Source: Nitrospirota bacterium (GTDB taxonomy: Bacteria > Nitrospirota > Thermodesulfovibrionia > Thermodesulfovibrionales > Dissulfurispiraceae). From it: a stretch of DNA of 43,939 nt. The stretch lies in the NCBI GenBank assembly GCA_021792185.1, contig JAJYVD010000017.1:1-43939 (forward strand), written 5' to 3'. Position numbers and translations under genes: made by a program. The notes under the pieces were generated by a model that was given only the letters and a program-made list of their open reading frames with translations, had not been told where the DNA came from and searched no databases. Positions 1 to 43,939 of the stretch are shown here, piece by piece (position 1 is the first letter of the stretch; each line of letters opens with the position of its first letter).

Positions 1-69
1 GAGAGTGTCGGTCATGTCAACGAAGAAATTGTGAAACGATATATCAGGGAACAGCAGGGCAGGCCATGA
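1..69 (+). mobile_element. IS200/IS605-type TnpA transposase, C-terminal end (partial)
   Basis: Frame 1 is open from the window edge and encodes a 22-residue tail containing VGHVNEEIVKRYI before a TGA stop. This resembles the extreme C-terminus of the small HUH/Y1 TnpA transposases, which cut and join single-stranded DNA. The rest of the gene lies outside the window. The hairpin just downstream at 95-114 is what an IS200/IS605 right end should carry, which supports the call. It could be a decayed copy; the catalytic HUH and Tyr residues are not in view. Confidence 0.65.
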
Positions 70-94
70 GCCAGATTATGCCAGAGACCAGAAA

Positions 95-114
95 CTCCGG
101 CCTTTAGGCCGGAG
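95..114. repeat. Perfect hairpin, probable right end of the IS200/IS605 element
   Basis: CTCCGGCC, a 4-base loop, then GGCCGGAG gives an 8-bp perfect stem. It is followed by GAGAGGTTCA. Subterminal hairpins recognised by TnpA sit at the ends of IS200/IS605 elements, and a short cleavage tetranucleotide such as TTCA follows at the right end. The exact boundary is probably near 117-125, but I cannot fix it without other copies. Confidence 0.6.
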
Positions 115-170
115 AGAGGTTCATTTGATTCACAGTATTTGAGTTTTTCAAAAAATGATACTATTTATTC

Positions 171-773
171 ATGACCATCCAGGTATTTGTAGAACATTTT
201 CCGTACCTCGGGCTCTTTATCCTTCTCATCTTAGGGGGCATTGGATTTCCATTTCCTGAGGATGCAACACTTATTTTTTGCGGATTTCTCATCGCAACGC
301 ATGTGATAAAGCCTATCCCTGCCTTAATTGTTGTTTACTCAGGATTATTAATAGTCGATTTTGGACTCTATTTTGTTGGAAAGAAATATGGCCGTATGAT
401 TGTTACGCATAAGAAATTTCGGAAAATTGTTTCACCGGAAAGGCTCGCAGCACTTGAAGATAAATTTAATAAAAAAGGAATTCTTGTGATATTGATTGGA
501 AGACATTTGGTTGGTCTGAGGGCGCAGATATTTCTTGCAGCAGGCGTTATGAGGATGTCGGCATTGAAATTTATAATGGCTGATGCTGTTTCTTCAATAT
601 TTACGATTGCTTTAATGGTCGGAGCAGGATACATGGGAGGAAATAGTTTGCAGGTCATAAAAAGGGATATAACAAGGATTGAACATATAGGGATTTTGTT
701 AATCATAATCCTGCTGACAATCTATTTACTTTTTAGACACTTTAAATCCAGGCGTAGTAAAACATCTTTGTAA
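171..773 (+). CDS. DedA family membrane protein
   Basis: A 200-residue integral membrane protein with the DedA/SNARE-associated fold. It has an N-terminal membrane segment (GLFILLILGGIGFPFPEDA), the central acidic and glycine-rich region, a conserved arginine stretch (IGRHLVGLRAQIFLAAG) and a basic C-terminal tail. Members of this superfamily have been shown to translocate undecaprenyl phosphate or phosphatidylethanolamine across the inner membrane; which lipid this one moves cannot be read from the sequence. It starts about 50 bp downstream of the IS right end, so its original promoter may have been displaced. Its last 52 bp overlap, tail to tail, the PAP2 phosphatase on the other strand. 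Lipid-carrier enzymes around it support a role in carrier recycling. Confidence 0.85.
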   Translation: MTIQVFVEHFPYLGLFILLILGGIGFPFPEDATLIFCGFLIATHVIKPIPALIVVYSGLLIVDFGLYFVGKKYGRMIVTHKKFRKIVSPERLAALEDKFNKKGILVILIGRHLVGLRAQIFLAAGVMRMSALKFIMADAVSSIFTIALMVGAGYMGGNSLQVIKRDITRIEHIGILLIIILLTIYLLFRHFKSRRSKTSL

Positions 774-1321
774 AATTCAACCAGCCGTTTATTCATTGGT
801 GCGAACACATCTCTTAATATAAAAATTATCATTGTGGAAATAAGACCGACTCCAAATGAACCTGCTATATCGAATGGAAAGTGCACACCCACAAACACCC
901 TTGTTGTGCCGCCAATCAATGTAAGAATAGTTAATATGATTCCGGTTTTTCTGAATTCATCATGGATAATGAAAGCAAAAGCGATTGAGAACATGAAAGT
1001 TGCATGGTCGGAGGGGAACGATGTTTCTGTCCCATGCGATATAAGCAGCTTTCCCATGTGCAGCATAAAAGGCCTGGGATGAAAATAAAAAATGGTTATC
1101 AAAAAATTGATGAATAAGGCTAAAAGTGTACTCCAACCAATTGATAAAAGATTTATTCTGGAGGTATCATCTTTTTTGAAAAACCAGTAATACATCATTA
1201 ATAGAATAAAAAGGAAAGGTAAGTATTCTGCTGTCAGTTCGGCTGTTATATCAAATATGGGGTTATATCCTGCAAATTTGTTGACGTTGCTAAACAGGGA
1301 ATAATTAATCTCTTCTAACAT
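722..1321 (-). CDS. PAP2 phosphatase, BcrC-like undecaprenyl-diphosphatase
   Basis: A 199-residue polytopic membrane protein with all three PAP2 signature blocks: FHPRPF (about residue 80), FPSDHAT (about 102) and TRVFVGVHFPFDIAG (about 140-155). The histidines in blocks 2 and 3 form the catalytic phospho-histidine centre. The N-terminal form and the arrangement of the blocks match BcrC-type enzymes that dephosphorylate undecaprenyl diphosphate on the outer face of the inner membrane, recycling the carrier for peptidoglycan and O-antigen. Its start overlaps the stop of the upstream metallophosphoesterase by 7 bp, so the two are translated as one operon. The 3' end runs into the convergent DedA gene. 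Confidence 0.85.
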   Translation of the reverse strand: MLEEINYSLFSNVNKFAGYNPIFDITAELTAEYLPFLFILLMMYYWFFKKDDTSRINLLSIGWSTLLALFINFLITIFYFHPRPFMLHMGKLLISHGTETSFPSDHATFMFSIAFAFIIHDEFRKTGIILTILTLIGGTTRVFVGVHFPFDIAGSFGVGLISTMIIFILRDVFAPMNKRLVEFYKDVLLRLDLKCLKSK

Positions 1322-2322
1322 CTATGCCTCCTGATGATCTTCTTTTCCATGACTAAAAGCAAATAAAGAGATAAATATAAAATGATTATGGCAAGGGCAA
1401 CATCCATATAGTGTATTGCGAAGAAGGAATAGGCATATATCCACGCATCGTGCATCAGGCGGTCTATGACCTCAAAATCAGGCGACTTAATCTTTTTTAC
1501 CTCATACCTTACCCCTGCATCGCTCACATTCACCTTTATATAGTGATAAAAGTCGTGTTCAGGATTTGCGCCAACAAGTTCAGCGCCTGCCCCACCTGTG
1601 ATGATATAGTGTGTTTTGCTCCACACTCCACAGTAAAAAGAATGGATATGGGAGGTAAAGAGCATTGTGATATTATAGTTATCAAAGATTGAATTTAGTT
1701 GATTTGCAAATCTTATATCCTTCAGGTTATGTGCTATTCTGGGGCCTTCCTTTCTTGGATCAAAAAGCGGGACATGCATGAAGACGAATCTGTACTTATA
1801 TTTGAGAGCCTTTTCTAACTGCTCCTTTACCCACTCCATCTGCCAGGGGTCTAAATTATACTCATTGGCATCATCAAGGATAATAAAGTATGCATCTCCA
1901 ATCGTGAATGAATAGTAAAACCTGCCAAAGAGGTCATAATAGTTTCCTCTCCCATTCTCTCTAAGCTCATGGTTTCCGATTGCAGTTAATAAAGGCTTTT
2001 TAAACTCCTTTATCTGATTGATGAAAAACTTGTATTTCTCTTTTTCTCCATCCTGCACGAGGTCTCCAATATCGATGGAAAACATTACATCATCTAAATT
2101 AACTGCATTTATCAGATTCTCAAATGTTGTTATGGAATTTTTATTGTCTCCAAATACGGCAAATGAAAAGTTCTTTGCTTTCTTGTCAATCTTTTGCAAT
2201 TGCCTGTAGTTCCAGTCTGTTATCTGTGGGAATGTAATGGCTGAATGAATTTTTATCCCAATTGTTATTATCAGCAAAGATATTGCAATGAATAATATTT
2301 TTCTGTTGTATAATCGTTTCAA
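1315..2322 (-). CDS. Membrane-anchored calcineurin-like metallophosphoesterase
   Basis: 335 residues. Residues about 8-27 are an N-terminal membrane segment and about 302-325 a second hydrophobic segment near a basic C-terminus. Between them is a calcineurin-like phosphoesterase domain with the metal-binding blocks FGDNKNS, DIGDLVQDGE, GNHEL, MHVPLF and FTSHIHS. The domain is expected to lie in the periplasm and to use two divalent metals; the substrate is unknown. The start is a TTG with AGAGG just upstream. It overlaps the stop of a small upstream reading frame as TTGA, and overlaps the PAP2 phosphatase downstream, so a lipid or envelope phosphate substrate is plausible but only inferred. 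Confidence 0.8.
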   Translation of the reverse strand: MKRLYNRKILFIAISLLIITIGIKIHSAITFPQITDWNYRQLQKIDKKAKNFSFAVFGDNKNSITTFENLINAVNLDDVMFSIDIGDLVQDGEKEKYKFFINQIKEFKKPLLTAIGNHELRENGRGNYYDLFGRFYYSFTIGDAYFIILDDANEYNLDPWQMEWVKEQLEKALKYKYRFVFMHVPLFDPRKEGPRIAHNLKDIRFANQLNSIFDNYNITMLFTSHIHSFYCGVWSKTHYIITGGAGAELVGANPEHDFYHYIKVNVSDAGVRYEVKKIKSPDFEVIDRLMHDAWIYAYSFFAIHYMDVALAIIILYLSLYLLLVMEKKIIRRHRC

Positions 2323-2522
2323 TTAAGAACCTCTGATGGTCTCCATCTCTCAAAAAAACGGTCCATAGCAGTTGCCTTGCCCATGGGGAGATGACCGTAT
2401 AAAATGGACAACTGTTTCCCCGCCTCTGATTTTGGCTCTCTATCAACTATTACTTTCCACATTGCTGCGACCAGCCCTGACCTATCAGCGCTGCCCCTGA
2501 TTAACATAATATTCTGTGGCAT
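2319..2522 (-). CDS. Small hypothetical protein upstream of the phosphoesterase
   Basis: A 67-residue frame with no signal peptide or membrane segment and with a basic, tryptophan-containing C-terminal half (DRFFERWRPSEVLN). I do not recognise a family. Its stop overlaps the TTG start of the phosphoesterase (TTGA), and it sits where the operon leader would otherwise be, divergent from the methyltransferase gene at 2589. It could be a real coupled small gene or an open frame by chance; no clear ribosome-binding site decides it. Confidence 0.35.
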   Translation of the reverse strand: MPQNIMLIRGSADRSGLVAAMWKVIVDREPKSEAGKQLSILYGHLPMGKATAMDRFFERWRPSEVLN

Positions 2523-2588
2523 TTTCTATAATATTTTCAAGATTTTCAGGTAAAATATACAATGATTTTATTTTAGGAGGAATTGAAA

Positions 2589-3329
2589 ATGGCTTTAAAG
2601 GAAGAATTGGAAAAACAGGGTGAATGGCTTTTTAAATGGAGAAGTTATCTGCCTTTGCTCATTCTGCCCATTGTGCTTGTTGCTTTAAAAGATTCTGAAT
2701 ACATGGAACAAGTTGTAGGAGAAATGGCAGATGATCTCTGGAAGGGGTTTTGTGTAACCATTTCTTTCATGGGATTAATTATCCGCTGTATAACATGTGG
2801 TTATGTCCCGAAAGAAACATCGGGGAGAAATACAAAAAGACAGAAGGCTGGATTGCTCAATACAACAGGAATGTATTCTATAGTAAGACATCCGCTTTAC
2901 CTTGGCAATTTCTTTATACTGCTGGGTATGGCCTTGTTTGTTGAGGTCTGGTGGTTAACTCTGATTTCTGTTTTGGCATTTTGGCTATATTACGAACGGA
3001 TAATAATCGCAGAGGAGGGATTTTTACGAAGGGAATTTGGAGATTTATATTTAGCATGGTCAGGAGAAACTCCTGCTTTTCTGCCGAAATTCAGAAACTG
3101 GCAAAAACCGGATTTGCCTTTTTCATTTAAGTCTGTTATTGCGCGGGAATATACAACCCTTTTTGTAATAATAGCCTCTTTTTCTCTGATAGACATTACA
3201 GAAGACATATTTGTAGAAGGCAAGTTGGATTTGGCATGGATAATGGTATTTGCATCTGGTTTCATGCTCTATTTAACACTGAGGGCTTTAAAAAAGAAAA
3301 CAAGAATATTTTATGTTGAAGGGAGATAA
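2589..3329 (+). CDS. Isoprenylcysteine carboxyl methyltransferase-like membrane protein
   Basis: About 246 residues with several membrane segments and the ICMT/PEMT-type C-terminal motif: TTGMYSIVRHPLYLGNF near residue 95-112, then an acidic YERIIIAEEGFLRREFG and YLAWSGETPAF. These are the S-adenosylmethionine and substrate-binding elements of this integral membrane methyltransferase fold. Bacterial members methylate varied substrates, so the true substrate is open. The ATG at 2589 is chosen because AGGAGG lies eight bases upstream; the TTG two codons earlier is too close to it. The stop overlaps the start of the DedA-PAP2 gene by one base, indicating translational coupling. Confidence 0.75.
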   Translation: MALKEELEKQGEWLFKWRSYLPLLILPIVLVALKDSEYMEQVVGEMADDLWKGFCVTISFMGLIIRCITCGYVPKETSGRNTKRQKAGLLNTTGMYSIVRHPLYLGNFFILLGMALFVEVWWLTLISVLAFWLYYERIIIAEEGFLRREFGDLYLAWSGETPAFLPKFRNWQKPDLPFSFKSVIAREYTTLFVIIASFSLIDITEDIFVEGKLDLAWIMVFASGFMLYLTLRALKKKTRIFYVEGR

Positions 3330-4672
3330 TGGAATCCGAAATCATTAAGTTCCTTTTCCCACACCTCAACCACTGGGGATATTATGTTTTATTCCTGATG
3401 ACATTTCTTGAGACCTCTGCATTTCTCGGCCTTCTTGTGCCGGGCGAAAGTATGGTCGTGATAGCGGGGCTGCTGGCATCAAGGGGAGTGCTTGAATTAG
3501 GCGATGTTATATGGGTTGCATCCCTTGGTGCGATAACGGGAGACACTGTTGGATACTTTATTGGCTATCGGTTTGGAGAGGGATTTTTTCTGAAATACGG
3601 CAAATACTTCTTTTTCAAGAAAGAGTATCTTGATGAGGCCAAAGGATTCTTTGATAAACATGGTGGAAAGACCGTGTTTATTGGTCGTTTCATGGCATGG
3701 CTCAGGGCCTTTGCCCCTGTTGTTGCCGGGATTTCAAGGATGCATTATTCGAGGTTTCTCTTTTTTAATTTAGCCGGCGGGATTGTATGGGCAGCGATAT
3801 TTTCTTTGCTCGGATATTTTGTCGGAAATAGCTGGGACATCATAAAAACATACCTTGGCCGCTTCGGTATATTTGGATTTATAATCGGCGCTGTCATCAT
3901 ATATCTCTATTTTCTTTTCACGAAAAAGAGGCGGTTGATCAAGGAGAAGGTCAGCTGGATTGATAGGAGGCTTTTTACCCATATGCCCGGGACATGGGAA
4001 TTTGTGAAAAGGCGTTTCAGCGCCGGAGAGTGGTATGGATTGAACCTCACGATATCTTTAGTGTTCTTCATCTTAGCCCTTTTTTCTTTTGGTGAGATTG
4101 TTGAGGATCTCATAGATAAGGAGACCCTGTTTTATCTTGACTTTAAAATACAGAGGCTCGTGGAAGGGGTAATCAGCCCTGAGATAACAAGATTCATGGT
4201 AGACATAACCAATATCGGCGGTGTATATCTTATTGTGATTACTACTGCTGCAATGGCTTTATATCTCTTGTATAGAAGGCATTGGTGGGAGCTTTTCACC
4301 CTTTTCCTTATAGTTGGATTTGGAGAATCGCTCCTCGTAATACTGAAGTTATTTTTCCACAGGCCGAGGCCGATGCCGCAGATGGTGGCAGCCCACGGAT
4401 ATGCCTTTCCGAGCGGCCATTCCTTTGCTGCCATGATTGTATACGGCTCCCTTATTTATATGACATGGAAATTTATAAAAGGTGAGGCATTGAGGTTTAT
4501 AGTATTTTTCCTTTCGATCCTTTTGATCATACTTATCGGGATAAGCCGCATCTATCTGAATGTTCACTATCTGACAGATGTCCTCGGTGGATATGCTGCA
4601 GGGCTCTCATGGCTTGTTTTATGCATTATTATGGCGAATACGCTTAAACAGTATTATAGAAGGGCGCTATAA
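3329..4672 (+). CDS. DedA-PAP2 fusion protein
   Basis: 447 residues in two domains. Residues 1 to about 200 are a DedA domain (GLLVPGESMVVIAGLLASRG, then FIGRFMAWLRAFAPVVAGI, the conserved arginine and proline region). Residues about 235-445 are a PAP2 phosphatase with blocks LKLFFHRPRPM, FPSGHSFAA and SRIYLNVHYLTDVLGG, all catalytic residues present. DedA proteins move undecaprenyl phosphate inward, and PAP2 enzymes make that phosphate from the diphosphate on the outer face, so the fusion may couple making and returning the carrier. That coupling is inference; this domain order is known in bacteria. It is coupled to the methyltransferase gene upstream (TAATG). Confidence 0.88.
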   Translation: MESEIIKFLFPHLNHWGYYVLFLMTFLETSAFLGLLVPGESMVVIAGLLASRGVLELGDVIWVASLGAITGDTVGYFIGYRFGEGFFLKYGKYFFFKKEYLDEAKGFFDKHGGKTVFIGRFMAWLRAFAPVVAGISRMHYSRFLFFNLAGGIVWAAIFSLLGYFVGNSWDIIKTYLGRFGIFGFIIGAVIIYLYFLFTKKRRLIKEKVSWIDRRLFTHMPGTWEFVKRRFSAGEWYGLNLTISLVFFILALFSFGEIVEDLIDKETLFYLDFKIQRLVEGVISPEITRFMVDITNIGGVYLIVITTAAMALYLLYRRHWWELFTLFLIVGFGESLLVILKLFFHRPRPMPQMVAAHGYAFPSGHSFAAMIVYGSLIYMTWKFIKGEALRFIVFFLSILLIILIGISRIYLNVHYLTDVLGGYAAGLSWLVLCIIMANTLKQYYRRAL

Positions 4673-4793
4673 AGGGCTTGTCAAATAACCTCAAACCGAA
4701 TTGCAATAACGAGTTTAAAAAAGGAAATATTCAAATCATGCTCGAAAAAAAATCGTTACTCTGTGCTTGTAATAAAGTCATAAATACCGCAGC

Positions 4794-5642
4794 TTACAGC
4801 TTAAGATTAAATATCGACGCCGGATTCGCGCTGATTCCGCCTATCTTTACCCCGAAGTGCAGGTGCGGGCCGCTCGCCCTGCCTGTTGCTCCTACAAGCC
4901 CGATCACATCGCCTTTTGAGACAATGCTGTTAAGAGAGACCTTGATCTCCGAAAGGTGCATATAGACGGTGTATATCCCCAGACCGTGATCTATGACAAC
5001 AGTATTGCCTCCGAAAAAGAGTTCTTCGGCCAGTACAACTTTACCGCTGTTGGAAGCCGTTATCTCTTCTCCCTCTTTGCCTCTTATGTCGAGACCTTCA
5101 TGAATGCTTATTTTTTCTTTATTGATAATCCTCTTTACGCCGAATCCTGTTGAAAACTCGTTTTTCAGAGGTGTTATAAAATTTCCGTCCCAGTGCTTAC
5201 CTGATGCCGCCTGAAATATGGCCTTAAGTTTTTCACGCTCTATCTCGGCCCTTTTTAGGTCTTCGGGGCTTAAAAATACCTTTTTAGCGTCAAGGGTCAG
5301 TTTTATTTCCGGAAATGCTGTATGTTTAACGGTTAACGGTATTTCCGTTGCTTTCCCTCTGATTTCAAGCCTGATGCTATGAACGCCCGGCGGTGTTTTA
5401 AGACCCGCTGTTCCTATTGCCATAAAACAACCGTCTCCGCATTTGCCGAAATGAAGCGCAGCGCCGTTTAAAGACGCTTCAGGCATAACCGTCTCAACGC
5501 CGTTTATCTTAATGACGAATGCGTCCCCGATGCTGATTTCAGAAGGTTCTACATCTACCTGAAGGGCATGCGCATGGAAATGAAATAAGAGCAGGGTGAT
5601 TGTAAGCAGTATAGAAAAGGCGGCGCGTTTAAATTGTTCCAT
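4794..5642 (-). CDS. M23 family (LytM) peptidase, exported
   Basis: 282 residues. There is a signal peptide at residues 1-26 (ending HAHA), then a beta-rich region of about 100 residues, then a LytM/M23 zinc peptidase domain from about 165. The zinc ligands are visible as HEGLD (about 182-186) and GPHLHFG near residue 260. Members cut cross-bridges in peptidoglycan or, in degenerate forms, activate amidases; here the HxxxD and HxH motifs are intact, so an active enzyme is likely. Its start overlaps the stop of the PilZ/HD-GYP gene (TAATG), so the two are co-translated, and a link between c-di-GMP signalling and wall remodelling is possible. Confidence 0.88.
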   Translation of the reverse strand: MEQFKRAAFSILLTITLLLFHFHAHALQVDVEPSEISIGDAFVIKINGVETVMPEASLNGAALHFGKCGDGCFMAIGTAGLKTPPGVHSIRLEIRGKATEIPLTVKHTAFPEIKLTLDAKKVFLSPEDLKRAEIEREKLKAIFQAASGKHWDGNFITPLKNEFSTGFGVKRIINKEKISIHEGLDIRGKEGEEITASNSGKVVLAEELFFGGNTVVIDHGLGIYTVYMHLSEIKVSLNSIVSKGDVIGLVGATGRASGPHLHFGVKIGGISANPASIFNLKL

Positions 5643-7315
5643 TATTCCCTCACGAGTATTTTTATGAAAATTTTCAATAGCATTGGATCATAATTGGCGG
5701 CCTCTTTTGCAAAGGTGGACAGCGCCTGAAATGAGGTCAACGCTTTCCTGTAAGGGCGGTTTGTGGTCAATAGATCGTACGCGTCGGCGATTGCCGCTAT
5801 CTGCGCGTAAAATGATATTTTGTCCCCGGAGAGCATAAATGGATATCCTTTGCCGCTCATTTTTTCGTGATGGTGCAATATGAGCTTAAGGGTTTCCGTC
5901 GTCATTCCTTCATGTTTGCGCAGTATGTTTATGCCCTCGACCACATGTGTTTTGAACAGGCTGTATTCCGTATCGCTGAACCTTCCCTGCTTGTTTATAA
6001 GTTCGTTATTCATTGAACTGTGGCCTATATCGTGTAACATGGCGCCAATGCCGAGTTGTTGGAGGGATTTTCTGCTCATGCCCAGTTCGATCCCTGCCGC
6101 TATGCATAATATCGCGACATTGACGCAATGCACATTCGTATAAAAGTCGCCTTTATTGACCGAAAGGAGTGCGTATAAAGAATCCGGATATTCAAGCAGG
6201 CAGTCGATAATATGTTCGACAGCCGATATTGCCGTCTTCATCTTTTCCGTATTTTCGGGATAGGACAGGAGGTCGCCCAACGCTATGATTGCGTTCTCCT
6301 TTATAATGAGAGGTTTCAGGTTTTTTGTCACCGAGGCGTTATCGGAGATAGAGATGAGATAACTGCAGTAAAACGGCATATCCGATTTTTTTATCATGAG
6401 GTATCCGTTTTCGGACAGTATTTTTTCATCCAGCGTTACAGGCTGTTCAGGCGTTATTTCAGATAGAGGGGCATAGTTGAAATCGTTCATTACGAAAACG
6501 CTGAAATTGATATCCGTATGAGGCAAGAAAAGTGTTCTGTCGACGGGGTGATAGAGGTTTTTATAGGACGAGTATTTTTTGAAGGAGAGGACATTTTCTT
6601 TATCGAACAATTCGGGCATTACCCTCTTTTTAGATACGATATCTTCAAGAGCCGGAATGTCCTCTTCTTTCACGTAGATTTTCGATATGCCCCGTTCCTC
6701 GAAGAATTCTTTTGCTATGGCATCATAGGGCAGTCCGGGTGCGAACAGGTATTTTATACCTGTGTCGTCCCTTATAAAAATTTCGAACGGCAGCCTGATC
6801 CCGGTCGATAGCCTATCCGTAAAGACCGGTTCAAAAGCGGTTCCGGCGTTGATCTGCGTATTCCTGAGCAGTTCTCTTTCCCACTGGAAGACAAAATTCA
6901 TTATTATCTCGCGTATTTTTTCGGTTATGGAAGTAAACGCTACAAAGGTATGATAATGGCCTTCCTCTGTTTTTTGCGCCCGCAAAACCTTGCCGTAAAC
7001 GCGGACGGTAGCGGCTATAGGCATGTTTTCCCTTATCGTAAGCGCCTTCTGAAAATAAACGCTTATCGCGTGGCTTGATAACACATAAAGGGCTAATATA
7101 ATTTCGAGCGTATCGCCCTCCTTGTATTCCTTCTCGGATTTGAATGCAATCCCTCCTCCGCTGATATTGACGATAACCGGCTGCAAGTCCTGAATATTTC
7201 CTATTATTGCCGGATTTGCGTGTTGCACCATATCCGGAGGAACGACATTCGCCTGCATCGGCAGGAAGGTGTCTATTCTGAAATAGTTTCTTTTAAATTT
7301 CTCCTGCTTTTTCAT
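5642..7315 (-). CDS. PilZ and HD-GYP domain protein (c-di-GMP receptor/phosphodiesterase)
   Basis: 557 residues. The N-terminus carries a PilZ-like domain with the c-di-GMP-binding RxxxR (RNYFR, about residues 9-13) and NISGGG (about 50-55). A middle region of about 200 residues has no motif I recognise. The C-terminal 180 residues are an HD-GYP phosphodiesterase: LHDIGHS, HHEKMSGKGYP and ADAYDLLTTNRPYRKA. HD-GYP enzymes hydrolyse c-di-GMP with a two- or three-iron centre. The protein could sense c-di-GMP through PilZ and degrade it through HD-GYP. No signal peptide is seen, so it should be cytoplasmic. It leads a two-gene operon with the M23 peptidase. Confidence 0.85.
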   Translation of the reverse strand: MKKQEKFKRNYFRIDTFLPMQANVVPPDMVQHANPAIIGNIQDLQPVIVNISGGGIAFKSEKEYKEGDTLEIILALYVLSSHAISVYFQKALTIRENMPIAATVRVYGKVLRAQKTEEGHYHTFVAFTSITEKIREIIMNFVFQWERELLRNTQINAGTAFEPVFTDRLSTGIRLPFEIFIRDDTGIKYLFAPGLPYDAIAKEFFEERGISKIYVKEEDIPALEDIVSKKRVMPELFDKENVLSFKKYSSYKNLYHPVDRTLFLPHTDINFSVFVMNDFNYAPLSEITPEQPVTLDEKILSENGYLMIKKSDMPFYCSYLISISDNASVTKNLKPLIIKENAIIALGDLLSYPENTEKMKTAISAVEHIIDCLLEYPDSLYALLSVNKGDFYTNVHCVNVAILCIAAGIELGMSRKSLQQLGIGAMLHDIGHSSMNNELINKQGRFSDTEYSLFKTHVVEGINILRKHEGMTTETLKLILHHHEKMSGKGYPFMLSGDKISFYAQIAAIADAYDLLTTNRPYRKALTSFQALSTFAKEAANYDPMLLKIFIKILVRE

Positions 7316-7423
7316 GATAAGCCGCTTAAGCTGTTCGCTATATAGATATTTTAACAGATTGCCCTATTGTTTATGAATTACAGCCTTGTAATTTAGCCGC
7401 TTCATGATGTTTAATACTGAACT

Positions 7424-16079: not shown

Positions 16080-17143
16080 TATTTAATGATTCCTCCGTCT
16101 ACAGCATTTTCAACTCTATCAACAATTATCTTTTCTCCACCGCTCAATCCTGATAATACCTCTATCTGTTCGCCGTATTTTTTTCCTGCCTTTATCAGGC
16201 GGTATGTTATGACTCCTTTATCATCCACAACATAAACTCCAACGAGCTGTCCCTTCTCCACAATTGCTTTTTGAGGAACGAGTATTGCCTCTCTCTTACC
16301 CTCCGGTATAAGAACCTTGCCGTAAAGGCCGGTTTTTAACGACGGCATCTTCAAATCAATCTTAATAAGAAATGTCCTGGACATGGGATCAACAGCAGGG
16401 ATTATTTCCGTTATCCTGCCCTTTGCCTCCTGTCCTATGGAGTCTATGATCACATCAACAGGCATTCCTATCTTGAGCTTCCCTGAAAGCCTCTCATCTA
16501 CATTGGCTTCTATCCTGAAATACGAATTGCCTTCTACGGTTAAAATTGGTATGCCGGGGACAGCCATGCTGCCCAGTTCTATTTTTTTCTCGGTTACGAC
16601 TCCGGATGTGGGTGCGCTTATTCGTGTAAAACCGTGATATATCTGTGCCTCTGCAAGCATTGCCTTTGCCCTTTCATATTCCATATCAGAGACCTTTTTC
16701 TGCGTCTCTATCTGGTCTATCTCCTGCTGTGATATGGCCTTTTCATCGTGGAGATTTTTATATCTCTGGTATGTTATGTCCATTAAGGATTTGTTCTGCT
16801 TTGCCGCCTCAACTGTTTTCTCTGCTGCCTTGACCCTCTGGGCAACATCCCTGTCGTCTATGGTCATGAGAACCTGGCCTGCATGCACCCTGTCGCCTTC
16901 TTTTACTTTTACAGAAGTAACAGTCCCCATCACCCTGCTCGCAATGACGCTGATTGTTTTCGCCCTTACAGTACCGGATGTTTCGTAGTATTCATCCACC
17001 TGTGTGGGATGGACTTCTGCCAATGTTACACCTGTGACAGCCTGCCTTTTCACCTCGGCAGTGCCAGGCTTAACCTTGTCTTTGCAGCCGAATAGTAGAA
17101 GCAAAGAGAAGATGAGAAGATAAGAAGTCAGTTTTCTGCTCAT
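16079..17143 (-). CDS. RND periplasmic adaptor (membrane fusion lipoprotein)
   Basis: 354 residues. A lipoprotein signal with lipobox LLFGC (Cys about 20) anchors it to the inner membrane. The lipoyl-like domain ([18 protein letters not shown]), an alpha-hairpin coiled coil (about 100-165) and the second lipoyl half ([19 protein letters not shown]) are followed by beta-barrel and membrane-proximal domains, all standard for HlyD/AcrA-type adaptors. It bridges the permease and the TolC-like channel. It starts 15 bp after the TolC-like gene with GGAGG upstream. Confidence 0.9.
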
Positions 17144-17158
17144 AGTATTCCTCCAGAT

Positions 17159-18511
17159 CTATTGCTCAATCTTTAAATCCTTTAATATAGTTCCGCTTTC
17201 ATAGCTTAAGTTTGCTACTGCAATCCTGTATTCGTTCCCCTTTGCCACGAGGTTTGCCCTTGCATGGTCAAGGCTTACCTGTGCATCCATCAGATCCACT
17301 ATTGGCGACAAGGCATTCTCGTATCTTATTTTCACAAGCCTCTTTCCCTCTTCTGCGGTCTTTAATGCATTCTTTGATAACTCAACATTCTTCTTTGCCT
17401 CTTGTACTCCGAGGTATGCCTCATAAACCTTGAATGCCACTGCCTTTTTGAGACCATTGAGATATTCCTCTGTCTCTGCAACTTTATATTTTGCCTTTGA
17501 CCTTTCATACTCCCTCTTTGTGCCATCGAGTAGTTCCCATCTTAAAAATGCCGTAATCTGCCAGCTATCGCCCTCTGAGCCGAGGGGCCTCCTGCGGTCA
17601 TTTAATTGATAAGAGCCTCCGATGCCTATTGCGGGAAAGTAGCCTGATTCCGCAAGTTTTATGCTATTTTGGGCATTTTCATATCTTAATTCGAGAGACT
17701 TTATGTCCTTTCGTGTTATAGATGCATTTGTATAATAATCAGCGCTCATCACTGTAAATTCAGGGCTTTCATCATCCGAATCGACTGATTCCGTCATGCC
17801 GAGAAGCAATCCTAATGCCCTTTTGGCAATGTTAAGATTTTTCTGTGCACTCACGAGCCTTTGCTCAGCATCTGTTACGGCAGTGGATGCCCTCAAAGTG
17901 TCGGAGTAAAGGCCCAAGCCTGTCTTGTATCGCAATTCGGCTATTCTGAAATGCTCTTTTGCATCCTCCACTGCCTTTTCTGCAACCTTCACATGCTCCT
18001 TTGCAGTATGAACCATCAGGTATGTCTGCACGACCCTGAAAGCTATATCCTCCTTTTTCCTTATAAAATCCTCGCCCTTCGCCGAAAACTCGGTCTTTGA
18101 CATGTCCAGTCCGATGTATGCCTTTCTTACGAATAAAGGCTGTTCGAATGAAAGAGATGTCTGGAAATCGTTTATCGGTTTCGGGTCGTTTAATGATGTT
18201 ACTGCAAAATCGGACTGTGCAAAGCGTTTCTGATTAAGCTTTGCCATAAAAGAATATGTCGGATTGTTTGTCCTCATGTATCTTTCCTCGAATGTTATCT
18301 TTGGAAGCAGGAAACTCCGCGCAACCCCTATATCTTCCTTTTGTGCATAAAGGGAGTTTTTAAATGCCAAAATCTCGTGGTTACTTTCAAGTGCGGTTCT
18401 GATTGTATCAGAAAGGGAGATCTGTTTTTCAGCAGCGTTAACATTCTGCGCTGCCACGAGTATTAGAAAAGAAAAGAATATAAATAAACTCAGATTACAT
18501 AACTTCGTCAT
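17159..18511 (-). CDS. TolC family outer membrane efflux protein
   Basis: About 450 residues with a signal peptide ending NVNAAE and the two OEP repeats of TolC-like channels (about 35-230 and 245-440). Both are rich in heptad helices, e.g. LRASTAVTDAEQRLVSAQKN and LMDAQVSLDHARANLVAKGN. It forms the outer-membrane exit duct for the RND pump encoded downstream. The ATG at 18511 is chosen because GGGAGG lies five bases upstream; a GTG four codons earlier falls inside that site. It overlaps the arsR stop, so it is translated together with the regulator. Confidence 0.9.
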   Translation of the reverse strand: MTKLCNLSLFIFFSFLILVAAQNVNAAEKQISLSDTIRTALESNHEILAFKNSLYAQKEDIGVARSFLLPKITFEERYMRTNNPTYSFMAKLNQKRFAQSDFAVTSLNDPKPINDFQTSLSFEQPLFVRKAYIGLDMSKTEFSAKGEDFIRKKEDIAFRVVQTYLMVHTAKEHVKVAEKAVEDAKEHFRIAELRYKTGLGLYSDTLRASTAVTDAEQRLVSAQKNLNIAKRALGLLLGMTESVDSDDESPEFTVMSADYYTNASITRKDIKSLELRYENAQNSIKLAESGYFPAIGIGGSYQLNDRRRPLGSEGDSWQITAFLRWELLDGTKREYERSKAKYKVAETEEYLNGLKKAVAFKVYEAYLGVQEAKKNVELSKNALKTAEEGKRLVKIRYENALSPIVDLMDAQVSLDHARANLVAKGNEYRIAVANLSYESGTILKDLKIEQ

Positions 18512-18917
18512 TTTTCCTCCCACTTCTCTTTCTTATCTTTTGTTTCATAAATGCCTTGAATGTCTCCATATCGCATTTGCCTGTTCTCTTCTGAAAATCA
18601 TGGCATTCCTTTAATGAACGGAAATCTTTCAGTAAAACCCTATCATCTTTTAAAAGCTCTTTCAATACGGATAAAATGAGCAGATTTTTTTTGGTGAGAT
18701 TTCTTTTAATTCTGTAAAACATGAGCTTGCCCTCCCTTCTTCCTGCGAGAAACCCTGACTTTGCAAGAAGGGAGAGATTCCTCGATACGAGGGGCTGTGA
18801 CATGTTGAGGACTCCCATTATCTGGCATACGCACAATTCCCTTTTTTCGAGAAGCATGAGTATCCTCAGCCTTGATTCGTCCGAGAGGAGCTTGAATATT
18901 TCGGTGATTTCTTTCAT
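18495..18917 (-). CDS. ArsR family metalloregulator
   Basis: About 140 residues with a winged-helix domain (FKLLSDESRLRILMLLEKRE). The motif ELCVCQIM, just before the recognition helix (SQPLVSRNLSLLAKSGFLAG), matches the ELCVCDL metal site of E. coli ArsR, whose cysteines bind As(III)/Sb(III). Two further cysteines lie in the tail (KECHDFQKRTGKCD). It is the first gene of the efflux operon, so it probably represses it and releases on metalloid binding; the ligand is inferred. I prefer the ATG at 18917 because the frame's first ATG overlaps the predicted promoter. Confidence 0.85.
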   Translation of the reverse strand: MKEITEIFKLLSDESRLRILMLLEKRELCVCQIMGVLNMSQPLVSRNLSLLAKSGFLAGRREGKLMFYRIKRNLTKKNLLILSVLKELLKDDRVLLKDFRSLKECHDFQKRTGKCDMETFKAFMKQKIRKRSGRKNDEVM

Positions 18918-18925
18918 AAACATAT

Positions 18926-18954
18926 TTATATATGATTATATGAAAAATTGTCAA
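18926..18954 (-). promoter_or_regulatory. Promoter and probable ArsR operator of the efflux operon
   Basis: On the minus strand TTGACA (18954-18949), 17 bases, then ATATAA (18931-18926). A perfect TATAAT also lies at 18940-18935. The A/T-rich stretch from CATATAAT to AAATATG is an imperfect dyad of the kind ArsR/SmtB repressors bind. Either -10 puts the transcript start within about 12 bases of the arsR ATG, so the mRNA would be leaderless or nearly so. Confidence 0.55.
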
Positions 18955-18986
18955 GAAAAAATATCATTGCATCACAGAATAAAAAA

Positions 18987-19253
18987 ATGTATCCTGATTT
19001 TATGCCCATATTTGTTGTTCATGAGCATCATGCGAGGCCAGGGACGGTGGTTATATGGGACAGGGGGACATACAAATTGCTCGGCGGAGGCATTGATTCC
19101 GGAAGGATTGAATTTCTGTTGAAAGGGAAAAAGTTAAAAGGGATTTTTGTATTAACAAGGATGAAGGGCAAGGATAAGGAGTGGCTTCTTATAAAGAAAA
19201 GGGATGAATATGCTGATGCACATTTTAAACTCCAGACGGTTTTAACTGAGTAG
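18987..19253 (+). pseudogene. LigD 3'-phosphoesterase domain remnant with internal deletion
   Basis: The frame encodes PIFVVHEHHAR, the first conserved block of the LigD 3'-phosphoesterase domain. It jumps directly to PGTVVIWDRGTY, a block that in complete proteins lies about 55-60 residues further on, and ends with LKGIFVLTRMKGKDKEW and LLIKKRDEYAD. The missing part holds most catalytic residues (LHYDxRLE and the later His/Tyr). The join is in frame. The product cannot be a working end-processing nuclease for NHEJ; it is a relic or has another use. The start is uncertain (a TTG at 18948 is also possible). Confidence 0.6.
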
Positions 19254-19365
19254 AGACGTTGTTAAGTTCCATCGGCAATGATTATTGACTTAACCGAATC
19301 TATTTCAAAATGCATCAATAAAGAACAGTCACGGGCTGATTATTATCTAAAGTTTTAATTTGAAG

Positions 19366-19394
19366 TTGACAATGTCTGGCAACAGAAGTAAAAT
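19366..19394 (+). promoter_or_regulatory. Sigma-70-type promoter upstream of the cytochrome gene
   Basis: TTGACA (19366-19371), exactly 17 bases, TAAAAT (19389-19394). It lies in the 336-base gap 19254-19589, about 190 bp before the cytochrome ATG, giving a long 5' leader. The rest of that gap holds no gene that I can support. Confidence 0.6.
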
Positions 19395-19472
19395 TCTTTA
19401 GAAAATAATGACAGGCAAGGCTTTTGTCTGTATAATTCGAGTGGGGTATGAAAATTCTTAAAATTGTTTCAG

Positions 19473-19491
19473 CGGGAACCTAAAGTTCCCG
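19473..19491 (+). other. Leader hairpin of the cytochrome gene
   Basis: CGGGAAC, loop CTAAA, GTTCCCG: a perfect 7-bp stem inside the predicted leader. No T-run follows. The leader from 19473 to 19560 also has GGGAAC repeated at 19503. I could not match it to a known riboswitch. Confidence 0.45.
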
Positions 19492-19589
19492 AATGTCGTG
19501 TTGGGAACAGTACAAGGCCGTTCTGCATATCGAGAAGCCGCATTGGGGGTAACTGTCATGCAAGTTCAAGAATTTAAAAAGGAGGGTTT

Positions 19590-20870
19590 ATGAGAGTATT
19601 AAAGCTTATTTTGGCGGTGCTTTTTATTGCGGTGCCGTTGACTGCGTTTGCCGCTGAGAAAAAGGCGAATTCGATCGATGATCTCGCAAAGATGTATGAT
19701 GTGTCCTCATGCAAGACATGTCATGCCAAGATTTTTGAGGAATGGGAGAAGTCCTACCATGCAACCTCGCTCGTCGGTTCTCCGAGGACAATGGCGACAA
19801 TAGCGAGTGCCGTTAAGGACGGGATGATGAAGGAATGGACAAAGTCAGGGATTAAAAAGATAGAAGACATTAAGGTGGAACATATGATGTCCTGCCTGAA
19901 ATGTCATCTGCCGCAGATAAAAGACGCAACCGATGCAGTTGCACAGGAGATTGCAAAGGCAGCAATCGACGGTGCTGCGGGTGACGAAGCTGCTCAGGCA
20001 AAGCTTAAGAAGGTTGGAATCAACTGCCTTGTTTGCCATAACCAGAAGGCTCTTATTCATAAATGGACGGACGGCGAGCCTGAAGCCAATGTTATTTACG
20101 GCAACAAAGAAGGCGCCCATGCCGATGCGAAGTTCAAGGCCATGAAAAAGAGTCCTATAATGAAAGAATCTATACTCTGCGGGCAGTGCCACGGCCTCGG
20201 ACCGAATTTTGATTTGACGGAGCCTACACAGTGTGCAACGCTTTATGGAAGCTATCTGCATGCCTATGTTCCGGCCGGGGGCAATAAAACCTGTCAGGAA
20301 TGTCACATGGACAAAGGTCATTTTATGCCCGGTTATAGAGACCCTGATCAGGCAAAGAAGGCAGTGACCGTAGAGGTGGATTCAACGGGCTATTATTTCC
20401 TGCCGAAGGCAGGGGATTCGATACCTACCGCAAAGGTTACAGTAAAAATGATGAACAAGGCTGGTCACAGAATTCCTGACGGCTGACCGTCTCCGAACAG
20501 GCTGGTCCTGGATGTGACCGCAAAAACAAAAGACGGCAAAGAGGTATTTAATACGTCAAAGATTTATACCCCGCAGTCTCCTGCAAAAGGAAGAGGCGAC
20601 AAGATGGTATATGGTCCTTTCAGAAAGTCCGGCATGATCGCCGATACAACGCTTCAGCCGGGCAAGAAGGTTGTAGAGACCTTTGAGATTAAATTCCCGT
20701 ATGAAGATGTTGAGAAGGACGGCAAAAAGACCAGAGACATCAAGGCAAAAGAAATGGATGTAACGGTAAAACTCTGGTATATGCCTGCAGGCGGAGACCA
20801 TAAAAAGGGCGTTGTAGGTAAAGACCAATATCTTTTCTATGAGGCATCAAAGACGGTTACGGTGAAGTAA
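19590..20870 (+). CDS. Pentahaem c-type cytochrome with predicted selenocysteine
   Basis: 426 residues read through an in-frame TGA at 20484-20486 (residue 299) to TAA. There is a signal peptide ending AFAAE (about residue 22). Five CxxCH haem-binding motifs lie at residues 41 (CKTCH), 102 (CLKCH), 146 (CLVCH), 197 (CGQCH) and 235 (CQECH). After them comes a beta-rich domain containing NKAGHRIPDG-U-PSPNRLVLDV. GHxxPxG plus the next strand is a common block in large multihaem cytochromes of the c554-like group. The frame continues unchanged after the TGA, codon use stays alike, and a SECIS-like hairpin follows. It should be periplasmic and carry electrons; partners are unknown. SD AAGGAGG precedes the ATG. 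Confidence 0.82.
20498..20510 (+). promoter_or_regulatory. Predicted bacterial SECIS element 3
   Basis: CAGG (20498-20501) pairs with CCTG (20507-20510) around the loop CTGGT. Eleven bases separate the TGA from the stem, the spacing known for E. coli fdhF, and the loop holds GGT. The stem is short, so this is the weakest of the three. Confidence 0.5.
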
Positions 20871-20891
20871 CTCTGTTTTGTGTAGAGAAAA

Positions 20892-20925
20892 GCCATGTCC
20901 CGCTTAACGGGGCATGGCTTTTTTT
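20892..20925 (+). terminator. Rho-independent terminator of the cytochrome gene
   Basis: GCCATGTCCCG pairs with CGGGGCATGGC (11 bp, one G-U) around CTTAA, then seven Ts. The 3' end of the convergent ksgA gene overlaps it. Confidence 0.9.
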
Positions 20926-21680
20926 ATCAAATCGGCGAGTCTTGCAAATTCTTCAATGCTTAATGTTTCAGCCCTTCTGCGAGGGTCGATCCCTGCGGCA
21001 ATCAAAATTTCTTTTATATCATTTGAGATCGATTTCAGGGAGTTTGCGAGCGTTTTTCTGCGCTGCGCAAATGATGTTTTGACTACCCTGAAAAATAGTT
21101 TTTCATCGTTTACTGCTACAGCCGGTTTGTCGAGAATCTCTATGCGAATTACTGCCGAATCCACCTTAGGAACGGGCCTGAACGCGCCTTTGGGGATGAC
21201 GAATTTCAATTCCGGCTTGCTGTAATACTGAACGGCAATCGAGAGAACGCCGTATTCTTTTGTATCAGGCTTTGCGGCAATTCGTTGAGCGACTTCCTTC
21301 TGTATCGTCAGCGTCATGGATTTCAGATTTTTGCGGGCATCGAGGAGTCTGAAAATAATCGGCGTGGTTATGTAATATGGAATGTTTGCAACCACTTTGA
21401 ACGGTTCAAGTGCTTCATATGGATATTTGAGCGCGTCGCTGTGAATAAGTTCTATATTTTTGAATTCGTTCAACTCATCTTTTAATCTCGCATAAAGCTC
21501 GTAATCAAGTTCTATGGCGATTACCTTTTTTGCCGCGCCGGCAAGTATTTTTGTAAGAGTGCCCGGTCCCGGGCCGATTTCGACTACCGTGTCCTCTTTT
21601 GTAACTCCTGACGCTTCAACAATCCTGTGAAGAATAGACGGGTCAAAGAGAAAATTCTGTCCGAGATGTTTTTTAGGCAT
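20904..21680 (-). CDS. rsmA: 16S rRNA dimethyladenosine transferase
   Basis: 258 residues. The N-terminal signature KKHLGQNFLFDPSILHRIV, the SAM-binding GPGPGTLTKIL block and the catalytic NIPYYITTP motif identify KsgA/RsmA, which dimethylates two adjacent adenines in helix 45 of 16S rRNA. The C-terminal helical domain (FRVVKTSFAQRRKTLANSL) is complete, and length matches the family. Its end overlaps the terminator of the cytochrome gene. Confidence 0.95.
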   Translation of the reverse strand: MPKKHLGQNFLFDPSILHRIVEASGVTKEDTVVEIGPGPGTLTKILAGAAKKVIAIELDYELYARLKDELNEFKNIELIHSDALKYPYEALEPFKVVANIPYYITTPIIFRLLDARKNLKSMTLTIQKEVAQRIAAKPDTKEYGVLSIAVQYYSKPELKFVIPKGAFRPVPKVDSAVIRIEILDKPAVAVNDEKLFFRVVKTSFAQRRKTLANSLKSISNDIKEILIAAGIDPRRRAETLSIEEFARLADLIKKAMPR

Positions 21681-21788
21681 GGGATTATAATACTACAAAT
21701 ATGCCGCGATTTATGCTATTTTTAAAGCATGATAATATTCATGAATAATTTGAAGTTGAAAATACTTCTGGGATAGGATATAGGTGAA

Positions 21789-22118
21789 ATGATAAGCGAG
21801 AACACAATAAAAGAGGCGGCTAAAAGAATTGTCGAGCGGTTTCATCCGCAGCGCATTATTCTTTTCGGTTCATACGCGCGGGGGACTGCTGACAATAAGA
21901 GCGATATTGATTTATTGGTGTTATGTCCTCTGAAAAAGAAACGAAGGGAATTGATGGTCGAAATGGATAGTGCTTTGTGGGGATTGGGTTTGGCAAGAGA
22001 TATCGTTGTTCTTACCCCTAAAGAATTTGAAACAGAAAAAGAGATACCCGGCACAATCGCGCGATATGCATCAAAAGAGGGGAAACTGCTTTATGAGCAA
22101 GCCCGAAAAGATAAATAA
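21789..22118 (+). CDS. MNT-type minimal nucleotidyltransferase
   Basis: 109 residues with the polymerase-beta-like nucleotidyltransferase motif GSYARGTADNKSDIDLLV (the GS and DxD residues at about 32-33 and 44-46). Such MntA-like proteins are encoded with HEPN proteins; in type VII toxin-antitoxin systems they AMPylate and silence the HEPN toxin. It overlaps the next gene by 26 bp. RBS GGTGA lies upstream of the ATG. Confidence 0.8.
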   Translation: MISENTIKEAAKRIVERFHPQRIILFGSYARGTADNKSDIDLLVLCPLKKKRRELMVEMDSALWGLGLARDIVVLTPKEFETEKEIPGTIARYASKEGKLLYEQARKDK

Positions 22119-22509
22119 GATTGTAAAGCAGTGGCTGGAATATGCGGAAGAGGATTTACGGTTGGCCAAACATGCCCTTAAGCTCTCAAGCTCATGTCCG
22201 TATAAGCTTATTGCCTTTCATGCGCAGCAGTGCGCCGAAAAATATTTAAAGGCATTTTTAGCTTTTAAGAAAGTTGATTTCCCATACACGCATAATATCT
22301 CTCTCCTATTAGAATTATGCGTTCCTCACGCGGATTGGACAGATGATTTACAGGAAGCAAAAACCCTAACTCCGTACGCTGTCACGGCCCGCTATCCCGG
22401 AAGGGACAAGGTAACTAAAATAGATGCCTTGGATGCTATAACAATAGCTTCAAAAGTGCGTAAGGTCGTCAGAAAGGCGTTAAAACAGGAAGGGATAAAA
22501 ATAACATGA
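22093..22509 (+). CDS. HEPN domain protein, partner of the nucleotidyltransferase
   Basis: 138 residues, mostly helical: WLEYAEEDLRLAKHAL at the N-terminus, then FHAQQCAEKYLKAFLAF and FPYTHNISLLLELC. These are the HEPN (PF05168-like) blocks. The Rx4-6H ribonuclease motif of toxic HEPN proteins is not visible; YTARYPGR-like residues lie near the end instead (VTARYPGRDK). So it may not be an RNase, and the pair may act otherwise than MntA-HepT. The ATG at 22093 overlaps the upstream gene; a longer out-of-context start is unlikely. Confidence 0.75.
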   Translation: MSKPEKINKIVKQWLEYAEEDLRLAKHALKLSSSCPYKLIAFHAQQCAEKYLKAFLAFKKVDFPYTHNISLLLELCVPHADWTDDLQEAKTLTPYAVTARYPGRDKVTKIDALDAITIASKVRKVVRKALKQEGIKIT

Positions 22510-22600
22510 GTCTGACAGTTATGATTTAGGTGATTTTGAGAAATATAAAAGGGCGATAGTAAAGTATCTGGCGAGATAATTTTATTGAGGGGTCACTAAA

Positions 22601-23503
22601 ATGTCTAAACAAAGCGGCCTTGCCCTAGGGTTAGCCATGCTAATTATCCTCCTTTCTATGATTTTGCTTGGATATTCCCTAAAGCAATTTGAAGATAAAT
22701 CGCTGATTAAATCGAGACATAACATTAATGCACTATCTATTAATAACCTTGCAAAAGAAGAAATGCTTGAAATAGAGTTGCAGCCTGTAACTGAACTGGA
22801 TTTTAAATCAAAAGCAGAAGTGTTAAAACTTAGAACAGAGGCTGTTTACAAGCATTCGCATCTTATTTTAGGAGATTACAAACCCTCAGAGCCTATTTTT
22901 GGTCAGATGGAAGATTGTGCGCCATGGTGGGGTGTTCTCGGAATGTCGTATTATGGGAACGGCGAGAAAAGTATCGAGGGGCCATCACTGCAATCTATCT
23001 CTATACTAAATCCTTATCTTTTAGTCGTGCCCGATTTCTATTTTGGATGGAGTCCGGCGCAAGTTTCTATCGCAGAGGTTGGTCGAGCAGAATACCCGAC
23101 TCATTGTGAGCCGCGATCTCTGCGTTGGTATCCGAAGCTCAAGCATGCCGAGGCAGTTTATGAGGCTTCCTGCGCGAGACTAAGCTCGAATTCAGCAATT
23201 TCGCTTATGGCCTATAATGCCCGTGACTTTAACCTGAACTATATTTATGTGTCCTACAAAGATTCGCGCAATATTTTTAAACAGAATCCCCCTACAGAGC
23301 CGTATCTTAATCCTCAGTTTATACATCGCGGTAGTAGTTGCGGCTATCCCGGTGGATGCAATAACCTAAGCCCAAGCACTCCGCCAATTGATAACATTAA
23401 AATCATTAACTGGCCAGCCCAAGTTGTCGTATGGTTCTGGAAGGACAGACCCAGTTCAGTAGAAATGCCGCCTGATATGACATTTATTATAAAGTTCGAG
23501 TAG
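22601..23503 (+). CDS. Membrane-anchored hypothetical protein
   Basis: 300 residues. One hydrophobic segment (about 8-26) is followed by a large, probably periplasmic region rich in Trp and Tyr, with six cysteines (e.g. MEDCAPWWGVLG, HCEPRSLRW, SSCGYPGGCNN) that may form disulfides. I recognise no family. It starts after GAGGGG and is followed 28 bp later by a TPR lipoprotein gene in the same direction, so the two are probably one unit. Length and codon use look genuine. Confidence 0.6.
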   Translation: MSKQSGLALGLAMLIILLSMILLGYSLKQFEDKSLIKSRHNINALSINNLAKEEMLEIELQPVTELDFKSKAEVLKLRTEAVYKHSHLILGDYKPSEPIFGQMEDCAPWWGVLGMSYYGNGEKSIEGPSLQSISILNPYLLVVPDFYFGWSPAQVSIAEVGRAEYPTHCEPRSLRWYPKLKHAEAVYEASCARLSSNSAISLMAYNARDFNLNYIYVSYKDSRNIFKQNPPTEPYLNPQFIHRGSSCGYPGGCNNLSPSTPPIDNIKIINWPAQVVVWFWKDRPSSVEMPPDMTFIIKFE

Positions 23504-23531
23504 ACAACCTATCGGCATATAGGAGATGAAA

Positions 23532-24404
23532 ATGAGAGTAATAATGAGGCTATTCTTAATAGCAGTTATTCTAATGATGACAGGGGCATGTGCTTCGATC
23601 CGTACAGCAAATGAGGCATCAGAGATTCACAAACAGGCAGTTAGAGCCTTTGAATCTGCGTGCTACTATGAAGCGATTGAACTCAGCACGCGTGCTATTG
23701 AGGCAGGAGGTCTTTCACACGATGATCTTTCTGCAGCTTATACCAATAGAGGAAGTGCAAAGAGAAGAATAAAGGACTTTTTAAGTTCTATGCATGACTT
23801 AAATAAAGCAATCGAGTTAAATCCACAAAATGAGGTGGCATATTATAAACGAGGCAACTCAAAGGCGGACTTAGGTAATCTTAGAGGTTCTATTGAAGAT
23901 TATGACAAGGCGATAGAGATCGATCCCTACTATTCCAATGCCTACTATAACCGTGCTATTTCAAATTATGAAATGGGGCAAATGAACGGTGTTGTCGAAG
24001 ACTTGAGTAAGGCGATAGAGTTAACGCCGCGACTTGTGGATGCATATATTTATCGGGGTAATGTAAAAGAAAAACTTGGTGATAGAAAAGGTGCCATTGA
24101 GGATTATGATAAGGCTATAGAGATCAACCCAGAGCCCGAAGAGATTAATCCATGGAATAGTTTCTGGGTATATTATAATCGTGGCGTTCTGAAAAATAAA
24201 AAGGGCGATTTTTCAAGTGCAATTGTAGAATTAAATAAGGCCATTGAGATAGATGGCAGATTTGCTAAGGCATATCTTGAGCGGGGATTTTCAAAGGCTA
24301 AAATTGGTGATATGATTGGTGCTGTTAGGGATATTGAGAAAGGAAAAACATTAGATCCGGAAGCTGCTAATTCATTTCTTCACAAATTGGAGCTGTCGTA
24401 TTAA
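23532..24404 (+). CDS. TPR-repeat lipoprotein
   Basis: About 290 residues. The signal peptide ends at lipobox TGAC (Cys about 19 from the ATG at 23532). At least six tetratricopeptide repeats follow, with the typical YYKRGNSKADLGNLRGSIED and DYDKAIEIDP patterns. TPR solenoids bind other proteins. The start at 23532 has AGGAG six bases upstream; the ATG two codons earlier is too close. It probably acts in the periplasm with the product of the gene before it. Confidence 0.78.
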   Translation: MRVIMRLFLIAVILMMTGACASIRTANEASEIHKQAVRAFESACYYEAIELSTRAIEAGGLSHDDLSAAYTNRGSAKRRIKDFLSSMHDLNKAIELNPQNEVAYYKRGNSKADLGNLRGSIEDYDKAIEIDPYYSNAYYNRAISNYEMGQMNGVVEDLSKAIELTPRLVDAYIYRGNVKEKLGDRKGAIEDYDKAIEINPEPEEINPWNSFWVYYNRGVLKNKKGDFSSAIVELNKAIEIDGRFAKAYLERGFSKAKIGDMIGAVRDIEKGKTLDPEAANSFLHKLELSY

Positions 24405-24424
24405 AGGTTTTGCTATAAATATTT

Positions 24425-25144
24425 TTATCTCATCACCGAATACGATTTTACCTTTATTCTCACGATATAATTTTTGAACTCTATTCGCATAGCCGAGTTA
24501 TACCATTCTTCCTCTATTTTTACCGGCGAATCGTAGAAAATATTCAGTTTTTCTCCGTCATTTGTTTCTATTATCTGCTGCACAGGCAGTAATGTCTTCT
24601 TGCTGATAAAAAGCTTTCTATAAGAGTTTTTCAATTCGTAAGAATCCTCTTTCTCATGTAACGTATAGTCTCTTATATTCCACCAGAAAAAGCTGTTTTT
24701 AAGGCCATCAACGAGAATGGCGCTTTTGTTTCTGTCCAGTTTGGGTTTATTTTTTATGATGACGCCGTTTTCCTCTTTTACTTCCCCTGCCAGAAAACCG
24801 AGGTAGTAGAGCTTTAAGTCGAGGTTGTTTTCTGAAAGAACCAAAGACGCATCGCCGCTCATCGCGCTGTCGCCTTTCTCATAGTCAACCGATAAAACCG
24901 CTTCGATAGATTGTATTTTTTTAAGTTCGGATATGGTTTCGTTCAGGTCTGCCCTTTCATAAGAGGGCATTTCCACATGCTTCGGAGCGCACGAGACAAT
25001 AAAAGATAGAGCAGCAGAGCAGCAGAACAGAAGAACAGAAGTTTTTATGAAAAATAAAAATTTTTTTAATGTAACTTCCGCGCTTCCGCGCTTCTGCACT
25101 TCTGCTCTACTATATCCTGATATTTTCGATGACATCTTCAACAT
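24425..25144 (-). CDS. Outer-membrane lipoprotein, LolB-like (DUF4292-like)
   Basis: 239 residues in the longest frame. A lipoprotein signal (LLFCCSAALSFIVSC, lipobox FIVSC, Cys at about 52) is followed by a beta-rich region (AVLSVDYEKGDSAMSGDASL and later LFISKKTLLPVQQI) like the LolB/DUF4292 fold. The first 25-30 residues come partly from an octamer repeat (25075-25106) and make the signal start unusually late, so the original start codon may have been lost or may lie inside. The frame overlaps the radA 3' end by 35 bp. Its probable role is lipoprotein or lipid handling at the outer membrane. Confidence 0.62.
   Translation of the reverse strand: MLKMSSKISGYSRAEVQKRGSAEVTLKKFLFFIKTSVLLFCCSAALSFIVSCAPKHVEMPSYERADLNETISELKKIQSIEAVLSVDYEKGDSAMSGDASLVLSENNLDLKLYYLGFLAGEVKEENGVIIKNKPKLDRNKSAILVDGLKNSFFWWNIRDYTLHEKEDSYELKNSYRKLFISKKTLLPVQQIIETNDGEKLNIFYDSPVKIEEEWYNSAMRIEFKNYIVRIKVKSYSVMR
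25008..25039. repeat. Octamer tandem repeat in the lipoprotein gene
   Basis: Four 8-base units: AGAGCAGC, AGAGCAGC, AGAACAGA, AGAACAGA. It lies in the part encoding the hydrophobic signal region. Confidence 0.75.
25075..25106. repeat. Octamer tandem repeat at the lipoprotein gene start
   Basis: Four 8-base units: CTTCCGCG, CTTCCGCG, CTTCTGCA, CTTCTGCT. On the coding strand it encodes AEVQKRGSAEV, unlike any lipoprotein start. Confidence 0.75.
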
Positions 25145-26519
25145 TTTTAACTCCTATAATCGTTAATCCTAAATCGTTTTTTAATCTCTCGGCATTATTT
25201 TTTGGAATGATCGCCTTTTTGAATCCTATTTTTGCCGCCTCTTTCAGCCGCGCTTCGCCTTGAGCAACAGCCCTTACTTCGCCTGACAGGCCGACTTCTC
25301 CAAAGAGAATGGTTTTGGGGTCTATAGGCACTTCCCTGAATGACGATACGATAGACGAAATGATGCCCATATCCGCCGCAGGTTCGAGTATTTTCAGCCC
25401 GCCTACAATATTTATAAATACATCCATGCCTCCGAGATGGATTTCAGCCTTTTTTTCAAGCACTGCTATCAATAGGTTCACCCTGTTGAAATCGACTCCC
25501 ATGCTTGTCCTTCTCGGCATTCCGAATGTCGTCGGAGAAACGAGCGCCTGCATTTCGACCAGTAAAGGTCTCGTGCCTTCCATGGTCGCAATCACCGTAG
25601 AGCCGGATACATTTAACGGCCTCTCGGACATAAACAGTTCGGACGGATTGCTTATTTCCATAAGGCCTTCGTCGGTCATCTCGAATACGCCGATCTCATT
25701 TGTCGAGCCGAATCTGTTTTTCATCGTCCTGAGTATGCGGTACGGATGTCCCCTGTCCCCTTCGAAATAAAGAACGGTATCCACTATATGCTCCAATACC
25801 CTCGGGCCCGCAATCGCCCCCTCTTTTGTTACATGGCCTATCAGAAATACCGGGACATCCGACCTCTTTGCAAAGAACATGAGCTTTGCGGCCGACTCCC
25901 TTATCTGGCCTACGGAGCCAGGCGCGGAGGTGAGTTCTTCGGTATAAATTGTTTGAATGGAGTCGATAACAACGGCGGATGGTTTCAGGTCATTTGCAGC
26001 GTTTATGATGTTTTCTACGAGCGTTTCAGGCAGTAGAATGATATTGTCCGAGTCTATGGAAAGGCGCTCCGCCCTTAATTTTATCTGTTCAGGGGACTCT
26101 TCGCCGGATACGTATAAAACAGTCCGGAGTCCGGAGTTCGGAGTTCGGAGTTTAGTCTCTGATATCTGACTTTTGACTCTTGACTCTTGACTCTTGACTA
26201 TTTTTGCCACAGCCTGAAGGAGCAACGTTGATTTGCCGATGCCCGGATCACCGCCTATCAGAATTATCGAGCCGTTTACAAGCCCCCCGCCCAGCACCCT
26301 GTCGAATTCCTGTATGCCGATCGGTATTCGCTTTTCCCTTCCGCCGACTATTTTGCTTAAGGGCTGAGGTTCTGACAGGCCAAAAGATTTCAACGGCTTG
26401 GGGCTCTGTTTTTCTTCGGAAAAGCTGTTCCACGCGCCGCAGTCCGGGCATTTGCCGAGCCACTTGGGGCTTGAGTAACCGCACGCCTGACACTGGAAGA
26501 CGGTTTTTATCTTAGACAT
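25110..26519 (-). CDS. radA: DNA repair protein RadA
   Basis: 469 residues. There is an N-terminal C4 zinc finger (FQCQACGYSSPKWLGKCPDC), a RecA-like ATPase with Walker A GGDPGIGKSTLLLQ, the KNRFG motif characteristic of RadA/Sms, and a C-terminal Lon-like domain. RadA is a DnaB-type helicase that extends D-loops in recombination. Residues about 107-133, between Walker A and VLYVSGEES, are an insertion encoded by eleven tandem heptamers (26121-26200), peptide SQESRVKSQISETKLR and following. It overlaps thiD by 8 bp. Confidence 0.93.
   Translation of the reverse strand: MSKIKTVFQCQACGYSSPKWLGKCPDCGAWNSFSEEKQSPKPLKSFGLSEPQPLSKIVGGREKRIPIGIQEFDRVLGGGLVNGSIILIGGDPGIGKSTLLLQAVAKIVKSQESRVKSQISETKLRTPNSGLRTVLYVSGEESPEQIKLRAERLSIDSDNIILLPETLVENIINAANDLKPSAVVIDSIQTIYTEELTSAPGSVGQIRESAAKLMFFAKRSDVPVFLIGHVTKEGAIAGPRVLEHIVDTVLYFEGDRGHPYRILRTMKNRFGSTNEIGVFEMTDEGLMEISNPSELFMSERPLNVSGSTVIATMEGTRPLLVEMQALVSPTTFGMPRRTSMGVDFNRVNLLIAVLEKKAEIHLGGMDVFINIVGGLKILEPAADMGIISSIVSSFREVPIDPKTILFGEVGLSGEVRAVAQGEARLKEAAKIGFKKAIIPKNNAERLKNDLGLTIIGVKNVEDVIENIRI
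26121..26200. repeat. Heptamer tandem repeat inside radA
   Basis: About 80 bp with strict 7-base period: AGTCCGG twice, AGTTCGG twice, AGTTTAG, TCTCTGA, TATCTGA, CTTTTGA, then CTCTTGA three times. It lies inside radA in a position where the family normally has only a short link. Confidence 0.88.
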
Positions 26520-27276
26520 TGAGCAGCCTCATTCCTTTTCCGATAGTATGCGCGTTTTTTATCGCAGCATTCATAAATTTCTTTGTTTTTTTAACCGCCT
26601 CTATAACCGTCATGCCCTTTGCAAGGCAGGCGGTTATTGCCGCTGAAAAGGCGCATCCGGTTCCGTGATATTCTCCTTTTATCTTTTCTCCTCCGATAAG
26701 ATTAACGTTTTCGCCGTTATAAATCAGCTCAAGGGTTTTTTTATCGAAATGCCCGCCTGTTATTATGACTGTTTCAGGGCCGAACTGCTTCAGCTTCATT
26801 GCAGCCCTTTCTATGTCTTTTTCACTTTCGATATTTATGCCTGAAATGGCAGCCGCCTCATAAATATTGGGCGTGATAACCTTTGCGAGCGGGAATAACT
26901 CTTCCTTAAGAATGTCGAGCGCTCCGTCTTCCATAAGATTTGCGCCTGTCGAGGATATTGTGACTGGGTCTATAACCAGATTCTCAAGCTCATAACCCCT
27001 TATGATTTTTGCTGCGGCCTTAATGGCCTCGATGGAAAAGAGCATTCCTGTTTTTACGGCATCCGGCCTTATATCGCTTACGAGGGTGTTGAGCTGTCTT
27101 TCGAGAAATACGCCGTCCACTTTTAATATCGCATTTACCTCATATGTATTCTGGGAGGTCAGCGCGGCTACTGCCGAAAGTCCGTAAACCCCGAAATGGT
27201 TGAAAACCTTGATGTCCGCCTGAATGCCCGCTCCCCCCGTAGGGTCGGAACCTGCTATGGTAAGAGCCGTTTTCAT
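26512..27276 (-). CDS. thiD: Hydroxymethylpyrimidine/phosphomethylpyrimidine kinase
   Basis: 254 residues of the ribokinase-like fold: AGSDPTGGAGIQADIK at the N-terminus, VIDPVTISSTG in the middle and KGEYHGTGCAFSAAITA near the C-terminus, which holds the catalytic aspartate equivalent and anion hole. ThiD phosphorylates HMP and HMP-P for thiamine synthesis. Complete and of normal length (about 265). It overlaps radA. Confidence 0.93.
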   Translation of the reverse strand: MKTALTIAGSDPTGGAGIQADIKVFNHFGVYGLSAVAALTSQNTYEVNAILKVDGVFLERQLNTLVSDIRPDAVKTGMLFSIEAIKAAAKIIRGYELENLVIDPVTISSTGANLMEDGALDILKEELFPLAKVITPNIYEAAAISGINIESEKDIERAAMKLKQFGPETVIITGGHFDKKTLELIYNGENVNLIGGEKIKGEYHGTGCAFSAAITACLAKGMTVIEAVKKTKKFMNAAIKNAHTIGKGMRLLNV

Positions 27277-27306
27277 AAGAGCTATTATATCAGCCGGTAA
27301 TAAATA

Positions 27307-27335
27307 TTGACAAATGTCTACTGTTTTTATTATCT
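27307..27335 (+). promoter_or_regulatory. Promoter of rplM-rpsI
   Basis: TTGACA (27307-27312), exactly 17 bases, TTATCT (27330-27335), 47 bp before the rplM ATG. Confidence 0.6.
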
Positions 27336-27382
27336 TATTTATCTTAATTTATCCGACACTTAAATCTTAGGAAGGTGTATAA

Positions 27383-27817
27383 ATGAAGACGAAGTTTGCA
27401 AAGAAACAGGAAGTTGATCACAAATGGTATGTTGTAGACGCAAAGGATGAGGTGCTTGGAAGGATGGCGTGCAGGATTGCGTCATACCTGCGCGGCAAGC
27501 ATAAGCCTATATTTACTCCGAATGTCGATACCGGCGATTTTGTGATTGTCGTGAATGCCGATAGAGTCAGGGTAACAGGCAAAAAACTTACCGATAAGAT
27601 GTACTACCGCCATTCGGGTTATATCGGAAGCATAAAGGAGACGGCGCTGAAGGACAGGATGAAGAATGAACCTGAAAAGGTCATAACGGATGCGGTATGG
27701 GGGATGCTTCCAAAGAACAGGCTTGGAAGGCAGATGATCAAGAAGTTGAAGGTATATCGTGGAGCCGAGCATGGTCACGCTGCACAGAAACCGGAAACAA
27801 TACAAATTACAAAATAA
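27383..27817 (+). CDS. rplM: 50S ribosomal protein L13
   Basis: 144 residues, the normal length for L13. [20 protein letters not shown], the KVRVTGKK-like block ([20 protein letters not shown]) and [12 protein letters not shown] are diagnostic. L13 is an early assembly protein of the large subunit. SD GAAGGTG precedes the ATG. It is followed nine bases later by rpsI, the usual bacterial pair. Confidence 0.98.
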
Positions 27818-27826
27818 GGAGTAAAG

Positions 27827-28219
27827 ATGGCTTCGATAAAATATAACGCAACAGGCAGAAGAAAAAGGTCGGTGGCAAGGATCACAATGCTTCCCGGCAA
27901 GGGCAAGATTACGGTCAATAATCGGGAATTCGAAAATTACTTCCCGAGGGAAACTCTGAGGATGATAATAAAGCAGCCGCTTCAGGTTACGGGGATGATA
28001 GGAAGATACGATATTCTTGTGAATGTGGACGGCGGCGGCCTGAGCGGACAGGCCGGGGCGGTTAGGCACGGTATCGCAAGGGCATTGGTTACGGTTGACG
28101 CAGACATGAAGACAAAATTGAAGAAGGAAGGGCTTCTCACAAGAGATCCGAGGGAAGTGGAGAGGAAGAAATTCGGACAGAAGGGCGCAAGGGCAAGGTT
28201 CCAGTTCTCCAAGAGATAA
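27827..28219 (+). CDS. rpsI: 30S ribosomal protein S9
   Basis: 130 residues, normal for S9. [13 protein letters not shown] at the start, [19 protein letters not shown] in the middle, and the C-terminal [11 protein letters not shown] tail that reaches the P-site tRNA. A strong terminator follows, so rplM-rpsI is a closed unit separate from argCJ. Confidence 0.98.
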
Positions 28220-28247
28220 TAAGCTGTTTAACGATAACGATAACAGG

Positions 28248-28279
28248 AAAGCCCGTTCTTCAGAACGGGCTTTGTTTTT
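28248..28279 (+). terminator. Rho-independent terminator after rpsI
   Basis: AAAGCCCGTTCT pairs with AGAACGGGCTTT (12 bp) around a two-base loop, then GTTTTT. Confidence 0.9.
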
Positions 28280-28291
28280 AGGTGAGGGATT

Positions 28292-29332
28292 ATGATAAAA
28301 ATAGCGATTTGCGGAGGAAGCGGATACACGGGCGCGGAGCTTCTGCGCATCCTCTCAGGTCATCCTGAAGTCGAGATAACCGCCGTTACATCCGAGAAGT
28401 CTGCCGGGAAAAAGGTGACAGACCTTTTCCCGCATCTTCATAAATACGCACACTTGGTTTACGAGCCTCTAAATAAGGAGAATGTCCTCAAAAAAGCAGA
28501 TCTGTTTTTTATGGCGCTGCCTCACGGCGCCTCTCAGGAAGCGGTTGATTATTTCTTTAAAAAGGGCAAAAAGGTAATAGACCTTTCCGCCGATTACCGT
28601 TTGTCTGATCCCTCTGTTTATGCCGAATGGTATAAGGCGTCTCATGACTATACCGATACCCTGAAACAGGCGGTTTACGGACTGCCTGAACTTCATCGTG
28701 AAGAAATAAAAAAAGCAAATCTTATTGCGAATCCGGGCTGTTATCCTACAAGCGCTGTTTTGGGTTTGTATCCGGCAATGAAAGAGGGAATTATTGATAT
28801 TGAAACTATTGTTGTGGACTCCAAGTCCGGCACTTCGGGCGCAGGACGGAAGGCAGATACCGCATTTTCTTATTGCGAGGTCAATGAGGGGTTTAAAGCT
28901 TATGGAATAGGCATTCACCGCCACACGCCTGAAATAGAGCAGGAGTTGTCAGGGATAGCGGGCAAAAAGATTACGATAAACTTTACGCCGCATCTCGTTC
29001 CGATGGACAGGGGCATAATCTCTACTATGTATGGGAAGATGATTGAAAAATTTGATACCGCGGATATGCTTGCGCTTTATAAAAAATACTATGTCTCAGA
29101 GCCTTTTGTTAATGTGATCGATGAAGGCATATTCCCGAACGCAAAGAATGTGCGGGGCAGCAATTACTGCGAAATTGGGCTTAAGGTCAACAAGCGCACG
29201 AACACATTGATTGTCGTTTCCGCGATAGACAACCTTGTCAAAGGCGCGTCAGGACAGGCCGTGCAGAATATGAATATTATCATGGGCTTTAAAGAAACGA
29301 CTGCGCTTGAATCATTGGCGGTGTTCCCATGA
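28292..29332 (+). CDS. argC: N-acetyl-gamma-glutamyl-phosphate reductase
   Basis: 346 residues. The N-terminal NAD(P) loop GGSGYTGAELLRIL, the catalytic cysteine in ANPGCYPTSAVLGL and the late block CEIGLKVNKRT identify ArgC, third step of arginine synthesis. Complete. The stop overlaps the argJ start (ATGA), so the two are coupled. Confidence 0.95.
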   Translation: MIKIAICGGSGYTGAELLRILSGHPEVEITAVTSEKSAGKKVTDLFPHLHKYAHLVYEPLNKENVLKKADLFFMALPHGASQEAVDYFFKKGKKVIDLSADYRLSDPSVYAEWYKASHDYTDTLKQAVYGLPELHREEIKKANLIANPGCYPTSAVLGLYPAMKEGIIDIETIVVDSKSGTSGAGRKADTAFSYCEVNEGFKAYGIGIHRHTPEIEQELSGIAGKKITINFTPHLVPMDRGIISTMYGKMIEKFDTADMLALYKKYYVSEPFVNVIDEGIFPNAKNVRGSNYCEIGLKVNKRTNTLIVVSAIDNLVKGASGQAVQNMNIIMGFKETTALESLAVFP

Positions 29333-30516
29333 ATTCAGTTATCGCACCTAAAGGATTTCTTTTTTCAACTGCTGAGGCTGCCATCAAAAAACCCGGCAGG
29401 AAAGACCTTGCCCTGATTTACTCCGAGAAAGAGGCGGTTGTTTCCGGCATGTTCACGATGAACAATATCAAGGCTGCGCCTGTGAAGCTCGATATGAAAC
29501 GGATTAAATCAGGCAAAGGACAGGCTATCATTGTAAACAGCGGCAATGCCAATGCATGCACGGGCGGCCAGGGAATGAAAGACGCATTAGAAATGACGGC
29601 TCTGACCGCTAAGACATTGGGTTTGAAACAGGGCGATGTTTATGTCTGCTCAACCGGAGTTATCGGCACTCCCATGCCTATGGAAAGGATACAGCCTAAG
29701 ATTACAGAGCTTGCAGGCAATCTCGGCAAGGCGGGGATTGACGATGTAGCTGCTGCCATTATGACTACAGACACATTCCAGAAGGCGATAAGTAAAAAGA
29801 TAAAGATTAACGGAACGGCGGTTACTATTTCAGCTGTATGCAAAGGCGCGGGCATGATATGCCCTAATATGGCTACAATGCTCTGTTTTATTATGACCGA
29901 TGCAAATATAGACAGAAAAGCGCTTGATACGGCATTGAAAAATGCAGCGAACAAATCATTTAACAGGATAACTATTGACGGCGATATGTCCACAAACGAT
30001 ACGGTTTTAATTATGGCTAACGGCCTGGCCTGCAATAAGCCAATCAAGACTAACTCAAAGGATTTTGAAATATTTGCAAAAGCGCTTTCAGGTATGACCT
30101 ATGAGTTGAGCAAAATGATTGTAACGGACGGAGAGGGTGCGACAAAGCTTATAGAGATAGAGGTTAAGAACGCAAAGAATGATAATGATGCTGAAAAAGC
30201 TGCTTTTGCCGTTGCAAATTCCATGCTTGTTAAGACCGCCATCTACGGCAATGACGCAAACTGGGGACGTATAATGGCAGCGCTCGGGTATTCAGGGATT
30301 TCGATAAAAGAGGAAAAGACGGATATATTTCTCAACGGGCTTAAGATGGTGAGCAAAGGAATGGGAACAGGGAAGGATAAAGAGGCGAATGAGAGATTAA
30401 AGAGCAAAGAAGTTAAAATCGTTGTTGCCCTCGGTCTCGGCAAAGGGGCGGCAAAGGTGCTCACCTGCGATTTGACAGAGGATTATGTAAAGATTAATGC
30501 AGAGTATAGGACATAA
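29329..30516 (+). CDS. argJ: Bifunctional ornithine acetyltransferase/N-acetylglutamate synthase
   Basis: 395 residues. NSGNANACTGGQG near the N-terminus and KGAGMICPNMATMLCFIM around residue 180, where the Thr in NMATML is the self-cleavage nucleophile that makes alpha and beta chains. The C-terminal block is complete. ArgJ recycles the acetyl group from acetylornithine to glutamate. It overlaps argC by 4 bp. No argB or argD is in the window. Confidence 0.95.
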   Translation: MNSVIAPKGFLFSTAEAAIKKPGRKDLALIYSEKEAVVSGMFTMNNIKAAPVKLDMKRIKSGKGQAIIVNSGNANACTGGQGMKDALEMTALTAKTLGLKQGDVYVCSTGVIGTPMPMERIQPKITELAGNLGKAGIDDVAAAIMTTDTFQKAISKKIKINGTAVTISAVCKGAGMICPNMATMLCFIMTDANIDRKALDTALKNAANKSFNRITIDGDMSTNDTVLIMANGLACNKPIKTNSKDFEIFAKALSGMTYELSKMIVTDGEGATKLIEIEVKNAKNDNDAEKAAFAVANSMLVKTAIYGNDANWGRIMAALGYSGISIKEEKTDIFLNGLKMVSKGMGTGKDKEANERLKSKEVKIVVALGLGKGAAKVLTCDLTEDYVKINAEYRT

Positions 30517-30518
30517 AA

Positions 30519-30854
30519 ATGAAGATCTTTGAGCTTAAAAATAAGGCCATTGCATCAGAAAATGGGGAGCACATCCTCGGTTTTAAAGATACCGGAAGCC
30601 ATGCCTGCTATATGATATACGGCATTTTGAAGCCCGGCGAAAAGGGAAGGCTCATAAAGGCCGGAGCGGGACACGAAGAGATTGTCCTTGCCATGAAAGG
30701 CGATTTTGAGGTTACAGGGCATTATTCAGGGACTCTAAAAGAAGGCGCCGCATTCCACATAGCAGGCGCAAATGAATGTTTTTTAGAGAATAAAAGCATT
30801 TCCGAAGCTGTCTATATTATTTCCGGCGGTCATTCGGAAGGCGATCACCACTGA
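30519..30854 (+). CDS. Cupin domain protein
   Basis: 111 residues, a single small beta-barrel (cupin-like) with GHEEIVLAMKGDFEVTGHYS, in which the His, Glu and later AFHIAG residues fit a metal-binding cupin. The C-terminus is histidine-rich (GGHSEGDHH). It begins three bases after argJ, so it is probably co-transcribed with it. Function unknown; a metal-dependent or sensory role is possible. Confidence 0.6.
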   Translation: MKIFELKNKAIASENGEHILGFKDTGSHACYMIYGILKPGEKGRLIKAGAGHEEIVLAMKGDFEVTGHYSGTLKEGAAFHIAGANECFLENKSISEAVYIISGGHSEGDHH

Positions 30855-30990
30855 AGCTTAAAGCAGATTCAGCTTGATTAAATAGCCCTCAATAGGCGAT
30901 TATAAATAATCAGTAAAAACGACACAGATCTTCCTTAAAGCCGGATATTCTGTTAAGCGTTTTTCTGCAATTTTTTTTTGCGAGGTTGGA

Positions 30991-32109
30991 ATGTCTGGTA
31001 ATGAATCAATATTGCCTGAGATTGTAATTAAAGGCAAAAGAATAAGAGTGCCTGTCATACAGGGCGGGATGGGCGTAGGAGTATCTCTCCATCCACTTGC
31101 AAAAGCCGTTGCAAGCGAGGGAGGATTGGGAATAGTATCGAGCGCCTGTCTCGACAGGCTCGTTTCAAAAAGGGTCGGCAAAAAATATAATTCGTATGAG
31201 GCCGCATATGAAGAGGTATCTCTTGCAAAGGCTGCCGGCGGTTTTGCCGGCATTAATATAATGGCAGCGCTTGTCAGGGATTATAATGATTCGGTTAAAG
31301 GCGCCCTCGATGCCGGAGCCGATGCAATTATCTCAGGCGCTGGTCTGCCGTTGAATCTTCCTGCCATCCAGCCGCCGAAAGATACTGCCTTGATCCCGAT
31401 AGTCTCGTCAGCAAGGGCGCTCGATATAATATGCAAGAAGTGGGAGAAGCTGGGCTACAGACCTGATGCCGTAGTGCTCGAAGGCCCGCTTGCCGGAGGG
31501 CATCTCGGATTTAAAATAGACCAGATAGACGAAGATTCGAATAAACTCGAAAACCTTCTGCCGCCCGTGAAGGATACGGCTATGAAATACGGCGACTTTC
31601 CGATTATTGTTGCCGGAGGCATTTATACACATGATGATATAGTTGAATTTTTAAAGATGGGCGCTGACGGCGTTCAAATGGGGACAAGATTTTTAGCTAC
31701 AGAGGAAAGCAGCGCATCCGAGGAATATAAACTGGCTGTAATCACCGCAAAAGAAGATGATATAATCGTCGGCCATGATCCGGGTTCTCCATGCGGCCTG
31801 CCGTTCAGGGTTATAAAACAATCTCCCATGTATGTTTCGGCTATTAAACGGTTAAGGCCGCCTAAATGCGATAAGGGCTATGTATTACTCAAAGACAAGG
31901 AAGGTAAATTCACCATCTGCCCGGCAAAGGAAAGCAACGAGCACCACTTTTGCATTTGCAACGGGCTTCTCAGTTCAGCCGGATATAACCGTGATAAGGA
32001 AGAGCCGCTTTATACCGTCGGCACCAATGCCGCACGGGTTGATACTATTATTTCCGTCAAAACCCTTATGGATGAATTAACAGGCAAGGTGCTGGCTGTA
32101 ACCAAATAA
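30991..32109 (+). CDS. Nitronate monooxygenase/FabK-like flavoprotein
   Basis: 372 residues, a TIM barrel. VIQGGMGVGVS, the FMN phosphate-binding GGIYTHDDIVEFLKMGADGV and VQMGTRFLAT are typical of the 2-nitropropane dioxygenase/FabK superfamily. The family is split between nitronate monooxygenases and enoyl-ACP reductases. The extended C-terminus with cysteines (FTICPAKESNEHHFCICNG) marks a subgroup whose reaction I cannot name. GCGAGG lies before the ATG. Confidence 0.8.
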   Translation: MSGNESILPEIVIKGKRIRVPVIQGGMGVGVSLHPLAKAVASEGGLGIVSSACLDRLVSKRVGKKYNSYEAAYEEVSLAKAAGGFAGINIMAALVRDYNDSVKGALDAGADAIISGAGLPLNLPAIQPPKDTALIPIVSSARALDIICKKWEKLGYRPDAVVLEGPLAGGHLGFKIDQIDEDSNKLENLLPPVKDTAMKYGDFPIIVAGGIYTHDDIVEFLKMGADGVQMGTRFLATEESSASEEYKLAVITAKEDDIIVGHDPGSPCGLPFRVIKQSPMYVSAIKRLRPPKCDKGYVLLKDKEGKFTICPAKESNEHHFCICNGLLSSAGYNRDKEEPLYTVGTNAARVDTIISVKTLMDELTGKVLAVTK

Positions 32110-32117
32110 AATAAGCG

Positions 32118-33329
32118 CTATCTTGACAGGATATTAACGAATTTTCTCTTGCCGGCCTTGATCAGGTAATTTCCTCTACCAAGTTTCATGTCAGTATCGG
32201 AGACTTTCCGGCTATCTATCTGCACAGCTCCTTGTTTAATAAGCCTCATCGCCTCTCCGGTGCTTGGAGCGAGTCCGGATAATTTCATCAGCTTCGGAAG
32301 CCACATATCTTCTTCGTCCCATTCAAGCTCAAATACGGGTATTTTATCCGGAGTCCCTTTATCTTTAAACATCCGGTCGAACTCTTCCTGCGCCTTCAGC
32401 GCCGCATCCCTGCTCCAATATCTCCCTACAATCTCCATCGCAAGATTTTCTTTGGCTTTTTTGGGGTGGACAGAGCCTGATTTTAAGCCGTCTTTAAGTG
32501 AGTTGAATTCTTCGACCGTTATATGGCTCAGCAATTCGTAATATCTAATCATCAACTCGTCGCTGATGGACATGAGCTTGCCGTACATATCTTTTGGAGG
32601 CTCTGAGATACCGATATAATTGCCGAGGCTTTTTGACATCTTCTGGACGCCGTCTGTTCCTTCAAGCAAGGGCATCATAACAACCACCTGCTTATCCGTT
32701 CCCATTGTTTCCTGCATCTGCCTTCCCATGAGCAGGTTAAATCTCTGATCCGTGCCTCCGAGTTCTACATCGGCTTTAAGATGCACGGAGTCATACGCCT
32801 GAAACAGCGGATAATAAAATTCGAGTATGGTTATTTCCTGCTGGCTCTGGAATCTGTTTTTAAAATCCTCTCTTTCGAGCATCCTCGCAACCGTTTTCAT
32901 CGCTCCGAGCCTTACGATTTCCATCGCGCTCATTTTTTCGAACCACTCGCTGTTAAATAGTATTTTGGTTTTTTCAGGATCGAGGATTTTAAATACCTGC
33001 TCTTTATATGTTTCTGCGTTTTTTAATACTTCTTCTTTTGTGAGCGGCTTTCTTGTTTCGGACCTTCCGGTCGGATCGCCTATCATCCCTGTAAAATCAC
33101 CGATTAAGAATATGATTTCATGCCCCAATTCCTGAAACTGCCGAATTTTTTCAAGAAGCACGGTGTGGCCGAGATGGATGTCGGGCGCTGTCGGATCAAA
33201 GCCCGCCTTTACTTTCAGCGGCCTGTTCTCTTTGTGCGCTTTTTCGAGTTTGTGCAGAAGCTCCTTTTCGAGGATTATCTCAACCGAGCCTCTCTTTATT
33301 ATTTCGAGTTGTTGTTCAGGTGAAAGCAT
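32118..33329 (-). CDS. tyrS: Tyrosyl-tRNA synthetase
   Basis: 403 residues. The class I HIGH motif appears as [15 protein letters not shown] as [10 protein letters not shown], and a C-terminal S4 RNA-binding domain ends the protein ([16 protein letters not shown]). It charges tRNA-Tyr. Normal length (about 400, TyrZ-like group). A heptamer repeat lies just upstream of its start. Confidence 0.96.
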
Positions 33330-33346
33330 GACAGATATGATAAAAC

Positions 33347-33374
33347 AGGCGGCAGGTTATAGGCAATAGCCGAT
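33347..33374. repeat. Heptamer tandem repeat between tyrS and the flavin oxidoreductase
   Basis: Four 7-base units: AGGCGGC, AGGTTAT, AGGCAAT, AGCCGAT. AGGCAAT also occurs in rimO, and GGCAAT recurs in trmJ. The intergenic space is only 46 bp. Confidence 0.75.
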
Positions 33375-33375
33375 A

Positions 33376-34461
33376 TTATCCATTTAGCTGCGTGCATTTC
33401 ACCATATCCAGTTTTTGAAATCTCATGCAGCCGTTGCATGAGATGCAGTCCGCCTTCTCCTTGCCTGCCATGAATTTATTCGGCAGGTCAGGCTCTCTTA
33501 TAAGCGGCCTCGATATGGATATGAGGTCTGCGTCACCCTTTTGGATAATGTCTTCAGCTACGGGCTTCGAACGGATTCCGCCGACGAGGATGACAGGGAT
33601 GTTCAATTCTTTTTTAAACAGCCCTGATGAACTTCTGAAGTATGCCTCCTGTTCGGTTTTGAGAATATTCAATTGCGCCGTCTTTGCTCCCGATTCATAC
33701 ATGCCGCCGCTTACTTCGATAGCATCTAAACCGAGTTCTTCGAGCCTTTTTGCAATTTTCACGCTTTCTTCCGGTTTTAATCCGTTCTCGACAAAATCAT
33801 CCGCATTCATTTTTATAAGGATCGGGTAATTATCCCCCACTTCTTTTCTCATGGCCTTATAAACTTCTTCAAGAAAGTGGAATCTCCTCTCTTCGTCTCC
33901 TCCCCAGTAATCTTCCCTCCTGTTCGTATGCGGAGAAAGGAATTCGCTTATAAGATAGCCGTGCGCCCCGTGTATCTGAATGCCGTCAAACCCTGCATAC
34001 ATGGCCCTTCTTGCCGCATCGCCGAATGCCTCGATTGTCTCCCATATCTCTTCGTTGGTCATCTCCCTCGGAGTGATCTTTGTGGACGGGTCATAAACCT
34101 CGGAAGGAGCAACGGGCTTTTCTCCGCCGAGGAGGGAGGGGAAACACTGCCTTCCTCCATGAACGAGCTGCATGACGATTTTGCCGTCATGCCTGTGAAC
34201 TGCGTCCGCGAGGCGCCTGAGCTTATCTATGTAATAATCGTTGTGGATGCAAATCATCTGCGGCACCGACCTCCCGTAGGTATGCACCAGTGCGTTGCCG
34301 GTTATTATCAGTCCCACGCCGCCCTTTGCGAGGTCTTTATAAAACTCTATCATGGCATCCGTTACAAAGCCGTCGATATCGGCCCGTTTTTCATAGGTGG
34401 CGGAACGTACCATGCGGTTTTTAAGTTCCATTCCGGCTAAATTATAAGGTTCGAATAACAT
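33376..34461 (-). CDS. Old yellow enzyme family NADH:flavin oxidoreductase
   Basis: 361 residues, FMN-binding TIM barrel. NRMVRSATYE, MQLVHGGRQ, GIQIHGAHGYLISEFLSPHTN and VGGIRS are the OYE-family blocks, with substrate histidines in the HGAHGY region. It ends with a cysteine cluster (CISCNGCMRF), which in 2,4-dienoyl-CoA-reductase-like relatives holds an iron-sulfur cluster; the protein stops soon after it, so the FAD/NAD domains of those enzymes are absent. It probably reduces an activated alkene. Confidence 0.85.
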   Translation of the reverse strand: MLFEPYNLAGMELKNRMVRSATYEKRADIDGFVTDAMIEFYKDLAKGGVGLIITGNALVHTYGRSVPQMICIHNDYYIDKLRRLADAVHRHDGKIVMQLVHGGRQCFPSLLGGEKPVAPSEVYDPSTKITPREMTNEEIWETIEAFGDAARRAMYAGFDGIQIHGAHGYLISEFLSPHTNRREDYWGGDEERRFHFLEEVYKAMRKEVGDNYPILIKMNADDFVENGLKPEESVKIAKRLEELGLDAIEVSGGMYESGAKTAQLNILKTEQEAYFRSSSGLFKKELNIPVILVGGIRSKPVAEDIIQKGDADLISISRPLIREPDLPNKFMAGKEKADCISCNGCMRFQKLDMVKCTQLNG

Positions 34462-34522
34462 ATAAGCACCTCTCGTCGCAGTGATAGCATCATTTTAACA
34501 TTTTTTGTCCGTAACGGAGTTA

Positions 34523-35269
34523 TTATTTGACAAGGCTTTGGACAAGCCTCTCTAATGATTTCATCTCTTCATAGATAACGCTCAGGATGAAGGCAGCAAG
34601 GGTTCCCATCTCGCCTTTGTTTGTTTTTTGCAGTGCGGTTATGTATTCGGCCCGTCTTACCGGAGGAATAATCACAGGGCAATAGCCGTTCTTCAATGTC
34701 AAAATATTCAATAGAAGCCTCCCGATCCTTCCGTTGCCGTCCGTAAAGGGATGAATCGCCTCGAATTCAGCATGCAGATCACTTGCCCGTTCAAGGATAT
34801 GTTTATCTTTTGCATTGGTATTGAGATTCTCGATATGCTTTTTCATCAACTCAGGAACTTTCTGATAATCAGGAGGAAGATAATCGGCTCCGGTAATGAG
34901 AACATTTTTTTGTCTGTATCTGCCCGCATTTTCAGGATTTATCTGCTGAAAAAATAGTTTATGCAGAGACAAGACATCTTCTTCGGATATAGGTCTATCC
35001 AGCAGAGAGTAGATATGGTCATAGGCCTTTGCGTGACCTATGGCCTCGTAATGTTCTCTCAGCGACTTGCCGCCAATGGTTATGCCGTCTTCGATGATAA
35101 CCTTTGTCTCCGACTCGGTAAGGGTGTTTCCTTCAATCGCATTGGATGTGTAAGTCATCCCTATGCGGTAATAATCCCTGAGCTGTTTGACGACATGGTC
35201 GGAGAAAGGACGATAGCCGTCGAGGACGGATTTGATGGAGTCGATTTTTTGTAGGATGTCGTTAATCAT
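34523..35269 (-). CDS. Fic family AMP-transferase, auto-inhibited class
   Basis: About 248 residues from the ATG at 35269. The catalytic motif HPFTDGNGRIGR is intact. The N-terminal inhibitory motif (S/T)xxxE(G/N) appears as SNAIEGN, so it is a class II, self-inhibited Fic enzyme. It usually modifies host-cell proteins with AMP, and its targets are unknown. The start overlaps the pdxA stop (ATGA). The frame also runs further upstream, but that part lies within pdxA and is not needed. Confidence 0.87.
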   Translation of the reverse strand: MINDILQKIDSIKSVLDGYRPFSDHVVKQLRDYYRIGMTYTSNAIEGNTLTESETKVIIEDGITIGGKSLREHYEAIGHAKAYDHIYSLLDRPISEEDVLSLHKLFFQQINPENAGRYRQKNVLITGADYLPPDYQKVPELMKKHIENLNTNAKDKHILERASDLHAEFEAIHPFTDGNGRIGRLLLNILTLKNGYCPVIIPPVRRAEYITALQKTNKGEMGTLAAFILSVIYEEMKSLERLVQSLVK

Positions 35270-36213
35270 ATCTTTACTCTTGCCGCCAGTTTTATCGCCT
35301 CTATAATGCTTGACGGGTTTGCGATGCCTTTCCATGCTATGTCATACGCTGTGCCGTGATCCGGAGAAGTCCTTATTATCGGCAGGCCGACAGTCATATT
35401 CACGCCTTTTTCAAAGGCTATCATCTTAAACGGCGCAAGTCCTTGATCGTGATACATGCAGACTATTATATCAAATTCTCCGTTGTATGCTTTATGAAAT
35501 AACGCGTCGGCAGGGTAGGGGCCTGATACGGAAATTCCCATGCTTTGCGCTTCATCGACAGCCGGAATGATTTCTCGTATCTCTTCATCCCCGAATATGC
35601 CCGACTCTCCTGCGTGAGGATTAAGTCCTGAAACCGCGATTCTTGGATTTTTAATGTCCAGCATATCAGAGGATTTTTTAGCGAGCATGATAGTTTTCAG
35701 GACTTTTTCTTTTTTTATCATCTTAGGGACATTTTTTAAGGCCGTATGTATCGTAACGAGGATGACCTTCAATTTATCGCTGTAAAACATCATCGCAAAA
35801 TCCTTTGTGTTTGTTAATTCGGCAAGCATTTCGGTATGTCCCGGCCATTTAAATCCGGCCATTTTCAATGCCTCCTTCGAAATGGGCGCTGTTACAACGG
35901 CATCAACGCTTTTATTTAATGCAAGCTCGACAGCTTTTTTTATATAGCTTACGCAAGCCTTTCCGCCTTCGGCAGTGGGTCTGTTTTTTTGAAAGTTCCT
36001 GTCTTTGATTGAACCTGCGTCTATTAATTCAAGGTCTTTTATACTGTGAGGAATGCCGAGTTTGTCGATAGCTTCTTCAATGACGGCTTTGTCTCCTACA
36101 ATAACCGGTTTGCATATTCCGGCAATCTCTTCTGCGAAGATCGCCTTTAGCGCTATCTCCGTCCCGATGCCTGCCGGATCTCCGATGGTAATGGCGATTT
36201 TTTTAGTTCTCAT
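35266..36213 (-). CDS. pdxA: 4-hydroxythreonine-4-phosphate dehydrogenase
   Basis: About 315 residues. ITIGDPAGIGTEIALKA, MYHDQGLAPFKMIAFEKG and RTSPDHGTAYDIA are PdxA signatures including the zinc-binding histidines. It works in pyridoxal-5'-phosphate synthesis. The ATG at 36213 matches the usual family start; another ATG lies six codons earlier. It follows lolA with no gap. Confidence 0.93.
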   Translation of the reverse strand: MRTKKIAITIGDPAGIGTEIALKAIFAEEIAGICKPVIVGDKAVIEEAIDKLGIPHSIKDLELIDAGSIKDRNFQKNRPTAEGGKACVSYIKKAVELALNKSVDAVVTAPISKEALKMAGFKWPGHTEMLAELTNTKDFAMMFYSDKLKVILVTIHTALKNVPKMIKKEKVLKTIMLAKKSSDMLDIKNPRIAVSGLNPHAGESGIFGDEEIREIIPAVDEAQSMGISVSGPYPADALFHKAYNGEFDIIVCMYHDQGLAPFKMIAFEKGVNMTVGLPIIRTSPDHGTAYDIAWKGIANPSSIIEAIKLAARVKI

Positions 36214-36214
36214 C

Positions 36215-36988
36215 TTATTGCCGTAAAACATTTACGCCTTCCGGCGGCGAGAACTCGAAAATTTTGTCTTTCAAATCTGTATTGATTTTCACGTCTTTAA
36301 GATAAATCTCGACCCTGTTTGATAACGTGTCTATAATCGTAAGGGATTCTATGGGAAATTCTCCGTCCGATAAAGAGATGCTCACCGAAACTATATTCCC
36401 CATAGGCTTTTTAGGCTTTAAAATCAATTTATCATTTTTAGTTGATACGTCAAATTCTTCCCCGATATTGCCGAATCCTCCCAAAAGCGCTATCGGCGCC
36501 TGCCCATAGGTCGCCCTGTCGAATTTGGCCTTGAATGCCTGTTTTTCTTTTTTCTGATAAATGATTATCTCGTCTCCGGTAATGTATACGACCTGCGGCT
36601 TGTCGCCTTTATATTCCCATTTCATTTTCGGGGACTTTATGAAGAATTCTCCCTTGTATGTATCTGTCCGTTTAAGGTCTTTGATATGGCTTTTCTGAAT
36701 AAAATTTCCTCTGATGTCCTTTATGTTCTCATAAGCCTTCTGGATTTTCTCTACCTGATCATCGGCATGGCAAAAGGCAAAAGGCAAAAGGCAAAAGAAT
36801 AATATTGTCAGACTTTTTAACAGGAACAATTTATCAGGGAGGGCATTGCATTGAAGCGGCTTCGACAGCCCAGGCGTGACATGGATGTCTGAGCGGGCTG
36901 GCGTAGCCTCGGAGAAAGGCTTGGATGCCTTTCGAGAATGAGCGGAAATGCTGTGCCCTCCCATGACTGCCCTGCCTTCTGTCTCCAT
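36215..36988 (-). CDS. LolA-like outer-membrane lipoprotein carrier with disturbed N-terminus
   Basis: 257 residues in the longest frame; the LolA domain begins near residue 75 (EKIQKAYENIKDIRGNFIQ, MKWEYKGDKPQVVYI, later FSPPEGVNVL). LolA shuttles lipoproteins across the periplasm. The coupled start (TAATG with ftsK) is followed by a 126-bp structured repeat that adds about 45 unrelated residues in front of the signal-like stretch LTILFFCLLPFAFCHADD. That stretch is itself partly encoded by GGCAAAA heptamers. A TTG just before the hydrophobic stretch could be the working start. The frame is intact, so it may still function. Confidence 0.75.
   Translation of the reverse strand: METEGRAVMGGHSISAHSRKASKPFSEATPARSDIHVTPGLSKPLQCNALPDKLFLLKSLTILFFCLLPFAFCHADDQVEKIQKAYENIKDIRGNFIQKSHIKDLKRTDTYKGEFFIKSPKMKWEYKGDKPQVVYITGDEIIIYQKKEKQAFKAKFDRATYGQAPIALLGGFGNIGEEFDVSTKNDKLILKPKKPMGNIVSVSISLSDGEFPIESLTIIDTLSNRVEIYLKDVKINTDLKDKIFEFSPPEGVNVLRQ
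36769..36796. repeat. Heptamer tandem repeat in the lolA signal region
   Basis: Four perfect GGCAAAA units. On the coding strand they encode part of the signal-peptide core (LLPFAFC). Confidence 0.85.
36837..36962. repeat. 126-bp structured repeat element at the ftsK-lolA junction
   Basis: The outer arms GGGAGGGCA and TGCCCTCCC pair perfectly, continued by GCATT/AATGC-type pairing. Inside are GAAG-CGG-CTTC, CAGCCC...GGGCTG enclosing a GACA-TGGA-TGTC hairpin, and GAAAGGC-TTGGAT-GCCTTTC. It is inserted in frame between the lolA start codon and the rest of lolA. It looks like a palindromic mobile repeat; it has no other copy here. Confidence 0.6.
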
Positions 36989-39072
36989 TATCTCCTGCCC
37001 AAAAAATCCCTTGGTTTTCCCGCGCCCTTCGGCGGCCCTACAAGGCCGTCTTCTTCCATAAGCTCCATCATCCTCGCGGCCCTGTTATAACCGATCTTGA
37101 ATCTCCTCTGAATCGACGAAATCGAAACCTCTCCGATGGAATCGGCGAACTCGATTACCCTCTGATACATCTCATCCCTTTCGCCGGAGAGGTCTATTCC
37201 CTTTTCCTGCTCATCCGCCACTACAATATTTTCAAACGATGAGTAATCGGGGTTGCCCTGTGATTTTACGAATTCCGTAACCGTCTTGGTTTCAGTGTCG
37301 CTTACATACGCGCCGTGAATACGTATGATTTTAACGCCCGGAACCATGAACAGCATATCTCCCATTCCGAGGAGCTGCTCGGCGCCCTGAGCGTCAAGTA
37401 TAGTCCGCGAATCTATTTTTGACGTTACCTGAAACGATATCCTTGCAGGGAAGTTTGCCTTGATCAATCCTGTGATGACATCAACCGAGGGCCTCTGCGT
37501 TGCGAGTACCAGGTGTATGCCGGATGCCCGCGCCATCTGCGCGAGCCTCGCAATGGCGCTTTCGACATCGCTCGGCGCCGTGAACATGAGGTCTGCGAGT
37601 TCGTCTATGAATACTACGATATACGGAAGGCGTTCTGATTCTGCTGCCTGCCTGTTATATGTCTCTATGTTCCGCACGCCTCTTTCAGCAAGCAGCCTGT
37701 ATCTTCTTTCCATCTCGAATACCATCTTTTTCAGCGCATCGGACGCCTCTTTCGGGTTCGTTATCAACGGAGATATAAGATGCGGTATATCGCTGTAAGC
37801 CGATAGTTCCAGAAGTTTGGGGTCTACCATCAGCATTTTAACTTCGTCGGGCGTGGCCCTGTACAAAAGGCTCATTATCATTGAATTTACAGAGACGCTC
37901 TTGCCGGAACCCGTAGCTCCTGCAACAAGGAGGTGAGGCATCTTTGATAGATCGGCGACTACCGGATTGCCGAATATATCTTTCCCGAGTGCGAGCGTAA
38001 GCAGCGAACTGCTTTTCTGGAATATATCCGAGGAAATTATCTCTTTCAGAGAGACGGTAGCACGCTCGTTGTTCGGCACCTCTATTCCTATGGTCGCCTT
38101 ACCCGCGATGGGATAGACCCTGATGCTCTGGGCGCGAAGGGCGAGTGCGAGGTCGTCCGAAAGCGAGACTATCCTGTTTATTTTCACTCCGGCGGCCGGC
38201 TCGAACTCATACATCGTGACTATAGGCCCCGGATGCGCCTGCTTTATCTTTCCGTTGACCCCGAAATCAGAGAGCTTTTTTTCAAGGCCTGTTGCGGCGG
38301 TGTTCAGCTCCTCCTTTGCCGGCCCTGATACTCCCTCGGCGTCTTTTAAAAATTCCAGAGGAGGGAGATTATACCCCCCGTCTCCCGATGTCTTTTTCAC
38401 ACGCCTTTCCCTCACGGCTTTTTGTTCGGGCGAAGGCTGCACCCGCACCGTTTCAATTTTCGGTTCATTGATTATGATGCCGGAATCATAAACTTCAGGC
38501 TCAGGTTCTTCTTCGATTATCTTTTTCCGCCGCATCTCTTTGATGTAAGAAAATATGGATACGGGGCTTGCGAGTATCAGAGAGACGATAACAAGAGCTA
38601 TCGAAATAATATATGCTCCTGTGCCGGATAACAGCCCTATAAAAATGTCCGAAAGAAGAAGGCCGATAATCCCTCCAGATACATCTATATGGATGGTATT
38701 GGATACAACCTGCAAAAGGGCTGATAAGGAGACCAAGAGGAGAAGGGAGCCTATTACATGAGCGATATTTTTTTCTTTGCCGAGAACCTTTCTGATGCCG
38801 TATACGATAAGAAAAAGTGGGATTAAAACGCCTGAAAGGCCTATCAAAGAGAATACGATGTCGGATACATGCGCGCCTAAGATGCCGCCGTAATTTTTAG
38901 GCGGCGTATTGGAAAAAGAGAACAGTGAGGGATCCCATTTATTGTAAGTAAAGAGCGAGACAGCGAGGTATAATCCGCCTAATATCAAGACTACGCCCGC
39001 TATTTCCTGCAGCCGTTTGCTCCTGTTATCTTGAGCGTCGTCAAATTTTTCCTGCATGTCTGATTTTATCAT
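36988..39072 (-). CDS. ftsK: DNA translocase FtsK/SpoIIIE
   Basis: About 694 residues. Four membrane segments lie in the first 190, followed by a short linker, the translocase motor with Walker A VAGATGSGKSVSVN and Walker B VVFIDELADLM, and the C-terminal gamma winged helix (VSSIQRRFKIGYNRAARMME), which reads KOPS sites. It moves chromosome ends at division. The ATG at 39072 has GAGGG just upstream; a TTG three codons earlier is the alternative. Its stop overlaps the lolA start. Confidence 0.94.
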   Translation of the reverse strand: MIKSDMQEKFDDAQDNRSKRLQEIAGVVLILGGLYLAVSLFTYNKWDPSLFSFSNTPPKNYGGILGAHVSDIVFSLIGLSGVLIPLFLIVYGIRKVLGKEKNIAHVIGSLLLLVSLSALLQVVSNTIHIDVSGGIIGLLLSDIFIGLLSGTGAYIISIALVIVSLILASPVSIFSYIKEMRRKKIIEEEPEPEVYDSGIIINEPKIETVRVQPSPEQKAVRERRVKKTSGDGGYNLPPLEFLKDAEGVSGPAKEELNTAATGLEKKLSDFGVNGKIKQAHPGPIVTMYEFEPAAGVKINRIVSLSDDLALALRAQSIRVYPIAGKATIGIEVPNNERATVSLKEIISSDIFQKSSSLLTLALGKDIFGNPVVADLSKMPHLLVAGATGSGKSVSVNSMIMSLLYRATPDEVKMLMVDPKLLELSAYSDIPHLISPLITNPKEASDALKKMVFEMERRYRLLAERGVRNIETYNRQAAESERLPYIVVFIDELADLMFTAPSDVESAIARLAQMARASGIHLVLATQRPSVDVITGLIKANFPARISFQVTSKIDSRTILDAQGAEQLLGMGDMLFMVPGVKIIRIHGAYVSDTETKTVTEFVKSQGNPDYSSFENIVVADEQEKGIDLSGERDEMYQRVIEFADSIGEVSISSIQRRFKIGYNRAARMMELMEEDGLVGPPKGAGKPRDFLGRR

Positions 39073-39077
39073 TTCCC

Positions 39078-39863
39078 TCAAAAATAGTAAAAAAGTATAA
39101 TTGCGCCGAAGACGATGCGGTATATTGCAAAGGAGTTGAACGTATGTTTCGTAACAAACCCTAAAAAGGCCTTTATGACAAGCAGTGCCGAGAAAAAAGA
39201 GATGAAAAAACCGGTCGCGAAGACAGGCGTATCGCTTGCGCTTAGATTATTGATGTTTTTTAATAAATCATACGATGTCGCGGCAAACATGGTAGGTATT
39301 GCCAAAAAGAAGGAAAACTCGGTAGCCGTTTTCCGCTCAAGGCCGAAGCACATGGCGCCCATTATTGTCGCGCCCGCCCTCGATACGCCCGGGAAAAGAG
39401 ACAATGCCTGCGCCAAGCCTATGCCTAATGCCTGTTTAAGAGAGACATTGTCTATGTCCGTTACAGCGGGTGTTTTGACTATATTTTCGATAACAAATAT
39501 GGCGATACCGCCTGCTATGAGCGCGAATGCAACGGTTACGGGATTAAACAGGTAATGCTTTATGAATGAGTGCGTTAGAAGCCCTATAAACGCGGCAGGC
39601 AGAAACGCCATGAAAAGATTTAATAAAAATCTGTTTGAGCCTTTTGTGCCTATCCCGCCGATGGATGACAGTATCTTCTCGCGATACATCCAAACCACGG
39701 CAAGGATCGCACCGAGCTGTATGAATATCTCGAAGGTCTTAGCCTTATCTCCGGTAAAGCCGAGCATATCTCCTGCAAGTATCAGGTGGCCTGTTGAAGA
39801 TACCGGCAGGAATTCAGTAACGCCCTCCACTATGCCGAGTATTACGGCTTTAAATATTTCCAT
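39078..39863 (-). CDS. uppP: Undecaprenyl-diphosphatase UppP (BacA)
   Basis: About 261 residues with eight membrane segments. The two signatures EGVTEFLPVSSTGHLIL and LFPGVSRAGATIM hold the catalytic Glu, Ser and Arg. It dephosphorylates undecaprenyl diphosphate; it is unrelated to the PAP2 enzymes near the left end. The start is ATG 39863 or TTG 39869 (SD GGAGG fits either). ftsK follows after five bases. Confidence 0.94.
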   Translation of the reverse strand: MEIFKAVILGIVEGVTEFLPVSSTGHLILAGDMLGFTGDKAKTFEIFIQLGAILAVVWMYREKILSSIGGIGTKGSNRFLLNLFMAFLPAAFIGLLTHSFIKHYLFNPVTVAFALIAGGIAIFVIENIVKTPAVTDIDNVSLKQALGIGLAQALSLFPGVSRAGATIMGAMCFGLERKTATEFSFFLAIPTMFAATSYDLLKNINNLSASDTPVFATGFFISFFSALLVIKAFLGFVTKHTFNSFAIYRIVFGAIILFYYF

Positions 39864-39885
39864 ATCCAAAATAACCTCCGCATAT

Positions 39886-41202
39886 CTATACCAATTTGCC
39901 CTTTACATCATAATCGAACGCGTCCGTAATTTCGACAGTGACGATCTCTCCAATTTTTATTCCCGACCGCCGACTGCTGTCTGCCGACTGCTCTATAATC
40001 ACTACTCCGTCTATCTCAGGCGCATGGGAATAAAGACGCGCAATGACTATGTTGCCGTCGACCTCTTCTATTATCGCTTCGTATCTTTTGCCTATCAACT
40101 CCCTGTTTTTTTCGAGAGATATGGCTGCCTGACGACTCATTATTTCGTCGAGCCTTCTGTCTTTAGTCTTTTCCGGTACATGTCCTTTAAGCTTTGAAGC
40201 AGGCGTGCCTTCTTCCTTTGAATACTTAAACACGCCGAGCCGGTCGAACCTTATCTCTTCTATAAAATCCACAAGGCCGTGAAAATCTTCCTCGGTCTCT
40301 CCGGGGAATCCAACAATGAATGTAGTCCTCAGCGCGACACCCGGAATTTTTTTTCTGATAGTTCTTATCAGCTTGATATATTCCTTTCTGGTTCCTCTCC
40401 TTCCCATCGCCCGCAGTATCCTGTCTTCCGAATGCTGCAACGGTATGTCGAGGTATTTCTGTATCTTGTCTTCTTTTGCTATGCACTCAAGCAATTCATC
40501 GGTAATTTCTGTGGGATAGAGATAAAGTAGCCTGATTCGAAAGTTTCCTTTGATGGCTGCCATGTCCCTGAGCAAAGAGACGAGGTTATACTTTTCGGAT
40601 TCCTTTCCGTAATTGGTAATGTCCTGAGCTACGAGTATAAGCTCTCTCGCGCCTTTACGGATATACTCCTTTGCCTCTTTTAATATTTGCACGGAATCGA
40701 CGCTCCTGAATCTTCCCCTGATCGAGGGTATCACGCAGAACGTGCATTTTTTATTGCAGCCTTCCGCTATCTTGAGATAAGCGTAAGATGAGGCAATAGG
40801 CGATGGGCGGTAGGTAACAGGTATTTTAGTATCTTCCTTAGTCTTTAGCCTTTTGCCGAATGCCAAATGCTTGCAATGTTCAATAATCCTTTCTTCTTCT
40901 CCAACCCCGAAGATGGCATCTATTTCAGGGATATCTTTCATTAGCTCATCTTTATATCGTTTCGCAAGACATCCGAATACTATGAGTTTCTTGCCGCCTT
41001 TTTTCAGCTTAGATAGATTGAGTATCTCTTCGATGGATTCTTCCTTTGCGTCCTTAATGAATCCACAGGTATTTACAAGGATTATATCCGCGGCGCCGGC
41101 ATCATCCACAGGCAGAAAGCCTTGCGATGAGAATGCCTTTGTCAGGTGCTCGGAATCGACCTGATTCTTGGGGCAGCCGAGGGTTGTGATATTTATTTTC
41201 GC
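39886..41202 (-). CDS. rimO: Ribosomal protein S12 methylthiotransferase RimO
   Basis: About 438 residues from the ATG at 41202. The N-terminal UPF0004 domain starts TLGCPKNQVDSEHL; the radical-SAM cluster is EGCNKKCTFCVIPSIRGR, and a TRAM domain ends the protein. RimO adds a methylthio group to an aspartate of S12. Two in-frame heptamer inserts are present: residues about 126-137 (TYRPSPIASSYA) before the radical-SAM block, and about 403-414 (EQSADSSRRSG) in the TRAM domain. Motifs around both are intact. Confidence 0.92.
   Translation of the reverse strand, partial: AKINITTLGCPKNQVDSEHLTKAFSSQGFLPVDDAGAADIILVNTCGFIKDAKEESIEEILNLSKLKKGGKKLIVFGCLAKRYKDELMKDIPEIDAIFGVGEEERIIEHCKHLAFGKRLKTKEDTKIPVTYRPSPIASSYAYLKIAEGCNKKCTFCVIPSIRGRFRSVDSVQILKEAKEYIRKGARELILVAQDITNYGKESEKYNLVSLLRDMAAIKGNFRIRLLYLYPTEITDELLECIAKEDKIQKYLDIPLQHSEDRILRAMGRRGTRKEYIKLIRTIRKKIPGVALRTTFIVGFPGETEEDFHGLVDFIEEIRFDRLGVFKYSKEEGTPASKLKGHVPEKTKDRRLDEIMSRQAAISLEKNRELIGKRYEAIIEEVDGNIVIARLYSHAPEIDGVVIIEQSADSSRRSGIKIGEIVTVEITDAFDYDVKGKLV
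39962..39996. repeat. Heptamer tandem repeat in the rimO TRAM region
   Basis: Five 7-base units: CCCGACC, GCCGACT, GCTGTCT, GCCGACT, GCTCTAT. Confidence 0.8.
40791..40825. repeat. Heptamer tandem repeat before the rimO radical-SAM motif
   Basis: Five 7-base units: AGGCAAT, AGGCGAT, GGGCGGT, AGGTAAC, AGGTATT. Confidence 0.8.
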
Positions 41203-41278
41203 CATGAACTTTATAATAACATGAATCCGCCTCATCGCTCTTGTGGTTATACCCGGCCTTTGTTATACTTCTGATGAG

Positions 41279-41863
41279 ATGAATATCACTCAGGTTTTCT
41301 TGATAGCGGCTCTTATCCTTCTTGCCGTCGCGCTCCTCGCCATATTACTCAAGGCGAGACGGTATAAAACTTACATGGAAGGGCTCGCGAAGGCCGTTGA
41401 TGGCTCTGCTGAGGTATTGTCGAGCCTACGCACCCGGATTTATCTTCTTCATGCCGTTCACAACAATCTAAAATACAGGTGCAGCTTTACGCCTGCAAAA
41501 AATAACCCTTCCGAGTTCGCTATCTCATTATACGGAAGTTTTCCGGCAGGGCTCAGCATAAGCAAGAGGAAAAAATCCGGTAGGGCAGCGATTAGGACAG
41601 GTGGGGCGGAAGAAATTCAGACCGGAGACGCCGATTTCGACAAGCTCTTTGTTGTCAGGATAAGGCAGGGGCATTCCTCGCGCAATTGTCTTGAACTGCA
41701 ATCTCGAAGGACATTGATCTCCAAGTTGCTGAACCGTGACGACTCAAGCCTTTTCTCGGAGGGGGCATCCATGCGCGTGGTATTCAAAGGCATCGAACTG
41801 GAAGAGGTAGATTCCAATGTCTTGAGAGAATACCTCGACCGGATGACAGAATTGGCGATATAA
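41279..41863 (+). CDS. Membrane-anchored hypothetical protein
   Basis: About 194 residues from the ATG at 41279. One N-terminal membrane segment (VFLIAALILLAVALLAILL) and a cytoplasmic or periplasmic domain of mixed alpha/beta (FAISLYGSFPAGLSISKRKK, ending VLREYLDRMTELAI). I recognise no family. It lies divergent from rimO with 76 bp between the starts and 22 bp before the HNH gene. Confidence 0.55.
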   Translation: MNITQVFLIAALILLAVALLAILLKARRYKTYMEGLAKAVDGSAEVLSSLRTRIYLLHAVHNNLKYRCSFTPAKNNPSEFAISLYGSFPAGLSISKRKKSGRAAIRTGGAEEIQTGDADFDKLFVVRIRQGHSSRNCLELQSRRTLISKLLNRDDSSLFSEGASMRVVFKGIELEEVDSNVLREYLDRMTELAI

Positions 41864-41885
41864 CATAGACGCTCCCTTTAGCGAG

Positions 41886-42233
41886 GTGAGTTTTTTGGGA
41901 AACAGGCAGCGAATAAAATTCAGAAAACTTCAGCCGCAAAAGCCTGCGGCAGGCAAGACCGCCGCTGAAATCGTCAGGGAATTAAAAGAGAGCGCTGCCC
42001 CTGCATCCAATTACAGGGAACAATCCCTGAAAATTCATGGCCTGATCTGCGCCAAATGCGGGCGAGAGTTCGATTTCAAAAACCGGAATCTTCTTACCGT
42101 GCACCATAAAGACGGGAATAACCGGAATAACCCCTCCGACGGCTCCAACTGGGAGAATCTATGTATCTATTGTCATGACGACGAGCACAGCAGGGGGCTG
42201 CTTGCAGATTATTTAAAGGGGGAGGGCAAATGA
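41886..42233 (+). CDS. YajD-like HNH nuclease
   Basis: 115 residues starting at GTG. The HNH fold is clear: ICAKCGREFDFKNRNLLTVH, then HHKDGNNRNNP and LCIYCHDDEH, with two CxxC zinc pairs and the catalytic HH. It is similar in size to E. coli YajD. Not evidently part of a mobile element, though the next 150 bp (42234-42381) hold no gene that I can support and look decayed. Confidence 0.8.
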   Translation: MSFLGNRQRIKFRKLQPQKPAAGKTAAEIVRELKESAAPASNYREQSLKIHGLICAKCGREFDFKNRNLLTVHHKDGNNRNNPSDGSNWENLCIYCHDDEHSRGLLADYLKGEGK

Positions 42234-42381
42234 AAACTTACATATTCTTTAGGGGCTTGATTCAGGCGCGTCGGAGTGGTTCGCCATCGCCGGAGGTTCG
42301 GACGAATTGCTTTACGAGGCGGTATGTCCGTAGCTTTTTTTTTGCTGTACAAATCAATTCCCCATGTTCAGTTTGCAAACC

Positions 42382-42690
42382 TTATGCTGCCGCCGACGAG
42401 GTGTGGACGGATTGACGCAACGACTTGAGAAGCTTTTTACGCAATGCTGAAGTCTGCCACAGATCATAAGCAGTCTGCATGTTCATCCACGACTGAGCCG
42501 AAGCGCCAAAAACAATCTCAAGCCTCAATGCCATCTCAGGAGTTACAGAGCCTCGTTCATTAATAATTTTGGACACTGTCTTGCGTGTAACGCCAAGCCG
42601 TTTGGCCGCCTCGGTAAGAGTCATGCCCATCGGCTCAAGCCACAATTCATTCAGCACCTCTCCGGGGTGCGCCGGTTTATGCATACCCAT
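42382..42690 (-). CDS. higA: HigA family antitoxin
   Basis: About 102 residues from ATG 42690, which has AGGAGG upstream. HPGEVLNELWLEPMGMTLTE followed by an HTH (AAKRLGVTRKTVSKIINERG) and VTPEMALRLEIVFGAS is the HigA/VapI pattern. It neutralises HigB and represses the operon. It follows higB (toxin first, as usual for higBA), with 10 bp between them. Confidence 0.9.
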   Translation of the reverse strand: MGMHKPAHPGEVLNELWLEPMGMTLTEAAKRLGVTRKTVSKIINERGSVTPEMALRLEIVFGASAQSWMNMQTAYDLWQTSALRKKLLKSLRQSVHTSSAAA

Positions 42691-42700
42691 ATCATACCTC

Positions 42701-42979
42701 CTAATGGTAATCTTCATAGTTGACAATTTCGGCATTGCCGCCTTCAAATTTGAATGTTACCCGCCAGTTAGCCTGCACTGTTACTGCCCACATGCCTTTT
42801 CTGCTGCCTTTTAGCCTGTGCAGGTTAAGCCCTGGGGCATTCATGTCTTCAACAACAACCGCCGCGTCAAGCAAGGTCAGTATCAATCTTAACCGTTTGG
42901 CATGTATGGCCTGAATACCGGAGGTAGTCCCCGCGCGATAAAACTTTTCGAGCCCTTTATGCGCAAACGATTTAATCAC
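42701..42979 (-). CDS. higB: HigB family toxin (RelE superfamily)
   Basis: 92 residues starting with GTG. KSFAHKGLEKFYRAG, the HAKRLRLILTLLDAA block and NWRVTFKFEGGNAEIV are typical of HigB ribosome-dependent mRNA endonucleases. Its predicted promoter lies so close that the transcript would start at or one base before the GTG. Confidence 0.9.
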   Translation of the reverse strand: MIKSFAHKGLEKFYRAGTTSGIQAIHAKRLRLILTLLDAAVVVEDMNAPGLNLHRLKGSRKGMWAVTVQANWRVTFKFEGGNAEIVNYEDYH

Positions 42980-42986
42980 CTGTTAA

Positions 42987-43015
42987 AGTGTAACCTGTAT
43001 GGTTACATTTGTCAA
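42987..43015 (-). promoter_or_regulatory. higBA promoter with palindromic operator
   Basis: On the minus strand TTGACA (43015-43010), 17 bases, TACACT (42992-42987). A perfect palindrome TGTAACC-N5-GGTTACA (42989-43007) fills the spacer and overlaps the -10, ideal for HigA autorepression. Confidence 0.8.
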
Positions 43016-43145
43016 GGTTAGGGATAGAGATGCCCTCACCTGCAAGGGGATATGGGATGCGTCATGAATTTAGATTTACATCTCTGTTTCTATTTTTCCC
43101 TGTGTCAAAATAAACTGCGGATAAAACCACGCTTAAACCGATAGC

Positions 43146-43507
43146 TTATTTCTTCTGCAAATAAATGATGACAGCTCCTCCAGCTTCGAGATATTTAGCT
43201 GCTGCCACAATAAGCTTGTCATGCATTTCCATATCAGCATCAATTTTGTCAGCGACTTTAAGAATATCTAAACTTAGCGGAGCAACTTCAAAGTTCTCGG
43301 TTTCTTCTATTCTTTTTACGGTCTCCTCAAAACTAATAGTAATGCGGCCTCGTTGGGCAATATACATTATTTCCGCTAAACTACTGCCGGAATAAATATT
43401 ATTCCCTCGTTAATTGTGCTTTCAAAGGCATTTAAAGCGGATGTGCCTAATCGGGGGTCTTCAGTGAAATACCATACCAGGGAGTGCGTATCAGTTACAT
43501 AGTTCAT
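43146..43507 (-). pseudogene. VapC-like PIN toxin, single-base frameshift
   Basis: The start (MNYVTDTHSLVWYFTEDPRL) and the end (FEVAPLSLDILKVAD, MHDKLIVAAAKYL) are both PIN-domain sequence. The first frame stops at PAVV-TAG (codon 44), and the second resumes with AEIMYIAQRG one base out. Adding one T to GTTTAG restores PAVVLAEIMY, the conserved PIN block with its catalytic Glu. So the gene is broken by a one-base deletion in a T-run, or this is a sequencing error. The antitoxin gene lies nine bases upstream. Confidence 0.8.
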
Positions 43508-43516
43508 AGATATACG

Positions 43517-43744
43517 CTATTTATGTTCATAGGGGAATAATGATTTCTTTGCCTCAACAAACAGGGAATCGTTAACCAAGCTGCCTTTCCATATTCCTTT
43601 TAAGGAACCTTTTTTGCCTGTTTTTTTTGAACCTAATATCAATTCATCCGCGAGCAAATGAATAATCTTGTAAAGGCCCGGCATCTTGGCATCGGGTACT
43701 TTTTCAATTTCTTTTAATATTTTCTCTTTGTATTCTAATAACAT
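43517..43744 (-). CDS. VapB-like antitoxin
   Basis: 75 residues from the ATG at 43744, which has GCGAGG upstream. The end GIWKGSLVNDSLFVEAKKSLF is typical of VapB-type antitoxins paired with PIN toxins. The longer frame runs into the IS end and is not used. It lies directly upstream of the broken PIN gene. Confidence 0.7.
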   Translation of the reverse strand: MLLEYKEKILKEIEKVPDAKMPGLYKIIHLLADELILGSKKTGKKGSLKGIWKGSLVNDSLFVEAKKSLFPYEHK

Positions 43745-43826
43745 GTGTTCGCCTCGCTTTTTAGTTCTATTATATCTAAAGATTGTCGGTAATGCTACTG
43801 CCGGATTTATTTCTGTCAAGCCAATT

Positions 43827-43862
43827 TAGAAATGTCCTATTTTTACCAAAATAGAAATGTCC
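43827..43862. repeat. Terminal direct repeats of an insertion sequence
   Basis: TAGAAATGTCC occurs at 43827-43837 and again at 43852-43862, 25 bases apart. Multiple short repeats at the end are known for IS21-like elements. The element probably begins near TGTCAAG at 43814. Confidence 0.65.
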
Positions 43863-43866
43863 GGTT

Positions 43867-43938
43867 TTATGCTGCTGCCTCCAAAGGAGGATTATTTATC
43901 ATTGCCGCCGTTTTTCTATATGTCTTTCTCCACGGATG
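43867..43938 (-). mobile_element. C-terminal end of an IS transposase (partial)
   Basis: Twenty-three residues beginning HPWRKTYRKTAAMI and ending EAAA before TAA. A basic HPWRK-like tail is common at the end of DDE transposases (IS21/IS481-like). The rest lies outside the window. The terminal repeats just downstream support it. Confidence 0.55.
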
Positions 43939-43939
43939 A

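Follow-up and report, generated by a model that had tools for sequence, protein, structure and literature searches.

A predicted selenocysteine-containing pentahaem cytochrome of the ExtKL/MccSep family in a Nitrospirota genome

We found that a Nitrospirota genome carries a gene for a pentahaem c-type cytochrome that is almost certainly a selenoprotein of the ExtKL/MccSep family, with family identity and selenocysteine (Sec) insertion judged jointly from sequence evidence. Sec on a multihaem cytochrome is chemically unusual. The ExtKL/MccSep family has already been named, catalogued, and structurally solved; what is new is mainly the place of occurrence and the Cys partner that accompanies the Sec. 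Here the family occurs in a lineage remote from Geobacter, outside the ext operon and with a well-defined SECIS. The best explanation overall is likely that of an exported pentahaem selenoprotein of this family with a Sec-Cys pair beside a haem.

The gene lies in a window of 43,939 nucleotides (the whole stretch of DNA analyzed), which is one contig of a 2.65-Mb genome that is 99% complete and that kinship assigns to Nitrospirota, close to Thermodesulfovibrionales. Translation of the open reading frame at 19590-20870 on the forward strand, which also carries the features of this gene given below, gave a protein of 426 residues with one in-frame TGA in an otherwise open frame that runs from an ATG at 19590 to a TAA at 20868-20870. 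As the preliminary description had noted, the frame is intact around the TGA, and a signal peptide and five CxxCH motifs are visible on the translation. The signal peptide (MRVLKLILAVLFIAVPLTAFA, 19590-19652) was recognized by inspection, and the N-termini of homologues are similar. The five haem-binding motifs, C41-H45 (19710-19724), C102-H106 (19893-19907), C146-H150 (20025-20039), C197-H201 (20178-20192), and C235-H239 (20292-20306), are each invariant in homologues. The TGA was located at 20484-20486, that is, at residue 299, where it interrupts GHRIPDG-U-PSPNRLVLDV as originally described. The ATG has a GGAGG ribosome-binding site in front of it, and between the gene and the convergent ksgA, at 20891-20926, we recognized by eye a terminator-like T run preceded by a GC-rich inverted repeat. 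Because of these two elements, the gene resembles a single transcription unit.

Several lines of evidence identify this as a known kind of protein, namely a match to the family model, the MccSep structures, a review listing, and a selenoprotein proposal for Geobacter. The NCBIfam model NF040886 ("multiheme c-type cytochrome (seleno)protein ExtKL") matches residues 10-408 with 543.2 bits (cut-off 250). The ExtKL/MccSep layout of five CxxCH motifs and a C-terminal Ig-like domain (matches to residues 250-426) is present, and the Sec occupies the GHxxPDG-U-P position as in the NF040886 family. The MccSep structures (PDB 9wt8, 9wt9, 9wta, 9wtb, and 9wtc) match residues 18-420 with E-values of 6e-137 to 1e-136, and residue 299 aligns with MccSep Sec325, which is given as X in the entry and as A in the mutant U325A. 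MccSep shares Cys215 with the window protein but has a longer N-terminal region. ExtKL is listed among the prokaryotic selenoproteins in a 2026 review (PMC13188914), and the Geobacter protein has been proposed as a selenoprotein (PMC5877670). Geobacter sulfurreducens ExtKL (GSU2937-GSU2936) resembles the window protein in having five CxxCH motifs, one TGA-encoded Sec, and the same domain order.

Support for Sec comes from the homologues. We aligned 151 homologues from Nitrospirota and Desulfobacterota-type MAGs and isolates, including 80 named loci. Column 299 is encoded by TGA in 129 of them, is Cys in 20, and is His in the remaining two, with some genomes obtained by two routes included in these totals; counted as distinct sequences around this column, there are 107 TGA, 19 Cys, and 2 His forms. 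This recurrence of TGA and Cys in the same column places the TGA at residue 299 far beyond chance. A search of 395 genomes of the phylum gave a homologue in 217 at a cut-off of 1e-10; almost all of the closest homologues contain exactly one TGA. A tree of 91 rows requires three changes between Sec and Cys. The initial proposal of a pentahaem cytochrome with a single Sec is thus borne out by Sec or Cys at this site in 149 of the 151 homologues, by the Sec machinery, and by the aligned Sec residue of a solved homologue.

Alternatively, the TGA could be a true stop that separates two genes (ExtK and ExtL), or the mark of a pseudogene or a sequencing error. The split of the Geobacter gene into GSU2937 and GSU2936 in some annotations (PMC6148476; PMC5877670) would fit a true stop. 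However, the same TGA occurs in 129 homologues from independent genomes with Cys in others, the SECIS codons are frozen, the Sec machinery is present, and a Sec-containing homologue has been solved. We consider this alternative extremely improbable and rejected all three forms of it on the conservation of column 299.

Among individual loci, one ExtKL copy (G156:C9:96712-97970) is probably broken: the matches of its two halves overlap, and the first half contains three internal TAA codons. Two loci have tandem pentahaem paralogues: an adjoining pair that both contain Sec (L075:180-1433 and L075:2167-3375), and a pair with one Sec and one Cys form (L085:181-1515 and L085:1681-3498).

Codons 305-310 (CTG GTC CTG GAT/GAA GTG ACC; 20502-20519) are synonymously frozen in the TGA genes: where the residue is kept, one codon is used in 93-100% of cases, compared with a background of 53%. 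No such freeze was found in the flanking codons of the TGA genes, and it is gone in the Cys genes. These codons overlap a hairpin at 20503-20520 (UGGUC-C-UGGAU-G-U-GACCG), in which 20503-20507 pairs with 20516-20520, an inner pair joins 20508 and 20514, and the apical loop UGGAU (UGGAU or UGGAA among homologues) carries GG at 20510-20511. Each of the five stem pairs is formed in 77-85 of 86 distinct sequences, and the inner pair in 83. Across 29 diverse sequences, 90.8% of cells are paired and four cells are changed on both sides, a level of covariation reached by one of 500 shuffles; slid registers of the stem pair in 16-64%. GG is not universal in the loop, since GTA, TGA, or GTC replaces GGA at loop positions 26-28 in 11 of the 86 distinct TGA genes (L070, L036, L080, and a few others).

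Criteria for the loop, stem, spacing, and energy of bacterial SECIS elements have been published (PMC13188914). The hairpin agrees with them in its loop, in its upper stem of 5 bp plus an inner C-G pair (4 bp or more expected), and in its UGA-to-apical-loop distance of 22 nt (16-37 nt expected). Its energy is borderline against a threshold of -7.5 kcal/mol or lower: a 44-nt fold, which takes in an adjacent helix, gave -7.6 kcal/mol without outperforming shuffled sequences, and the core of 24 and 28 nt gave -7.2 kcal/mol. An Rfam scan of the window for SECIS returned no match at the gathering score and only sub-threshold chance matches around the TGA, so bacterial SECIS elements are evidently poorly covered by Rfam. 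The preliminary description had instead pointed to a GGT-loop hairpin starting 11 bases past the TGA (CAGG-CTGGT-CCTG, from 20498). That hairpin is present but not conserved, with 61% of cells paired and no covariation, and was rejected as the SECIS for want of a conservation signal; the conserved hairpin overlaps it and starts further 3'. Judging from these sequence features, the TGA at 20484-20486 is most likely decoded under the direction of the hairpin at 20503-20520.

The genome itself encodes the machinery for this, the absence of which had been named as a possible refutation: SelA (623 bits), SelB (395 bits), SelD (328 bits), and a tRNA-Sec with anticodon UCA (71 bits) were all found. 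The selD gene (G000:C51:20006-20920) has one in-frame TGA, and SelD is therefore probably a selenoprotein as well. SelB was found in 36 of the 39 genomes tested, and 12 of the 13 in this set with TGA-free ExtKL copies have it; the three genomes without a SelB match may reflect assembly gaps. Given this distribution, Cys at column 299 does not merely replace Sec where the machinery has been lost, and we rejected such a loss as the origin of the Cys forms.

A second residue accompanies the Sec. Cys215 (codon 20232-20234), which lies between haem motifs 4 and 5 and is not part of a haem motif, is invariant in all 129 Sec and all 20 Cys proteins (149/149). In Nitrospiraceae, tandem pentahaem paralogues without Sec (L063, L064, and L172-L195) share the five CxxCH motifs, His293, and the overall layout with the window protein, but differ from it in having His or Asp at column 299, no Cys215, and no TGA. 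At column 215, these proteins have Ala, Ser, Thr, Gly, or Val, such that Cys215 and Sec/Cys299 are both absent in both paralogue families while His293 is retained. They score 104 bits against NF040886, which is under its cut-off. Two such Sec-less matches occur in nearly all of the 41 Nitrospiraceae genomes searched (L172-L195); where read, the pair consists of neighbouring paralogues, with THP in the Sec loop of one and GDP in that of the other.

His293 (codon 20466-20468) is located six residues before Sec299 in the same loop and is invariant in all homologues, including the Sec-less paralogues and the penta-haem cytochrome c552 of Thermochromatium tepidum (PDB 5ze8). The latter is the best fold match (Foldseek 1.1e-8) to an AlphaFold model that has a mean pLDDT of 68, falls under 50 in the Cys215 region, and was built without haems. 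In this model, an all-beta Ig-like domain at approximately residues 250-426 carries the Sec loop, and superposition of the same haem-free model on 5ze8 gave a VIA Z of 14.0 with an rmsd of 5.0 over 262 residues. The profile match to 5ze8 is 3.5e-29 at a sequence identity of 20%. c552 resembles the window protein in its PHxxPxG loop with the His conserved, and differs in having Ala at the Sec column; it still has a Cys near column 215. From this conservation we infer that His293 would ligate a haem, probably as a distal ligand.

Sec299 could itself ligate a haem iron axially (Se-Fe) and tune its potential, in which case the protein would be a pure electron-transfer cytochrome. Its place in the loop, six residues from the invariant His293, is compatible with this role, as is the fact that the Nitrospiraceae paralogues lacking Sec have His (or Asp) in its place, given that Cys and His ligate haem. 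However, His293 in the same loop is the simpler ligand, being invariant also in proteins without Sec and in c552, where the Sec column is Ala. Furthermore, Asp, found in one paralogue family, is an unusual haem ligand, and ligation by Sec299 leaves the strict co-occurrence with Cys215 unexplained. We therefore regard Sec299 as a quite unlikely ligand and His293 as the better candidate. The co-occurrence favours a redox or substrate-binding role for Sec299. Cys215 may have another role, as c552 keeps a nearby Cys despite the Ala at its Sec column.

In the mechanism that we propose, Sec299 would be inserted by SelB and tRNA-Sec(UCA) guided by the SECIS at 20503-20520, and the protein would be exported and probably periplasmic. 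The N-terminal five-haem domain may take electrons from periplasmic or membrane donors, and one haem would have as a ligand His293, which shares its loop in the C-terminal Ig-like domain with the Sec. Sec299 and the non-haem Cys215 would then form a chalcogen redox or substrate-binding pair (selenenylsulfide/selenolate) beside this haem, receive electrons from it, and reduce a small substrate, plausibly a compound of Se, Te, or S. The pairing of Sec299 with Cys215, including the proximity that it presupposes, is tentative, with the balance of our judgment slightly against it. The fuller version is possible although rather doubtful: a selenenylsulfide or joint substrate couple wired to a His-ligated c-haem, in an operon-free enzyme found across Nitrospirota and Desulfobacterota, that was dismantled in the Sec-less Nitrospiraceae paralogues. 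If true, the couple would be a haem-coupled selenium redox centre. The proposal singles out Cys215 as a testable partner of the Sec and His293 as a probable ligand of a haem; both ideas can be checked on the MccSep structures.

As for the substrate, the extHIJKLMNOPQS cluster of Geobacter has been tied to selenite and tellurite reduction via extI, and the selenite phenotype belongs to the extI mutant (PMC5877670). In the literature on the family, we found no substrate demonstrated for an ExtKL/MccSep member. Selenite or another chalcogen oxyanion is a doubtful candidate for the window protein. Deletion of extHIJKL in Geobacter affects Fe(III) citrate reduction, and ExtKL has also been regarded as a component of an electron conduit (PMC6148476).

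That deletion phenotype would also suit a role for ExtKL as a general periplasmic electron carrier or a part of extracellular electron transfer, related to the c552 and archaeal ECN nanowire fold, in which Sec merely protects or joins subunits. The fold similarity to 5ze8 points the same way, as does a study of cable bacteria in which this family is linked with both c552 and the AvECN nanowire (PMC11976967). However, the same study took a pentacoordinate haem as grounds to class its own ExtKL-type homologues among potential catalysts (PMC11976967). Moreover, the retention of Sec/Cys and Cys215 across very diverged proteins argues for a chemical job, and Sec is kept in 129 of 151 homologues even though three lineages show that Cys is possible. 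A carrier role is therefore unlikely in our assessment, and we prefer the redox pair beside a haem.

The gene stands alone between an ArsR/RND efflux locus and the convergent ksgA. This differs from Geobacter (PMC5877670) and a Desulfuromonadaceae locus (L134), where the gene is located inside an extKLMNOPQS-type cluster; no extHIJ or extMNOPQS neighbours were found in the window. A search of the genome for an ExtM-like protein, run without a positive control, gave no match, and a search for ExtP gave only matches to cytochrome b, which are 37-39% identical and located on other contigs. The ExtKL homologues of cable bacteria are likewise located outside any ext cluster (PMC11976967). Among the 80 loci, with flanks of up to 10 kb, no conserved operon partners were found beyond local synteny.

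A second selenoprotein gene had been suggested about 8 kb away, and we confirmed a YeeE/TsuA-like transporter gene 8.4 kb upstream (10140-11234, forward strand; PF04143, 246 bits) with two in-frame TGAs at conserved Cys positions. U32 aligns with the Cys of TsuA GRICFN and U323 with that of TsuA GGCNIG, and the third conserved Cys (GGCGSG) remains Cys. YeeE/YedE is listed with one Sec only in the selenoprotein family table (PMC13188914). Among relatives, both TGAs are present in L090 and one in each of L107 and L037, and L108 has Cys at both positions. A Sec-containing YeeE gene lies near an ExtKL-type gene in only 4 of the 80 loci (flanks up to 10 kb), all of which are close relatives. Just upstream of the transporter gene, a DsrE-like ORF (9346-9648, forward strand) matches PF02635 over residues 2-44 only and is apparently truncated, the frame past it being closed by several stops. 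A fragment-like ORF (18948-19253, forward strand), whose match to PF13298 (DNA ligase D 3'-phosphoesterase) is confined to the end of that domain, is possibly a decayed gene.
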